Shown one piece after another: positions 1 through 64,000 of a DNA stretch of 64,000 bases (position 1 is the stretch's first letter; every line of letters starts with the position of its first letter). The notes beneath the pieces were generated by a model, which saw nothing but the letters and a program-made list of their open reading frames with translations, ran no database searches and was not told the origin of the DNA. Made by a program: the position numbers and the translations under genes. Origin of the DNA: Polycyclovorans algicola TG408 (GTDB lineage: Bacteria > Pseudomonadota > Gammaproteobacteria > Nevskiales > Nevskiaceae); assembly GCF_000711245.1 (NCBI RefSeq), contig NZ_JOMH01000001.1, forward strand, positions 2,350,830 through 2,414,829. Direction: 5' to 3'.

Positions 1-2
1 CC

Positions 3-311
3 GTGCCGATGGGGCAATGGACCGAGAGCAAGCGACGTTCGGCAGCGGTCATGTTCCTGCGTGATGCCGAATCCAACGTGCCCCAGCCGTCACAGGAACT
101 GGTGCGCAGGCTGTTCGGCCTGACCCGCAAAGAGGCGGCGCTCGCGCTGTTGCTGGCCGAGGGTTTCACGCTTGACGAGGCGGCCGACAAGATGGACGTG
201 CGACGGAATACTGCGCGCACGCATCTTCGCTCGATCTTCTGCAAGACCGGTGTGACGCGGCAGACCATGCTGGTGCGGTTGTTGTTGAACAGCGTGGTGA
301 CGCTGGGGTGA
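3..311 (+). CDS. LuxR-family transcriptional regulator, C-terminal HTH (5' partial)
   Basis: The reading frame is open to the left edge of the window, so only the last 102 residues are visible and the true start lies outside. Visible residues 37-95 form a LuxR/GerE-type helix-turn-helix: LTRKEAALALLLAEG, then TLDEAADKMDVRRNTARTHL, then a recognition-helix tail SIFCKTGVTRQ. This fold binds DNA in transcription regulators. The sensory or receiver half is not in the window, so the signal cannot be inferred. No gene follows it for about 950 bp. Confidence 0.8.
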   Translation: MPMGQWTESKRRSAAVMFLRDAESNVPQPSQELVRRLFGLTRKEAALALLLAEGFTLDEAADKMDVRRNTARTHLRSIFCKTGVTRQTMLVRLLLNSVVTLG

Positions 312-458
312 TTTCTGTTTTGTAGTGGCAGGCTCGGTTCAGTCCGACACGCCGATGCTCGGTCGCGCGTCATATTTGGTGCCCTGCTGATTCTGATGGC
401 CAGCATTGGTGGGTTTCATGACCGTCACGGCTCGTTTTGATGGGCCTGCTGGCGGGCT

Positions 459-1001
459 GGGTTTCATGACCCTCACCGCCCGCTTTGATGGCTCAGTGGC
501 CGGGACTGCCCCCGGCGGGGCACTCACTTTTCTACTGCTAGAAAAGTAAGCAAAAGAGCCACCCCATGTTTCGGCTTTGGGCTTGCAGCCCAAAGGCCCC
601 TGCGCTTCTCGCGCCAGGCGGGCTTGCGCAAACTCGCTTCGCTCAGACAAGCGCAAGCCTTGATCGCCTGTCGCTGCGATGCTCGGCCGAAACAAAGGGG
701 GAGAACGTCAAAAGCAAAAGCAGCGCACCCTCACGCTTCGGCTTTTGCTGTTCAACCCCCGTCTGGCCGGGCCGAGCATCGCAGCAGGGGCGGGAACAGA
801 CTCGCGGTTGTTTGAGCGAAGCGAGTTGAAGCGAGGCCCCGCACCTGCGAGAAGCGCAGGGCACCCCGCGACAGCGGGGCCCGGCAGTGGGGCACCTTCT
901 TTTGGTTCCTTTTCTTGGTGCTTCAAGAAAAGGAACTGCCCCGCCGGGGGCAATCCCGGCCAGCAGGACCATCAGAACCGGCGGTGAGTTTGATGAAACC
1001 C
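459..1001. repeat. Large concentric intergenic palindrome (about 540 bp)
   Basis: Paired inverted segments share one centre near base 730: 459-467 with 993-1001, 498-522 with 937-961 (24 of 25 bases pair), 599-612 with 847-860, 631-645 with 813-827, and 673-688 with 770-785. Between the paired blocks the arms are similar but diverged (A-rich stretches at 541-556 and 915-935). On the left, the outer block is duplicated in tandem (411-420 and 459-468 both read gggtttcatg). No convincing gene lies in 312-1258. Short open frames here run across both arms and look like chance products of GC-rich DNA. Bases 1002-1258 show nothing recognisable. Confidence 0.8.
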
Positions 1002-1258
1002 ACAATGCAGGCCCGTCACAACCCGCGATCAGCGTGATGTGAGCAACGGCGCATGCAAGTCGAATAGAACGACGCCTCGCCCCAGGGCGTGGCAATGAGC
1101 CCGCCCGCCGCGGTGTCCAGCGACGCCCAGAAGCGGACGCTTGAAGCGGTGCCATGATCGAATCGGGAGATGGCGAAGGACTCGAATGACTGGGGGCCGG
1201 GTTTGATCGCCGTGGCGTGACTGGGTAGGGTCATCGGCCAATTCAATCGGGACGCGCA

Positions 1259-2785
1259 ATGCTACAAGGCGCCGACTACGCGGTCATGGCGGTTTATGTG
1301 CTGGTGGTGGCCGTGATCGGCTGGCGGGTCACGCGGCGCTCACCCACTGCCGACGATCTGTTTCTTGCCGGTCGGTCACTGGGCTGGGGCGTGGTGGGGT
1401 TGTCGCTGTTCGCGTCCAACATTTCGTCGACCACGCTGATCGGGCTGCCGGGTGCGGCGTGGGAAACCGGCATTTCGGTCGCCAACTACGAATGGATGGC
1501 GGCGCTGGTGCTGGTGTTCAGCGCGTTCTTCATCATGCCGCGGTTGTTGCGTGCTGGCGTGACCACCGTGCCGGAGTGGCTGGAGCAGCGCTTCGACGGC
1601 CGTCTGCGGCGCTATCTGTCGGCGGTGAGTATTCTGCTGTCGATCGTGCTCGACACCGCCGGCAGCCTGTACGCTGGCGCAGTGGTGCTGATGACCTTCA
1701 TGCCCGGGCTGACACTGGGCTGGACCTGCGCCGCCATGGCCATTTTCGCAGGCCTGTATACGGTTGCCGGCGGCCTGCGCGCGGTGGTCTACACCGATGT
1801 GCTGCAAACGGTCGTGTTGCTGACCGGCTCGGCCATCCTCTGCGGCATTGTGCTCGCCCAATTTGATTTTTCATGGACGGTGATTCGCGAGACGGTGGGC
1901 GCCGACCGCCTGTCCCTCGTCCGGCCGCTGGATGACCCGGCCATGCCGTGGTTGGGCCTGCTGATCGGCGTACCGGTGCTGGGCTTTTACTACTGGACAA
2001 TGAACCAGTATGTAGCGCAGCGCATCCTCGGCGCGCGCAATGTCGAGCAGGCAACCAAGGGCGCGCTGCTGGCGGCGGGGCTGAAGCTTTTGCCGCTGGG
2101 CCTGATGGTGTTGCCGGGCGCGCTTGCGGTCAGTTTGTTCACCGATCTGGAGCGTGGCGACCAGGTGTTCCCGACCCTGATTCGCGAGTTGGCGCCGGTG
2201 GGACTGGCCGGTTTGATTCTGTCGGGGCTGATGGCGGCGATCATGTCCAGTGTCGATTCGGCGCTCAACTCGGCGTCGACCCTGATCACCGTCGACTTCG
2301 TTCGTCCGCGCCGCCCTGGCATGTCGGCCGAGGCGCAAGCGCGGCTGGGGCGATGGATCACGCTTGGATTGATGGTGTTCGCGGCCCTCTGGGCGCCGCT
2401 GATCGACCGGTTCCCTGGCTTGTTCAACTACCTGCAGCAGGGCTTCGCCTACGTGACGCCGCCGCTGGTCGCGGTGTTTCTGCTGGGTCGATTCTGGCCA
2501 GGCTTGGGCAGTGCGGCGGCCCTACGCGCAGTGGTCATCGGTCACGGCCTCAGCGCCGCCTTGTTTGTCGCGGCGCAACTGGACTGGCATGGCATTCACT
2601 TCACCATCATCGCCGGCGCGCTGTGCCTGTTCACGGCGGGGGTGGCGGTGGTGTTGCAACGTCTCAGAAGCGCGGCAGATCTGGCGTTGGCGGACGACAT
2701 CACGCCGCCGCAGTCGGCGACGCTCAAGGTTTTGGCATGGGGGCTGGTCGCATTGGTGGGCGTGTTGCTCGTCACGTTCTGGTGA
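1259..2785 (+). CDS. Sodium/solute symporter, SSS family (SGLT-like)
   Basis: This 508-residue polytopic inner-membrane protein has the length and roughly 13-14 hydrophobic segments of SSS-family transporters. Two stretches match the sodium/sugar (SGLT) branch. YYWTMNQYVAQRILGARN near residue 243 resembles the conserved YYW..Q...QR.L motif. GLMAAIMSSVDSALNSASTL near residue 323 resembles the sodium-binding ALMSSLDS.FNSAST segment. It would couple sodium entry to uptake of an organic solute, probably a sugar or polyol, but the substrate cannot be read from sequence. It is transcribed toward the LPS glycosyltransferase gene with a 46-bp gap, so co-transcription is possible. Confidence 0.88.
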   Translation: MLQGADYAVMAVYVLVVAVIGWRVTRRSPTADDLFLAGRSLGWGVVGLSLFASNISSTTLIGLPGAAWETGISVANYEWMAALVLVFSAFFIMPRLLRAGVTTVPEWLEQRFDGRLRRYLSAVSILLSIVLDTAGSLYAGAVVLMTFMPGLTLGWTCAAMAIFAGLYTVAGGLRAVVYTDVLQTVVLLTGSAILCGIVLAQFDFSWTVIRETVGADRLSLVRPLDDPAMPWLGLLIGVPVLGFYYWTMNQYVAQRILGARNVEQATKGALLAAGLKLLPLGLMVLPGALAVSLFTDLERGDQVFPTLIRELAPVGLAGLILSGLMAAIMSSVDSALNSASTLITVDFVRPRRPGMSAEAQARLGRWITLGLMVFAALWAPLIDRFPGLFNYLQQGFAYVTPPLVAVFLLGRFWPGLGSAAALRAVVIGHGLSAALFVAAQLDWHGIHFTIIAGALCLFTAGVAVVLQRLRSAADLALADDITPPQSATLKVLAWGLVALVGVLLVTFW

Positions 2786-2831
2786 GCGGGCGAGGGCGCG
2801 TCCGTGCCAGTTCGACACCTCAACGCTTAGC

Positions 2832-3710
2832 ATGGCTTATGCCCTTCAGGAGTCTCAGGTGTCGTCTGATCCACCGCCGCTGATGCCGCGCGCCCCGCGT
2901 CGCCACACCTTGTCGGTGTGCATGATCTGCAAGAACGAGGCTGACCGCATCGAGCCGGCGCTGGCGTCGGTGCAGGACTGGGCCGACGAGATCATCGTCT
3001 TCGACGCCGGCTCCACCGACGGCACGCTCGAGATCGTGCGTCGTTACACCGACCGGGTCTGGCAAACCGACTGGCCCGGCTACGGCCCGCAGCGGCAGCG
3101 TTCGCTTGAGGCAGCGCGCGGCGACTACGTCTTCACGCTGGATGCCGACGAGCGCGTCACCCCGGCATTGCGCGACCAGATCACCGCCGAGCTGGCCAGT
3201 GCGTCGGTCCCCTGTGCGGTGTACCGCATGCCCTGGGGGCCGATCATTTTCGGCAAACGGCTGCGCCGCGGGGGTCGCTATGCCAGTCCCCAGGCACGCT
3301 TGTTTCGCCGAGAAGGCGCCGAATTTCCGCAGGTGCAGGTCCATGAAACGCTGCGCTTTCCGCCGGGGCCGGTCGGTCATTTCAGCGGCCGGCTCGATCA
3401 CGACAGCTATCGCAACTATCGCCACATGGTCGACAAGCACAGCCACTACGCATGGCTGTTGGCGCAAGAGAAATATGCGCGCGGCAAACGCACCACGGTG
3501 GTCACGCCAGTGCTGCGCTTTGTCTGGGAATTCTTTGTGCAGTACTTGGTGCGCGGTCTGGTGCTCGACGGCGGCCGCGGCTTTCTGCTGGCTGTGGTGC
3601 TCAGCCAGTACGCGTATCACAAGTACGCCGCGCTCTGGACCCTGCAGGTCAGCGGCGCCGCGCCAGACGCGCGTTTCGCGCCCGAGCTGCGGAAGCCTTC
3701 GCGGCCCTAG
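2832..3710 (+). CDS. Glycosyltransferase family 2, LPS core (WaaE/KdtX-like)
   Basis: A GT-A fold glycosyltransferase of 292 residues. The N-terminal CMICKNEADRIEPAL, the nucleotide-binding DAGSTDGT and the metal-binding FTLDADE are all present. The later VQVHE and a C-terminal hydrophobic patch (FVWEFFVQYLVRGLVLDGG) match the WaaE/KdtX group, which adds glucose to heptose I of the LPS inner core at the cytoplasmic membrane face. The start at 2832 is preferred; 2883 is a later in-frame ATG just before the conserved domain. Its stop overlaps the stop of the convergent heptosyltransferase gene by 4 bp. The neighbouring heptose genes support an LPS core role. The exact sugar added is inference. 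Confidence 0.85.
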   Translation: MAYALQESQVSSDPPPLMPRAPRRHTLSVCMICKNEADRIEPALASVQDWADEIIVFDAGSTDGTLEIVRRYTDRVWQTDWPGYGPQRQRSLEAARGDYVFTLDADERVTPALRDQITAELASASVPCAVYRMPWGPIIFGKRLRRGGRYASPQARLFRREGAEFPQVQVHETLRFPPGPVGHFSGRLDHDSYRNYRHMVDKHSHYAWLLAQEKYARGKRTTVVTPVLRFVWEFFVQYLVRGLVLDGGRGFLLAVVLSQYAYHKYAALWTLQVSGAAPDARFAPELRKPSRP

Positions 3711-4702
3711 CGGAGGATCTGCAGCAGAGCCGCCTCGATGCGGGTTGGGCCCAAGGCCTGCAAGCAGGTGAACGCGCCGCCGCAGGTCGGACTGCGTTTG
3801 CACGGGCTGCAGTCCAGCCCCAGCCATTCCACCGCCAGCGGCGCGCGCGCACCGTTGCGGTAAGGCAGGGTCGAGCCAAAAATCGCCACGGTCGGACGGT
3901 CGAAGGCGATGCCCATGTGGGTCAGCCCGGTGTCGACACCGATCACCGCGCGGCAGTCGGCGATGAGCCGGGTGGCCTCGACCAGCGAGGTGTCGCCGAC
4001 CCGATTGTCGAGCCGCACCGACGCGGGCAGGGCGCCGATGATGCGCTGCGCGGCATCGCGATCTGCCGGGCCGCCGAGCATCATCAGCTCGAAGCCGCGT
4101 GCTGACAGACGCGTGATCAGATGAACCCAGTGCGCTTCAGGCCAGTGCTTTTGCGGTCGGGTGGTGAACGGCGCCAGGACGAGCGTATTGGCGGCCATGG
4201 GCGGTGTGATGACACCGGCAGGCCGATCCAGGCGCGGGGCCTCGCCGTCAGTGCCGGTGAGTTCGCGCAGGCCGACGCGATGGCTGGCGGCGATGCGCGC
4301 GTCGTTGTCGCCAGGCGCGGCCAGCAAGGTGTGCATCAACCACTGTCCCGGCTCCTTGGAGCGCGGTCCAACCCGCCAGCGACCGCCCGCCATCCAGGCC
4401 AGCAGGCGCGCCTTGAACAACCCCTGACCATCGATGACCCAGTCGTAATCGCGCGCTTGCAACACGCGGCGAAACGCGCGCATGTCGCGCCACAATGTGA
4501 TCCAGCGACCCTGTCGCAAGCTGCGCAGCCACGCGTGGCGATCCCAGTCCAGCACCTGGTCAAGGGCGGTCTGGGTGCCGAGCAGCTCGGCGTATCCGGT
4601 CTGCGTCAGCCAGTCGATCTGCGCCTTCGGAAACTGGCGCCGCAGGCCGTTCAACAGCGTCGTCGCAAAGACCAGGTCGCCAAGGGCGGACAGCCGGATC
4701 AT
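3707..4702 (-). CDS. Glycosyltransferase family 9 (LPS heptosyltransferase-like)
   Basis: About 331 residues beginning MIRLSALGDLVFATTLLNGL, the GT9 N-terminal signature. The C-terminal half contains LVLAPFTTRPQKHWP and GVDTGLTHMGIAFDRPTVAIFG, the ADP-heptose-binding region of WaaC/WaaF/WaaQ proteins. It would transfer L,D-heptose to the growing LPS core from the cytoplasmic side. The chosen start at 4702 fits the family. An ATG at 4768 would add 22 residues with no homology but is not excluded. The gene diverges from hldE, which makes the ADP-heptose donor. Late in the sequence CSPCKRSPTCGGAFTC is cysteine-rich, as in many GT9 members. Acceptor position is not determinable. Confidence 0.87.
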   Translation of the reverse strand: MIRLSALGDLVFATTLLNGLRRQFPKAQIDWLTQTGYAELLGTQTALDQVLDWDRHAWLRSLRQGRWITLWRDMRAFRRVLQARDYDWVIDGQGLFKARLLAWMAGGRWRVGPRSKEPGQWLMHTLLAAPGDNDARIAASHRVGLRELTGTDGEAPRLDRPAGVITPPMAANTLVLAPFTTRPQKHWPEAHWVHLITRLSARGFELMMLGGPADRDAAQRIIGALPASVRLDNRVGDTSLVEATRLIADCRAVIGVDTGLTHMGIAFDRPTVAIFGSTLPYRNGARAPLAVEWLGLDCSPCKRSPTCGGAFTCLQALGPTRIEAALLQILR

Positions 4703-4790
4703 CAGAATTCGGCGCGGCGGCGTGAGGGGAGCGGAGGCCACGGAATAATCGTGATGAAATAGAACCATTCGACCGCTGCAGTATACGAAG

Positions 4791-6353
4791 ATGCCTCTCC
4801 CCGAGTTTTCCCGTGCCCGCGTACTGGTCTGCGGCGACGTGATGCTGGACCGCTATTGGCAAGGCCTGGCCCAGCGCATTTCGCCTGAAGCGCCGGTGCC
4901 AATCGTGCAGGTTCGCAGCCAGACCGAACGCCCGGGTGGCGCGGCCAACGTGGCGGTGGATGTGGCCGCACTGGGCGGCCATTGCACAGTGATCGGCGTC
5001 GTCGGCAACGATACTGCGGCCAGCGTGCTGAGCCAGCGGCTACAAATGGGCGGGGTCGATGCGCTGTTGATCCAGAGCCAGACCACCAAAACCACGGAGA
5101 AGCTGCGGGTGATCTCGCAGAACCAGCAGTTGCTGCGTATCGACTTTGACGGCGAGGCCGTCGCCGATGAGGTCAGCGCTGCGGCGCTTTCCAGCCGCTT
5201 CGCGGCGGTGCTGCCGGCGGCCAACATCGTGGTCCTGTCGGACTATGGCAAAGGTGCGCTGTCGGGTGTCGCGGGTCTGATTGCGGCAGCAAGGGCGGCG
5301 CACAAGCCCGTGCTGATCGACCCCAAGAGCGTCGACTGGCGCCGTTATCGGGGCGCGACAATGCTCACCCCCAACTGGCGCGAGTTCACCGCCATGGTCG
5401 GCGACTGCGCCGATGACCTGGCGCTACAGACACGGGGGGAAGCGCTGCGGGCCGACCTGCAACTCGATGCCCTGCTGGTCACCCGCGGCGCTCAAGGGAT
5501 GACGTTGATCCGCACCGCGCGACCCCTGCTGCATTTACCGGCGATGGCCCGCGAGGTGTTCGACGTGACCGGCGCGGGCGACACCGTGATTGCCACGCTG
5601 GCGGCCGCGCTGGCGGCGGGCACTGACCTGGAGGAGGCCTGCCGGCTGTCCAACCTCGCCGCCGGCATTGCGGTCGGCAAGCTCGGCGCCGCCATCGTCA
5701 CTGCTTCTGAGTTGCGGACGGCACTCGCGGTGCCCGAGGCATCGGTGATGGCGCCCGAAGCCCTGACGCTGACCGAGACACTGTTGCACGCCAGAGATCG
5801 TGGCGAACGCATCGTCATGACCAACGGCTGCTTCGACCTGCTGCACCGCGGGCATCTGCAGTATCTGCAAGCGGCGCGGGCGCTGGGTGACCGGCTGGTG
5901 GTGGCGGTCAACGACGACGCCAGCGTGCGGCGGCTCAAGGGCGCGACGCGGCCGGTCAACCGACTCGACGACCGCATGGCGGCGCTGGCCGCGCTTCGCT
6001 TCGTCGACCATGTGCTGGCATTTTCGGAAGACACGCCCGCCGCGTTGATCGAGCAGCTCGCGCCCGATGTGCTGGTCAAGGGTGGCGACTACGCGCCGGA
6101 TCAAATTGCCGGCGCGAGCGCTGTCAAGGCGCGGGGCGGCGAGGTGGTGGTCTTGCCGTATCTGGCGGGTTATTCCACCACCGCGATTTTGAATCGGTAC
6201 TCGGAAGATTGTTCAGATCAGAACACCGAAAACGACGGCAGTGATGACTGTCAGCACGGTACCGATCCCGACAAAGTCGCCAAAGCGATAGCCGCCCGGA
6301 CCCATCACCATCAGGTTGGTTTGGTAACCGATGGGGGTGATGTAACAGGCTGA
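4791..6353 (+). CDS. hldE: Bifunctional heptose 7-phosphate kinase / heptose 1-phosphate adenylyltransferase
   Basis: HldE (RfaE) makes ADP-D-glycero-beta-D-manno-heptose for LPS core. Residues 1 to about 315 are a PfkB/ribokinase-like kinase (N-terminal VCGDVMLDRYW, RPGGAANVA, and the catalytic DVTGAGDT loop). Residues about 340-470 are a nucleotidyltransferase (MTNGCFDLLHRGHLQYL with the HxGH-type site, later LVKGGDYAPDQI). The protein is 520 residues, about 45 longer than usual: after the normal end GYSTTAILNRY the frame reads on through 141 bp antisense to the next, convergent gene. This suggests the ancestral stop was lost. The extra tail (NTENDGSDDCQHGTDPDK and onward) resembles no domain. 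Confidence 0.95.
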   Translation: MPLPEFSRARVLVCGDVMLDRYWQGLAQRISPEAPVPIVQVRSQTERPGGAANVAVDVAALGGHCTVIGVVGNDTAASVLSQRLQMGGVDALLIQSQTTKTTEKLRVISQNQQLLRIDFDGEAVADEVSAAALSSRFAAVLPAANIVVLSDYGKGALSGVAGLIAAARAAHKPVLIDPKSVDWRRYRGATMLTPNWREFTAMVGDCADDLALQTRGEALRADLQLDALLVTRGAQGMTLIRTARPLLHLPAMAREVFDVTGAGDTVIATLAAALAAGTDLEEACRLSNLAAGIAVGKLGAAIVTASELRTALAVPEASVMAPEALTLTETLLHARDRGERIVMTNGCFDLLHRGHLQYLQAARALGDRLVVAVNDDASVRRLKGATRPVNRLDDRMAALAALRFVDHVLAFSEDTPAALIEQLAPDVLVKGGDYAPDQIAGASAVKARGGEVVVLPYLAGYSTTAILNRYSEDCSDQNTENDGSDDCQHGTDPDKVAKAIAARTHHHQVGLVTDGGDVTG

Positions 6354-7970
6354 CGCGCCAAAGATCACGGCCAGCGCAGCCGACATGGGCTCGATGCCGG
6401 TTTGTGTGGCCATGCTCATGGCCGTGGGGAACACCAGCGCGGCTGCAGCGTTGTTGGTCATCAGGCTGCTGAGCAGCGCGGTGGCGGTGAACAGGGCGAT
6501 GAGCACCGCGATGCGGCCATCACCGGCGATCGTGAGCAGGCTGTCGGCGAGCAATGACGCAATGCCGGTCTTGTCGAGCGCGGCACTGAGACCAAAGGCG
6601 GCGGCGATGACAACGATCACCCCCATGTCGACACTGGAACGTGCGGCGTGCAGGCGCAGGCAGCCCGTCGCGATCAGTGCGGCAGCGGCTGCCAGCGCGG
6701 CGTGCAGCATGGGCAACAGGCCAAAGCCGGCCACCGCAATCATCGCGCCCATGATCCCGAGCGCCAGCGGGGCCTTGTCGTGCCGGGGCAGGGCAGCGTT
6801 ATCGATGGCGCGTACCAGATAGAAGTCGCGCGAATGTTGTTGAGCGGTCAGGAAGCCGTCGCCGGCCTCGATCAGCAGCGTGTCACCCGGCCGCAGACGA
6901 ATGGCGCCGAGTTTGCCGGGTACGCGCTCGCCAAGGCGCGACACGGCCAGCACCACAGCGTTGTAGCGCGTGCGAAAGCCACCCTCTTTGAGGGTGATGC
7001 CGTTCAGCGGTGACACCTCTGAAATGACCGCCTCCACCAGTTGTCGCTGCGATCGGTGCCCCGAAAGCTTGAACACCTGGTTGGTGGCCGGAATCAGGCC
7101 GCGAATCTTCTGCAGGTCAACCACCGAATCCACCGAGCCGACGAACATCAACCGATCCTCTGCGGCCAGTTTCTGCGTCGGGCCGACGCCGGACAGCAGC
7201 TCTTCGCCGCGGGCAATTTCGATGAGATAGCAGCCGGGCAGATGGCGCAGCCCGGCCTGCTCGATGGTTTTGCCGGGCAGTGGACCGGTGGCATCGACCA
7301 GCATCTCGACCACGTACTCGCGCAGGTTTTCGACCTGCTCGGTGAGCGGCTTACGGTCAGGTAAAAAGTAACGTGTGGCGATCACGATGGTCAGCATGCC
7401 GACAAGGGCGACCGGCACGCCGATGGCCGCAAAGCCGAACAGGCTGAAGCCGCTGCCGGTGGCCTCGATCAACATGCCGTTGACCACCAGGTTGGTGCTG
7501 GTGCCGATCAAGGTGCAGGTGCCGCCGAGAATCGCGGCATAGCTCAACGGAATGAACAACTTCGAGGCCGGCAGACTGTGACGCCGCGACCATTCCGACA
7601 CCGCCGGCACCAGCATTGCCACCACCGGCGTGTTGTTGAGGAAGGCGCTGAACAGGGTGACGGGCAGCATCAGTCTTAGCTGGGCCTGCCAGATGCCGCC
7701 GGGCTTGCCCAGAATGTTCTGCACGATCCATTGCACGCCGCCGGTTTCCTTGATGGCGGCGGCGACGATGTACAGCACTGCCACCGTCAAAACCCCCTCG
7801 TTGGCAAAGCCGCTGAAGGCCTCGCGCGGGGTCAGCACGCCGGTCAGCATCAAAACCCCCACGGCCCCGATGAACAGCGCATCCGGTGCGATCCGGCTGC
7901 GAAACAGCGCCACCAGCAATACGATCATCACCAGCGTGGTGATGGGAGCAGCAAAGGCGACGAGGCTCAT
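6213..7970 (-). CDS. SLC13/DASS-family permease with TrkA-C (RCK_C) domains
   Basis: 585 residues with membrane segments at both ends and a soluble insert between about residues 208 and 395. The insert holds two TrkA-C/RCK_C-type modules (EYVVEMLVDATGPLPGKTIEQ; SPLNGITLKEGGFRTRYNAVVLAVSR). The paired re-entrant loops typical of the family are visible as SAFLNNTPVVAMLVPAV and LMTNNAAAALVFPTAMS. Such proteins carry anions such as sulfate or dicarboxylates with sodium or protons. TrkA-C modules usually respond to small ligands. The substrate here is unknown. The 3' end overlaps the extended tail of convergent hldE by 141 bp. Confidence 0.88.
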   Translation of the reverse strand: MSLVAFAAPITTLVMIVLLVALFRSRIAPDALFIGAVGVLMLTGVLTPREAFSGFANEGVLTVAVLYIVAAAIKETGGVQWIVQNILGKPGGIWQAQLRLMLPVTLFSAFLNNTPVVAMLVPAVSEWSRRHSLPASKLFIPLSYAAILGGTCTLIGTSTNLVVNGMLIEATGSGFSLFGFAAIGVPVALVGMLTIVIATRYFLPDRKPLTEQVENLREYVVEMLVDATGPLPGKTIEQAGLRHLPGCYLIEIARGEELLSGVGPTQKLAAEDRLMFVGSVDSVVDLQKIRGLIPATNQVFKLSGHRSQRQLVEAVISEVSPLNGITLKEGGFRTRYNAVVLAVSRLGERVPGKLGAIRLRPGDTLLIEAGDGFLTAQQHSRDFYLVRAIDNAALPRHDKAPLALGIMGAMIAVAGFGLLPMLHAALAAAAALIATGCLRLHAARSSVDMGVIVVIAAAFGLSAALDKTGIASLLADSLLTIAGDGRIAVLIALFTATALLSSLMTNNAAAALVFPTAMSMATQTGIEPMSAALAVIFGASACYITPIGYQTNLMVMGPGGYRFGDFVGIGTVLTVITAVVFGVLI

Positions 7971-8100
7971 CGAAGGGGTTCGCTGACAGGGATGCCAGAG
8001 GTTAATCGAAACGGCGGTAGGAACACGTCAAAGTGCAGGCGTGAATGCGCAATCAATATGGATAACGTGAAAAGTTATGAGCGCCGGCAAGCCGGACGAA

Positions 8101-8493
8101 TCAGATCATCGCCCGAAGCACGGGCATGCCCAGTAGCGTCAGCGCCGCGATGCCGATCACCGAAAAAGTCAGGGCCATCCCCGTGATGCGGAAGCGGAAG
8201 TCCTCCCTCGGCTGACTGACGCCATAGGCGTGCGAGAGCCGGCCGATGAGCAGGCCCAGTCCCAACAGGTGCACCAGCACCGGCAGGGCGTAGAGCGATT
8301 CGATCATGTAGATCAGGATCAGCGTGATCGGAACGTACTCACTGAAATTGGCATGGACACGAATCGTGCGTTGCAGGCCGATGTCACCCGCATCACCGAG
8401 GGCGACACTGGCGCGGCGCCGCTCGCGGATCGTCAGGGCGCTGAGTCTGATGAACAGCAGGCCCAACAGGGCGGCATAAACCGACGTGATCAT
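8101..8493 (-). CDS. MAPEG family membrane protein
   Basis: A 130-residue protein with four predicted hydrophobic helices, the size and topology of MAPEG proteins (membrane-associated eicosanoid and glutathione metabolism). The region IGLQRTIRVHANFSEYVPITLILIYM contains the RVHxNxxE-type conserved motif of the family. Bacterial members often have glutathione-dependent transferase or peroxidase activity, but function is generally untested. It is a single gene between the SLC13 permease and the signalling operon, 46 bp downstream of the GGDEF gene stop, and could be read through from it. Confidence 0.85.
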   Translation of the reverse strand: MITSVYAALLGLLFIRLSALTIRERRRASVALGDAGDIGLQRTIRVHANFSEYVPITLILIYMIESLYALPVLVHLLGLGLLIGRLSHAYGVSQPREDFRFRITGMALTFSVIGIAALTLLGMPVLRAMI

Positions 8494-8538
8494 GAGGGTG
8501 TATCCAGTGAACGCGGAGTTTGGGTTAGGGCCAAAGAA

Positions 8539-9525
8539 TCAAGTGGGCGATGCGGCCATCAGGGCGTGCGCCTTGCCGCCGTGCTTGGCCTCGTACATGG
8601 TGGCATCGGCTGCGTGCAGCAGGGTTTCGGCGTCGAGGCCATGGCGCGGATAGACCGCGATGCCAATGCTGGCGCCCAGTATCAGGGGGGGCTCGCCGGC
8701 GGGCACCGCGAGCCCGTAATCCTCGCTCAGGCGCGCGCACAGCTTGCGGCCCAGTGTCAGCAGCTCGTCGGGCTGGCCGACATCGTTGGCGATGATGGCG
8801 AACTCGTCGCCGCCAAGCCGTGCCACGGTGTCGGAATCGCGCATCTGAGCGCTCAGCCGACGGGCAATCTCCTTCAGGACCCGGTCCCCGGCGTCGTGGC
8901 CGAGACGGTCATTCACGGGCTTGAAACCGTCGATGTCGACGTACAGCACCGCGAACGAGGATTGGTGACGGGCCGCCATCGATAATGCCTGATCCAGCCG
9001 GTCGCGGAACAGACTGCGGTTGGGCAGTCCGGTGAGCCCGTCGTGATGCGCCTGGTGCTGCAGGGCCTGCTGGGCGGCCTGCAACTCGACATTGCGCTCG
9101 GCGAGGCTGTCCAGCGCGACCTGCAGTTCGAGGCGACGCTGGTACAGCTCCATGAACACCCGCACTTTCGACAGCAATATGGCCGGCTCCACCGGCTTGG
9201 TGATGAAGTCGACCGCACCGGCGCCGTAGCCCTTCAGGCGGCTGACGTCATCGCCATACGCCGCGGTGAGAAAGATGATCGGCATGTCGCGTGTGCTGGC
9301 TTCCTCCTGCAACAGGGTCGCAACCTCGAAGCCATCCATGCCCGGCATGTTGATGTCGAGCAGCACGAGTGCAAACTCTTCATCGATGCACGCGCGCAGC
9401 GCCAATTCGCCGTTATTGGCCTCGACAATGTCGGCCTCTATGGTGCGCAGCAGCCGGCGCATCGCCACCAGGTTGGCGGTCGTGTCGTCGACCACCAGAA
9501 TTTTGGGCTTGGGTACGGATGTCAC
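8539..9525 (-). CDS. Response regulator with GGDEF diguanylate cyclase domain
   Basis: 328 residues. Residues 7-125 are a receiver domain with D57 as likely phosphoacceptor (LLDINMPGMDG) and K110 in the TKPVEP switch. Residues about 125-160 form a linker helix. Residues 160-325 are a GGDEF domain with the intact active-site GGDEF at 238-242 and an inhibitory I-site RDSD at 229-232, five residues before it. It should make cyclic-di-GMP when phosphorylated and be product-inhibited. It is the last gene of the four-gene signalling operon, overlapping cheB by 4 bp, so the upstream hybrid kinase is the probable phosphodonor. Confidence 0.93.
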   Translation of the reverse strand: MTSVPKPKILVVDDTTANLVAMRRLLRTIEADIVEANNGELALRACIDEEFALVLLDINMPGMDGFEVATLLQEEASTRDMPIIFLTAAYGDDVSRLKGYGAGAVDFITKPVEPAILLSKVRVFMELYQRRLELQVALDSLAERNVELQAAQQALQHQAHHDGLTGLPNRSLFRDRLDQALSMAARHQSSFAVLYVDIDGFKPVNDRLGHDAGDRVLKEIARRLSAQMRDSDTVARLGGDEFAIIANDVGQPDELLTLGRKLCARLSEDYGLAVPAGEPPLILGASIGIAVYPRHGLDAETLLHAADATMYEAKHGGKAHALMAASPT

Positions 9526-10103
9526 GGTTCTGACCTCTGGTCGATGAGCCGGGAAACGAAGGGACCGATCCGGACGAGTGGCAGCACCTGGTCGGCACCG
9601 GCCTGCGCCAGTGCGGCGCGGGGCATGACATCGACCTCGGCTTCGTCCGGATCCTGAATGACGCCGATCCCACCTCCGTGTCGAACCCTGGCCAGCCCCT
9701 GGGCGCCATCATGATTGGCGCCGGTCATCACCACACCGACCAGGCGGGTACCGTACGCGATTGCGGCTGACTCGAACAGTACGTCGATGGACGGCCGGGC
9801 AAAGCTGACCCGCGGGTCGATTGACAAGGACAGTTCGCCCGAGCGTTCCACCAGCAGGTGATAGCCGCTTGGGGCCATCTGAATCACCCCTGGTGCGGCA
9901 ATTTCGCGCTCGCGCGCCTCGCGGACCGGCCAGGCACTGACTGCCGACAGCAGGTCGCAGAGACCGCGCAGATCGTCCGAGGCCGTGTGGCAGGCGACCA
10001 GCACCGGCACCGCGCGGGTCGGACACAGGGTCGGCAAGATCTGTTTGAGCGCCTGCAGGCCGCCGGCCGAACAACCGATCACGACGGCATCAATCGAGGT
10101 CAT
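9522..10103 (-). CDS. Stand-alone CheB-type methylesterase domain
   Basis: 193 residues consisting only of a CheB catalytic domain, without the receiver found in canonical CheB. The nucleophile loop VVIGCSAGGLQAL, a histidine in VACHTASDD and the aspartate loop VMTGANHDGAQGL supply a Ser-His-Asp triad. The family removes methyl esters from, or deamidates, glutamyl residues of receptors. The start at 10103 overlaps the cheR stop by 4 bp, and the end overlaps the GGDEF gene by 4 bp. Here it is paired with CheR but no chemoreceptor gene is present, so the target may be the upstream kinase. That is inference. Confidence 0.9.
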   Translation of the reverse strand: MTSIDAVVIGCSAGGLQALKQILPTLCPTRAVPVLVACHTASDDLRGLCDLLSAVSAWPVREAREREIAAPGVIQMAPSGYHLLVERSGELSLSIDPRVSFARPSIDVLFESAAIAYGTRLVGVVMTGANHDGAQGLARVRHGGGIGVIQDPDEAEVDVMPRAALAQAGADQVLPLVRIGPFVSRLIDQRSEP

Positions 10104-10929
10104 GACGACGCAAGGCGATAGATGCGTGCATCCGCGTCGACGGCGACCAGATCGCGTGCGGCCGGGGCCGTGTGAATACTTTCGCGATTGCCCAGACACA
10201 GGTAGCCGCCACGCACCAGGCTGTCACGAAATCGCTGCAGCACCTGGTGCTGTAACTCGCGATTGAAGTAGATCAGCACGTTGCGGCACAGCACCAGTTG
10301 CGCTTCGCAGAAGACGCCGTCGGTGACCAGGTTGTGGTGCGCAAAATGAATGTTGGCCTTAAGTCGCGCGTCGAGGCGGATGTGGTCGTAGGCCGCGTGG
10401 TAATAGTCGCCAAGGCTGGCTTGACCGCCGGCACGCTGGTAGTTCTGCGACCACATGCGGGCATCGCGCGCCGGGAAGATGCCGTCCTGTGCCTTGGCCA
10501 GCGCCGCCTCATTGAAGTCGGTGGCGAAGATCTGGCAGCGGTCGTAAAGCCCGGCTTCGTGCAGCAGAATGGCCAGCGAATAAACCTCCTCGCCCGTCGC
10601 GCAGCCCGCCTGCCAGATGGTGATGTGCGGCCAAGAGGCGAGCATCGGCAGGACCATCTCGCGCAGCGCGCTGAACACCGACGGGTTGCGGAACATCTCG
10701 GTGACGGGCACTGACAGACTGCTGATCAGGTGATCAACCTGGGTGGCGCCGGCCTCCACAGCGGCGCTGAGCGCGTCAATGTCGGCATGGCCGTCCCGTT
10801 CGGCCATCTGCTGCACCCGGCGTTGCAGCGAGGCGCGCGCGTAGCCGCTTAGGTCCAGGCCATGCCGACGCTTGGCCGCATCGATGAAACGCTCGAGGGC
10901 AGCGGCCTGCAACGCGCCCGTGTCGTCGC

Positions 10930-10933
<4 letters not shown>
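10100..10933 (-). CDS. CheR-type protein-glutamate methyltransferase
   Basis: 277 residues. The N-terminal helical domain (RHGLDLSGYARASLQRRV) is followed by the SAM-binding domain with TEMFRNPSVF, the glycine motif WQAGCATGEEVYSLAI and FATDFNEAALAKA. These are the CheR hallmarks. It would methylate glutamates with S-adenosylmethionine. No receiver or TPR extension is present. The start at 10933 overlaps the kinase stop by 4 bp (ATGA) and the stop overlaps cheB by 4 bp, so translation of the three is probably coupled. Confidence 0.92.
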
Positions 10934-14535
<3,602 letters not shown>

Positions 14536-14650
14536 GGAGAACCTTTACCTTGATGTTGTGGGCGGCATTATGGAGACAGCGGCAGTCGTCCAGGGCGGAC
14601 GGACGGGTTCCACCGATCCGGTGGGCGTCAACGGCAGACCAGCGGCCAAA

Positions 14651-14677
14651 AAAAACCGGCGGAGGGCCGCCGGTTTT
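14651..14677 (-). terminator. Intrinsic terminator after the glutathione peroxidase gene
   Basis: On the minus strand an 11-bp stem (14652-14662 paired with 14667-14677, core ACCGGCGG/CCGCCGGT, 4-nt loop) is followed by a run of eight U residues read from the A tract at 14648-14655. It lies about 26 bp beyond the stop of the peroxidase gene. It should end the acyl-CoA dehydrogenase/peroxidase transcript. Confidence 0.85.
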
Positions 14678-14702
14678 GGGTGCAGTGCCGCCAATTAAGC
14701 GT

Positions 14703-15182
14703 TCAGAGCAGTGCTTCGATATCGGCAGCGATCTTCTCGGGCTTGTCGGCCGAGCCGTAACGCTTGACGACGTGGCCACTGCGGTCGACGAGGAACTTGG
14801 TGAAATTCCACTTGATGCCCTCGGTACCCAGCACGCCGGGCTTCTCGCCCTTCAAGTGCTTGTAGAGCGGATGGGCGTCTTCGCCGTTGACCTTGACCTT
14901 GGCGAACATGGGGAAGCTGACGTTGAAGCGCGTCTCGCAGAACGTGGCAATTTCGGCTTCGCTGCCCGGCTCCTGCGCGCCAAACTGGTTGCAGGGGAAG
15001 CCCATCACCACCAGGCCGCGATCCTTGAGTTGCTTGTAGACCGATTCCAGCCCCTCGTACTGCGGCGTGAAGCCGCATTTGCTGGCCACGTTGACCACCA
15101 GCAACACCTTGCCGGCATAGTCATTCATCGACTGCGATTTGCCGTCGATGGTCTGCACGTCAATTTTGAAAAGGTCACTCAT
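14703..15182 (-). CDS. Glutathione peroxidase family protein
   Basis: 159 residues starting MSDLFKIDVQTIDG. The start at 15182 is fixed by a strong ribosome-binding site AAGGAGG just upstream. The active-site signatures are VVNVASKCGFTPQYEGLE (peroxidatic cysteine in NVASKCG), GFPCNQFGAQEPG and KWNFTKFLVD (Gln and Trp of the catalytic set). The enzyme reduces hydroperoxides using thioredoxin or glutathione in the cytoplasm. It starts 10 bp after the acyl-CoA dehydrogenase stop and is probably co-transcribed, which would couple protection from peroxides to flavoenzyme activity. Confidence 0.95.
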   Translation of the reverse strand: MSDLFKIDVQTIDGKSQSMNDYAGKVLLVVNVASKCGFTPQYEGLESVYKQLKDRGLVVMGFPCNQFGAQEPGSEAEIATFCETRFNVSFPMFAKVKVNGEDAHPLYKHLKGEKPGVLGTEGIKWNFTKFLVDRSGHVVKRYGSADKPEKIAADIEALL

Positions 15183-15192
15183 GCGGTCCTCC

Positions 15193-16938
15193 TTAAACAA
15201 GTGCGGCGTCGAGTTCCATCAACTCATCGACGGGGGTTTGCACATTGGCCAGCAGCGCCGGGACCTGGCCAAGCATACGGCTGGCAAAGAAGCGTGCCGT
15301 GGCCAGCTTGCTGGCTTTGAACGCGGCATCTGAATGCGCCTCGGCGGCCTGCGCCATGCGGAGCCAGTTGTAGCCAAGATAGGTCAGGGCAAAGGCACGC
15401 TGATAGTCCACGCAACCGAAAGCGCCGGTGTTGGGGTCGGTCTTAAATGACTGCTGCAACCAGTCGGTGGTGTCGGCCAGGGCATCGACCGCCGCCTTCA
15501 GCGGACCGGTAATGAAATCGTGACCGGAAGCCTCATTCAGCGCGCCGCGCACCCGCTCGATGAATCGCTTCGGCAGACGGCCTCCGTGCATCATCAGCTT
15601 GCGGCGGACGAGGTCCATCGCCTGAACGCCGTTGGTGCCCTCGTAAAGGCAGAGAATCTTCGAGTCGCGGACGATCTGCTCGATGCCGTACTCGCTGATG
15701 TAGCCATGGCCGCCATAGACCTGTATCGCCGTCGAGCCCAGGTCAAACGCCGAATCGGTGCAGAAGGCCTTGACCAGTGGCGTGTTGAGATCAACCCAGT
15801 CCTGCGCTTCCTCGCGCACCGCCGCATCGGGGTGATGGTGGGCAATGTCGACAAACATCGACGTTTCGTAGGCCATCACGCGGGCGCCTTCGGTGGTGGC
15901 TTTCATCTGCAGCAACATGCGCCGCACGTCGGGGTGATGGATGATTTCCGGCTCGCCGTTAAAGGCTTTGCCCTGCTTGCGGTCGCGGGCATAGGCGATG
16001 GCATTCTGGGTGGCCAGCTCGCACTGACCCAGGCCTTGAAAGCCGACCATGATGCGCGCGAGGTTCATCATCACGAACATATTCTGGATGCCGGTGTTGG
16101 GCGCCCCCACCATCCAGCCCTTGGCGCCTTCAAAGTCCAGCACGCAGGTGCACGAGGCGTGAATGCCCATCTTGTGTTCGATGGACGCGCAGCGGAAGGC
16201 GTTGCGCTCACCCAGCGAACCGTCGTCATTGACGAGAAACTTCGGCACCACGAACGTCGACAAGCCCTTGATACCTGCCGGCGCATCGGGCAGGCGGGCC
16301 AGCACGAAGTGAATGATGTTGTCGGCCATGGTGTGCTCGCCGGAGGTGATGAAAATCTTGCCCCCTTCAATGGCGAATGAGCCGTCGTCCTGCGGGATCG
16401 CCTTGGTCTTGATCGACGCCAGGTCAGTGCCGGCGTGCGGCTCGGTGATGCACATGGTGCCTGTCCACTCGCCGGTCCCGAGCTTGGGCAGATAGGTTTG
16501 TTTCTGCTCATCGCTGCCGCTGGCAAGGATGGCCTCAAAGCAGCCGGTGGTCAGGCCGGGATACAACGCGAACGCTACGTTGGCCGAGCACAGCATCTCC
16601 TCAACCACCTTCGAGATGAGATACGGCAGCCCCTGGCCGCCGAACTCCGTTGGGTTAGACAAACCCACCCAGCCGGACTCCCAAAACAGCTTGTAGGCCT
16701 CTTTCATGCCCTCAGGCAGAGTCACCTCACCGTCCTTCCACTGTGCGCCGACGGCATCGCTGGGCTCATTGAGTGGCGCGATCTGCCCCTGAATGAGCTT
16801 GGCGGCCTCGTCGAGCAAGCCTTCGATGAAATCGGGCGTCGCGTCTTTGAACGCATCAATTTTGGTCAGCTGATCGATGTGAAGCACGTCATTGAGGACA
16901 AAGCCCATCTCGCGCAGCGGTGCCGTAAACGTTGCCAT
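15193..16938 (-). CDS. Acyl-CoA dehydrogenase (long-form, 581 aa)
   Basis: 581 residues, longer than the roughly 380-residue classical enzymes because of an extra C-terminal domain (about 470-575). This is typical of the long form found in many proteobacterial fatty-acid and aromatic catabolic genomes. FAD and substrate motifs are visible: MCITEPHAGTDLASIKTKA, GGKIFITSGEH, and QVYGGHGYISEYGIEQIVRD. The LYEGTNGVQAMDLV segment carries the position of the catalytic glutamate. It introduces the alpha-beta double bond into an acyl-CoA. The start at 16938 gives the conserved MATFTAPLREMGFVLNDVL N terminus; an upstream ATG at 17001 would add 21 unconserved residues. Confidence 0.93.
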   Translation of the reverse strand: MATFTAPLREMGFVLNDVLHIDQLTKIDAFKDATPDFIEGLLDEAAKLIQGQIAPLNEPSDAVGAQWKDGEVTLPEGMKEAYKLFWESGWVGLSNPTEFGGQGLPYLISKVVEEMLCSANVAFALYPGLTTGCFEAILASGSDEQKQTYLPKLGTGEWTGTMCITEPHAGTDLASIKTKAIPQDDGSFAIEGGKIFITSGEHTMADNIIHFVLARLPDAPAGIKGLSTFVVPKFLVNDDGSLGERNAFRCASIEHKMGIHASCTCVLDFEGAKGWMVGAPNTGIQNMFVMMNLARIMVGFQGLGQCELATQNAIAYARDRKQGKAFNGEPEIIHHPDVRRMLLQMKATTEGARVMAYETSMFVDIAHHHPDAAVREEAQDWVDLNTPLVKAFCTDSAFDLGSTAIQVYGGHGYISEYGIEQIVRDSKILCLYEGTNGVQAMDLVRRKLMMHGGRLPKRFIERVRGALNEASGHDFITGPLKAAVDALADTTDWLQQSFKTDPNTGAFGCVDYQRAFALTYLGYNWLRMAQAAEAHSDAAFKASKLATARFFASRMLGQVPALLANVQTPVDELMELDAALV

Positions 16939-17071
16939 CGTGGTGGTTCCGAAAGATGAATTTGGGGACGTAAGGCTAGCATTCTGCGGGGTTCCGTTCA
17001 CCGATTGCCGCGGCTTTCAGGCGCCTGAAGCGGTCGATTTGACGCGCCCAGGGACCGACGATAAAGGTCGC

Positions 17072-17100
17072 TTGCCGTCGGGCGCCCCGGCCCGTACAAT
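17072..17100 (+). promoter_or_regulatory. Sigma-70-type promoter of tRNA-Val
   Basis: A -35 box TTGCCG at 17072-17077 and a -10 box TACAAT at 17095-17100 are separated by 17 bp. The predicted transcription start near 17107 is about 12 bp before the mature tRNA 5' end. Confidence 0.7.
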
Positions 17101-17118
17101 CGCGCTCCTTCAAATTGA

Positions 17119-17195
17119 AGGCGCGTAGCTCAGCTGGTTAGAGCACTTCCTTGACATGGAAGGGGTCGTTGGTTCGAGTCCAATCGCGCCTACCA
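17119..17195 (+). tRNA. tRNA-Val (anticodon GAC)
   Basis: A complete 77-nt cloverleaf. The acceptor stem AGGCGCG (17119-17125) pairs with CGCGCCT (17185-17191), followed by discriminator A and an encoded CCA (17193-17195). The D arm begins GCTCAGCTGG. The anticodon stem CTTCC/GGAAG encloses loop TTGACAT, giving anticodon GAC, which reads GUC valine codons. The T arm contains GGTTCGAGTCC. It has its own promoter and terminator. Its 3' part is repeated downstream four more times. Confidence 0.96.
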
Positions 17196-17905
17196 AGCTT
17201 CACAGAACAGCCTCCGAGTCTCGGGGGCTTTTTTGTGTCTCAAGGGCGGCCTCGAACCAACGAATCATTCATGACTCGCACGCCGAGGCGTGCTTGAGGG
17301 TGGTCTGCCCGATGGGCAGACGCCCCGCCTGGTGGGCGTGGTCGAGTCCAATCGCGCCTACCAAGCTTCACAGAACAGCCTCCGAGTCTCGGGGGCTTTT
17401 TTGTGTCTCAAGGGCGGCCTCGAACCAACGAATCATTCATGACTCGCACGCCGAGGCGTGCTTGAGGGTGGTCTGCCCGATGGGCAGACGCCCCGCCTGG
17501 TGGGCGTGGTCGAGTCCAATCGCGCCTACCAAGATTTGCAACTAAGCCTCCGAGACCTGGGGGTTTTTTTGTGCCTCAAGGGTGGCCTCGAACCAACGAT
17601 CATTCATGTCTCGCACGCCGAGGCGTGCTTGAGGGTGGTCTGCCCGATGGGCAGACGCCCCGCCCGGTGGGCGTGGTCGAGTCCAATCGCGCCTACCAAG
17701 ATTTGCAACTAGGCCTCCGAGACCCGGGGGTTTTTTTGTGCCTCAAGGGTGGCCTCGAACCAACGAAGCATTCATGTCTCGCACGCCGAGGCGTGCTCGA
17801 GGGTGGTCTGCCCAGTGGGCAGACGCCCCGCCTGGTGGGCGTGGTCGAGTCCAATCGCGCCTACCAAGCGTCACAGAACAGCCCCCGAGTCTCGGGGACT
17901 TTTTC
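17174..17905. repeat. Tandem array of tRNA-Val 3'-end/terminator units (4 full units plus a fifth partial)
   Basis: The segment tcgagtccaatcgcgcctac recurs at 17174 (inside the tRNA), 17342, 17510, 17677 and 17845, giving unit lengths of 168, 168, 167 and 168 bp. Each copy contains the tRNA T-loop 3' half, acceptor strand and CCA, then a terminator-like hairpin with a T run. Next comes an inverted 13-bp copy of the T arm (ctcgaaccaacga at 17251 in unit 1), a cacgcc/ggcgtg hairpin and a gtctgccc/gggcagac hairpin. Units 1-2 are nearly identical and units 3-4 resemble each other more than they resemble 1-2, which implies stepwise duplication. No complete second tRNA is present. Confidence 0.92.
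17210..17234 (+). terminator. Terminator of tRNA-Val (first of five copies)
   Basis: A GC-rich stem gcctccga/tcgggggc at 17210-17228 (one G-T pair) is followed by six T residues. Similar hairpin-plus-T structures follow each repeated tRNA 3' end, near 17380, 17548, 17716 and 17882. Confidence 0.8.
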
Positions 17906-18000
17906 GAAAGCCGCCAGCGTCTCCGCACGTTTCGGCACTACCCCGTAAAGTTCAGGCCGATGGCTGATCAGGGGGTCAGCCCGAGCGCCATAACCACGCC

Positions 18001-19743
18001 ATGAATCAACAAAGCCTCTCCGCCTTTCTCTGGTCGGTTGCCGACCTCCTGCGTGGCGACTACAAGCAGTCCGACTACGGCAAGGTGATTCTGCCGTTCA
18101 CCGTGCTGCGCCGCCTCGACTGCGTGCTGGAGCCCACCAAAGACGCGGTGATTGCCGAGTACGACGACAAATTCAACGCCGGGCTCAACCCCGAACCGTT
18201 CGTGCGGCGCAAGGCCGGGCACAGCTTCTTCAACACCTCGCGGCTGGACATGAAGAAGCTCATGGGCGACCAGGACCACATTCGAGAAAACCTGTTTGCC
18301 TACATTCAGGGTTTCTCCACCGACGTGCGGGATGTGTTCGAGCGGTTTGAATTCCACACCCAGATCGAGCGCCTCGCCAAGTCCGGGCTGCTATACCGCG
18401 TGACCGAAAAGTTTGCCGGCATCGATCTGCACCCCGACAAGGTCGATAACCACCAGATGGGCTTGGTGTTTGAAGAGCTCATCCGCAAGTTCGCTGAAAT
18501 CTCCAACGAGACCGCCGGCGAGCACTTCACCCCGCGCGAAGTCATCCGCCTCATGGTCAACCTCATCTTTGTTGAAGATGACGACGTGCTCTCGCGCCCC
18601 GGCGTGGTTCGCACCCTCTATGACCCAACAGCGGGCACCGGCGGCATGCTCAGCATCGCCGGCGAATACCTGGCCGAGCACAACCCAGACGCCCGCCTCA
18701 CCGTGCACGGGCAAGAGCTCAACCCCGAGTCCTACGCCATCTGCAAGGCCGACATGCTCATCAAGGGGCAAGACGTTTCCAACATCGCCTTCGGCAACAC
18801 CCTGAGCGAAGACGGCCACCCCAACGAGCAGTTCGACTACATGCTCTCCAACCCGCCGTTCGGCGTCGAATGGAAGAAGGTCGAAAAGGAAGTCCGCAAA
18901 GAACACGCGCAGGATGGCTTCAACGGCCGCTTCGGCCCCGGCCTGCCGCGCGTCAGCGACGGCTCCATGCTGTTTCTGCTGCACCTCATCGCCAAGATGC
19001 GTACGGCCAAGGATGGTGGTAGCCGCTTCGGTATCGTGCTCAACGGCTCGCCGCTGTTCACCGGCGGCGCGGGCAGTGGTGAAAGCGAGATCCGCCGCTA
19101 CGTGATCGAGAACGATCTGTTGGAAGCCATCGTTGGCATGCCGACGGACATGTTCTACAACACCGGCATCAGCACCTACCTGTGGATCGTCAGCAACCGC
19201 AAGCCCGCCGCCCGCAAGGGCAAGGTGCAGCTCATCGACGCCAGCGGCTTCTGGCAGAAGATGCGCAAGAGCCTGGGCAGCAAACGCAAGGAACTCAGCG
19301 ACGCGCACATCGAGCGCATCACCCGGCTATTTGGCGAATTTGTGGAATGGAAGGATGACGATAAACCCATCTGCCGCATCTTCAACAACGAAGACTTTGG
19401 CTACCGCACCATCACCGTGGAGCGCCCCCTGCGTGACGAGCAGGGCAACATCGTCCTCGGCCAAAAGGGCAAGCAGAAAGGCAAGCCGCAGCCCGACAGC
19501 AGCCTGCGCGACACCGAGAACGTGCCGCTCAGCGAAGACGTGAACGCTTACTTCAAGCGCGAAGTGCTGCCCCACGCCCCGGACGCCTGGATCGACCCTG
19601 ACAAAACCAAGGTAGGTTACGAGATTCCCTTCAACCGGCACTTCTACGTCTTCAAGCCGCCGCGCCCGCTGGACGTGATTGACGCCGAACTCAAGCAGAC
19701 CACCGACCGCATTCTGGAGATGATTAAGGGGCTGACGGCGTGA
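18001..19743 (+). CDS. hsdM: Type I restriction-modification system, DNA methyltransferase subunit
   Basis: 580 residues. An N-terminal helical domain ([33 protein letters not shown]) precedes the catalytic domain. SAM-binding motif I is DPTAGTGG at 208-215 and catalytic motif IV is NPPFG at 284-288, which is the N6-adenine methyltransferase signature. [14 protein letters not shown] at 173 is also typical of HsdM. With HsdS it methylates adenines at the recognition site; with HsdR it forms the restriction complex. It is the first gene of the island, just after the tRNA-derived repeats. HsdS follows only after about 1.5 kb of inserted genes. Confidence 0.95.
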
Positions 19744-19828
19744 GGCACCGGCTCGCTCCGTATGTGCAAAATTTGCACATTCCTCCCCGACGCCCCAGCG
19801 CGCCGCCGAATCAGAGGTGCTCGGCCCC

Positions 19829-20061
19829 ATGAGCGAGATCCAGATCTACGACACCGGCGAAGTAGAACTAGAGGTCCGCTACCAGTCTGAGACCCTCTGG
19901 CTCACGCTGGGCCAGATCGCCGATCTCTTCGGTGTACAGAAGCCCGGCGTCTCCAAACACCTCCGCAACATTTTCAGCAGCGGTGAGCTCAGCCTCGAGG
20001 CAACCGTTTCCAAAATGGAAACGGTTCAATCCGAGGGCGGGCGCGGGATCACTGCTTCACG
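19829..20061 (+). pseudogene. RhuM-family DNA-binding protein, N-terminal remnant
   Basis: The first 70 or so codons from the ATG at 19829 read MSEIQIYDTGEVELEVRY, then TLWLTLGQIADLFGVQKPGVSKHLRNIF and SLEATVSKMETVQSEGGR. This is the N-terminal domain of the RhuM family, often seen within type I restriction loci. Just after QSEGGR the family match ends and the frame continues to 20380 with unrelated sequence (NGQGSDGV, NNTRHASPRKRTRAG), so the gene is cut short. Intact RhuM proteins are several-fold longer. The family's molecular function is unclear; the HTH-like segment suggests DNA binding. Confidence 0.75.
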
Positions 20062-20273
20062 CGACCTCATTGCCCAGACGGGGCGCAGGCCATCCAGTCA
20101 ATCGACGCCTCAATGTTTTCAGGTGTCCCCGTTCGCTGGGCGCGATCCAGATCGCACCAAAACAGCCCACCGTCCTCGCTCTAAAAATGGCCAAGGGTCT
20201 GACGGCGTGACAGAGCTTCCGGATTTTCTTTTTATATTTTTCAATGAATTGCGCTTGAAAGCGCGCTCAGATC

Positions 20274-20301
20274 TTGGATTGTGTTTAGACATCTTTACAA
20301 T
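20274..20301 (+). promoter_or_regulatory. Candidate promoter upstream of the Abi gene
   Basis: TTGGAT at 20274-20279 and TACAAT at 20296-20301 are spaced by 16 bp in a short AT-rich stretch (20220-20310). The predicted start near 20308 is directly before a terminator hairpin. Confidence 0.5.
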
Positions 20302-20314
20302 ATCGCGTAACAAC

Positions 20315-20359
20315 ACCCGCCACGCCTCTCCACGGAAGCGCACCAGGGCGGGTTTTTTT
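20315..20359 (+). terminator. Intrinsic terminator in the leader of the Abi gene
   Basis: ACCCGCC (20315-20321) pairs with GGCGGGT (20347-20353) around a 25-nt loop and runs into seven T residues (20353-20359). It ends 17 bp before the Abi start codon. It may be an attenuator for the Abi/hsdS transcript or the end of a short upstream RNA. The stretch 20062-20314 otherwise holds only decayed coding sequence. Confidence 0.65.
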
Positions 20360-20376
20360 ATGCCCGTCGTTCGCGC

Positions 20377-21285
20377 ATGAAATTCAACAAGCCAGCGCTC
20401 ACCATCGAGCAACAGGTCGCCCAGCTCATTCGGCGGGGTATGACAGTGTCCGACATCGAGGCGGCCCGACACCACCTGTGCCACATCAATTACTACCGAC
20501 TGCGTGCGTATTGGCTTCCTGACGAGCAGCCTGCAGCCACGCCCGGAGACCACGCTTTCAAGCCTGGCACCCGATTCGAGACCATCCTCGATTTATACGG
20601 CTTTGATCGGAAGCTCCGGTTGCTCGTCATGGATGCCATTGAGCGGGTCGAGGTTTCGCTGCGTACCCGCTGGGCCTACGAGCTCGCCAATCGCTACGGC
20701 CCCAGCGCACACGAAGACGTGGCGCTGTTCCGGGATGCTGACAAGCACGAACGCTGTCTCAACAACATCAGGGCAGAGCTGGGCCGCAGCCGAGAAACCT
20801 TTGTCCAACATTACCGGCAAACCTACAGCGACCCGGCGATGCCGCCGCTGTGGGTGGTCTGCGAGGTCATGTCGTTCGGGCAGCTATCGGAGTGGTACCA
20901 AAATCTTTCGGACAGCAAGGATCGCAAGAGCATTGCCCAGACCTACGGCGTGGATGAGCAAATTCTCGAGTCGGTCTGTCATCACTTGACCTACGTCCGA
21001 AACGTATGTGCTCACCACAGTCGGCTATGGAATCGTGAGATGACCATCAGCATGAAGCTGCCGCGAAATCCGGATTGGTTGGGCGCCTGCTTCAATGCTG
21101 CAGTGCCCAAAAGGCTCTACAACACCCTGGTGATGTTGACTTACCTGCTTGATGTCATCAGCCCTGAGTCCCGATGGAGGGCCAACCTGCTCGCACTTCT
21201 GGGCCAGCATCCCAAAATCAACCTTATCGCAATGGGCTTTCCCGAGGACTGGCGGGTATCGGCGATCTGGGAGCAGCGGCCATGA
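20377..21285 (+). CDS. Abi-family (AbiD/AbiF-like) HEPN abortive-infection protein
   Basis: 302 residues matching the Abi_2 family. The N-terminal region has LTIEQQVAQLIRRGM and HINYYRLRAYWLP. The middle has DLYGFDRKLRLLVMDAIERVEVSLRTRWAY. The C-terminal half holds YVRNVCAHHSRLWNR, where R208-x4-H213 is the HEPN ribonuclease motif RxxxxH. Family members block phage growth by stopping the infected cell, probably through RNA cleavage. The gene sits between hsdM and hsdS, and its stop overlaps the hsdS start by 4 bp, so it is translated with the restriction system. Activity against RNA is inferred from the motif. Confidence 0.9.
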   Translation: MKFNKPALTIEQQVAQLIRRGMTVSDIEAARHHLCHINYYRLRAYWLPDEQPAATPGDHAFKPGTRFETILDLYGFDRKLRLLVMDAIERVEVSLRTRWAYELANRYGPSAHEDVALFRDADKHERCLNNIRAELGRSRETFVQHYRQTYSDPAMPPLWVVCEVMSFGQLSEWYQNLSDSKDRKSIAQTYGVDEQILESVCHHLTYVRNVCAHHSRLWNREMTISMKLPRNPDWLGACFNAAVPKRLYNTLVMLTYLLDVISPESRWRANLLALLGQHPKINLIAMGFPEDWRVSAIWEQRP

Positions 21286-22586
21286 GCTTTTCGCGATATC
21301 CCGAGTACAAGGACAGCGGGGTGGAGTGGTTGGGGGAGGTGCCGGGGCATTGGGCCGTCACGCCATTCAAGCGTCTTCTCGAATTTCAGAATGGCTCCGA
21401 TCACAAGAACGTTGAAGTCGATCACGGCTATCCGGTCTATGGTTCCGGTGGTGTTTTCGCATACGCGTCTGAGTATCTCCATGACGGTGAGTCGGTCCTG
21501 CTGGGCAGGAAGGGAACCATCGATCGGCCACTGCATGTCACCGGCAAGTTTTGGACTGTGGACACGATGTACTGGACGCGCATCCGAGCAACTGCGTCGG
21601 GTAGGTTTTGCTACTACGCGGCGACCACTGTTCCGTTTGATTACTACTCAACCAACACTGCTCTTCCGAGCATGACTCAAAGTGCGCTGGGTGCTCACTG
21701 GGTCGCTTGTCCGCTGAAGGCCGAACAAACCGCCATCGCCGCCTTCCTCGACCGCGAGACCGGCAAGATCGACGCGCTGGTGGCGGAGCAGGAAAAGCTG
21801 ATCGCGCTGCTCAAGGAAAAGCGACAGGCCGTCATCTCCCATGCTGTCACCAAGGGCCTCAACCCCGATGCCCCGATGAAGCCCTCCGGCATCGAGTGGC
21901 TGGGCGATGTGCCGGCGCATTGGACTGTGATGCCAATCCGTCTCGCGGCAAAGCTCGAATCGGGCCACACCCCAAGTCGGAACCACCCTGAATATTGGGA
22001 GAACTGTGAGGTTCCCTGGTTCACGCTGGCTGACGTATGGCAGATCAGGGAACAGGGGGTCGAGTATGTCTACGACACGAAGGAGAAAGTGAGCGAGCTG
22101 GGGCTGGCGAACTCCTCGGCACGGCTGCTTCCCAAAGGAACTGTCATCCTTTCCCGGACTGCGTCTGTTGGATTTTCCGCGGTGATGGGCGTCGATATGG
22201 CGACCACACAGGATTTCGCAAACTGGATTTGCGGACCAACGCTATTGCCTGACTACTTACTGTTTGTGTTTCGTTCTATGAGCGGAGAGTTCCGTCGACT
22301 GATGATGGGCTCAACACACAACACCATTTACATGCCCGATATCCAAGCGTTTCGGTTTGTATTGCCGCCGGTCGATGAGCAGCAGGCAGTGGTGCTGCAT
22401 GTGCGAGCGATGGCGAGGCAGTTCGACGATTTAATTAATCAGGCTGAGGAGGCAACCACCCTCCTCAAAGAACGCCGCAGCGCCCTGATCTCCGCTGCGG
22501 TCACCGGCCAGATCGACGTGCGTGGCCTACTGTCGCAAACGCCGGTTGCAGCGGGCGTGGACCCCTGTGCTGTAATTGCGGAATGA
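21282..22586 (+). CDS. hsdS: Type I restriction-modification system, specificity subunit
   Basis: 434 residues with the two-repeat architecture of HsdS. Two target-recognition domains each begin after a similar phrase (DSGVEWLGEVPGHWAVTPF near residue 11; PSGIEWLGDVPAHWTVMPI near residue 198). Each ends in a conserved helical spacer (AAFLDRETGKIDALVAEQEKL near 150; the C-terminal DDLINQAEEATTLLKERRSAL). The domains read the two halves of a split DNA target. The start at 21282 overlaps the Abi stop by 4 bp (ATGA), and the stop overlaps the next gene by 4 bp. Target sequence cannot be predicted from this. Confidence 0.94.
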   Translation: MSFSRYPEYKDSGVEWLGEVPGHWAVTPFKRLLEFQNGSDHKNVEVDHGYPVYGSGGVFAYASEYLHDGESVLLGRKGTIDRPLHVTGKFWTVDTMYWTRIRATASGRFCYYAATTVPFDYYSTNTALPSMTQSALGAHWVACPLKAEQTAIAAFLDRETGKIDALVAEQEKLIALLKEKRQAVISHAVTKGLNPDAPMKPSGIEWLGDVPAHWTVMPIRLAAKLESGHTPSRNHPEYWENCEVPWFTLADVWQIREQGVEYVYDTKEKVSELGLANSSARLLPKGTVILSRTASVGFSAVMGVDMATTQDFANWICGPTLLPDYLLFVFRSMSGEFRRLMMGSTHNTIYMPDIQAFRFVLPPVDEQQAVVLHVRAMARQFDDLINQAEEATTLLKERRSALISAAVTGQIDVRGLLSQTPVAAGVDPCAVIAE

Positions 22587-23731
22587 GCCAGCGCGTCGCC
22601 GTTAGTCCGGAACTCCTGCGCTGGGCGCGTGAACGCGCTCGGCTGGACCCGATTGAGCTGACGGCGCGGTTTCCCAAGCTGCCGGCTTGGGAGGCACATG
22701 CGCTGCAACCCACGCTGCGCCAGCTTGAAGATTACGCGCGCGCCACACATGCGCCGATTGGATTCTTTTTCTTGACTGAGCCGCCATTGGAGCCGCTGCC
22801 CATCCCGGATTTCCGCACCATGGCAGGGCGCGCGGTGACCCGGCCCAGCCCCAACTTGTTGGACATGATTTATGTCTGCCAGGAGCGGCAGGACTGGTAT
22901 CGCGACTTCGTTACCGTGGGTGGATATTCGCCGCTGGACTTCATCGGGTCTTGCACCACACAGACGCCTCCCGAAGTGGCGGCTGCGGCCATGCGCCGTC
23001 GCCTTGGTTTCGACCTTGAAGCGCGGCGCCAGTGCGCCACCTGGGAAGAGGCGCTGCGGCGCTTCATTGAGCAAGCCGACCAGATCGGCGTGCTGGTGAT
23101 GGTCAGCGGCGTGGTAATGAACAACAACACCCGCAAGCTGGACCCTGAAGAGTTTCGCGGCTTCGCGCTGGCAGACCCGATGGCGCCACTGGTGTTCATC
23201 AACGGCGCAGACAGCAAGTCGGCACAGATGTTTACGTTGGCCCATGAACTGGCGCATCTGTGGCTGGGGGCCTCGGCCTTGTCCGACGTGAGTGTGAGCG
23301 GTAACACGGACAACCTCACCGAACGCTGGTGTAACCAAGTGGCAGCAGAACTGCTGGTGCCGTTGTCGGCCTTGCACGCCACGCTCACTGCCGATGAGGC
23401 CCTGGACGCGACACTCAGAAGGCTGATCCGTGAGTTCAAGGTCAGCTCGTTGGTGGTGTTGCGCCGACTGCTGGATGCCCATTATCTAAGCCGCAGTCAG
23501 TTCAATCAGGCGTACGCAGGCGAGCTGGCGCGGCTTGCTGCGGTGTCGCGCAGCTCGGGTGGGGACTTCTATGCCACGACGCGTTCGCGCATCAGTCGCC
23601 GTTTTGGTCGTGCGCTGGTGGAAAGCACACTGGAGGGCCGCACGCTGTATCGCGACGCGTTCCGCATGCTCGGCATTGCCAAAACGGAAACCTTCAACGA
23701 GTTCGGTCGAAGCTTGGGCTTCCCGAGCTGA
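22583..23731 (+). CDS. ImmA/IrrE-type metallopeptidase with XRE-like N terminus
   Basis: 382 residues. The first 60 (SPELLRWARERARLDPIELTARFPKLPAWE, then PTLRQLEDYARATHAPIGFFF) resemble the XRE/COG2856 fused helix-turn-helix. The C-terminal half has the zinc protease motif HELAH at 221-225. Relatives cleave phage or mobile-element repressors (ImmA) or radiation-response regulators (IrrE). It overlaps hsdS by 4 bp and abuts the PIN-like gene with a 1-bp overlap. That pairing suggests a toxin-antitoxin-like module carried in the hsd operon; this is inference from gene order and family precedent. Confidence 0.88.
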   Translation: MSQRVAVSPELLRWARERARLDPIELTARFPKLPAWEAHALQPTLRQLEDYARATHAPIGFFFLTEPPLEPLPIPDFRTMAGRAVTRPSPNLLDMIYVCQERQDWYRDFVTVGGYSPLDFIGSCTTQTPPEVAAAAMRRRLGFDLEARRQCATWEEALRRFIEQADQIGVLVMVSGVVMNNNTRKLDPEEFRGFALADPMAPLVFINGADSKSAQMFTLAHELAHLWLGASALSDVSVSGNTDNLTERWCNQVAAELLVPLSALHATLTADEALDATLRRLIREFKVSSLVVLRRLLDAHYLSRSQFNQAYAGELARLAAVSRSSGGDFYATTRSRISRRFGRALVESTLEGRTLYRDAFRMLGIAKTETFNEFGRSLGFPS

Positions 23732-24225
23732 TGGCCTATTTACTCGATGCCAATGTCTTCATCCAGGCCAAGAATTTCCACTACGGCTTTGACTTCTGCC
23801 CGGCGTTTTGGGACTGGCTGGTTCGCGGCAACAAGGCAGGTCGGGTATTCAGCATCGAGAAGGTGCGCATTGAGCTGCAAGCCGGCACCGACGAACTTGC
23901 TGAATGGGCCGACGCTTGCGGAGCCACATTCTTTATGGCGCCCGACAGTGCCGTTCTTCCGGCGCTGCCACGCGTTAGCCAGTGGGCAGGTACGCAAAAT
24001 TTCACGCCAGCCGCCGCCAATACATTTTTGAATGTTGCGGATTATTGGTTGGTCGCACAGGCCTTGGCCCAAGGGCACACGGTGGTGACGCATGAAAAGC
24101 CATCCGACGGACTGCGGCAAATCAAGATTCCCAATGCGTGTATCGGACTGAACGTGCCCTACATGACGCTATTCGAGATGCTGCGGCGAGAACGTGCAAG
24201 GTTTGTGCTGGGCTCGGCGCCATGA
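23731..24225 (+). CDS. DUF4411 (PIN-like) protein
   Basis: 164 residues beginning MAYLLDANVFIQAKN. D6 in LLDAN, E48 in RIELQAG, and D104 in NVADYWLVAQALA lie where PIN-domain nucleases place their metal-binding acids. DUF4411 proteins are predicted PIN-like ribonucleases often found next to ImmA/IrrE proteins. It shares one base with the preceding stop and overlaps hsdR by 4 bp, so the pair is embedded in the restriction operon. A toxin role is likely but unproven. Confidence 0.85.
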   Translation: MAYLLDANVFIQAKNFHYGFDFCPAFWDWLVRGNKAGRVFSIEKVRIELQAGTDELAEWADACGATFFMAPDSAVLPALPRVSQWAGTQNFTPAAANTFLNVADYWLVAQALAQGHTVVTHEKPSDGLRQIKIPNACIGLNVPYMTLFEMLRRERARFVLGSAP

Positions 24226-27200
24226 GCCTGCACAAAGAAATCGCCTTTGAAGACGACGTGTGCCATCACCTGGCCGCCAACGGCTGGCATTACGCGGCGG
24301 GCGATGCGGCGGGCTACGACCGCGTGCGGGCGCTGTTCCCGGCGGACGTTTTGGCTTGGGTGCAAACCTCCCAGCCGCAGGCCTGGGAAGTGCTGAGCAA
24401 GAACCACGGTGCGGCCGCCGAGGCCACGCTGCTGGAGCGTATTCGCAAGCAGATGGATGACCGCGGCACCTTGGATGTGCTGCGCCACGGGGTGGAGCTG
24501 CTGGGCCTGCGCCAGCCCTTGATGCTCGCGCAGTTCAAGCCGGCGCTGGCGATGAATGCCGACATCGTGGCCCGCTATCAGGCCAACCGCCTGCGGGTGG
24601 TGCGGCAGGTGCGCTATTCGCTGCACAACGAAAACTCGATTGATCTGGTGCTGTTTTTGAACGGCATCGCCGTGGCCACGGCGGAGCTGAAAACCAACTT
24701 CACCCAGAGCATTGATGACTCGGTAGACCAGTACCGCTTTGACCGCCACCCGCGCCCCAAGGGGCAAGCGGCCGCCGAGCCACTGCTCGACTTTCCACGT
24801 GGCGCGCTGGTGCACTTTGCGGTGAGCACCAGCGAAGTGAAGATGACCACCAAGCTGGCCGGGCCCGCGACATTCTTCCTGCCCTTCAACCTGGGTGATG
24901 AGGGTGCAGCAGGCAACCCGGTGAACCCCGATGGCTACCGCACCGCCTACCTGTGGGAAAAGGTGTGGGCGCGGGAAGGCTGGCTGGAAATCATCGGCCG
25001 CTATCTGGTGGCGCCGCGGGATGAGAAGAAGAAGATCAAGACGGTGATCTTTCCCCGCTATCACCAGTTGGATGTCACCCGCGAACTGATGGCAGCCATT
25101 CGCCGAGAAGGACCGGGGCAGAAGTATCTGGTGCAGCACTCGGCGGGGTCGGGCAAGACCAATTCCATCGCCTGGGCCGCGCACTTTCTGGCCGACCTGC
25201 ACGACGACGCCCACAAAAAGCTGTTCGACACCGTGTTGGTGGTGAGCGACCGCAACGTGCTGGACTCCCAGTTGCAGGAAGCCATCTTCGACTTTCAGCG
25301 CACCACCGGCGTGGTGGCGACGATCAAGAACGAGGCGGGCGCCAAGAGCGCACAACTGGCCGAGGCGCTGTCGGGCAACAAGAAGATTGTGGTGTGCACC
25401 ATCCAGACCTTTCCGCACGCGCTGGCGGCGGTGCAGGAGCTGGCCGCAACTCAAGGCAAGCGCTTCGCGGTGATTGCCGACGAAGCCCACAGCAGCCAGA
25501 CCGGCGAGGCCGCGTCCAAGCTCAAACAGTTGCTGTCGGCCGAAGAACTGAAGGATCTGGCCGACGGCGGCGAGATCAGCACCGAGGACCTGCTGGCGGT
25601 GCAGATGGCGGCGCGGGCGCGCGATGCGGGGATCACTTACATCGCCTTCACCGCCACCCCCAAGGCCAAGACGCTGGAGCTGTTCGGGCGCTTGCCCAAG
25701 CCCGACCAACCCGCCGGGCCGGATAACCTGCCGGCACCGTTTCATGTGTATTCCATGCGCCAGGCCATCGAGGAGGGCTTCATCCTCGACGTGCTGCGCA
25801 ACTACACGCCGTACAGCCTGGCCTTCAAGCTGGCCGCCGACGGCAAGGAGTGGGACGAAACCGAGGTGGAGCGCAACGAGGCGATGAAAGGCCTGATGCG
25901 CTGGGTGCGCCTGCACCCCTACAACGTCAGCCAGAAAGTGCAGATTGTCGTGGAGCACTTTCGCGAGAACGTCGCGGGTCTGCTCAGTGGCAAGGCCAAG
26001 GCCATGGTGGTGGTCGGTAGCCGTCTGGAAGCGGTGCGCTGGCAGTTGGCCATCGAGCGTTACATCAAGCGGCAGGGCTACAGCATGGGCACGCTGGTGG
26101 CGTTCTCCGGCGAGGTGAACGACAAGGAGTCGGGCCCCGATGCCTTCACCGAGACCAGCCCGGCACTGAACCCCCGGCTGCAGGGGCGCGACATCCGCGA
26201 AGCCTTTGCAGGCGAGGACTTCCAGATTTTGCTGGTGGCCAACAAATTCCAGACCGGCTTTGACCAGCCGCTGCTCTGCGGCATGTACGTAGACAAGCGG
26301 CTGGCGGGCATACAGGCCGTGCAAACGCTGTCGAGACTGAACCGGGCGCATCCCGGCAAAGACACCACCTACATCCTCGACTTCGTGAATGATCCGGCCG
26401 AGGTGCTGGCCGCGTTCAAGACTTACCACGCCACGGCGGAGCTGGACGGCATCACCGACCCCAACCTGGTGTTCGACCTGCGTGCCAAGCTCGATGCCAG
26501 CGGCCACTACGACGACTTCGAGGTCGAGCGCGTGGTGAAGGCGGTGCTCAACCCCAGCGGCACGCAGAAAGAAATGAACGCCGCCATCGAGCCGGTGGCA
26601 GATCGCTTGCTCAAGCAGTACCGCACGGCCAAGCAGATGCTGGTGGCAGCTCAGTCAAAAAAGGACGCGACGGCCGAGCAGGAGGCACAGAACCAACTCA
26701 ACGCGCTGACCCTGTTCAAGCGCGACCTTGGCACCTTTGTGCGCGTCTACGCCTTCCTCTCGCAGATCTTCGATTACGGCAACACCGCCATCGAGAAGCG
26801 GGCGATCTTCTACAAGCGGCTGGTGTCGCTGCTCGACTACGGCCGCGAGCGGGCCGAGGTGGACCTGAGCAAGGTCGTGCTCACCCACCACAAGTTGCGC
26901 GAGCAAAATACTGCCGACCTGAGCCTGTACGGCGGCGATCCGAGCAAACTCAAACCCTTGACCGAAACGGGTGCGGGCGAGGTGCGCGAGCCCGAGAAGG
27001 TCTACATGGCCGAGATCATCGAGAAGCTCAACGACCTGTTCGAAGGCGAGCTGAGCGATGACGACCAACTGGTCTACGTGAATAACGTGCTCAAGGGGAA
27101 GTTGCTCGAATCAGAAACGCTGGTGACCCAGGCCGGTAACAACAGCAAGGAGCAGTTCTCCAACTCGCCTGACCTCAACCACGAGTTCACCAACGCCATC

Positions 27201-27356
27201 ATGGACGCGCTTTCGGCACACACCGTGATGAGCAAGCAGGCGCTGGCGTCCGATAAGGTCCGCGCCGGGCTGCTGGACATTCTGCTGGGGCCGGGGCAGT
27301 TGTATGAGGCGCTGCGGGCCAGAGCGGAGGGCGATTCCGGGGCAGTGGGTCGTTAG
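24222..27356 (+). CDS. hsdR: Type I restriction enzyme, motor/endonuclease subunit
   Basis: 1044 residues. The N-terminal nuclease motif is D141 with E155-L156-K157 (D..ExK). The helicase begins near residue 300 with Walker A SAGSGKT (307-313), followed by the DEAH box in VIADEAHSSQTG and TYIAFTATPKAKTLELF. RecA2 motifs include VVVGSRLEAVRW and ANKFQTGFDQPLLCGMYVDKRL, then QTLSRLNR. A long helical C terminus docks to HsdM/HsdS. The start at 24222 (ATGA overlap with the DUF4411 gene) is preferred over an upstream ATG at 24138. All type I subunits appear intact, so the system is probably active. Confidence 0.95.
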   Translation: MSLHKEIAFEDDVCHHLAANGWHYAAGDAAGYDRVRALFPADVLAWVQTSQPQAWEVLSKNHGAAAEATLLERIRKQMDDRGTLDVLRHGVELLGLRQPLMLAQFKPALAMNADIVARYQANRLRVVRQVRYSLHNENSIDLVLFLNGIAVATAELKTNFTQSIDDSVDQYRFDRHPRPKGQAAAEPLLDFPRGALVHFAVSTSEVKMTTKLAGPATFFLPFNLGDEGAAGNPVNPDGYRTAYLWEKVWAREGWLEIIGRYLVAPRDEKKKIKTVIFPRYHQLDVTRELMAAIRREGPGQKYLVQHSAGSGKTNSIAWAAHFLADLHDDAHKKLFDTVLVVSDRNVLDSQLQEAIFDFQRTTGVVATIKNEAGAKSAQLAEALSGNKKIVVCTIQTFPHALAAVQELAATQGKRFAVIADEAHSSQTGEAASKLKQLLSAEELKDLADGGEISTEDLLAVQMAARARDAGITYIAFTATPKAKTLELFGRLPKPDQPAGPDNLPAPFHVYSMRQAIEEGFILDVLRNYTPYSLAFKLAADGKEWDETEVERNEAMKGLMRWVRLHPYNVSQKVQIVVEHFRENVAGLLSGKAKAMVVVGSRLEAVRWQLAIERYIKRQGYSMGTLVAFSGEVNDKESGPDAFTETSPALNPRLQGRDIREAFAGEDFQILLVANKFQTGFDQPLLCGMYVDKRLAGIQAVQTLSRLNRAHPGKDTTYILDFVNDPAEVLAAFKTYHATAELDGITDPNLVFDLRAKLDASGHYDDFEVERVVKAVLNPSGTQKEMNAAIEPVADRLLKQYRTAKQMLVAAQSKKDATAEQEAQNQLNALTLFKRDLGTFVRVYAFLSQIFDYGNTAIEKRAIFYKRLVSLLDYGRERAEVDLSKVVLTHHKLREQNTADLSLYGGDPSKLKPLTETGAGEVREPEKVYMAEIIEKLNDLFEGELSDDDQLVYVNNVLKGKLLESETLVTQAGNNSKEQFSNSPDLNHEFTNAIMDALSAHTVMSKQALASDKVRAGLLDILLGPGQLYEALRARAEGDSGAVGR

Positions 27357-27707
27357 ATCTGCGCCGGTTTCAGCCTTCACCCTGGCTGGCATTCCGGGCT
27401 TGACGCCCCTCTCCCGCAGGCGGGCGAGAGAAAACATCGCGAATATGAAATCGCGTCTTTGATGGCCGCTGGCACCACAGCCTTTGTCACGAAAAGGCCA
27501 GCAGCATTACGAACATCATTATTCTGGACAGCAGCCGCATCGAGTCCGGCATGACGGGTTTAGGGCGCGACCCGGAATCCATCTCGGCTCGATCAGCATG
27601 TCGACTCGCTCGTGTTCACGACACTGCACGACACCGCAGTGGGCAATCGGGCTGAGCCATTGAGGCCAGCCGATCACATCGAAAAGCGTGTCGAGTCGAC
27701 GCTCGAT
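27357..27707. other. Intergenic region between hsdR and the MFS gene
   Basis: No gene is supported here. It contains one half-copy of the local gagaggg palindrome (27406-27431) and a fragment of the other repeat family (around 27547-27585, tccggcatgacggg...gacccggaatcc). No integrase, no copy of the tRNA-Val 3' end and no direct repeat matching 17174 is seen, so the right edge of the defence island is not marked by an att site. Confidence 0.6.
27406..27431. repeat. Half-copy of the ctctcccgc/gcgggagag repeat family
   Basis: A single short palindrome (cccctctcccgcaggcgg and onward), one arm of the two-armed elements found at 29573, 39607, 41465, 45812 and 48010. Confidence 0.7.
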
Positions 27708-28988
27708 CTAGGCCGGCTCGTGACTCACCACCTGACTGCGCGAAGGCTTCACCATCAACACCAGCAAGGCCGACACCACAGCGGTACCAATAAACACCAT
27801 GAACGCCGGGTTGTAGCCGCCGGTGCGGTCAAAGACCTCGCCGATGAAACGAATGGCGACGATCGAGAACGGCATCACCACCAGGTTCATCGCACCCATC
27901 ACCGAGCCGAACGAGGCCGAGCCGAAGCAGTCGGCGGTGAGCGTCATCCACAGCGGATAGGTGCCGCCAATCGCCAGCCCGATGATGCCGCAGGCCAGCA
28001 TCAGTACCGGATAGCTGGGGCCGCTCATCAGCACGATGAGAAAGGTGAAGTTGCAGGCCGCCACGGCACAGAACAGCCAGCGCTTGTCGACCCGGTCGGC
28101 CAGCGCACCGATGATCAGCTTGCCGATGATCGCCGAGAAGGTGAGGCTGGACATCAGCAACGCCGCTTGCGCTGGTGTGAAGCCGGCGTCGATGCCGTAG
28201 GGAACCATGCTGGCCAAAAGCGCCTGATCTGCTCCCAGCAAGATGCCGGCACCGCAGGCCAGCAGCCAGAAGTTGGCGTTGCGCAGCAGCGGCCCGTAGC
28301 GCCAAACGGTTTCGCCGGGTGCAGCTGCCTGCGCTGATTGTTGCGGCAAATCCAGGGGTGCAGAGTCGCCATCGTGTTGCAGACCGAGATCGGCGGGCTT
28401 GTCGCGAATCAGCCACAGCACCACCAGCGCGGCAATCACCGACACCAGCGTGCCCTGAATCATCAGCGCGGTACGCCAGCCGAACTGTTCCATCAAAAAG
28501 GCCACCAGCGGCGGCATGGTGAAGCCGCCTGCGGACGTCGAGACCGCCAGCAAGCCCATCGCCCGGCCGCGCAGACGGCGGAACCAGCGTGACGTCACGG
28601 TGTTGGCGCCCAGCGCGCCACAGGCCACGGTGCCGAACGCCACCGGAAACAGAATGGCCAGCGCCATCATCCACGGGGCAGGCGCCAGCGCGATGATGAA
28701 AAAGCCGGCGCCGAAGCTGAGGGCGCCGACGCTCATCACGGCGCGCGCCGGCAGGCGGTCCATCAATCGCCCGACGATGGGTGCCCACAGCGCAAAGCCC
28801 AGCAGCAAAAAGATGAACCCGCCGTTGGCATCGGCGCGCGACAGGCCAAATTCCTCGGCCATCGGCGCCACAAACAGGCCAAAGGTGTAGGTGGTGCTGC
28901 CCAGCGCCAGCAGGGTGCAGATGAACCCGGCGGCGACGATCCACCAGCCGTGGAACAGTCTTGTGGGTGCGGCGGAGGATTCAGTCAT
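27708..28988 (-). CDS. Major facilitator superfamily transporter
   Basis: 426 residues with about 12 hydrophobic helices. The start at 28988 gives MTESSAAPTRLFHGWWIVAAGF. The MFS loop motif after TM2 is GRLMDRLPARAVMSVGA, with an equivalent after TM8 (GALADRVDKRWLF). The family resemblance is to the monocarboxylate/oxalate:formate-like group, so an organic acid or catabolic substrate is plausible. It is the third gene of a minus-strand set SDR-NTF2-MFS. A frameshift in the NTF2-like gene makes that gene's frame read straight into this one, but this start codon and the full transporter remain intact. Confidence 0.9.
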   Translation of the reverse strand: MTESSAAPTRLFHGWWIVAAGFICTLLALGSTTYTFGLFVAPMAEEFGLSRADANGGFIFLLLGFALWAPIVGRLMDRLPARAVMSVGALSFGAGFFIIALAPAPWMMALAILFPVAFGTVACGALGANTVTSRWFRRLRGRAMGLLAVSTSAGGFTMPPLVAFLMEQFGWRTALMIQGTLVSVIAALVVLWLIRDKPADLGLQHDGDSAPLDLPQQSAQAAAPGETVWRYGPLLRNANFWLLACGAGILLGADQALLASMVPYGIDAGFTPAQAALLMSSLTFSAIIGKLIIGALADRVDKRWLFCAVAACNFTFLIVLMSGPSYPVLMLACGIIGLAIGGTYPLWMTLTADCFGSASFGSVMGAMNLVVMPFSIVAIRFIGEVFDRTGGYNPAFMVFIGTAVVSALLVLMVKPSRSQVVSHEPA

Positions 28989-29032
28989 TGCGGCGCTCTC
29001 GGGTTCGGGTGCGATCACCCGCGACGGTGGGC

Positions 29033-29519
29033 TCAGGCGGGCGGCAGCTTCATGCCGGTCTTCGCCAGCAGGTGCGCGGTGATGTTGGGCGGTTCGGTGA
29101 ACGGCGTGACGATCTCGAAAAATGCGTGAGTAGGTGGCGCGCTTGATCAGCCATTTGCCGTTCTGCTTCACGTAGGTGTCGCGGTACAGCGACGAGCCGT
29201 CGGTGATGATCTTGTTGCGCAGGTCGCAGAACCAGTCCTTCAGGTACCAGACGCCGGTTGCTTCGGTGGCCGAGGTGACGGTGATTTCCGGATGGTTCAC
29301 GTGGTGCAGGGCGATGGCATCGGCGTGAAACGCATAGCGCAGCGCAGTGAGAATATCGGCGCGGCCCTGGGCCTCAAACAGGTAGCTGCCACCCTCATAA
29401 CGCACGCTGGCGTCTTCGGTGAACAGCGTTTCCAGCTCATCGAACGCGGCGGTGTCGATGCAGCGGCAGTAGGCGTATTTGAGCTGACGGATCAGTTCGA
29501 TGTCTTCGAGGGGGAGCAT
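29033..29519 (-). pseudogene. NTF2/SnoaL-like protein, frameshifted near the C terminus
   Basis: From the ATG at 29519 the sequence (MLPLEDIELIRQLKYAYCRCID, GSYLFEAQGRADILTALRYAF, NGKWLIKRATYSRIF) is a SnoaL/NTF2-like fold, a family that includes ketosteroid isomerases and polyketide cyclases. At the A run 29118-29122 there is one base too many. Removing it restores EIVTPFTEPPNITAHLLAKTGMKL and a stop at 29033-29035. Without correction the frame fuses to the downstream MFS transporter. An alternative start at 29567 adds 16 residues. It is either a recent mutation or a sequencing error in a homopolymer. Confidence 0.8.
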
Positions 29520-29572
29520 GGGCAACTCGGTGGAGTGGATGGAATAGGGCAGAAGCGCTGATGACATTTATC

Positions 29573-29725
29573 TCCCCTCTCCCGCAAGCGGGAGAGGGCA
29601 AACGTATACGTTTGCGGGGAGAGGGCGGCGCCCGAAAGGGGGCTGGGCTGTTGTGCAAAGTCCGCCGCGCCTGCGGCGCGCCCTCTCCCGGCCTTCGGCC
29701 ACCCTCTCCCGCTAGCGGGCGAGGG
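29573..29725. repeat. Two-armed ctctcccgc palindromic repeat
   Basis: Outer hairpins ctctcccgcaagcgggagag (29575 onward) and ctctcccgctagcgggcgag (29704 onward) flank an inner inverted pair gagagggcgg/cgcgccctctccc. This copy also contains a perfect 18-bp palindrome. It lies between the SDR gene and the NTF2-like gene. Confidence 0.8.
29598..29615. promoter_or_regulatory. Perfect 18-bp palindrome GCAAACGTATACGTTTGC
   Basis: The sequence is identical to its own reverse complement. It sits 31 bp upstream of the longest NTF2-like start (29567), inside the repeat, and is absent from the other copies. Length and symmetry suit a dimeric repressor operator. No regulator gene is adjacent. Confidence 0.4.
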
Positions 29726-29745
29726 ATTGATGAAGACATCACGAA

Positions 29746-30513
29746 TCAAACGCCAAACCCGCCGGACACGTTGATCTGTTGTCCGGTTACATAACCATTG
29801 GTGGCGAGGAAGACGGCGGCGCTGCCGATCTCCTCGGGCTGACCCCAGCGTTTCAGACACAGCAGCTTGTGGGTCTCGTCGATCCAGGCCTGATCGAACA
29901 CGCCGCGACGGCTGAGTTCGAGGAACATGCCGGCCTCGATCACCCCCACCAGCACCGTGTTGGCGCGAATGTTGTGGCGGCCTTCTTCCTTGGCGATGCC
30001 CTTGATCAGCGCTTCGTTGGCGGCCTTGGGCGCCACCGACAAACCGTCTTTCGCCGGCCACCACAGATGGCCCGCCGAACCGAGGTGCACGTACGAGCCG
30101 CCGCCGGACGTGCGCAGATGGGGCAGGGTGGCCTTCACGGCGTTGAAGAAGCCGTGCACTTCGATGTCGATGGATTGGCGCCACAACTCGGGCGTGGTGT
30201 CGGCGATGGCCACCTGCTCCACCACCGGGCCCGCCGCCCAGACCACCGTGTGCACACGACCGTGCACCGCGATGGCGGCATCCACGGCCGCCTGCACCTG
30301 CTGCGGATCGCGCACGTCGGCGGCGTGGATGGTTGCCTTGCGCCCGCTTTCCGTGATCGCCGTCGCAATGGTTTCGGCGACCGCCTGCTTGCTGCGATAC
30401 ACGATGGCGACATCGCTGCCCGCCGCACCGAAGGCCTTGGCGACTTCCTGGCCGATACCACCGCTGCCGCCGAACACCAGGGTTGCGCCGCGTTCGAATG
30501 CGGATGCCGTCAT
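29746..30513 (-). CDS. SDR-family protein lacking the catalytic tyrosine
   Basis: 255 residues with a Rossmann fold. The cofactor loop GGSGGIGQEVAKAFG is near the N terminus, ADVRD follows strand 3, and the C-terminal end is GYVTGQQINVSGGFGV. The catalytic serine is present (HLGSAG), and lysine lies at the correct +17 spacing (APKAAN). At +13, where SDR enzymes have tyrosine, the sequence has serine (GLSVAPK). This change should abolish normal dehydrogenase chemistry unless another residue substitutes. First gene of the SDR-NTF2-MFS set. Confidence 0.88.
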   Translation of the reverse strand: MTASAFERGATLVFGGSGGIGQEVAKAFGAAGSDVAIVYRSKQAVAETIATAITESGRKATIHAADVRDPQQVQAAVDAAIAVHGRVHTVVWAAGPVVEQVAIADTTPELWRQSIDIEVHGFFNAVKATLPHLRTSGGGSYVHLGSAGHLWWPAKDGLSVAPKAANEALIKGIAKEEGRHNIRANTVLVGVIEAGMFLELSRRGVFDQAWIDETHKLLCLKRWGQPEEIGSAAVFLATNGYVTGQQINVSGGFGV

Positions 30514-30579
30514 CTGTGTCTCCTCGAAAAGGATGGCCGCTCTGCATGACGGCTGTTGACCCGATGGTTGTCGAAGCGC

Positions 30580-30596
30580 GGTGAGGTGACCTCACC
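30580..30596. promoter_or_regulatory. Palindromic operator-like site upstream of the SDR gene
   Basis: GGTGAGGT-G-ACCTCACC is a perfect 8-bp inverted repeat with a one-base centre, about 67 bp before the SDR start at 30513. It continues into ctcacccgatggg, a phrase shared with sites at 32387 and 38665. Confidence 0.4.
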
Positions 30597-30628
30597 CGAT
30601 GGGACGAATACGGGATGGTGACGCCTGC

Positions 30629-30880
30629 CGTCATGCCAGACCTGATTCGGTATCCCGGGATTGGGCGGTGCAGGTGTCGATTTGCATTGATGGTTGATCG
30701 GGCGGTGCACTGGACCCCGGATCAAGTCCGGGGTGACGCCGTGGGTCGAACGGCCTAGCTTTCCTCTCACCGTCATGCCGGACTTGATCCGGCATCCAGG
30801 GATCGAGCGATGCGGCTGTTGTCGCGTGTTGACGGCGGATCGGGCGGCGTAGTGGACTCTGGCTCAAGTCCGGGTTGACG
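30629..30880. repeat. Pair of direct repeats built on tgccggacttgatccggca palindromes
   Basis: Two related units of about 110 bp (30629-30738 and 30772-30880) each start cgtcatgcc...gattcgg or cgtcatgccggacttgatcc, contain gatcgggcgg, and end ctcaagtccgg(g)tgacg. Each unit can fold through its inverted ends. Similar elements are widespread intergenic repeats in proteobacteria. The remainder of 30514-30914 holds no gene. Confidence 0.75.
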
Positions 30881-30914
30881 AGACGGCTTGCGGAAGAGGG
30901 TTAAGCGGACAAAC

Positions 30915-31418
30915 TTATTGGGGCGGCTTTTCCTTGATAAACGCCGCCCCCGCCGGAATCGGCCCGCCGCGCCACACGCGCAGGAACTCGGGCACTTCGA
31001 TGATCAGCGTCGCAATCACACCCAGGCCAGTCAGGGTGAGGGCCAGTGTGGTCGCGAGTGGTCCCCACGGCAGGATCACGACCAGCGCAATGACGGTGAT
31101 GATTGAGGAGATGAATCCCCCCAGCGCCATGCCGAAAAACTGCGGACGCGTATTCTGGTCGCGCTTGAAGCGAAACAGGAAAAACGTCTCGAACGGCGTG
31201 GCGGGCAACTCGAACACGCAGCGCTTGTAGAGCGCACCCAGCAGGTGCCCCCACTCGTGGAGCACGTAGCCCGAGATCGCCGTGAGCAGGGCGGCGGCGA
31301 TGGCGGGCATCCAGGCATCCGGCGTGGCCAGCGAACCCTGCCAGACCCACAGCGTCAGCCCCAGAATCGCGGTATCGCGCGCCACGAGCATGCAGAGCCG
31401 ACCCCACTGGCCACGCAT
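30915..31418 (-). CDS. Membrane protein with HExxH motif (M50-like)
   Basis: 167 residues from the ATG at 31418. There are hydrophobic segments near 10-30, 35-55, 95-120 and 122-145, and a zinc-protease-type motif HEWGH at about residues 48-52 (SGYVLHEWGHLLGAL) at a membrane helix. Site-2/M50 proteases have HExxH in such a position plus a distal aspartate. No clear NPDG/LDG motif is visible, so proteolytic activity is uncertain. The start shares one base with the stop of the DUF1295 gene, indicating coupled translation. Confidence 0.7.
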   Translation of the reverse strand: MRGQWGRLCMLVARDTAILGLTLWVWQGSLATPDAWMPAIAAALLTAISGYVLHEWGHLLGALYKRCVFELPATPFETFFLFRFKRDQNTRPQFFGMALGGFISSIITVIALVVILPWGPLATTLALTLTGLGVIATLIIEVPEFLRVWRGGPIPAGAAFIKEKPPQ

Positions 31419-32314
31419 CAGACGCTGCCTTGACGCGGCGGCAACGGCACCAGGGCGGATACCCGACGGATGTGTTCGCGGTAAGCCGGGCGGCGCTCCG
31501 CACTGCGCTCGTCCATCAGCGGAATGCTGGCGAAGACGAACATGGCGGTCATGGCCAGCGCCCCGGGAATCACCCACCACCATTGCTCCGGCGCGGCGGC
31601 CAGACCGAACAACATCAATCCCCACCAGAAGCTCAGCTCACCGAAATAGTTGGGGTGCCGCGACCACGCCCACAGCCCGGTGGTGATGAAGCTGCCCGGC
31701 GTCTTCTTGTGCTTGATGAAGGCGTGCAACTGCAGATCGGCAATCAGCTCGATGAGGATGGCCCCCAGCGTGACGATCACCGCCAGCGCGTCCAGCCAGC
31801 CCAGCGGGCTGCCGCCGTAGGCCATCACCGCATAGATCGGCAGGCAGGCGGTGAACACGATCAGCGTCGGGAACATGTGAATGCCCATCAGGTCGGCCCA
31901 GAACGCGGCCTTGCCGGCGCGCCCCCTGACGATGGGATAGCGCCAGTCTTCATGGCCCAGACCTTCCCAGAAGGTCGCCCAGTTCGCCGTGAGACGAATG
32001 GCCCATAGCCACACCAGCACGCTGACGATGATCGCCCGCGGGTCGGCCATCATGCCGCTGCGCCACATCCACCAACCCGCCAGCAGCGGCGGAATCACGC
32101 TCCAGTAGGCGTCGTAGAAACTGGAGTTTTTATAGACACGGCTGAAGGCGAAAATCACCAGCGTGGCCACCACATCGGCCCACAACGCGCGCCACGGCTC
32201 TGCGACATCCAGCATCAGCAGTACGCCCAATCCAGCGGCGATGCACAGCACGTAGGCGACGACGATCAGCGCATAAGCGCCGCTGCGGCTTTTTGACGAT
32301 GCAACAGATGACAT
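31418..32314 (-). CDS. DUF1295 / steroid 5-alpha-reductase-like membrane protein
   Basis: 298 residues with about seven membrane helices. The C-terminal part SFITTGLWAWSRHPNYFGELSFWWGLMLF carries the RHPNYxxE motif shared by DUF1295, isoprenylcysteine methyltransferases and the C-terminal domain of steroid 5-alpha-reductases. This region binds NADPH or SAM in characterised relatives. Substrate unknown; a lipid, sterol or fatty acid is plausible. It is followed by, and translationally coupled to, the HEWGH membrane protein. Confidence 0.88.
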   Translation of the reverse strand: MSSVASSKSRSGAYALIVVAYVLCIAAGLGVLLMLDVAEPWRALWADVVATLVIFAFSRVYKNSSFYDAYWSVIPPLLAGWWMWRSGMMADPRAIIVSVLVWLWAIRLTANWATFWEGLGHEDWRYPIVRGRAGKAAFWADLMGIHMFPTLIVFTACLPIYAVMAYGGSPLGWLDALAVIVTLGAILIELIADLQLHAFIKHKKTPGSFITTGLWAWSRHPNYFGELSFWWGLMLFGLAAAPEQWWWVIPGALAMTAMFVFASIPLMDERSAERRPAYREHIRRVSALVPLPPRQGSV

Positions 32315-32386
32315 GCGTGCTCCCCCGATTCAGGTGCCGCAGTAATGCGGTCTTCGCTGATCGTCGGGGCGCACGCCGCGCGCAGC

Positions 32387-32404
32387 CTCACCCGATGGGG
32401 TGAG
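32387..32404. promoter_or_regulatory. Operator- or hairpin-like site CTCACCC-GATG-GGGTGAG
   Basis: A 7-bp inverted repeat with a 4-bp centre lies between the LolA-like stop (32421) and the DUF1295 start (32314). It shares ctcacccgatgggg with the site before the SDR gene at 30591. It has no T run, so an operator is as likely as a terminator. Confidence 0.35.
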
Positions 32405-32420
32405 CCGTGGCGCAGATCTG

Positions 32421-33212
32421 TTACGGCACGCGGTAGAACGCGGCGGGGTCGAACAGTTGCTCGGGCAACTCGGCGCTTTGCACCACGCCCAGCACGCGGA
32501 TCACCGTGTGAGTGCCCTCCACTAGATCGTCCATGCGCGAGACGGTGGCGTAGGCATGGTCATCGGCGCGAATCAGGCTGTCGACGTGAACGCTGAAGCG
32601 CTTGCGCACCACCTCGCCCTGACGAAACTCGGCCTTAAGCGGCAGGCAGCTCTTCTCGTCCAGCCACACCCAGACTTCGCGATAGGGCGTGACCATGTCG
32701 GCGGGCGGGATGAAGGTCATGCGGGTGGCGGCGCGACCGTCGACCGTCTCCGAACCTTCCACGCGAATCTCGCCGTCGTCGAACACGCCGAGCATCATGC
32801 GGAACTCGCGATAGCTGAAGTCAGACGCCAGAAACGGCCCGTCGGCGAAGCTGCCGGTGATTTGCCGCACCCGTCGAATCGCGGGCAGGTACACATAGGT
32901 TTCGCTGGGCGCGATGCTGAGGTCGCCGCGCATCAAGTACGCGGTGTTGGCGTGGGCTTCGGGCGCGTCGATGCGCAACATGGCGCGCACCGCCGAGCCG
33001 CTGCCGTCGTCGTCACGCAGCGCGAACAGGCGGCCGCTCATGCGCTGCTCGTAGCCGTCGCGGCTGGTGGCGACAATCTCGATCTGCTGAATGCGCAGTG
33101 CGGTCGGCAGGTTGTTGGCCATGCACGTCAGCAAGCCCTGCGCGTCAACGGGTGCGGCATATGCGGGATTGAAACTCAGGGCCAATCCCAGCCCGATCAC
33201 CCAGCGTTTCAT
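32421..33212 (-). CDS. LolA-like outer membrane lipoprotein-sorting protein (secreted)
   Basis: 263 residues. The signal peptide MKRWVIGLGLALSFNPAYA-AP has a typical AxA cleavage site. The mature part matches the LolA-like group annotated as outer membrane lipoprotein-sorting protein: SRDGYEQRMSGRLFALRD, YLPAIRRVRQITGSFADGPFLASDFSYREF and YREVWVWLDEKSCLPLKAEF. It is expected to be a periplasmic lipid- or lipoprotein-binding protein. Such proteins are often encoded near RND/MMPL exporters, but none is in this window. A single gene by spacing. Confidence 0.88.
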   Translation of the reverse strand: MKRWVIGLGLALSFNPAYAAPVDAQGLLTCMANNLPTALRIQQIEIVATSRDGYEQRMSGRLFALRDDDGSGSAVRAMLRIDAPEAHANTAYLMRGDLSIAPSETYVYLPAIRRVRQITGSFADGPFLASDFSYREFRMMLGVFDDGEIRVEGSETVDGRAATRMTFIPPADMVTPYREVWVWLDEKSCLPLKAEFRQGEVVRKRFSVHVDSLIRADDHAYATVSRMDDLVEGTHTVIRVLGVVQSAELPEQLFDPAAFYRVP

Positions 33213-33275
33213 GTCAGCTCCCGGCGATGCGTAATGGTGTTACGCGAAATGTTGCGCTGCACAATTCTAGCCGAT

Positions 33276-34262
33276 TCACCCGAAGAACGTGGTGCGCGAC
33301 CACAGCCAATACGCCGCCACCGTGCCCATGGGGTACGCAAGCAAAGCCATGGCGGGCAGCCGGTGCAGGCGCGCGCCGGCAATGCCGCGCAGTGCGCTGG
33401 CGAGCAGTAACAGCAGGCCGATCAGCAACACCTGCCCGACCTCGATCCCCAAATTGAAGGCCAGCAACGCCAATGGAATCTCACCGGCCGGCAGGCCGAC
33501 ATCGCGCAGTACGCCGGCAAACCCGAGCCCGTGCACCAGGCCAAAGCACGCCGCCATCGTCACCGGAAAGCGAGACAGTCCACGGTGAGGGTATGCCTGC
33601 CGGGTGAGCGCGACGGCCAGGACCAGCAGGCTCAGGGCAATGCCCCATTCCGCCAGCGCCTGATTGACATGAATGCGGTCGAGAACCGCCAGACCGAGGG
33701 TCACGCTATGGCCGAGGGTGAAGGCCGTGACGGTCAACAGTAGTCGGCGTGCCCCTCGAACCAGCAGCACCAGGCCAACGACGAACAGCACATGGTCGGC
33801 ACCTCGCCAAAGGTGATCGATGCCCAGCCACAGGTAGCGAGCAAAGACCGAACCCTTGTCGGCGGCAGCCGGCCACTGCCAATGCGGCGTGCGGGCATCG
33901 AGCAGCGTCTGCTGCGTCGCGCGCGGCTCGATGACCCGTAGTACGACGCTGATGCCCGCCTCATCGAGCCCGCGCACGGCCAGCGTGCGACCGACCATGG
34001 GGCCGTCGCAACGCAGTCGCCAACGCTGCTCCAGGGCGTCGCCGTCGAGCACGACAGCTTCTTGCAGTGGCTGCGCCTCACAGCCGTGCGGCCATTCGGG
34101 CCAGACCTCCGCGCCGCGGACCCTGAGCACCGAACTGCGCCAAATGACCTCGTGCGTGTTGGCCTCGCCCACCTGCCATTGCAGCAGCGCCGGGGCCAGT
34201 GGGTGTGCGCTGGCGGCGCCCAGCCCGTAGATCGACAGCCAGACCCAGAGCAGCGTCCTCAT
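33276..34262 (-). CDS. HupE/UreJ-family membrane protein
   Basis: 328 residues from the ATG at 34262 (MRTLLWVWLSIYGLGAASA, a signal peptide, then a soluble part of about 130 residues). The C-terminal part is membrane-embedded, with the metal-like HupE motifs GIDHLWRGADHVLFVVGL, FTLGHSVTLGLA, CFGLVHGLGFA and FNLGIEVGQ. HupE/UreJ proteins are linked to nickel or cobalt permeation. This long form with an extracytoplasmic domain has no assigned substrate. It overlaps the parvulin gene by 4 bp, forming an operon with it and the DUF3604 gene. Confidence 0.9.
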   Translation of the reverse strand: MRTLLWVWLSIYGLGAASAHPLAPALLQWQVGEANTHEVIWRSSVLRVRGAEVWPEWPHGCEAQPLQEAVVLDGDALEQRWRLRCDGPMVGRTLAVRGLDEAGISVVLRVIEPRATQQTLLDARTPHWQWPAAADKGSVFARYLWLGIDHLWRGADHVLFVVGLVLLVRGARRLLLTVTAFTLGHSVTLGLAVLDRIHVNQALAEWGIALSLLVLAVALTRQAYPHRGLSRFPVTMAACFGLVHGLGFAGVLRDVGLPAGEIPLALLAFNLGIEVGQVLLIGLLLLLASALRGIAGARLHRLPAMALLAYPMGTVAAYWLWSRTTFFG

Positions 34263-35194
34263 TGATCCGCCGCCTGTGCCAGCGCTTGCCCTTTGACCGG
34301 ATAGCGCACCGCCAAGGCTTGCAGGGCTTGTTGCAGCAATGTCTGCTCGCGTTCGGCCAGCCACGCGTAGGTGGCGCGTCGGCGCAGGTCGGACGAGATG
34401 GCGTTGCCGGCGGCTTGACGCGCCTCGACACGAATCAGGTGCCAGCCCCACGCCGACTGCAGGGGGGATGACCATTCGCCGGTCGCAAGGTGGGCCAGCG
34501 CTGTCGCCACCTCTAGGCCAAGCAAACGCGCCAACTCAGGTTGGCTGACCCAGGTCGGAAGGGCGGCGAGCAGAAACGGGTCCCCGGCATCGCCCGGCCT
34601 TACGTTGCCGTCGACCAGCGCATCGCGCAGCCGGTGGGCACGCACGGGTGTCGCGTCATTGGTGATGAAAACTTGCGTCAGCCGGTAACGCGCAGGCTGA
34701 CCATAGCGATCAGGGTGTTGCTCGATAAAGCGTTGCACCGCCGCGGGGTCCACCGCGATGTCGCCGGTGAGTTGTTGCGACATGCGCTGAATCAAGCGCC
34801 GACGCGCGACGAGATCCTGCTCGGCCATTCCCAGGGCCAAGGCATCACGAAACAATCGGGCATCACTGCGCGGCGTGTCGGGGTCGAGGAAGCGAAGATT
34901 GCCGATCAGTCGTTCGCGAACCACAGGGTCGCTTTCTGGGAGCCCGAGGCGCAGCGCTTCTTTCAGCAGGCGTTGCTGCTGCACGTGGTGATGCAGGCTG
35001 GCGCGACGCTCGGCGTCGTTGGGTTCGCGGCCGGTTTCGCGCTGCCAGTCGGTCGCCAGTTGCTCAAGATCAGCGGTGCTGATGACGATCGGTGAGCGGG
35101 GCTGCGAAGGTTCGATCCACAGACGCTCGGCCCCGAACAACAAGCCGCCCAGCAGCAGAAAGTGAAGCGCTGGATGGCGCAGCACAGTCAGCAT
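34259..35194 (-). CDS. PpiC/parvulin-type peptidyl-prolyl isomerase, membrane-anchored
   Basis: 311 residues starting at 35194. One N-terminal membrane helix (HPALHFLLLGGLLFGAERLW) is followed by a periplasmic chain resembling SurA/PpiD-type folding factors. A rotamase-like segment covers about residues 165-275 (YRLTQVFITNDATPVRAHRL, then TWVSQPELARLLG and ATGEWSSPLQSAWGWHLIRVE). It would assist folding of exported proteins. It overlaps HupE by 4 bp and shares one base with the DUF3604 stop. A dedicated folding role for its operon partners is plausible inference. Confidence 0.85.
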   Translation of the reverse strand: MLTVLRHPALHFLLLGGLLFGAERLWIEPSQPRSPIVISTADLEQLATDWQRETGREPNDAERRASLHHHVQQQRLLKEALRLGLPESDPVVRERLIGNLRFLDPDTPRSDARLFRDALALGMAEQDLVARRRLIQRMSQQLTGDIAVDPAAVQRFIEQHPDRYGQPARYRLTQVFITNDATPVRAHRLRDALVDGNVRPGDAGDPFLLAALPTWVSQPELARLLGLEVATALAHLATGEWSSPLQSAWGWHLIRVEARQAAGNAISSDLRRRATYAWLAEREQTLLQQALQALAVRYPVKGQALAQAADQ

Positions 35195-37206
35195 CACCGG
35201 CGGTCTGCGGGCCGATACCAGATGGGCGAGGTCCAGGCGCGTTCCTGTACGGTCTTGGGCACCTCTGCGTTGCAGCAATCGGCGAAGGCTTCGGGAACCG
35301 AAGCCGGGTCGCTGCAATTGATGTTGGCCGCAAGGCACTGCCGGGCGGACCAGCGACAGCTCGGGTTGTCGACCACACGGGCGTAATAGAACGCGGACGC
35401 ATCGGGGTCAAAGGCCGGGTCCTGCCACACCGCGCACAGACTGGTGTGACCGGTGCCGACCGGCGCGCAGGTGTTCGGGTCAACGCCGGCGCCATTGTTC
35501 GGGCTGCCGGCCACTTCGAACACCTGTTCCTGTTTCTCGCCGTCTGGCGTCACCCAGCCCTTGATGATCTGGATGCGTTGCAGTGGGGCGACGGGTTCAC
35601 CGGGCGCGCCGGGGTCCCGCAAGGCGGACACCGAGAAGCGGGGGGCGTTGTCGGCTGACGTGGTCGCAGGCAGATCGCCGCCCATGGGCACGCCGTGGGC
35701 GTAGCCCTGCGCGGCATAGTCGGGTTGCTCACAGTGATCGGCTGGCAGGTCGGTGCCGCCAAAGAAGCGGACGATGGGCCGATTGCCGCTGGTGGCGTAG
35801 GCCTCGCGACGTCGCATGGCGGCGAACAGTGACTCGCGCGTGTTCTGCTCGGCCCAGATCACCGCCAGACCGCCGGGGCTGTTCTCAATGAGATCGGTCA
35901 GGCCTTCGGGAACTTCATCGCGCGCCGCCAGGCCCGCGCCACCGTGGCCGGGGTAGGCGTCTTCGCTGCTCAGCCCGGGCGTGCCAAGGTGCGTGTCCGT
36001 GCTGCCGATCAAGCCGTATTTGAACGGGTTGACGCCCAATTCCTGCTCCAGCCGCAGGCCTTCCTTCATCGCTTCGCGCAGAAAGTCCTGCTCCATCGGC
36101 GGCCCGGTGTTCAGCCCGCCAAAACGGTTGCCGGTGAGGTTGTTGTAGGGAATCACCTCAAAGTCGCAGAGCTCATCCCGGGCACCTGCGCCCATGGTGT
36201 TGAGGCATTCGGACTGGCCCTTGTGCTGATAGATCTCGGCCAGGGGTTCATTGCGCTGCCGCTGCGCCGCAAACTCGGCGGTGTACGCGTTGCCGAACCG
36301 GTCGCGCGTTTCAAACATCGTCCCGGCGCTGAGGTTGGAGTTGTGCGGAATGCTCAGCCACTCGCAGCCCTCGGCGGCCTGGCAGCGTTCGTCCAGCGCC
36401 GCCCACAGCAGTTCGGGTGCCGGGGTTTCCTGATAGGCGGGGGGAATCTCGGGCACGACTTCGTTGGCGAAAATCACGTTGCGGTGCAGGTTGTTCGACA
36501 GCGGCGCGCCGGTCCATTCGTAGCCGACAAAGGTGGTGAAGCGGCAGGCATCGCTGCGGTCATAAAACGCTTCGGCGGCGCGCTGGGTATCGCGCCACGG
36601 CGTCTTGGCGGCTTCCAGGCAGCGCTCCCCATTCAAGCCGCAATAGGGCAGGCGCGGAATGCGGCCGTCGCTGCCGATCACCGGCAGATCCGAGATCACC
36701 GGTACGCCCTCGGGCACCGGAAACTGCGGCAACTCCGGCAACCCCACCGCCGCGAGATTGAAGATCAGGAAGGCCTGCTCGGGAAAGCTGCGGTAGAGAA
36801 TGCACTCCGGCGACAGATAGCCCGGCGCGTCGGTGTTGGTGCAGATCTCGACCTCGCCGAACAGCTCGGCGTGGTCGGTGACGGCGGCGAAGTCCAGCGG
36901 ACGTGCCAATTGGGTGAAGCGGAGTGGCTCGCCCTCCGGCGTGTACGGCTGTATGCCCAGACGCTCGCCGAGGGCAAAACGGTAGGCCTGCTGCGGGGTG
37001 ATCACCGTGCCCTGGGTGTTGGCGTCCAGCGAGAACACGGTGTGCACGTGCAGGTCGCCGAAGTAGGGGTTGCGCAACGGGTTGTGGTGCGCGCAAATCC
37101 GGGCGTCGCCGGAAGCATCCGGAGCGGCGACGGGCGTACTGCTGCCGCAGCCCATTAGCCATGCTGTCGCCGCCAGGCCGATGATCCGTCTAGTGATGTT
37201 CAACAT
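35194..37206 (-). CDS. DUF3604 lipoprotein (PHP-like metal site)
   Basis: 670 residues. The N terminus MLNITRRIIGLAATAWLMGC is a lipoprotein signal with the cysteine at residue 20. The start at 37206 overlaps the SDR gene's end by 17 bp. The DUF3604 domain includes FGDLHVHTVFSLDA and DFAAVTDHAELFGEVEIC, HxH and DH pairs like PHP-domain phosphoesterases, plus later GSTDTHLGTPGL and SGNRPIVRFFGG. It is therefore likely a cell-surface or periplasmic metal-dependent hydrolase of unknown substrate. It is the gene before parvulin and HupE in a tightly packed operon. Confidence 0.9.
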   Translation of the reverse strand: MLNITRRIIGLAATAWLMGCGSSTPVAAPDASGDARICAHHNPLRNPYFGDLHVHTVFSLDANTQGTVITPQQAYRFALGERLGIQPYTPEGEPLRFTQLARPLDFAAVTDHAELFGEVEICTNTDAPGYLSPECILYRSFPEQAFLIFNLAAVGLPELPQFPVPEGVPVISDLPVIGSDGRIPRLPYCGLNGERCLEAAKTPWRDTQRAAEAFYDRSDACRFTTFVGYEWTGAPLSNNLHRNVIFANEVVPEIPPAYQETPAPELLWAALDERCQAAEGCEWLSIPHNSNLSAGTMFETRDRFGNAYTAEFAAQRQRNEPLAEIYQHKGQSECLNTMGAGARDELCDFEVIPYNNLTGNRFGGLNTGPPMEQDFLREAMKEGLRLEQELGVNPFKYGLIGSTDTHLGTPGLSSEDAYPGHGGAGLAARDEVPEGLTDLIENSPGGLAVIWAEQNTRESLFAAMRRREAYATSGNRPIVRFFGGTDLPADHCEQPDYAAQGYAHGVPMGGDLPATTSADNAPRFSVSALRDPGAPGEPVAPLQRIQIIKGWVTPDGEKQEQVFEVAGSPNNGAGVDPNTCAPVGTGHTSLCAVWQDPAFDPDASAFYYARVVDNPSCRWSARQCLAANINCSDPASVPEAFADCCNAEVPKTVQERAWTSPIWYRPADRR

Positions 37207-37960
37207 TGGCGGCATCCAAAAAGGCCGGGCGTTCGCCGCCGCCGTGCAGCACCAGGTTGGTGCCGCTGGCATAGGTGGCGGCGGGTGAGGCCAACCAAAC
37301 GCAGGCCTGGCCAATGTCGGAAGGCTCGGCCATTCGGCCCAGTGGAACCGTCGCCGACACCGCGGCAATGCCGGCCTCATCGCCATAGTGGAGTTGAGAT
37401 TGCTCGGTGCGGACCAGCCCCGGCGTCACGGCTACCACGCGGACCTTGGGCGCCCATTCCACGGCCAGCGATTGCACCAGACTCAAAATGCCGGCCTTGG
37501 CGGCGCCATATGCAGCCGTCCCCGGTGACGGCCGCAGCGCGCTAACGCTGCTGATGAACACGATGCAACAGCCGCCGTGATCGCGGGCCTGCATCATCGC
37601 GTTGGCGCGTTGTGCCAGGTGCAGCGGCGCCAGCAAGTTGAGTGCGATGATCTTTTCATGGAAGCGCGGACTGGCCGCATCCGCCAGCGCGAACGGTGCC
37701 CCGCCGGCGTTGTTGACCAGCACGTCGAGGCCGCCGAAGTCGGCGCCAATCTCGGCAAACAAGGCGTCGACCGCAGACTGCTCCCGCACATCGCAGGGCA
37801 GGAAGCGAGCGCGGTGGCCGGCCACTTCCGGCAACACCTCGGGCGCGGACCGGCCGCAGACAATCACCGTGTCGCCGTTGGCTAAAAATGCTTCGCTGAT
37901 GCCCTTGCCCACGCCCCGCGCGCCGCCAGTGACGAGAACCACCCGTGCTGTATCGCCCAC
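37190..37960 (-). CDS. SDR-family oxidoreductase
   Basis: 256 residues from a GTG at 37960, chosen because GGGGGAG lies 8 bp upstream and because the chain then begins directly at the Rossmann strand (GDTARVVLVTGGARGVGKG). An ATG at 38014 would add 18 residues without a ribosome-binding site. The catalytic set is intact: NNAGG, ISSVSA, YGAAK (Tyr and Lys). The glycine loop TGGARGVG and CGRS after strand 2 suggest NADP(H). It heads the SDR-DUF3604-parvulin-HupE operon. Substrate unknown. Confidence 0.9.
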   Translation of the reverse strand: MGDTARVVLVTGGARGVGKGISEAFLANGDTVIVCGRSAPEVLPEVAGHRARFLPCDVREQSAVDALFAEIGADFGGLDVLVNNAGGAPFALADAASPRFHEKIIALNLLAPLHLAQRANAMMQARDHGGCCIVFISSVSALRPSPGTAAYGAAKAGILSLVQSLAVEWAPKVRVVAVTPGLVRTEQSQLHYGDEAGIAAVSATVPLGRMAEPSDIGQACVWLASPAATYASGTNLVLHGGGERPAFLDAANVEHH

Positions 37961-38103
37961 GTTTACGGCTCCCCCGAATGATGTTTTTGATCCTAAGCCG
38001 ATCACCCTCAGTGACATCGTCTGAATAGGTGACCCCCGCACGTCCCTGAGCATCTGCGCCGAGTCGGTCGGCGTAGAGCCACCACACCATCAGAGCGCCT
38101 GAC

Positions 38104-38658
38104 ATGATCCGATTGCTGCTGTGCGTCGTGAGCCTGGGATTGACCGCCTGCGCCAACCTCAATCCGCGGGCACCGTCACCGGTGCCGCTGGCCGATCCGG
38201 TTGATCTGCAGCGCTTTCAGGGCGACTGGTACGTCATCGCCCACATCCCCACCGACCGCGATCGTGAGGCGCACAACGCCATCGAAAACTATGTCGTCAA
38301 CGATGACGGCAGCATCGCCATGACCTACACCAACCGGCTCGGCGGCTTCGACGGCACGCCGAAGAAAATGACGCCGACCGGCTATCCGGTGGAAGGGTCG
38401 GGCAATGCGCTGTGGGGCATTCGCTTCCATTTGCCCGGCACGGCCATCCCGTGGCCGTTTCGTTACGAGTACCGCCTCGGCCATGTCGAACCCGACTATT
38501 CGGTGATGATCGTGGCGCGCAGCAAGCTCGACTATTTGTGGCTGTTCGCCCGCGAGCCGCAGATGCGTGATGCCGATTACGCGCGCTACAAAAAGATGAT
38601 CGGCGATTGGGGCTACGACACCGACAAGCTGGCGCGCGTGCCGCAGCGCTGGCCCTGA
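38104..38658 (+). CDS. Lipocalin (Blc-like outer membrane lipoprotein)
   Basis: 184 residues. The signal MIRLLLCVVSLGLTAC is a lipobox (LTAC) with the lipidated cysteine at 16. The lipocalin GxW motif is in FQGDWYVIAHIP, followed by NAIENYVVNDDGSIAMTY and ending PDYSVMIVARSKLDYLWLFAREP. This is the arrangement of bacterial Blc proteins, which bind lysophospholipids or fatty acids at the outer membrane. It is divergent from the SDR-DUF3604 operon. Confidence 0.93.
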   Translation: MIRLLLCVVSLGLTACANLNPRAPSPVPLADPVDLQRFQGDWYVIAHIPTDRDREAHNAIENYVVNDDGSIAMTYTNRLGGFDGTPKKMTPTGYPVEGSGNALWGIRFHLPGTAIPWPFRYEYRLGHVEPDYSVMIVARSKLDYLWLFAREPQMRDADYARYKKMIGDWGYDTDKLARVPQRWP

Positions 38659-38664
38659 GCGGGC

Positions 38665-38681
38665 CTCATCCGATCAGGTGA
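38665..38681. promoter_or_regulatory. Degenerate operator-like site ctcatccgatcaggtga
   Basis: An imperfect inverted repeat with the same ctca(c/t)ccgat phrase as the sites at 30591 and 32387, located 35 bp before the hydrolase start at 38716. Weak evidence on its own. Confidence 0.25.
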
Positions 38682-38715
38682 ATCCGTCGCGACAGGTCCG
38701 CGTCAGCATGCCGGC

Positions 38716-39546
38716 ATGGATGCGAAACCGGTTCCCGAGGGGCACTACGCCCGACTGGCCAATGGCCTGACGCTGCATTATCACGACGTCGGTGTCGGCC
38801 CGGTGCTGGTGTGGCTGCACGGCTCCGGCAACGGTGCCTGCGGGTATTCCAACTTCCAGGGCAACGTCGCGGAGATCGCGGCAGCGGGCCATCGCTGCAT
38901 CGTGCCCGACCTGCCAGGGTTCGGATATTCCGACAAGCCGCTGGACGTCGATTACCACCTTGACGTGTTTGTCGAAGCCATTCATCAGTTGCTGGCGGCG
39001 CTGACGATCGAGCGCGCCACCTTGGTCGGCAACTCCCTGGGTGGTGCTGTGGCCTTGGGGTTTGCACTGGCGTACCCGGCTGAGGTGGAGCGGCTCATCC
39101 TCATGGCACCGGGCGGCCTCAACGAGCTGCCGGATTATCTGCAAATGCCCGGCATGCAGGCCATGTTTGCGCTCTATGGGGCAGGGGTGCCGGTGACGCC
39201 GGAGAAGTTAAAGCGCTTCTTCCAACAGGCCTTTGTCGTGAACCCTGACTGCGTCACCGATGCGCTGGTGGCCGAACGTGCCGCGCTGGCCGCGGTTCAA
39301 CCGCCGCGCGTCATCCAGACCCTGAAAGTGCCCAACATGACCGAGCGGCTGGGCGAGATTGACTGCGCGGCACTGACGCTCTGGGGCCTCAACGAACAGA
39401 TGATGCCGGACAGCGGCATCCTGCGATTGGCCAAGGGCCTGAAGCACGGCCGCATGGTGCTGGTGCCTCAGTGTGGGCACTGGGTGATGATTGAGCACCG
39501 CGCGCTGTTCAATCGGACCGTGCTGGATTTTCTGAGGCATGGGTAG
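38716..39546 (+). CDS. Alpha/beta hydrolase, meta-cleavage-product hydrolase type
   Basis: 276 residues matching the BphD/HsaD/TesD group, which splits the C-C bond of ring-cleavage products. It has the oxyanion region WLHGSGNGACGYSNF, nucleophile GNSLGGAVALGFA and histidine CGHWVMIEH. The acid position normally has aspartate (GR.DR.VP), but here the loop reads LWGLNEQMMP, placing glutamate there. This is unusual for the family. It is followed by the hydratase, aldehyde dehydrogenase and aldolase of a meta-pathway, so C-C hydrolase activity is likely. Substrate (steroid or monoaromatic type) is not determined. Confidence 0.88.
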   Translation: MDAKPVPEGHYARLANGLTLHYHDVGVGPVLVWLHGSGNGACGYSNFQGNVAEIAAAGHRCIVPDLPGFGYSDKPLDVDYHLDVFVEAIHQLLAALTIERATLVGNSLGGAVALGFALAYPAEVERLILMAPGGLNELPDYLQMPGMQAMFALYGAGVPVTPEKLKRFFQQAFVVNPDCVTDALVAERAALAAVQPPRVIQTLKVPNMTERLGEIDCAALTLWGLNEQMMPDSGILRLAKGLKHGRMVLVPQCGHWVMIEHRALFNRTVLDFLRHG

Positions 39547-39606
39547 CCGCATGGCAGCGAGCCCGACGTGCGTGAAGTCTCTCACCAGGCAAGCTGCGGC
39601 TCGTCG

Positions 39607-39730
39607 CCCCCCGCTCCCGCAGGCGGGAGAGGGGATGGGGGAGAGCGCGTCGGCGGCGCCGACGTTCCGCGCGCCGCGCGGCCCTCTCCCGACCCTGCGG
39701 GCCACCCTCTCCCGCTTGCGGGAGAGGGGA
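39607..39730. repeat. Two-armed ctctcccgc palindromic repeat
   Basis: Outer hairpins gctcccgcaggcgggagag and ctctcccgcttgcgggagag flank the inner pair gagagcgcg/cgcggccctctccc. It lies between the hydrolase and the hydratase, genes of one pathway. Confidence 0.8.
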
Positions 39731-39753
39731 TCACGACGGCTGGAGCTCGGCTA

Positions 39754-40551
39754 ATGGCGCTGTCGCTCGATCGCATCACCGCTCTCGGCGACGAACTCTT
39801 CGCCGCCCTGCGCGCCCGGCAGATGCTGATGCCGCTGACCGAGCGCGTGCCCGGCATCGACATTGAAGACGCCTATCAGGTCTCGCTGCGCTTTCTCGAA
39901 CGCCGCACCGCCGAAGGGGAACGCGTGGTGGGCAAGAAGATCGGCGTCACCAGCAAGCCCGTGCAGGACATGCTGGGCGTGCACCAGCCGGACTTCGGGT
40001 TTCTCACCGATCGTATGGCCGTGGCCTCGGGCAGCGTCATCAGCATCGCCGGCAGCGGCCTCATCCAGCCCCGCGCCGAAGGCGAGATCGCCTTCGTGCT
40101 GAAGAAAGACCTCACCGGCGCCAACATCACCGCCGATCAGGTGCTGGACGCCACCGATTACGTGTCGCCCTGCTTCGAGATTGTCGATTCCCGCATCACT
40201 GACTGGAAGATCAAGATTCAGGACACCGTGGCCGACAACGCGTCCTGCGGCGTGTTCGTGCTGGGCGAGGCGAGGGTGCCGCCGCACACCCTCGATCTGG
40301 CGATGGTGAAGATGGACATCACCCAAAACGGCGCGCACGTGGCCTCCGGTCTGGGCGCGGCAGTGCAGGGGCATCCCGCCACAGCCGTGGCGTGGCTGGC
40401 CAACACCCTGGGCCGTTACGGCATTCCCTTCCTGAAGGGCGAAATCATTTTGTCGGGCTCGCTGGCGCCGCTATTGCCGACTCGGGCCGGCGACCGATTT
40501 CACATGACCTTGGCTGGACTTGGCGAAGCGTCCATTGGATTTGAAGCATGA
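39754..40551 (+). CDS. 2-oxopent-4-enoate hydratase (2-keto-4-pentenoate hydratase family)
   Basis: 265 residues of the fumarylacetoacetate-hydrolase/MhpD-type fold: [32 protein letters not shown], then [18 protein letters not shown] (metal-binding glutamates) and [24 protein letters not shown]. The enzyme adds water to 2-hydroxypenta-2,4-dienoate to give 4-hydroxy-2-oxovalerate. The start at 39754 follows the repeat, and the stop overlaps the next gene by 4 bp (ATGA). A 4-oxalocrotonate decarboxylase is a related alternative, but the neighbouring aldolase and dehydrogenase favour the hydratase. Confidence 0.92.
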
Positions 40552-41453
40552 AAAAGATTCGTTGCGCCATCATCGGCCCCGGCAACATCGGCACCGACCT
40601 GCTCTACAAATTGCAGCGCTCCCCGCTGCTGGAGCCGGTGTGGATGATCGGCGTCGACCCGACCTCCGAAGGCTTGGCCCGCGCCCGTGAAATGGGCCTC
40701 AAGACCACCGACCAGGGCGTCGACGGCATGCTTGAGCATGTGAAGGCCGACGGCATCCAGATCGCTTTTGATGCCACCAGCGCTTACGTGCACAAGGCCA
40801 ACTCCGACAAGTTGAACGCCCTCGGCGTGATGATGATTGACCTGACGCCGGCCGCCATCGGGCCTTACTGCGTGCCGCCGATCAATTTGAAAGAACACGC
40901 CGGCAAGCGCGAAATGAATGTGAACATGGTCACCTGCGGTGGCCAGGCGACCATTCCCATGGTCTACGCCGTGTCGCGGGTTCAGCGGGTCAAATACGCT
41001 GAAATCATTGCCACCGTCGCCAGCAAATCCGTCGGTCCCGGCACCCGCAAGAACATTGACGAATTCACCCGCACCACCGCGGGGGCCGTCGCCAAGATCG
41101 GCGGTGCCGACGAAGGCAAGGCCATCATCGTCATCAACCCGGCCGAGCCACCGATGATCATGCGCGACACCGTGCACTGCCTCACTGTGGATGCGCCCCG
41201 GCAGAAAGAGATCGAAGAATCGGTGCGCGGCATGGTCGCCGAAGTCCAGAAATACGTTCCCGGCTACCGCCTCGTGAACGGCCCGGTCTTCGACGGCGAA
41301 CGCGTCACCAGCTTCATGCAAGTCGAAGGCCTCGGCGACTTCCTGCCCAAGTACGCCGGCAACCTCGACATCATGACCGCCTCGGCCACGCGCACTGCCG
41401 AAATGTTTGCCGAAGAAATCCTCGCCGGGCGGTTGAACCTCGAGGCGGCATAA
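40548..41453 (+). CDS. Acetaldehyde dehydrogenase (acetylating)
   Basis: 301 residues of the MhpF/BphJ/DmpF family. The N-terminal NAD-binding [14 protein letters not shown], the catalytic cysteine in [16 protein letters not shown] and the later [21 protein letters not shown] are diagnostic. It turns acetaldehyde and CoA into acetyl-CoA with NAD. It normally forms a channelling complex with the 4-hydroxy-2-oxovalerate aldolase encoded next. A repeat of about 125 bp separates the two here, so they are not directly translationally coupled. Confidence 0.95.
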
Positions 41454-41464
41454 AGACAACCGTT

Positions 41465-41590
41465 CCCTCTCCCGCAGGCGGGAGAGGGTTAGGGAGAGGG
41501 CGCTGGCGCCAGCCAGCGAGAAGCTCCGCACTGATGTGCGGCCCTCTCCCACCCCTACGGGGCACCCTCTCCCGCCTGCGGGAGAGGGGA
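41465..41590. repeat. Two-armed ctctcccgc palindromic repeat
   Basis: Outer hairpins ctctcccgcaggcgggagag at 41467 and ctctcccgcctgcgggagag at 41569 flank gagagggcgctgg/...gcggccctctccc. It lies between the aldehyde dehydrogenase and aldolase genes. The right arm ends 24 bp before the aldolase start. Confidence 0.85.
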
Positions 41591-41614
41591 ACATCGCAGC
41601 CAAGGAGTATCGAG

Positions 41615-42658
41615 ATGAGCCAAAACCTGAAAGGCATCCAGATCAAAGTGCACGACATGTCGCTGCGCGACGGCATGCACCCCAAGCGCCACCAGATCAC
41701 GGTGGAGCAGATGAAAAGCATCGCCCAGGGTCTCGACGAGGCAGGCTGTCCACTGATCGAAGTGACCCACGGTGACGGCCTCGGCGGCGCTTCGGTGAAC
41801 TACGGCTTTGCCGCCGCCAGCGACGAGGAATACCTGCGCGCCGTCGTGCCGCTGATGAAAAACGCCAAGATTTCGGCACTGCTGCTGCCGGGTATTGGCA
41901 CCGTGGACCATCTGCGCATGGCGGCCGACTGCGGCGTCACCACCATTCGTGTGGCCACGCACTGCACCGAAGCGGATGTCTCAGAGCAGCACATCAATCT
42001 GGGCCGCGAGATGGGTTTGGACACCGTGGGCTTTCTGATGATGGCGCACATGATCGCGCCTGAAAAACTCGTCGAGCAGGCGTTGTTGATGGAGTCCTAC
42101 GGCGCCAACTGCCTGTACATCACTGACTCGGCGGGCTACATGCTGCCGGACGATGTCACCGCCCGCGTCGCGCTGCTGCGCGACAAGGCCAAGCCCGAAA
42201 CCGAGATTGGCTTTCATGGCCATCACAACCTCGCCATGGGCGTTGCCAATTCTGTGGCCGCCGTGGCGGCAGGCGCACGCCGCATCGACTGTGCCTGCGG
42301 CGGCATGGGCGCAGGCGCGGGCAACACGCCCATGGAAGTGTTCGTGGCGGTGTGCAATCGCATGGGCATCGAAACTGGTGTGGACGTGTTCAAGATTTCC
42401 GATGTCGCCGAAGACCGGGTCACGCCGATCATGGACTTCCCGGTTCGGATTGACCGCAACTCACTGACTTTGGGTTATGCCGGTGTGTACTCGTCATTCC
42501 TGCTGTTCGCCAAGCGGGCTGAAGCCAAGTACGGCATCCCCGCCCGCGAACTGTTGCTGGAGCTGGGCCGGCAGAAAATGGTGGGCGGCCAGGAGGACAT
42601 GATCGAAGACCTGGCGCTGACCCTGTCCCGCGAGCGCCGTGAGGCCACTGCCCAATGA
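41615..42658 (+). CDS. 4-hydroxy-2-oxovalerate aldolase
   Basis: 347 residues of the DRE-TIM aldolase family (MhpE/BphI/DmpG). The N-terminal metal and substrate site is [16 protein letters not shown], the middle contains [16 protein letters not shown], and [16 protein letters not shown] carries the metal histidines. It splits 4-hydroxy-2-oxovalerate into pyruvate and acetaldehyde. The start at 41615 has AAGGAG 10 bp upstream, past the repeat. The stop overlaps the SRPBCC gene by 4 bp. Together with the three previous genes it makes a complete lower meta-pathway. Confidence 0.95.
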
Positions 42659-43116
42659 AAACCGCCAAAGCTGAAGTGCGGATCAATGCGCCAATCGACA
42701 CCGTCTGGGCGGTGATGATGGATTTGGACGGTTACCCGAACTGGAACCCGTTCACGCCCAAGGTTGAGTGCCCGGGCGGCCCAAAAGTGGGCGCGCCCAT
42801 CAAGCTGCACGTGCGCTGGAGCGACGGCAAGCAGATGGTTTCGCCTGAAAAAATTGTCCGCATCGACCCCCCGCAAAAGGGCGCCAACGGCCTTTCGCGC
42901 GGCGTTTACGGCTACAACTTCGGCACTATCCTGTCGACGCTAAATCTGGTGCGCAGCGAACGCCTGCAAATTGTCGAAGAGCAGGCGGATGGCAGTACGG
43001 TGTACCGCACCACCATTCAACTGACCGGCTTGCTATCTGGCCTCACGCCCTTACCCAAAGTGCAGGACGGATTCGACCGCCAGGCAGCGGCATTGAAACA
43101 GCGCTGCGAAGGCTGA
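42655..43116 (+). CDS. SRPBCC (START/Bet v1-like) domain protein
   Basis: 153 residues with the SRPBCC pattern: N-terminal [32 protein letters not shown], a glycine-rich middle and a C-terminal helix [13 protein letters not shown]. These proteins bind hydrophobic ligands in a deep pocket; some are polyketide cyclases or oxygenase components. It overlaps the aldolase stop by 4 bp, so it belongs to the meta-pathway operon and may handle a hydrophobic intermediate. No specific activity can be assigned. Confidence 0.87.
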
Positions 43117-43160
43117 AAGCCCACCGTCATTGGCGGACTTGTGCCACGCTTCGCGCCGCC

Positions 43161-43886
43161 ATGGACACGTCAGACACAGGCCGTTGCCGCATTAATGAAG
43201 CGCTTGCCGATGCCGGCCATCTGCGCCTAAGCGGCAAAGAAACGCGCCAACAACTTGAAGCTTTGGCGCCGCTCAGTGATTGGGCCGTGTTTGCCGACAG
43301 CTGGAACGCCATGCCGGTGGACGGTTACCTCGCCAACGGCGGGCGCTACCGGCGGCGGCGTCACGCCAACTACCTGGCCACGCCCGACGGCATCGTTCGT
43401 CAGGCGCACCGGCCGCATTACCAAAGCCGCGACTACAACCCGTTGCACGGTGGCATCGAGCGCTGGTTCGAGCCGGTCGAGCCTGCAATCAGCGACGGCG
43501 CCAGCCTGCGCACGGTTCTGGCGTTCTGCCATCGATGCTTCGCGCCGCTGGCACCCACCGTCACGCACTGGTTTGTCGAAGTGCACCAATTTCGTGTCGA
43601 GGCCTCCGATGGCGAGGCAGGTTTGCCGACACCCGAAGGCGCGCATCGCGATGGTGTGGACTGGGTGCTCGTCCTGCTCATTCGTCGCGAAAACGTGCGC
43701 AGCGGCGTCACCACCATCTATGCACCCGATGGTGAAGCGCTGGGCAGCTTCACCCTCACCGAACCCTTTGATGCCACCCTCATTGACGACCATCGCGTGC
43801 ACCACGGCGTCACCCCCGTCGAGCCGCTGGATCCGTCGCAACCCGCGTGGCGCGACGTGCTGGTGGTGACCTTCAGACCTGCCTAA
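43161..43886 (+). CDS. 2-oxoglutarate/Fe(II)-dependent dioxygenase family protein
   Basis: 241 residues resembling the 2OG-Fe(II) oxygenase family that includes free amino-acid hydroxylases such as isoleucine dioxygenase. The iron ligands are likely H and D in PEGAHRDGVDWVLVLLI and H in DDHRVHHGVTPVEP. The arginine near the C terminus (WRDVLVVTFRPA) fits 2-oxoglutarate binding. Substrate unknown. It is 44 bp after the SRPBCC gene and could be the last gene of the operon. Confidence 0.82.
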   Translation: MDTSDTGRCRINEALADAGHLRLSGKETRQQLEALAPLSDWAVFADSWNAMPVDGYLANGGRYRRRRHANYLATPDGIVRQAHRPHYQSRDYNPLHGGIERWFEPVEPAISDGASLRTVLAFCHRCFAPLAPTVTHWFVEVHQFRVEASDGEAGLPTPEGAHRDGVDWVLVLLIRRENVRSGVTTIYAPDGEALGSFTLTEPFDATLIDDHRVHHGVTPVEPLDPSQPAWRDVLVVTFRPA

Positions 43887-43908
43887 TCGGCTTGGCCTTC
43901 GGGGGTCT

Positions 43909-43991
43909 GTAGGGTGGATAGAGCGAAGCGAAATCCACCACCAAACGTCAAGCAGCAATCGGCGGGTTTCGCTGTGCTTTACCCGCCCTAC
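43909..43991. repeat. Intergenic inverted repeat gtagggtggat...cgccctac
   Basis: The ends gtagggtggatagagcgaag and gctttacccgccctac are imperfect inverted copies about 83 bp apart end to end, with internal gcgaaatccacc/ggcgggtttcgc pairing. It is a common REP/MITE-like form. It lies between the dioxygenase and the convergent NTF2-like gene and could act as a bidirectional transcription block. Confidence 0.65.
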
Positions 43992-44494
43992 GTGGCCACG
44001 CCCGCCATCGCCGGATTGCCTGCAAACAACACCTTCGTCAAACCCTCGGCCAGGTCGAAGCTCAGCGTCGATGTCGCAACAAACTTCGTCGCACTCATCC
44101 GCCAGCCGTCGGCGGTGCGGCGGTACTCATCTTCGTAATGCCCGGCCAGTTGGGTGAGCTTCTGATTCTGCGTGTCGATCAGTTCGTAAGCCAAGCTCCA
44201 GGTGCCGCGTGCACGCGTGGCGTCGATGACCTCAATCTGCGGGTTGGACCCGTGATGGCGCTCCACCATGTGCGGATGGCACGCCATCTGCGTGTACACC
44301 GCCACCAGCGCGTCGGCATTGTCGAAGCGGCCGATCATGCCGAAGTCGATGGCCACCGGGCCGTCGGCAAAGCAGGCGCGCATGGCGGCCGGGTTCTTCG
44401 CGTCACAGCTCGTGAAGTAGCGCGACTTGAGGCTGCGAATGGCTTCGGCATCTTCCAGGCGTTGCAGCCGTTCTGCGAGCACGCGGGTGTCCAT
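43988..44494 (-). CDS. NTF2/SnoaL-like protein
   Basis: 168 residues with the SnoaL-like fold pattern: LQRLEDAEAIRSLKSRYFTSCDAKNPAAMRACFADG, GRFDNADALVAVYTQMACHPHMVERHHG and a C-terminal YEDEYRRTADGWRMSATKFV. This group includes ketosteroid-isomerase-like enzymes and dehydratases. The catalytic residues vary and cannot be assigned. The gene is intact, unlike the relative at 29033. It is divergent from the DUF1214 gene. Confidence 0.85.
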   Translation of the reverse strand: MDTRVLAERLQRLEDAEAIRSLKSRYFTSCDAKNPAAMRACFADGPVAIDFGMIGRFDNADALVAVYTQMACHPHMVERHHGSNPQIEVIDATRARGTWSLAYELIDTQNQKLTQLAGHYEDEYRRTADGWRMSATKFVATSTLSFDLAEGLTKVLFAGNPAMAGVAT

Positions 44495-44664
44495 GTGACG
44501 TCCTGATTCGAAAAGTAAGACGGCAGTTCACCGCGTGCACGTGCCCCGCGAATCCCTCATTTGGCTGAGCCGCCCGCGCCTACGGCAAACGGGTGACGCC
44601 CCAGGCGGGGCGCAGGGGTTTACTCCATTCATAACCACAGCTTTTTTTGTGTGAGGACGCCGTC

Positions 44665-45780
44665 ATGGCAGATGGAGCAGCGGCCAACCGCGTGGTCAGC
44701 GGTGAGGTTTGGGATGAATTCTGTGACGCGCTCAAGCGCGCCGGGCAACAGGTGCTGCGCCCGGAAACCCCCACCAGCCCGCTGGACCGCGCCGAGGGCT
44801 TCCGTTATCTGAGCCGCCTGCTGCGAATCGGCCTGGAAATGCACCTGGAGTATGCCGACCCCGACTTCCCCGGCTTTCTCGCGCCCTCGCACGAGACTGG
44901 CAAGATCGGCGCCGACAACCCGGACAACCTGTACCTGATGGGCCGCATCAACGGCCGCAACCGTTACCGCATCCGCGGTGAGCGCGGCAGCGTCGCCTAT
45001 CTCACGCTGGGCTCGCAGAGGGGCGGCTACGAAACCAATGGCCGCATGGAGCAGACCGGCTTCATCGACGCCGCGAAGATGGAGATCGACGCCGACGGCC
45101 GCTTCGAGATCATCCTCTCCACCGAAGCCCCAGCCTCCGGCAACTGGCTGAAGATCGAACCGGAATCCAACGCCGTCATCGTGCGGCAGACGTTTATCAG
45201 TCGCGGCGCTGAAGAACCCGCGCGCCTGCGCATCGAACGTCTGGACGCCGACGCGCGGCCACAACCGCTGAGCCCAGAACGGCTCGAGGCCGGGCTGGGT
45301 AACGCCGTGCGCTTTGTCGAAGGCACCGCAAAGCTGTTCGCCGACTGGGCGCAGTCCTATCAGCCGCACACCAACGAACTGCCCTCCGCCGACCAGGCGC
45401 TGTGCCAGGCCGTGGGCGGCGACCCCAACATTCATTACTACCACTCGGCCTGGGCGCTGGCCGAAGACGAGGTGCTGGTGATCCACGTGGCGCGCATTCC
45501 CGAATGCCGGCTGTGGAATCTGCAGATCAACAACTACTGGATGGAGTCACTGGACCACCGCTACCACCGCATCTGCCTTAACCAGAACAGCGCCACGCCG
45601 GATGCCGACGGCGGCGTCACGCTAGTGCTGGCGCATGAGGACACGGGCCACCCCAACGGGCTGGAAACCGCCGGCCACAGCAACGGCACGATGTGCTTCC
45701 GCTGGGTGGGCGCCGCCGAGCATGTGCAGCCGACCACGCGGGTGGTGAAGCGCAGTGCGTTCATGGCTGAACTTGGGTGA
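44665..45780 (+). CDS. DUF1214 domain protein
   Basis: 371 residues from the ATG at 44665 (gaggac upstream as a weak ribosome-binding site). The C-terminal part (ALAEDEVLVIHVARIPECRLWNLQINNYWMESLDHRYHRICLNQNSA) is the DUF1214 signature and the N-terminal half resembles the DUF1254-type partner fold. No signal peptide is evident. DUF1214 proteins are frequent in gene clusters for sterol and hydrophobic compound metabolism, but no activity is known. It is followed by a sulfotransferase gene after a palindromic repeat. Confidence 0.86.
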   Translation: MADGAAANRVVSGEVWDEFCDALKRAGQQVLRPETPTSPLDRAEGFRYLSRLLRIGLEMHLEYADPDFPGFLAPSHETGKIGADNPDNLYLMGRINGRNRYRIRGERGSVAYLTLGSQRGGYETNGRMEQTGFIDAAKMEIDADGRFEIILSTEAPASGNWLKIEPESNAVIVRQTFISRGAEEPARLRIERLDADARPQPLSPERLEAGLGNAVRFVEGTAKLFADWAQSYQPHTNELPSADQALCQAVGGDPNIHYYHSAWALAEDEVLVIHVARIPECRLWNLQINNYWMESLDHRYHRICLNQNSATPDADGGVTLVLAHEDTGHPNGLETAGHSNGTMCFRWVGAAEHVQPTTRVVKRSAFMAELG

Positions 45781-45811
45781 TGACCGACGAGCCGAATCGC
45801 GCCTTTCGGCG

Positions 45812-45933
45812 CGCCCTCTCCCCGAGCCCCTCTCCCGCAAGCGGGCGAGGGGAGAAAAGCACCGCCGCCGTTGCCCTCTTCCGCTTGCGGGAGAGGGTGG
45901 CCCGGAGGGTCGGGAGAGGGCGCGCCGCAGGCG
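45812..45933. repeat. Two-armed ctctcccgc palindromic repeat (permuted copy)
   Basis: The core arms ctctcccgcaagcgggcgag and cctcttccgcttgcgggagag are inside, while gcgcgccctctccc and gagagggcgcgcc are outside: the opposite order from the other copies. It lies between the DUF1214 and sulfotransferase genes. Confidence 0.75.
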
Positions 45934-45976
45934 CGAATCACCTGCAACCAGAACCGAGAGTTATTCGACCAACAAC

Positions 45977-47149
45977 ATGACCTCCACCCCCAACACCACC
46001 CTCAACCCGGCCGCGATGATGGCCGACGCCACCGCTATGACAGGCGGCCTCACCAACTTTGGCGACCCCAGCTTCCGCCCCGCGCTGGCGCAGCTCTGCA
46101 CCGCGCTGGAGGCTGAGGCCAAGCTGTCCGAGATGGGCCGCGGCTTCATGCGCCACAAGCTGGTGACCCAGCTCGCCAACCGGCTGCGCGTGGAGGACTG
46201 GTTCACCCGTCATCCCGAGATTGAGCACGAGCAGATCGGCGCGCCCGCGGTTGTGGTCGGCGTGCCGCGCACCGGCACCACCAAGCTGCATCGCCTGCTG
46301 TCGCGTGACCCGCGCTTCCACTGGATGGCGTTCTGGGAATCGCAGTTCCCGGTACCGCTGGATGGCGAATCACTCACCGATCCCACGCCGCGTATCCGCG
46401 AAGGACAGGGGCTGGTCGACATGATGACCACCGCCATGCCCGGCCTGATGGCCATTCATCCCATGGCCACCGAAGAAGCCGATGAAGAGGTGATGCTCAC
46501 CGAGCATTCCTTCATGTCGGCCTTCAACGCCTACGCCGATGTGCCCAGCTACATGAAATGGCTGGACGCGCAGGACCAGACGCCGGTCTACGACTATCTG
46601 AAGCGGATGATGAAGTTCCTGCAGTGGCAGAAGCGCCAGCGCGGCATCACCGCCGAGCGCTGGGTGCTGAAGGCGCCGCATCACCTTTTGCGCATGGACA
46701 TTCTGCTGAAGGTGTTCCCCGGCACGCAGATTATTCACACGCATCGCGACCCGACGCAGAGCGTGCCCTCCATGGCCAGCTTTGCGCACACCTTGTGGGG
46801 CATCTACAGCGACCAGGCCGATCCGCTGGCCACCGGGCGGGAATGGAACGACATCCTGAGCCGCGCCATGGCCCACACCATGCGCGTGCGCCAGAGCGCG
46901 CCCGATCAGTTCATCGACGTGCAGTTTCTCGACACCGTGAAGCGGCCGATGGAGGTGGTGCAGCGCCTCTACAGCTTCATGGGCCTGACGCTGGACGCCG
47001 CCACTGAGCAGCGTATGCGCGACTGGCTGGTGGAAGACGAAAAGAGCCACCAGGGCGGGCATCACTACTCGGCTGAACAGTTCGGGCTGTCGGATGAACA
47101 GATCCGCCGTGACTTCGCCGCCTACATCGAACAACACATCACGCCGTAA
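45977..47149 (+). CDS. Sulfotransferase family protein
   Basis: 390 residues. The PAPS 5'-phosphosulfate loop is VVVGVPRTGTTKLHRLLSRD near residue 92. The 3'-phosphate-binding element is the IIHTHRDPTQSVPSMASF segment (Arg and Ser). This is the long bacterial form annotated as sulfotransferase family 3-like. It would move sulfate to an alcohol or amine of an unknown acceptor, using PAPS in the cytoplasm. It lies in a set with DUF1214, an SDR and an EthD-like gene, all on the plus strand. Confidence 0.9.
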   Translation: MTSTPNTTLNPAAMMADATAMTGGLTNFGDPSFRPALAQLCTALEAEAKLSEMGRGFMRHKLVTQLANRLRVEDWFTRHPEIEHEQIGAPAVVVGVPRTGTTKLHRLLSRDPRFHWMAFWESQFPVPLDGESLTDPTPRIREGQGLVDMMTTAMPGLMAIHPMATEEADEEVMLTEHSFMSAFNAYADVPSYMKWLDAQDQTPVYDYLKRMMKFLQWQKRQRGITAERWVLKAPHHLLRMDILLKVFPGTQIIHTHRDPTQSVPSMASFAHTLWGIYSDQADPLATGREWNDILSRAMAHTMRVRQSAPDQFIDVQFLDTVKRPMEVVQRLYSFMGLTLDAATEQRMRDWLVEDEKSHQGGHHYSAEQFGLSDEQIRRDFAAYIEQHITP

Positions 47150-47209
47150 TCGTTTCGGGCGACGGCCGCCCGCGTGGCCGCGCCACAACCACTAGAAGGA
47201 GGCACCCGC

Positions 47210-48001
47210 ATGTTGCTGAAAGACAAGATTGTCATCGTGTCCGGCATTGGCCCCGGCCTTGGCGTCAAGCTGGCCGTGGAAGCCGCGCGCGAAGGTGCCG
47301 CCGGCGTCGTGCTGGCCGCGCGCAGCGCAGAGAAGCTGGACGACGCCGAACAGCGCGTTGCGGCGCTGGGTGTGAACGCCAAGGTGATCAAGTGCGTCAC
47401 CGACATCACCGACCGCGCGCAGTGCGAGCGACTGGTGAAAGCCACCGTCGAAGCCTTCGGCCGCATCGATGCGCTGGTGAACAGCGCCTTTGTCCACGGC
47501 GCCATGGACTACGTCTCCAATGCCGACCTCGACAGCTGGGTCGAGCCGATGAACACCAACCTCATCGGCACCCTCAAGCTGACGCAGAGCGTGCTGCCGC
47601 AGATGAAGTCGCAGGGTGGCGGCGCCATCGTCATGATCAACACCATGGCCGCGCGCCAGGTGCCGCCGCTGGGCGAGGCCGGCTACGCCGCCTCCAAGGC
47701 CGCGCTGGCCAACTCCGCCAAGTACCTCGCCAAGGAAGTCGGCAAAGACGGCATCCGCGTCAACTCCGTGCACATGGGCTGGATGTGGGGCGCGCCGGTG
47801 ATCGGTTATTTCGAATGGCAGGCCAGCGAACAGGGCGTGCCGGTCGAACAGCTCAAGGCCCCCATCGAAGCCAGCATCCCCCTGGGCCGCATCCCCACCG
47901 ACGACGAATGCGCCCGCGCCGCGCTGTTCCTTGTGTCCGACTACGCCAGCGCCATCACCGGCGCCGCGCTCGACGCCAACGGCGGCGCCTACATGCCGTA
48001 A
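47210..48001 (+). CDS. SDR-family oxidoreductase
   Basis: 263 residues from the ATG at 47210, with AAGGAGG 8 bp upstream. The Rossmann loop is unusual (VSGIGPGLGVKLAVEAA). NSAFVHG replaces the usual NNAG, and IVMINTMAARQ puts threonine near the usual serine position. YAASK (Tyr and Lys) is intact, and the C terminus ALDANGGAYMP is typical. It probably oxidises or reduces a hydroxyl or keto group on the cluster substrate. It is 60 bp after the sulfotransferase. Confidence 0.9.
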   Translation: MLLKDKIVIVSGIGPGLGVKLAVEAAREGAAGVVLAARSAEKLDDAEQRVAALGVNAKVIKCVTDITDRAQCERLVKATVEAFGRIDALVNSAFVHGAMDYVSNADLDSWVEPMNTNLIGTLKLTQSVLPQMKSQGGGAIVMINTMAARQVPPLGEAGYAASKAALANSAKYLAKEVGKDGIRVNSVHMGWMWGAPVIGYFEWQASEQGVPVEQLKAPIEASIPLGRIPTDDECARAALFLVSDYASAITGAALDANGGAYMP

Positions 48002-48009
48002 CAAACAAA

Positions 48010-48067
48010 CTCCCCTCTCCCCTTGCGGGAGAGGGGCAGGGGGAGAGGGCGGCCCCAACGGGGCCGT
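48010..48067. repeat. Short copy of the ctctccc palindromic repeat
   Basis: tcccctctccccttgcggg with its complement, then gagggcggccccaac/ggggccg. It is one arm plus the inner part of the family, located between the SDR and EthD-like genes. Confidence 0.7.
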
Positions 48068-48122
48068 ATGCACTGCGAAGTTGCACGCCTCGGCTTCGCA
48101 ACACCCAACACGAGACTCGTCC

Positions 48123-48824
48123 ATGGAAAAAGTCATCTACCTGCTCTGGTGCCCTGAAGGACTCGACACCGAGTCCTGGGGCGCCACGCTGCGTGACACG
48201 CTGCCGCAAACGCTGACCCAGCTCGGCGTGCACAGCGCCCGCCTCAATATCGACGATGCCGATGTCGCCGCCGCGCAGGCCCTACGTCAGCAGCGCATGG
48301 CGGTGCAGCCGGGCGCCCTGCTGCAAGTCTGTATTGACTGCGCTAACGACGCGCTGCGCGCCCCCATCGACGCCGCCATCGCCGCATGCTGCCAGCAGCA
48401 TGCGGCCTATCTGGTCACCGAATCCGTCCCGCTGCACAACACCAAGCATCCGGCGCACAAAGGCCAGCGCACCCTCGGATTCGCGCAGCTCGCGCTGCTG
48501 CAACGCACGCCGCGGATGGACCCCGAAACCTGGCGCCATCACTGGCAGACCGTGCAAACGCCCATGGCCATCGAAACCCAGGACACCTTCGAGTACGTGC
48601 AGAACACCATCGTGCGTGCGCTCACCAAAGAAGCGCCCGCCATCGACGCCATTGTCGAAGAATGCTTCCCCGCCGCAGCCATGACCGACCCCTACGCCTT
48701 CTTCAATGCGGTTGGAGACGAAGCCGCTTTCCAGCGCAACCTCGCGCGCATGATGAACAGCGTGAACCGCTTCCTGGATCTGCCCATTGACTGCATTCCC
48801 AGCAGTCAGTACCGGCTGATTTGA
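48123..48824 (+). CDS. EthD-domain-like protein
   Basis: 233 residues. The start YLLWCPEGLDTESWGATLRDTLPQTL and the later RTPRMDPETWRHHWQTVQTPMAIETQDTFEYVQNTIV resemble the two dimeric alpha-beta-barrel modules of EthD-like proteins. C-terminal FNAVGDEAAFQRNLARMMNSVNRFLD fits the same family. EthD members assist P450-based degradation systems in some actinobacteria, but biochemical roles are unclear. A P450-ferredoxin operon lies immediately downstream in convergent orientation. Confidence 0.75.
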   Translation: MEKVIYLLWCPEGLDTESWGATLRDTLPQTLTQLGVHSARLNIDDADVAAAQALRQQRMAVQPGALLQVCIDCANDALRAPIDAAIAACCQQHAAYLVTESVPLHNTKHPAHKGQRTLGFAQLALLQRTPRMDPETWRHHWQTVQTPMAIETQDTFEYVQNTIVRALTKEAPAIDAIVEECFPAAAMTDPYAFFNAVGDEAAFQRNLARMMNSVNRFLDLPIDCIPSSQYRLI

Positions 48825-48907
48825 AGGGTTCGTTCTGACCGCCAGTTGTTGAGTGGCGCGATACACACCCGCAGTCCCGTGCGGCGGTCGTGCCGGTCAG
48901 GGCGCTC

Positions 48908-50347
48908 TCAACCCGCCTTGCGCGTGAGCCTCACCATCATCTTCGAGTAACCCCGCACGAAGTTGGATTGCACCCGTTCCGGCTCCGACAGCACCTCGAT
49001 CGTCTCGAAGCGCGCCAGCAGTTCTTCCCACAAAATCTTCAGTTGCAGCTCGGCCAGGCGGTTGCCCATGCAGCGATGGATGCCAAAGCCGAAGGCCATG
49101 TGCTGGCGCGCGTCGGGGCGGTCGATGATGAAGGCGTCCGGTTGCTCAAACTTGCGCTCGTCGCGGTTGCCGCTGGCGTACCACATCACTAGCTTGTCGC
49201 CCTTGCGGATGAACTGTCCGCCCAGCACCGTATCCTGCGTCGCCACGCGACGCATGTAGGCCAGCGGCGTCTGCCAGCGGATGATTTCCGAGACCATGTT
49301 GGGAATCAGCGCCGGGTTGGCCTTGAGCTTGGCGAACTCGTCGGGGAACTGGTTGAGCGCGTACACGCCGCCGCTCATGGAATTACGCGTGGTGTCATTG
49401 CCGCCCACGATAAGCAGCGCGAGGTTGCCCAGAAACTCCATCGGCCGCTTGATCAGGTCGCGCGTGTCCGGGCTGGACTGCATGAGCGTGATCAAGTCAA
49501 AGCCGGGCTTCTCGCCTGCGGCTAGGCGCGCGGCCTTGTCGTGCCAGAGCTGCATGAACTGCCGCGCCATGTCCGGCAGGCCGGTGAAGATGTCGTCCGC
49601 GGTCGAGGTGCCGCCGGTGGCCTCCACGCTGCCGGAGGCGAGGTCCGACCAGTACACCAGCTTGTGACGCTCCTCGTAGGGGAAGTCGAGCAGCGTGGCG
49701 AGCATGCGCGCGGTGAGTTCAACCGACACGCGCGGCACCCAGTCGAAGGCTTCATCGGTGGGCAGTTCGTCCAGTACCTCCTGCACGCGCGAGCGGATCA
49801 GCCCTTCCATCTCTTGCAGGTTCTTGGGCGCCACGACGCTCTGCACGGCCTTGCGCTGCTGATCGTGGCGCGGCGGGTCCATGGCGATGAACATTTCCAG
49901 CGCCAGGCCATCGGGTGGCTCGCCCATGATGATGAAAGGCTCGGCCGAAAAGCGTTCGTGGTCCTTGTCCACGGCCAGGATGTCGTCGTAGCGCGTGATG
50001 GACCAAATGCCGCCGAACGGCGTATGGCCCTGCCAGTGCACCGGCGCCTCGTCGCGCAGGCGCTTGAAGTACGACTGCCATAAGCCCTGCCGGTACAAAA
50101 AGGGGCTGGTCACGTCGATGCGCTCCAGTGCCAAGCCCTCCACCGGCGGCAGCGGCTGTTCCACCATCGGCGTGGCGGGCGTCTTGCCCAGCACGCGATG
50201 ACGCGCCTTCTGGAGCAGGTGCATGCCCTTGATCTGCAGGTCCATGGGCACAGTGGACTGCACCTTGTTCAGGGCGTGGTTCAGCGTCTGGTCGGCCCAA
50301 CGCGTGGCGGTGGTCTTCATGGCAGATGGGTCTCGTGGAGTGGACAT
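48908..50347 (-). CDS. Cytochrome P450 (CYP153-like)
   Basis: 479 residues. The heme-binding loop [18 protein letters not shown] places the axial cysteine at residue 426. The I-helix GGNDTTRNSMSGG has the oxygen-activation Asp-Thr-Thr, and the K-helix ExxR is in SEIIRWQTPLAYMRR. Overall similarity to CYP153-type proteins (MFIAMDPPRHDQQRKAVQSVVAP; KLVYWSDLASG) suggests hydroxylation of an aliphatic chain. An N-terminal extension of about 60 residues is longer than typical CYP153. The start at 50347 shares one base with the ferredoxin stop. Regulation by the divergent AraC protein is likely. Confidence 0.92.
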   Translation of the reverse strand: MSTPRDPSAMKTTATRWADQTLNHALNKVQSTVPMDLQIKGMHLLQKARHRVLGKTPATPMVEQPLPPVEGLALERIDVTSPFLYRQGLWQSYFKRLRDEAPVHWQGHTPFGGIWSITRYDDILAVDKDHERFSAEPFIIMGEPPDGLALEMFIAMDPPRHDQQRKAVQSVVAPKNLQEMEGLIRSRVQEVLDELPTDEAFDWVPRVSVELTARMLATLLDFPYEERHKLVYWSDLASGSVEATGGTSTADDIFTGLPDMARQFMQLWHDKAARLAAGEKPGFDLITLMQSSPDTRDLIKRPMEFLGNLALLIVGGNDTTRNSMSGGVYALNQFPDEFAKLKANPALIPNMVSEIIRWQTPLAYMRRVATQDTVLGGQFIRKGDKLVMWYASGNRDERKFEQPDAFIIDRPDARQHMAFGFGIHRCMGNRLAELQLKILWEELLARFETIEVLSEPERVQSNFVRGYSKMMVRLTRKAG

Positions 50348-50667
50348 CAGAACTGGTGCTCGGGGACTTGCACGCTCAGGCCGTCCATCGCCGCCGTCGC
50401 GACAATCTGGCAGGCCAGGCGCGAGTGCGGCTGACAGTCGGGCGTCATCGACAGCATGCGCGTCTCGTCTTCGTTGCAAGGGCCCAGTTTGGTGGCCCAT
50501 GCGGCGTCAACCACCACGTGGCAGGTGCCGCAGGCGCAACTGCCGCCGCAGTCACCGTCGATGCCCGGCACGCTGCTGGCGCGGGCCAGTTCCATCAGGT
50601 TGCTGCCTTCGGTCAGCGGTACATCCTGCGTGACGCCGTTGTGCTGCACAAATCGTATAAAGGCCAT
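50347..50667 (-). CDS. Adrenodoxin-type [2Fe-2S] ferredoxin
   Basis: 106 residues. The cluster ligands are in GDCGGSCACGTCHVVV (Cys-x5-Cys-x2-Cys) with a fourth in SRLACQIV, the pattern of plant/adrenal-type P450 electron donors. It precedes and is translationally coupled to the P450 gene, so it is the likely redox partner. No ferredoxin reductase gene is visible in the window. The 148 bp between this start (50667) and the AraC start (50816) hold the divergent control region. Confidence 0.94.
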   Translation of the reverse strand: MAFIRFVQHNGVTQDVPLTEGSNLMELARASSVPGIDGDCGGSCACGTCHVVVDAAWATKLGPCNEDETRMLSMTPDCQPHSRLACQIVATAAMDGLSVQVPEHQF

Positions 50668-50815
50668 GGTGTGTCTGCTCCGGTTGCACGACCCCTTGGG
50701 GCCTATAGGCCAAAATATCTTGTGCCCGGCAGCGGCCATGGTCTATGTTCCGCCGGGCCAGATTATTGTGAGAACAGCTCAGGTGCGCACCGCAGCCCCA
50801 CGTCGAGACGCACAA

Positions 50816-51838
50816 ATGACCGCGCATATTCTTGCGCAGTTGATGGACTCGTCCGTGCTGGACGCCGCCGCTGTCGCCCGGTTTCGCGCCTTGCTGCAAC
50901 GGGAAGGTCGCGATCTGCCGACGATGGTGCGTCAGGGCGAGCAAACGCCGCTGAGTTGGTTCGGTGAAGTGTTTGACGACCTTGACGCCGACCAAGCGGC
51001 CACCATGGGCTATGCCGCCGGGGAACAGGCACGGCTGACTTCATTCACGCCACTGAGCCTGCCCCTGGTGAGCGCCGCCAACATTCATGAGGCGCTGCGG
51101 CTGTTGGCTTTTCTACCGCTGATCGCCAATGTGTTGACCGCGCGTTTTATCGACCGCGAGGACGATGTGGCCATTGTGCTCACCGCCTCATCCGGCGACC
51201 CGATACTGGATCGCTTTCCGGTCTTTTATTGCGCGGCGGCGCTCATGCGCCTGTTGCGCCTGCTGGCCTCAGAGCCGCTGGATCTCGTCATCCACATCGC
51301 CTGGCCACAACCGGCGGGATTCGATCAGCACCCGGAATGCCAGGCCGGTCGCTTACGCTTTGACGCACCGCTGCATCACATTGTGGTGCCGCGCAGCACG
51401 CTACTCGCCGACTGCCGTTTCGCCGACCCCATTGCCTATCAAACCGAGTTGACCACCCTGCAAGACCGCATGGTGACGCTGGGCGCCACCCACGACATCA
51501 CCGAGCGCGTCCGGCATCTGGTCGACACCCAGCACAGCCTGATCGCCATTGACGACGCAGCCCGGCAACTGCACATGACCGTGAGCACCCTCAAGCGGCG
51601 GCTCTCAGAGGCCAACACCAGCTTCCGCGCACTTCGGGAATCGGTATTGAAAGACCGTGCGATGCTGCTGCTCACGGGCACATCGCTGTCACTGGAATCC
51701 ATCGCCAGCGCCCTTGGGTACAGCGACCTCGCCAACTTCTCACACGCCTTCAAGCGATGGACCGGCACCGCGCCCGGCGCCTTCCGCAAGGGCTTAACCG
51801 CAGCGTCTGTGCGATGTGAAAGTTCAGGGATGGATTGA
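50816..51838 (+). CDS. AraC-family transcriptional regulator
   Basis: About 340 residues from the ATG at 50816. The GTG at 50768 and ATG at 50738 are in-frame alternatives. The N-terminal part (about 1-220) resembles the AraC-type ligand-binding domain of the OruR/ArgR-like group. The C-terminal double HTH is clear: SLIAIDDAARQLHMTVSTLKRRLSEANTSF and LSLESIASALGYSDLANFSHAFKRWTGTAPGAFRKG. It lies between two P450-ferredoxin cassettes and diverges from the first, so it probably activates one or both in response to a substrate. Confidence 0.9.
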   Translation: MTAHILAQLMDSSVLDAAAVARFRALLQREGRDLPTMVRQGEQTPLSWFGEVFDDLDADQAATMGYAAGEQARLTSFTPLSLPLVSAANIHEALRLLAFLPLIANVLTARFIDREDDVAIVLTASSGDPILDRFPVFYCAAALMRLLRLLASEPLDLVIHIAWPQPAGFDQHPECQAGRLRFDAPLHHIVVPRSTLLADCRFADPIAYQTELTTLQDRMVTLGATHDITERVRHLVDTQHSLIAIDDAARQLHMTVSTLKRRLSEANTSFRALRESVLKDRAMLLLTGTSLSLESIASALGYSDLANFSHAFKRWTGTAPGAFRKGLTAASVRCESSGMD

Positions 51839-51975
51839 GGGCTTCGGCACAGAAGGTCGTGGCGGCTGCCGCGTGAGCGACAACTACGGAATCTGCTGGC
51901 AAACGGGCCGACCAAAGCCCAGATGGCCGCACACCATTGTCGGGTGGAAGGCCCCGTGAAATGTCACCTGCAAAA

Positions 51976-51989
51976 CGCCGCTGCCAACC
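51976..51989. other. Left half of the hairpin split by the IS nest
   Basis: cgccgctgccaacc here is the exact reverse complement of ggttggcagcggcg at 55544-55557. Without the insertions they would form a 14-bp stem with loop tcTA. The IS630 target TA is the last two bases of that loop. Confidence 0.8.
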
Positions 51990-51993
51990 TCTA

Positions 51994-53170
51994 GTGTCCT
52001 TTAACAAAAGTTCACTTTATTATTGATTCGATCAGAGAGGCGGGCGATAGCCGAGATGATTTCATCGGCGGATTTGCGCCATACGAAGGGTTTGGGGTCC
52101 TGGTTGTAGGTTTTGAGGTAGTGGCGGATGGATCGCTCAAGGTCGTTGGTACTGGTGTGGGCGTTACGTTTGATCCACCGCTGTGACAACAGCGAGAAAA
52201 AGCGTTCTACCAGATTGAGCCAGGAAGCTGAGGTCGGGGTGAAGTGCAGGTGATAGCGCGGTCTGGCGGCAAACCAAGCGCGGACCGCTTCGGTTTTGTG
52301 CGTGCCGTAATTGTCGAGAATGAGATGAATATCGAGGTGCTTGGGCACCTCACGATCCAGTGCGCGCAGGAACGCCAGGAACTCCGCACTGCGATGCCGC
52401 CGGTGCAAGCGACCAATGACTTCGCCGGTGGCGATATCCAGCGCTGCGAACAAGGTCGTCGTGCCGTGTCGCACATAGTCGTGGGTCGTGGTTTCGGCAG
52501 ACCCGAAACGCAACGGCAAGCCAGGTTGGGTACGGTTCAGGGCTTGAATCTGGCTTTTTTCATCAACGCACAACACCAAGGCACGATCTGGCGGATTCAG
52601 ATACAGACCGACGATGTCGTGCACTTTGTCAACAAAGTGCGGATCGGTCGACAACTTGAAGGTTTCCAGCCGGTGCGGCTTGAGCCCAAAGGCGCGCCAG
52701 ATGCGGCTGACTGCCATGGCATTGAGGGCAGTCTCTTCGGCCATCAAAGTCGTCGACCAGTGCGTCGCCTTGGCTGGACCGCTATGCAAAGTCTTCTCAA
52801 TGACTTCCGACACTTTGTCGTCGTTAATCGTGCGCGGTCGACCCGTGCGCGGCGCATCGCTCAATCCCGCGATCCGGTACTGCTCAAAACGCCGCCGCCA
52901 CTTCGACACGGTTTGCGTCGTCACCCCGCAGCGCTGTCCCACTTCGCGGCCCGACAATCCAAGGCTGCACCCCAGAATGATCTGCGCACGCTGCTTGTCC
53001 GCCGACGGCGTCTTGCGACGACGAGCCCACTGCTCCAACTCCGATTGCTCGGTGGGTGTCAGCTCCAGCCCAATGGGTTTGCGTCCCGTCATCTCCGCAT
53101 CCTCCCTCAAGTCAGGGAAGATGGACAACGGTCACTCATAATCGTTCTATGAACTTTTGTTAAAGGACAC
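51994..53170 (-). mobile_element. IS630-family insertion sequence, copy A
   Basis: 1177 bp bounded by inverted repeats GTGTCCTTTAACAAAAGTTC and GAACTTTTGTTAAAGGACAC, flanked by the dinucleotide TA (51992-51993 and 53171-53172), the target duplication typical of the family. It carries one transposase gene. It matches copy B at 54365-55541 in length, and the one difference I noticed is at about 52790 (Gly versus Arg codon). Confidence 0.95.
52001..53128 (-). CDS. IS630-family transposase, copy A
   Basis: 375 residues from a TTG start at 53128 (an ATG lies 12 codons later). The N-terminal helix-turn-helix is [26 protein letters not shown]. The DDE acids are in [22 protein letters not shown] and [13 protein letters not shown]. 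The stop TAA lies inside the right inverted repeat as the gene reads, so the reading frame ends within the terminus of the element. It appears intact and should be able to cut and paste the element at TA sites. Confidence 0.93.
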
Positions 53171-53173
53171 TAG

Positions 53174-54361
53174 GGATCATCTGCAAAACCCCTCCTCATG
53201 GGACAATTCACGTCTCGTCGATGACCTGTTGAGCGCCTGAATCTGATGAAGCAGTTGAGCCTTGCGTCTGGGTTTGAAGTGTCCTCTAAACGCACGCGCA
53301 AGCGGGTGTTTCTTGAAGAGATGGACCAGGTGGTGCCCTGGCGCGAGCTGGTAGCGCTGATTGAGCCCCACTACTGGGGTAAAGCCTCGACGGGTCGCCC
53401 ACCGTTTCCCTGCGAGCTGATGCTGCGAATTCACTTCCTGCAACAGTGGTTCGGGCACTCCGATCCCGCCATGGAAGAATCCCTTCACGATGTGCCGCTG
53501 TATCGCGAGTTCATTGGTATTGATCCCGGAGCCGATCGTCTACCCGACGAGAGCACCATCCTGCGCTTCCGGCATTTGCTCGAACAGCACAAGCTGGCCC
53601 CCGCCATGCTGCAACTGATCAATGAACTGCTGCGCACACGGGGGCTGATGCTCAAAGCCGGTACCGCCATTGACGCCACCCTGATCCACGCCCCCAGTTC
53701 GACCAAGAACAGCAGCGGCGAGCGCGATCCGGAAATGCACCAAACGAAGAAAGGGAATCAGTGGTTCTTTGGTATGAAAGCCCACATCGGTGTGGATGCT
53801 GACTCCGGGCTGGTGCACGCCGTTGCGGGTACTGCTGCCAACGTCCATGACCTGACGCCGGTCGACGAGCTGCTGCATGGAGATGAAGAGCATGTGCACA
53901 CCGACGCGGGCTACCAGGGCATCGACAAGCGCGAAGAACTCAAGCACCACACCGTTGAGTGGCAGGTCGCGATGCGCCCCGGCAAGCGCCGGGCATTGCC
54001 CGACACACCGATGGGCAAACTGATCAGCGAAATTGAAAAAACCAAGGCGCGCATTCGCGCCAAGGTCGAACATCCTTTCCGGGTGATCAAGCGCCAGTTT
54101 GGCTACACCAAGGTTCGCTACCGGGGATTGGCCAAGAACACTGCCCAATTGCAAACCCTGTTTGCCCTTTCCAACCTGTGGATGGTGAGGCGACGACTGA
54201 TGGTTGCGGGATAGGTGCGCCTGATGAGCGCCAAAACCGAGGTTATGCAGCGATTCGAAGCCAAAACGGGCAATGCGAAGCCTCGAATCTCGATCCTCCG
54301 GTACGACTTTCGTCACCGCACGCTTGGCAGCCCGTCTCAGCATGGGTTTTTCAGATGATCC
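53174..54361 (+). mobile_element. IS5-family insertion sequence
   Basis: 1188 bp. Terminal inverted repeats start GGATCATCTG (53174) and end CAGATGATCC (54361) with further similarity inward (aaaaccc...ccatg). It is flanked by CTAG on both sides (53170-53173 and 54362-54365), the 4-bp target duplication expected for the IS5 group. The CTAG belongs to the joint between two IS630 copies (C of one end, TA, G of the next). Confidence 0.92.
53246..54214 (+). CDS. IS5-family transposase
   Basis: 322 residues. An N-terminal DUF772-type domain (PHYWGKASTGRPPFPCELMLRIHFLQQWFG, DESTILRFRHLLE) precedes the DDE_Tnp_1 catalytic domain. The acids are D in GTAIDATLIHAP, D in HVHTDAGYQGID and E in RAKVEHPFRVIKRQFGYTKVRYRGL. 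It looks complete. Confidence 0.94.
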   Translation: MKQLSLASGFEVSSKRTRKRVFLEEMDQVVPWRELVALIEPHYWGKASTGRPPFPCELMLRIHFLQQWFGHSDPAMEESLHDVPLYREFIGIDPGADRLPDESTILRFRHLLEQHKLAPAMLQLINELLRTRGLMLKAGTAIDATLIHAPSSTKNSSGERDPEMHQTKKGNQWFFGMKAHIGVDADSGLVHAVAGTAANVHDLTPVDELLHGDEEHVHTDAGYQGIDKREELKHHTVEWQVAMRPGKRRALPDTPMGKLISEIEKTKARIRAKVEHPFRVIKRQFGYTKVRYRGLAKNTAQLQTLFALSNLWMVRRRLMVAG

Positions 54362-54364
54362 CTA

Positions 54365-55541
54365 GTGTCCTTTAACAAAAGTTCACTTTATTATTGATTC
54401 GATCAGAGAGGCGGGCGATAGCCGAGATGATTTCATCGGCGGATTTGCGCCATACGAAGGGTTTGGGGTCCTGGTTGTAGGTTTTGAGGTAGTGGCGGAT
54501 GGATCGCTCAAGGTCGTTGGTACTGGTGTGGGCGTTACGTTTGATCCACCGCTGTGACAACAGCGAGAAAAAGCGTTCTACCAGATTGAGCCAGGAAGCT
54601 GAGGTCGGGGTGAAGTGCAGGTGATAGCGCGGTCTGGCGGCAAACCAAGCGCGGACCGCTTCGGTTTTGTGCGTGCCGTAATTGTCGAGAATGAGATGAA
54701 TATCGAGGTGCTTGGGCACCTCACGATCCAGTGCGCGCAGGAACGCCAGGAACTCCGCACTGCGATGCCGCCGGTGCAAGCGACCAATGACTTCGCCGGT
54801 GGCGATATCCAGCGCTGCGAACAAGGTCGTCGTGCCGTGTCGCACATAGTCGTGGGTCGTGGTTTCGGCAGACCCGAAACGCAACGGCAAGCCAGGTTGG
54901 GTACGGTTCAGGGCTTGAATCTGGCTTTTTTCATCAACGCACAACACCAAGGCACGATCTGGCGGATTCAGATACAGACCGACGATGTCGTGCACTTTGT
55001 CAACAAAGTGCGGATCGGTCGACAACTTGAAGGTTTCCAGCCGGTGCGGCTTGAGCCCAAAGGCGCGCCAGATGCGGCTGACTGCCATGGCATTGAGGGC
55101 AGTCTCTTCGGCCATCAAAGTCGTCGACCAGTGCGTCGCCTTGGCTGGACGGCTATGCAAAGTCTTCTCAATGACTTCCGACACTTTGTCGTCGTTAATC
55201 GTGCGCGGTCGACCCGTGCGCGGCGCATCGCTCAATCCCGCGATCCGGTACTGCTCAAAACGCCGCCGCCACTTCGACACGGTTTGCGTCGTCACCCCGC
55301 AGCGCTGTCCCACTTCGCGGCCCGACAATCCAAGGCTGCACCCCAGAATGATCTGCGCACGCTGCTTGTCCGCCGACGGCGTCTTGCGACGACGAGCCCA
55401 CTGCTCCAACTCCGATTGCTCGGTGGGTGTCAGCTCCAGCCCAATGGGTTTGCGTCCCGTCATCTCCGCATCCTCCCTCAAGTCAGGGAAGATGGACAAC
55501 GGTCACTCATAATCGTTCTATGAACTTTTGTTAAAGGACAC
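54365..55541 (-). mobile_element. IS630-family insertion sequence, copy B
   Basis: 1177 bp, same orientation and same ends as copy A, with TA at 54363-54364 and 55542-55543. The outer flanks of the two copies (51976-51993 and 55542-55557) together form one interrupted hairpin. The two IS630 copies therefore arrived as, or became, a tandem pair at one TA target. Confidence 0.95.
54372..55499 (-). CDS. IS630-family transposase, copy B
   Basis: 375 residues, identical to copy A except [10 protein letters not shown] in place of [10 protein letters not shown]. It has the same TTG start (55499), HTH and DDE residues. Arg is more likely than Gly to be ancestral only if other genomic copies show it; the window alone cannot tell. 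Confidence 0.93.
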
Positions 55542-55543
55542 TA

Positions 55544-55557
55544 GGTTGGCAGCGGCG
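55544..55557. other. Right half of the hairpin split by the IS nest
   Basis: ggttggcagcggcg, perfect complement of 51976-51989. On the minus strand the rebuilt hairpin would be followed by TTTT, so it may have been a weak terminator or a regulatory stem between the AraC gene and the P450. Confidence 0.75.
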
Positions 55558-55715
55558 TCGCTGCACTTTCGGTCGCCCGGCAACGCGGCTGCTGGCGTAA
55601 GAAGCTGCGTCCTATCCAACGATAGGCTATAAGGGCTGCGTTGAAGCGTCAGGTCAAAACCAAAACAGATCAGCACGCTGCAGCATCGACAAGTGCGATA
55701 AGGAGACCCTCATTC

Positions 55716-56970
55716 ATGCACGCAACGACCGTTACCGCTGAGCCCGACGTCGACGCTCTGCCCTTGGACCAGATCGATGTCAGCAACCCGCTGCTCTACC
55801 TGAACCACACCGCTGCGCCTTACTTCGCGCGGCTGCGGCGTGAAGATCCTGTGCATTACTGCCCCAACAGCCAGTTTGGGCCGTACTGGTCGGTGACGCG
55901 TTATGCCGACATCATGGAGGTGGAAACCCACCCGCAGATCTATTCTTCGGATTCGCGCCAGGGCGGCATCACCATCATGGATGGCAACGCGGCGGCCAGC
56001 CTGCCGATGTTCATCGCAATGGACCCGCCGAAGCACGATGAGCAGCGCAAGGTCGTGAGCCCGGTCGTGGCACCGGCCAATCTGGCGAAACTGTCTGGCG
56101 TGATCCGCGAGCGGGCGGGCGCTGCGCTCGATGCACTGCCCATTGGCGAACCGTTCAACTGGGTCGAAAAGGTATCGATCAACCTGACCACGCAGATGCT
56201 GGCCACGCTGTTCGATTTTCCCCTGGGAGGACCGGGCGAAGTTGACCTACTGGTCTGACGTCACAACCGCGCTCCCTGGACAAGGGCTGATCGACAGCGA
56301 AGAACAACGTATGACCATCATGGGGGAATGCGCCGCCTACATGACCCAGCTCTGGAATCAACGGGTCAACGCCGAGCCGGGCAACGACCTGATTTCGATG
56401 ATGGCCCACGACGAGCGGACCCGGGACATGTCGCCCGAGGAGTTTCTCGGCAATGTTCTGTTGCTGATCGTCGGCGGCAACGACACGACCCGAAGCTCCA
56501 TGACCGGCAGCGTGCTGGCGGTTAATCAACACCCGGACGAATACGCCAAGCTGTGCGCCAACCCGGCACTGATCACCTCGATGATCCCAGAGGTGATCCG
56601 CTGGCAAACGCCGCTGTCGCACATGCGCCGCACGGCGCTGGAAGACACCACGCTGGGCGGCAAGCAGATCAAGAAGGGCGACAAGGTGGTGATGTGGTAC
56701 GCCTCGGGCAATCGCGACGATACCGCCATCGACAACCCGACAGCCTTCATTATCGACCGCGCCCGGCCCAGGCAACACCTGTCGTTCGGCTTTGGCATTC
56801 ATCGCTGCGTCGGCAACCGGCTGGCCGAACTGCAATTGAGCATTCTCTGGGAGGAACTGCTCAAACGCTGGCCGCGCCCCATGCAGATCAAAGTCGTGGG
56901 AGAGCCGGTCCGCATTGCCTCACCCTTCGTCAACGGCTACGAGTCGTTGCTTGTGCGCATCGACGCCTGA
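55716..56970 (+). pseudogene. Cytochrome P450 CYP153 family, frameshifted
   Basis: From the ATG at 55716 (AAGGAG upstream) the protein reads as CYP153 (DVSNPLLYLNHTAAPYFARL, REDPVHYCPNSQFGPYWSVTRY, MFIAMDPPKHDEQRKVV) to LATLFDFP. At the C run 56220-56223 there is one extra base, and the frame stops at 56258. Removing one C restores [19 protein letters not shown] and the rest: I-helix [12 protein letters not shown], Exx[10 protein letters not shown] and heme loop [15 protein letters not shown] (Cys364 of 417). CYP153 enzymes hydroxylate alkane or fatty-acid chain ends. It is either a recent pseudogene or a sequencing error, since the remainder is undamaged. Confidence 0.9.
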
Positions 56971-56987
56971 TCAACCGAGAATTCTTC

Positions 56988-57308
56988 GTGATCAAAGTAA
57001 CCTTTATCGAACATAACGGCACCCGGCGACAGGTCGAAGCTGAAGCGGGCACTTCACTGATGGAGGCCGCAGTCGACCATCTGATCCCGGGAATCGACGG
57101 TGACTGCGGCGGCGCTTGTGCCTGCGCCACCTGTCATCTCTACATCGATGCTGCGTGGCTCGACAAGCTGCCGCCGGTCAGTGACATGGAGGCCTCGATG
57201 CTCGACATTGCCGAAGGCGATGGGCCGGGTTCGCGCCTCGGCTGCCAAATCAAGCTGAGCGACGCCCTCGACGGCATCGTCGTGACCACGCCGGACGGCC
57301 AGCACTGA
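56988..57308 (+). CDS. Adrenodoxin-type [2Fe-2S] ferredoxin
   Basis: 106 residues from a GTG at 56988. Ligands are in GDCGGACACATCHLYI (Cys-x5-Cys-x2-Cys) and GSRLGCQIK. It lies 17 bp after the CYP153 stop and is its likely electron donor. It is a paralogue of the ferredoxin at 50347, but gene order relative to P450 is reversed. The following 57309-57546 holds nothing recognisable. Confidence 0.93.
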   Translation: MIKVTFIEHNGTRRQVEAEAGTSLMEAAVDHLIPGIDGDCGGACACATCHLYIDAAWLDKLPPVSDMEASMLDIAEGDGPGSRLGCQIKLSDALDGIVVTTPDGQH

Positions 57309-57546
57309 GAACCGCGCCTGCGCTGAAGAAAATACAGTGACACTGGACTTCGCCCGCTACGGCAGCCAGTCCGTTGTCTCACGGAGCTATGGCGCCATCG
57401 CGGGGAACAAGGGGAAATGAGGGGCCAGTGTCGGATTACGTCGAACGACGGCTTCGGACTGACTGGCGCCATTGGCCATGGTTCTTTAAGCGACCAATAA
57501 GGGACTTGCTAACGACCAAGCCCGACGCGCCGAATGCGGTTCTGAC

Positions 57547-57927
57547 CTATGCCCAGTAGGTCCTAACGTCATAGCGCGGGATATCGTCGTCGCGCGTCAG
57601 GATCGTCAAGTTGTGCGCTTGTGATTGCGCGATGAGCATCCGGTCGAAAGGGTCGCGGTGGAGCAGGGGAAGCTGGCCGGCCCGCTCTCCGTCTGCAAAG
57701 CTGATCGGCAGTTCTCGAAAGCCCTCTTCAACAATCAGCGACACCAAGTCGGGCGGCGCGCTCAGCTTTCCCAAGGTTCTTTTGATGGCGATTTCCCAGC
57801 CTGTGGCCGCGCTGACGCAGATCTCGTTGTCCGGCGCCTCGAGGATCGCGCGCACGCCTTGAGGCAGGCGCGAATCGTCTGACAGCCATCATGGAAATGC
57901 ATGGGTATCCAGCAGAAATGCCAGCCG
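57547..57927 (-). pseudogene. VapC-type PIN toxin, interrupted by a stop codon
   Basis: Reading minus strand just after the vapB stop, codons give LAFLLDTHAFP, then TGA (57889-57891), then WLSDDSRLPQGVRAILEAPDNEICVSAATGWEIAIKRTLG... to LLHRDPFDRMLIAQSQAHNLTILTRDDDIPRY. This is a full PIN ribonuclease apart from the stop, which falls where relatives have Trp (AFLWWL). There is also no ATG/GTG/TTG at the expected start. A fragment from the GTG at 57855 could be translated but lacks the first catalytic aspartate (LLDTH). The toxin is probably inactive. Confidence 0.85.
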
Positions 57928-58161
57928 CTATCGCCCTTCAAACCCGTCGATGATCTCTTGGGGCGTCACCTCGAAGTCGGGCGCCATTGTGATCTGTCCC
58001 TTCAGGCGGCCCGGCGTGCGTTCCTTGCGCTCGGCCTTGTGGGGGATCAGGTCCAAATACGGTTTGCCCGCCTTGGCAATGACGATCTTCTCGCCACTCC
58101 AAGCCATTTCGCCGAGCTTTGAAAGCTGTGACTTGGCTTCGCGCATGTTGAACTGTTTCAT
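57928..58161 (-). CDS. Phd/YefM-family antitoxin (VapB-like)
   Basis: 77 residues: MKQFNMREAKSQLSKLGEMAWSGEKIVIAKAGKPYLDLIPHK. This is the Phd/YefM DNA-binding fold, and the C-terminal tail (APDFEVTPQEIIDGFEGR) would wrap the toxin. Intact and directly ahead of the broken vapC, so antitoxin production continues without a working partner. Confidence 0.9.
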   Translation of the reverse strand: MKQFNMREAKSQLSKLGEMAWSGEKIVIAKAGKPYLDLIPHKAERKERTPGRLKGQITMAPDFEVTPQEIIDGFEGR

Positions 58162-58442
58162 CGTTGGTTCTCTGTCGGCTCAGGGTAGCTAAACGACGCT
58201 CGCCCCTCCATTTCGTCAACCAAGATCTCCCCTTGTCGATGACGCACGCTGCGTCAGGTGCAAGGCACTCAGCAATCAATGTTCACACCGCCGCCCGATA
58301 CTGGGTGTCGAATCAGGCGCTCCCCGCTCGACTAATGAATGAACGGGCTTGAAGCACCGGCTGCCGGTGGCGACGAACAACGCTGCATCCCCGGCCATGC
58401 CCCGCTGGCATATTGTTCTGAAACGACACGGGAGAGCGACTG

Positions 58443-59114
58443 ATGCGCAAGATTACCGTCGGTGCCATGGTGTCCATGGATGGCGTGATGCAAGCCCCGG
58501 GCGGACCGGCCGAGGATCCGACTCGGGGCTTCACGTTTGGCGGCTGGGTGATGTCGTATTTCGACGAGGCGTTCGGCGAAGAGCTGGACCATCTCTTCAG
58601 CGCAGATTTTGATCTTCTGCTGGGCCGCAAGACCTACGAGATTTTCGCGGCGTACTGGCCTTACTACGATGAAGATGATGCCGATGGGGGCATCGCCAAG
58701 CGGTTCAACGAGATCAGCAAGTACGTGGTGTCGCGCAGTGGGGAAGTCGATACGGGCTGGGCGGGTTCGGTGCTGCTGCGCGGCATGGCCGACGTGAAGC
58801 GCCTGAAGCAGGAGGACGGTCCCGCCCTCGTCACGCAGGGCAGTACCGAGCTGGTGCATGCGTTGCTCGCAAACGATCTGGTGGACGCCATGACAATTTT
58901 CACGGTGCCCATCGTGCTGGGCGGCGGCAAGAAGCTGTTCGCCGACGGCGCGGTGCCGGGTTCGTTCAAGCTCGCAAGATCCCGCGTCACTCCAAATGGC
59001 GTGATCATCGGCCACTACGCACGCGAAGGCGTCCTCACGATTGGTGACATGCCGCCCGAATCACCCAGCGCGCGCGAGATTGCCCGCCGGGCGCGCATGG
59101 CACGTGAGGACTGA
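58443..59114 (+). CDS. RibD C-terminal/dihydrofolate reductase-like family protein
   Basis: 223 residues with the YyaP/YddA-type fold: MRKITVGAMVSMDGVMQAPGG, LLLGRKTYEIFAAYWPYY, VTQGSTELVHALLANDLVDAMTIFTVPIVLGGGKKLF. This is the NADPH-dependent reductase fold of RibD/DHFR. The C terminus has an extra 30 residues (SPSAREIARRARMARED). Substrate unknown; not a housekeeping folate reductase. A single gene. Confidence 0.9.
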   Translation: MRKITVGAMVSMDGVMQAPGGPAEDPTRGFTFGGWVMSYFDEAFGEELDHLFSADFDLLLGRKTYEIFAAYWPYYDEDDADGGIAKRFNEISKYVVSRSGEVDTGWAGSVLLRGMADVKRLKQEDGPALVTQGSTELVHALLANDLVDAMTIFTVPIVLGGGKKLFADGAVPGSFKLARSRVTPNGVIIGHYAREGVLTIGDMPPESPSAREIARRARMARED

Positions 59115-59140
59115 GGCGATGACATTTTTCATAAGTATAA

Positions 59141-59198
59141 AACGCCGAATATGACGTTCTAATTGACATTAAATAATTAAGACGCCATAAACGGCGTT
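59141..59198. promoter_or_regulatory. Paired operators and promoter of hipBA
   Basis: Two related inverted repeats, aacgccgaatatgacgtt (59141-59158) and gacgccataaacggcgtt (59181-59198), follow AACGCC-N6-GGCGTT with centres 40 bp apart, about four helical turns. A -35 box TTGACA at 59163-59168 lies between them, with a possible -10 (cataaa, 59186-59191) inside the second site. The second site ends at the hipB ATG. HipB autorepression through these sites is likely. Confidence 0.6.
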
Positions 59199-59564
59199 AT
59201 GAAATTCGACGAACATCTGACTGATGACGCGCTGCTCACGCTGATCGGCCAGCGGCTGACGCAACGGCGGCTGGCCCAGAACCTCACGCAGCAGCAACTG
59301 GCCGATCAGGCGGGTTTGGGTCTGCGCACGGTGCAGCGGCTGGAGCAGGGCACTGCGGCGACGCAGCTTTCGGGCTTTGTGCGGGTCTGTCGGGTGCTGG
59401 GTTTGGTGGCGCGGTTTGATCTGTTGGTGCCGGAGGCCGTACCCAGCCCGATGGCGCAGTTGAAGCTGCAGGGCCGCCAGCGGCAACGCGCCAGCAGCCC
59501 AAGGCAGGCCAAGGACAAACCTGCAGGCAAGTCGGCCCCGTGGACCTGGGGTGAGCCACAGTGA
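59199..59564 (+). CDS. hipB: HipB-like XRE-family antitoxin/repressor
   Basis: 121 residues. The helix-turn-helix spans about residues 12-68 (LIGQRLTQRRLAQNLTQQQLADQAGLGLRTVQRLEQGTAA). The C-terminal 35 residues are basic and low-complexity (GRQRQRASSPRQAKDKPAGK). The gene overlaps hipA by 4 bp (GTGA). As in other HipBA modules it should bind and silence HipA and repress its own promoter. Confidence 0.9.
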   Translation: MKFDEHLTDDALLTLIGQRLTQRRLAQNLTQQQLADQAGLGLRTVQRLEQGTAATQLSGFVRVCRVLGLVARFDLLVPEAVPSPMAQLKLQGRQRQRASSPRQAKDKPAGKSAPWTWGEPQ

Positions 59565-60868
59565 TTGCCGAAGTGCGGCTCTGGGGGCGACGTATCGGCG
59601 CAGTGTCGATGGTTGAGGGTCGTGATCACGCCGCGTTCCAGTACGACCCGGTCTTTGTGACCAGCGGCATCCCGCTTTCACCGCTGACCCTGCCGCTGGA
59701 TGAGCGCGTCTATGAATTCCCGACGCTGCCCCGCGGCAGCTTTCATGGCCTGCCGGGCCTCTTGGCGGACTGTCTGCCGGACAAGTTCGGCAATGCGCTG
59801 ATCGATGCATGGCTGGCGACGCAGGGGCGCAAGCCGCAGAGCTTCAGTGCCGTGGAGCGTCTTTGCTACATCGGCACACGCAGCATGGGCGCGCTGGAGT
59901 TTGCGCCCGCGAAAGGCCCTGCGCCGGGCAAGGGCAGCACGCTGGACGTGGGCGCGCTGGTGGAGCTGGCCTCAGAAATTCTCACGCAGCGCACCGGCAT
60001 CAAGGCGAGCTTTCGCAGCAAAGCGCGCCAGGCGGCGCTGCAAGACATCCTGCGGGTCGGCACCTCGGCCGGCGGTGCACGCGCCAAGGCGCTGATTGCG
60101 TGGAATCCGCTGACCCACGAAGTGCGCTCGGGCCAGCTAGCGGCGGGTGAGGGCTTCGAGCACTGGCTGTTGAAATTCGATGGCGTGCAGGGCAACAAGG
60201 ACAAGGAACTGGACGACCCGAAAGGCTATGGCGCCATCGAGTACGCCTACGCGCTGATGGCGCAGGCGGCGGGCATCACCATGAATGCATGTCGGCTGCT
60301 GGAGGAAAACGGTCGGCGGCATTTCATGACCCGTCGATTTGATCGCACGGCCGAGGGCGGCAAGCTGCACATGCAGTCGTTGGCCGCCTTGGCGCACTAT
60401 GACTACAACCAGCCCGGCGCCTATGCCTACGAGCAGGCGCTGCAGGTGATGCGTGAACTGGGCCTGCCGATGGCGGCCTTGGAACAGCAGTTTCGCCGCA
60501 TGCTGTTCAACGTGGTGGCGCGCAACCAGGACGATCATGTGAAGAACATTGCGTTCCTGATGAACCCGCAGGGGCAGTGGTCGCTGGCGCCCGCCTTTGA
60601 CATCACCTACAGCTACAACCCCTCCGGTGACTGGACGGCCCGCCACCAGATGACCTTGAACGGCAAGGCCGACGATTTCACGCTGGCGGACATTCGCGCC
60701 TGCGCCAGGCACGTTGGCCTGAAGCGTGGCCGCGACAAGATCATTCTGGGCGAGGTTTGCGAGGCCGTGAGCCGCTGGCCAAGTTTTGCCAATGAGGCCG
60801 GCGTGAGGGACGCCCAGCGCAAGCAGATTGGCCGCGCGCATCGCCTGAAGCTTCGCGACGCTGCATGA
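59561..60868 (+). CDS. hipA: HipA-family serine/threonine kinase toxin
   Basis: 435 residues, normal HipA length, from a GTG overlapping the hipB stop. The N-terminal HipA_N region (GIPLSPLTLPL, FHGLPGLLADCLPDKFG) is followed by a glycine-rich phosphate loop GTSAGGARAK at 168-177. The catalytic loop is RNQDDHVKN (321-329, Asp324, Asn329) and the metal-binding AFD is at 345-347. HipA kinases phosphorylate translation factors such as GltX and induce dormancy. All key residues are present, so this module is likely functional. Confidence 0.93.
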   Translation: MIAEVRLWGRRIGAVSMVEGRDHAAFQYDPVFVTSGIPLSPLTLPLDERVYEFPTLPRGSFHGLPGLLADCLPDKFGNALIDAWLATQGRKPQSFSAVERLCYIGTRSMGALEFAPAKGPAPGKGSTLDVGALVELASEILTQRTGIKASFRSKARQAALQDILRVGTSAGGARAKALIAWNPLTHEVRSGQLAAGEGFEHWLLKFDGVQGNKDKELDDPKGYGAIEYAYALMAQAAGITMNACRLLEENGRRHFMTRRFDRTAEGGKLHMQSLAALAHYDYNQPGAYAYEQALQVMRELGLPMAALEQQFRRMLFNVVARNQDDHVKNIAFLMNPQGQWSLAPAFDITYSYNPSGDWTARHQMTLNGKADDFTLADIRACARHVGLKRGRDKIILGEVCEAVSRWPSFANEAGVRDAQRKQIGRAHRLKLRDAA

Positions 60869-60895
60869 TGCAGCCCTCACAAACGGACCCGACCC

Positions 60896-61819
60896 ATGAA
60901 CGAATCAATGATCCTGCATCACTACGACGCGTCGCCTTACGCGGAGAAGATTCGCCTGATGTTCGGGCTGACCAACGCGCGCTGGCAGTCATTGATCTCG
61001 CCGGTGCAGCCACCCCGGCCCAATGTTGATCCGTTGACCGGCGGCTACCGACGCATTCCGGTCGCGCAGATTGGCGCTGACATCTTCTGTGACTCGACCC
61101 TCATTGCCCGCGAGATTGCCCGTGCGACGGATTGCCCGGCGCTTGATCCGGGCAACGTCGACGCCGCCACGGCCGCGTTGATGTCACAGGCCGAGAAGCA
61201 GGCCTTCTTCGCTGCGATTACCGCGATACCGCCGCTGCGGTTGCTGGGCACGATGCTGCTGGCGTTTGGCCCGGTCGGCACCTACCGATTCGCCAAGGAT
61301 CGGGCCGGTTTATTGAAGGGCGGCACGGTGCGGCCGCCGAAGGGTGCGCAAGCGCAGGCCATCCTGGATTCGTTGATGGACGCGCTGGAAACCCGGTTGG
61401 CGAATCAGCCGTGGGTGGGCGGTGACGCCGCGTCGGTTGCCGACTTCACCGTCTATCACCCGCTTTGGCTGCATGTCAGTTGCAACCGCCGCCCGCTGAA
61501 GGCCGGGCCGAAGGTGACGGCCTGGTATCAACGAGTCGGCGATCTGGGTCATGGCCTGCGCGAGGACATCACGCAGGATCAGGCCTTTGCCGCCGCCCGC
61601 ACCGCAGAGCCTCGACCGCTGCCAGCGAGCGCGTCGGAGGTGCCGGTGGCCCTTGGCACCATGGTGGACGTGGCCCCGGCCGACTACGGTCTGGTGCCGG
61701 TGACGGGCACGCTGGCGGCCGTGACCGAAGACCGCATTATCGTGGCGCGCAGCCATGCCGATCTGGGCACGCTGCATGTTCACTTTCCGCGTGCGGGCTA
61801 TTCCATCAACGCGAAGTGA
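60896..61819 (+). CDS. Glutathione S-transferase family protein
   Basis: 307 residues. The N-terminal thioredoxin-like domain reads LHHYDASPYAEKIRLMFGL, with RRIPVAQIGADIFCDSTLIAREIA as the glutathione-binding loop. The C-terminal helical domain follows (SLMDALETRLANQPWVGGDAASVADFTVYHPLW, the GST N-capping region). The protein continues about 80 residues beyond a typical GST with an extra domain of unknown role. It is 27 bp after hipA; co-transcription is possible but not required. Confidence 0.87.
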   Translation: MNESMILHHYDASPYAEKIRLMFGLTNARWQSLISPVQPPRPNVDPLTGGYRRIPVAQIGADIFCDSTLIAREIARATDCPALDPGNVDAATAALMSQAEKQAFFAAITAIPPLRLLGTMLLAFGPVGTYRFAKDRAGLLKGGTVRPPKGAQAQAILDSLMDALETRLANQPWVGGDAASVADFTVYHPLWLHVSCNRRPLKAGPKVTAWYQRVGDLGHGLREDITQDQAFAAARTAEPRPLPASASEVPVALGTMVDVAPADYGLVPVTGTLAAVTEDRIIVARSHADLGTLHVHFPRAGYSINAK

Positions 61820-61904
61820 ACGAGCGCCCCGCCGGCATGGGCCTGTGACGCGGAACAACCGCTTGATCAGGGTTCGGCAAACGATTGATCGGGCCTTTTT
61901 ATAC

Positions 61905-61935
61905 GATAGATAATTACAATTATTAAATATCTATC
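61905..61935 (+). promoter_or_regulatory. AT-rich inverted repeat upstream of katG
   Basis: GATAGATA-N15-TATCTATC (61905-61912 and 61928-61935) lies 53 bp before the katG start in an otherwise GC-rich region. ATAG/CTAT half-sites are reminiscent of OxyR targets, but the spacing does not fit the full OxyR consensus. Another CTAT..ATAG pair follows at 61949-61956. Confidence 0.45.
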
Positions 61936-61957
61936 AATGGCAAAATGCTATGGATAG

Positions 61958-64000
<2,043 letters not shown>

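Follow-up and report, generated by a model that had tools for sequence, protein, structure and literature searches.

What is the array that follows the only tRNA gene in this DNA, and how did it arise? In the window, which is the whole 64-kb stretch of DNA that was analysed, ARAGORN called a single tRNA, tRNA-Val(GAC) at 17119–17195. The original prediction placed five copies of the tRNA 3′ end behind it, each with CCA and its own terminator. It proposed that these are leftover attachment sites, a reservoir of such sites or a transcribed array. We compared the array with the rest of its genome, with relatives and with the repeats known from E. coli.

The array behind tRNA-Val(GAC)

The features of the locus are as follows.

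17119–17195, + strand: intact tRNA-Val(GAC) (ARAGORN; RF00005, 67.5 bits)
17196–17363, + strand: unit 1, 168 bp, with trailer/terminator, antisense T-arm, hairpins and tail copy
17364–17531, + strand: unit 2, 168 bp, same sequence as unit 1 (unit alignment)
17532–17698, + strand: unit 3, 167 bp (unit alignment)
17699–17866, + strand: unit 4, 168 bp (unit alignment)
17867–17904, + strand: partial fifth unit, trailer and terminator only
17209–17229, + strand: terminator-like hairpin directly 3′ of the tRNA
17377, 17544, 17711 and 17883, + strand: start positions of the other terminator-like hairpins
17248–17262, + strand: antisense T-arm copy GGCCTCGAACCAACG, differing at one position from the tRNA reverse complement
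17416–17430, 17584–17598 and 17751–17765, + strand: identical antisense T-arms of units 2–4
17277–17338, + strand: class B hairpin insert of unit 1, with counterparts in units 2–4
17277–17293, 17302–17321 and 17326–17338, + strand: hairpins of the unit 1 insert, with counterparts in genome G001
17342–17363, + strand: tail copy 1, from T-loop position 55 to CCA (exact-match search)
17510–17531, 17677–17698 and 17845–17866, + strand: tail copies 2–4, exact
18001–19743, + strand: hsdM, which opens the adjacent type I RM set; outside the array

Tandem Repeats Finder reported the repeat at 17174–17904, with a period of 168, 4.4 copies and 92% matches. The 22-nt tail (TCGAGTCCAATCGCGCCTACCA) occurs exactly five times in the window (starts at 17174, 17342, 17510, 17677 and 17845). 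No extra match was found in the 64 kb when three mismatches were allowed, and 100 shuffles gave none. The array is confirmed as real, with the predicted spacing of 167–168 bp. The predicted count has to be lowered, because the first tail is that of the tRNA itself and only four copies follow. The tail is exact through CCA in all four complete units, as predicted. Five terminator-like hairpins lie within 17000–18100 (1.1 expected), one after each tail, which agrees with the claim that every copy has its own terminator.

Units 3 and 4 match unit 1 in 154 and 152 of 170 aligned columns, respectively. The differing columns lie mostly in the trailer (13 of 16 for unit 3, 13 of 18 for unit 4). Within the window, every unit has the same tail, the same 15-nt antisense arm and the same stems in its first and second insert hairpins, and the loops vary. 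An assembly artefact is unlikely, because the genome is one 3.65-Mb contig and the units differ, units 3 and 4 being about 10% off unit 1. Homologous arrays were also found in a second assembly, that of G001, a genome of the same genus. Apart from the repetitiveness nothing speaks for an artefact, and we consider its chance negligible. The Val unit was not found elsewhere in the single-contig genome of 3,653,213 bp.

On the tRNA strand, each unit runs from the trailer with its terminator through the antisense T-arm and the hairpin set to TCGAGTCC..CCA. The antisense arm reads GGCCTCGAACCAACG in the window and GGACTCGAACCAACG in G001. The arm of the window has one mismatch in 13 scored positions, a better match than any of 32 other T-arms gives. 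The T5′ strand has no recognisable sense copy in the window (5 of 11 positions mismatched), and its counterpart in the G001 fold is a short degenerate pairing strand. The antisense arm and the insert, which the original prediction had missed, make these repeats units rather than bare tails.

The closing helix in the G001 fold is formed by the antisense arm and the tail. In the minimum-energy fold of window unit 1, the tail pairs with the last insert strand instead of the antisense arm. The idea that every unit holds a minihelix with a proper acceptor stem was rejected: such a minihelix was seen by eye in some units and is not general. Unit 1 of the window, with its terminator included, is more stably folded than all 200 of its shuffled versions (z −5.29). 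This favours a reading in which the tRNA and the units share a transcript from which the units are released as structured CCA-ended RNAs, the T-arm helices and tails being under selection for folding and processing. Against it, a terminator-like hairpin stands after every tail of the window, and the only promoter-like site found lies upstream of tRNA-Val. The proposed transcription of the array is thus plausible for the family, where an RNA named rttR is annotated in E. coli, and doubtful in the window. On balance, we think it rather unlikely that such RNAs explain the arrays.

Defence genes and possible attachment sites

The array lies at the edge of a defence island, as predicted, and the set from HsdM to HsdR follows it at 18001–27356. 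The set contains HsdM, a PDC-S05-type protein (PADLOC), Abi_2/AbiD, HsdS, an M78/IrrE-type peptidase (RmrA-like), DUF4411 and HsdR. The genes between HsdM and HsdR (19817–27356) form a layered defence set. Rfam reported an abiF RNA at 20316–20353 (38.1 bits, cut-off 37), directly before the Abi_2/AbiD gene at 20377–21285. The product of this gene is a predicted AbiF-type protein with its own small RNA, within the type I RM set. Farther along the window, a DDE transposase gene (53246–54214) is flanked by a direct repeat of about 1.18 kb (51991–53174 and 54362–55545), in which 1152 of 1153 compared bases are equal.

Integrase attachment sites in tRNA genes usually have a core that spans the T-loop to the 3′ end. 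The tails of the window cover the same tRNA segment. They could therefore be the cores (T-loop to CCA) of tRNA-targeting integrases, and the units could be what remained between them. Consistently, an exact tail copy stands 8.4 kb behind tRNA-Val in G013, the kind of trace expected from an island. Homologous RM sets were also found at different tails. In G002, the set (HsdM 83% identical to that of the window) lies between tRNA-Val and a decayed unit, whereas the set of the window lies downstream of the array. This result suggests that cargo settled at different tails, and the tails may serve as entry points for cargo. The proposed reservoir of attachment targets gains some support from it.

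Unlike integrase attachment sites, the tails of the window enclose a conserved structured filling and form tandem units, and no integrase was found among the 41 window ORFs scanned with Pfam. Attachment remnants leave the conserved internal structure and the antisense T-arm unexplained. No tail copy was found beyond the defence genes in the window, or elsewhere in the genome at up to two mismatches. The original prediction had tied its attachment-site readings to mobile DNA at this tRNA. In G001, a Val array of the same type is followed by a sigma-54 gene (identified in a 4-kb stretch), which counts against these readings; the arrays of this genome adjoin the sigma-54 gene and an amidohydrolase-family gene. 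The array is probably not a series of leftover attachment sites, and we regard integrase cores as a distinctly improbable origin of the tails.

Units behind other tRNAs and in other genomes

The anatomy of the window recurs over tRNAs and genera, with tails that belong to the neighbouring tRNA and often with its T-arm. G001 has 2.4 units at tRNA-Val and 1.9 units at tRNA-Asn, each with its own tail and with related inserts. One stem is changed on both sides between the Val and Asn inserts (GCACGCC/GGCGTGC versus GCCCGCC/GGCGGGC). A tail copy was present within 260 bp of tRNA-Val in 11 of 30 loci, window included; these loci were the 30 that best matched a query containing the array. Between G016 and G005, which are of the same genus, a unit is present in one and absent in the other, with the boundary exactly at CCA. 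Such present/absent pairs, this one included, can equally be explained by deletion between tails.

A model trained on 11 units (R1) had matches in 33 of 85 genomes and in 17 of 21 genera of the window's order, training genomes counted in. We infer that this order lies around Nevskiales. At 45 of the 78 R1 loci, a tRNA is followed by a copy of its own tail (counted by hand; some loci overlap), and 22 of the 78 had no tRNA call in the stretch. R1 was trained on tRNA-side copies, as was the model R2 described below, so both are biased toward finding such copies.

For the window's order, 59 units were listed and 58 kept. They include 49 first units and belong to 14 isoacceptors (Val, Asn, three Arg, Gly, Met, Phe, two Ser, Lys, Glu, Thr and Pro). 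Nearly all of them are 139–197 bp long. Compared with the 22-nt tail of their own tRNA, 36 of the 58 units have no mismatch, 13 have one, 4 have two, 1 has three and 4 have four; this rule under-counts units with 19-nt tails that carry the reversed element described below. Among the 49 first units, a sense V-loop/T5′ copy of the own tRNA was found in 27 (at most 2 of 11 mismatches) and an antisense arm in 32 (at most 3 of 13). The own T-arm was strictly the best of about 30 in only 22 of the 49 for the antisense arm and in only 20 for the sense copy.

These data bear on two other readings. One is plain tandem duplication of the 3′ end and trailer of a tRNA, followed by divergence and without any element. 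Tandem repeats that contain short direct repeats are prone to expand, and the identity of units 1 and 2 would fit. It is disfavoured by the recurrent insert: two tRNAs of G001 bear related inserts, and the same anatomy recurs behind 14 isoacceptors. We consider plain duplication very improbable. The spread over 14 isoacceptors also speaks against the attachment-site reading.

The locus removed from the unit list (L151, G081:C472:4000-6800) has 22 tRNA calls in 2.8 kb together with two unit-model matches, and is possibly a phage or plasmid tRNA array. In a scan of contigs, an upstream tail copy was found at 10 loci (12 matches) among the matches listed (80 of at least 119), and the other 70 of the 80 listed loci look like chance. 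Six of the ten contigs with a tail copy are named Nevskia, Nevskiales, Solimonas, Algiphilus or Salinisphaerales; the remaining four are an Acidovorax MAG, a Verrucomicrobia isolate, Endozoicomonas and an FCPU426 MAG. The locus L235, in a MAG labelled candidate division FCPU426, has a tail copy with one mismatch behind tRNA-Met and was left out of the counts.

The palindromic element E, E. coli rtT and the origin of the arrays

The insert of most units is a palindromic element of about 75 nt (65–88 nt in 30 aligned copies), which we call E. It was present in 48 of the 58 units (R2, the model of E, E-value ≤ 0.01; assigned by hand), 30 of which were in the training set. The ten units without E are six distinct class B units, from the window genome (G000) and G001, and L011, L013, L014 and L173. 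E has the layout GTTG-YTCGGCCCATCCATGGGCC-..-CCCTTCGGGC-..-CAAATTCGTTCCGGACGAATTTG-TCGA. In most units it lies between the T5′ copy (..GGTT) and TCGANTCC, a position that corresponds to the T-loop of a tRNA 3′ half. It is reversed (GGTTCGA[E]AATCC) at, for example, Arg, Glu and Ser tRNAs. When E was removed from a locus with a tRNA array, ARAGORN called tRNA-Thr(GGT); a tRNA was restored in this way at one of four loci tested. One E thus lies inside an otherwise recognisable tRNA gene.

The hairpins of E are conserved. In 136 distinct copies, 96.4% of the helix cells were paired, versus 66.6% in shuffled and 27–44% in slid controls, and the two modelled helices had 551 double changes versus 136 after shuffling; the alignment had been fitted to the structure under test. 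TCC is kept in both hairpin loops (127 and 118 of 136 copies; 0.29 and 0.25 in shuffled loops). The conserved helices and loops are a second point for RNAs cut out of the arrays. Against them, copies of E stand in either orientation and also at a distance from tRNAs.

At an E-value of 0.001 or below, R2 matched at least 120 of 274 genomes and at least 100 of 222 genera in a class sample, and at least 80 of 349 in an overlapping phylum sample; these are lower bounds, with 13–17 candidates scored per genome. When the best E locus per genome was fetched (n = 30), a tRNA lay within about 400 bp in 20 (hand count), and a tail copy with at most four mismatches was found in 13, exact in 5. Other copies of E lie in intergenic DNA or, as judged by eye, in open frames. 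Four complete genomes carry 12, 12, 23 and 66 copies of E, and only 5 of the 30 loci fetched from them lay within 400 bp of a tRNA, which indicates that E is not tied to tRNAs. E is a dispersed repeat with a foothold at tRNAs.

Some loci are unusual in their copies of E. L413 (G219:C1:1266500-1284500) is a cluster of twelve in about 15.5 kb, in mixed orientation. L418 (G103:C1:662000-664000) has tRNA-Met followed by five, among the longest tRNA-side arrays seen, and tRNA-Lys of G003 has about five. In L382, L388 and L393 (G208 and G219), E seems by eye to lie inside similar open frames, which adjoin a reading frame resembling the end of a serine recombinase.

REP and other RAYT-borne repeats are short dispersed palindromic elements. 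E resembles REP in being a dispersed palindrome that also occurs outside tRNAs, and differs from it in its length of about 75 nt, its three to four hairpins and the lack of a visible link to RAYT (Y1_Tnp). The Y1 transposase was absent from G001, G003 and G014 (three of eight genomes), and G003 has 28 copies of E. No E was found at 22 Y1_Tnp loci at an E-value of 0.1 or below. RAYT is therefore not supported as the mover of E. A role as CsrA/RsmA decoy, suggested by GGA in the reverse-strand loops, was set aside as E occurs in both orientations. Rickettsia palindromic elements are repeats that can be part of a gene without breaking its reading frame. The E copies in open frames of G208 and G219 are likened to them by description, and the host group of the Rickettsia elements differs from that of E.

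The window shares only the architecture with the E-bearing units. R2 had no match at the array, its best match in the window (E-value 0.85) lying elsewhere. The window genome has three copies of E (E-value < 0.01), none of which is the array insert; one stands behind tRNA-Arg(ACG), with a tail copy that has one mismatch. The class B insert was found in 2 of 146 genomes, namely the window genome and G001. No RF00391 (RtT) match was found up to an E-value of 5 in 16900–18100, and none at the cut-off across the window. The array is of rtT type by anatomy; by sequence it is neither RF00391 nor E. Plasmid and phage collections gave no match to the array. In viral contigs, 15 stretches had the arm motif and were by eye coding or unrelated, without tRNA tails; none had the E motif.

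The E. coli counterparts are the tyrTV repeats (rtT/RttR RNA and tpr, Rfam RF00391), in which three 178-bp units with a 19-nt tail stand directly behind tyrV. Each unit contains the antisense arm GGATGAGAAGCTTCG, the T5′ copy AAGGTTCGA and an insert that stands ahead of AATCC. The window and E. coli share tandem copies of the tail of the adjoining tRNA behind that tRNA, an antisense T-arm in each unit and a hairpin insert. The window differs in the tRNA, in the tail (22 versus 19 nt), in having a terminator in each unit, in the class B insert and in the lack of an RF00391 match. R2 found the E. coli insert, reversed, in all three units (17.4–18.9 bits, E-value about 1e-4 in 1.2 kb); it gave no match at an E-value of 0.001 or below when searched with 94 other loci in 232 kb. 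The first 12 nt of the E. coli insert (ATTACTCAGCGC) are those of the E behind tRNA-Arg in G226 (L363). Judged by this weak match, the rtT insert looks like a reversed, decayed copy of E.

Besides tRNA and sub-threshold unrelated families, Rfam gave only RtT matches (in E. coli and once below the cut-off). RF00391 had four matches in E. coli, the control (132.9–137.5 bits), and scored 40.5 bits, below its cut-off of 45, at tRNA-Ser with a reversed E in G273 (L361). In the same locus, the stretch of tRNA-Ser plus trailer (1314–1487) scored 45 bits with sX4 of Rfam, against a cut-off of 70, and sX4 may partly be a tRNA-side unit. The annotated rttR, an ncRNA, starts at the 8th nt after tyrV and ends with the CCA of the first tail, which favours excised RNAs. 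So does the scarcity of terminators ahead of the hairpins: a simple rule, which overlooks some, found one in only 12 of the 49 first units, so that many units could be read through. To our knowledge, the E. coli tyrT repeats have so far been regarded as a peculiarity confined to one tRNA operon. A literature search, with most subscription papers outside its reach, found no paper on rtT repeats. The word rttR occurs once in one E. coli paper (PMC9501238).

With moderate confidence, we favour hairpin insertion in a spare tRNA 3′ half, followed by recombination between tails, as the origin of this rtT-type array. Each unit would be an additional copy of the adjacent tRNA from its T-arm to CCA, with a T-loop that is opened by the hairpin insert. 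The antisense T-arm on the left of the unit would let the strand fold into a closing helix with the tail, usually a second T-arm helix, and the insert hairpins. The hairpin element would have entered the T-loop of a duplicated 3′ half beside the intact gene, perhaps there because the site is harmless. The number of units could then grow or shrink by recombination or slippage between the 22-bp tails, and the front of the array would always retain the intact tRNA, the trailer and, here, the terminator. Insertion as the mechanism, recombination as the amplifier and the same history for the class B insert are inferred.

The antisense arm is the weak point of the insertion mechanism. With forward E the arm is, by eye, often GGANTC-TC-ACC, and with reversed E it is often NNAT-GAGA-NCC; class B and some other units have a plain antisense arm. 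With TC or GAGA in the arm, the dinucleotide facing the insertion stays unpaired, as if the structure were maintained for RNA or for single-strand DNA. The same variants, often TCTC with forward E and in several reversed cases GAGA in place of TCGA, keep two helices apart by eye and are a further point for a functional RNA.

A wider form of the insertion reading is tentative, and we hold it to be somewhat less probable than even. E would be an element found across Pseudomonadota that moves by means of its two TCC-loop hairpins and prefers tRNA T-loops. Tail arrays, E. coli rtT included, would be safe landing places where a spare tail accompanies each insertion and the tRNA thereby stays intact, and the class B array of the window would be the same with another insert.

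In conclusion, an anatomy known from one E. coli gene looks like a widespread kind of element, present behind many tRNAs in many bacteria. Since the units resemble attachment sites, tRNA fragments and pseudo-tRNAs, they matter for annotation. The recurrence of one anatomy across tRNAs and genera makes a testable class, which may be a mobile element that targets T-loops, a tRNA-borne RNA or both, and it offers comparisons of filled with empty sites and of one element at different tRNAs.
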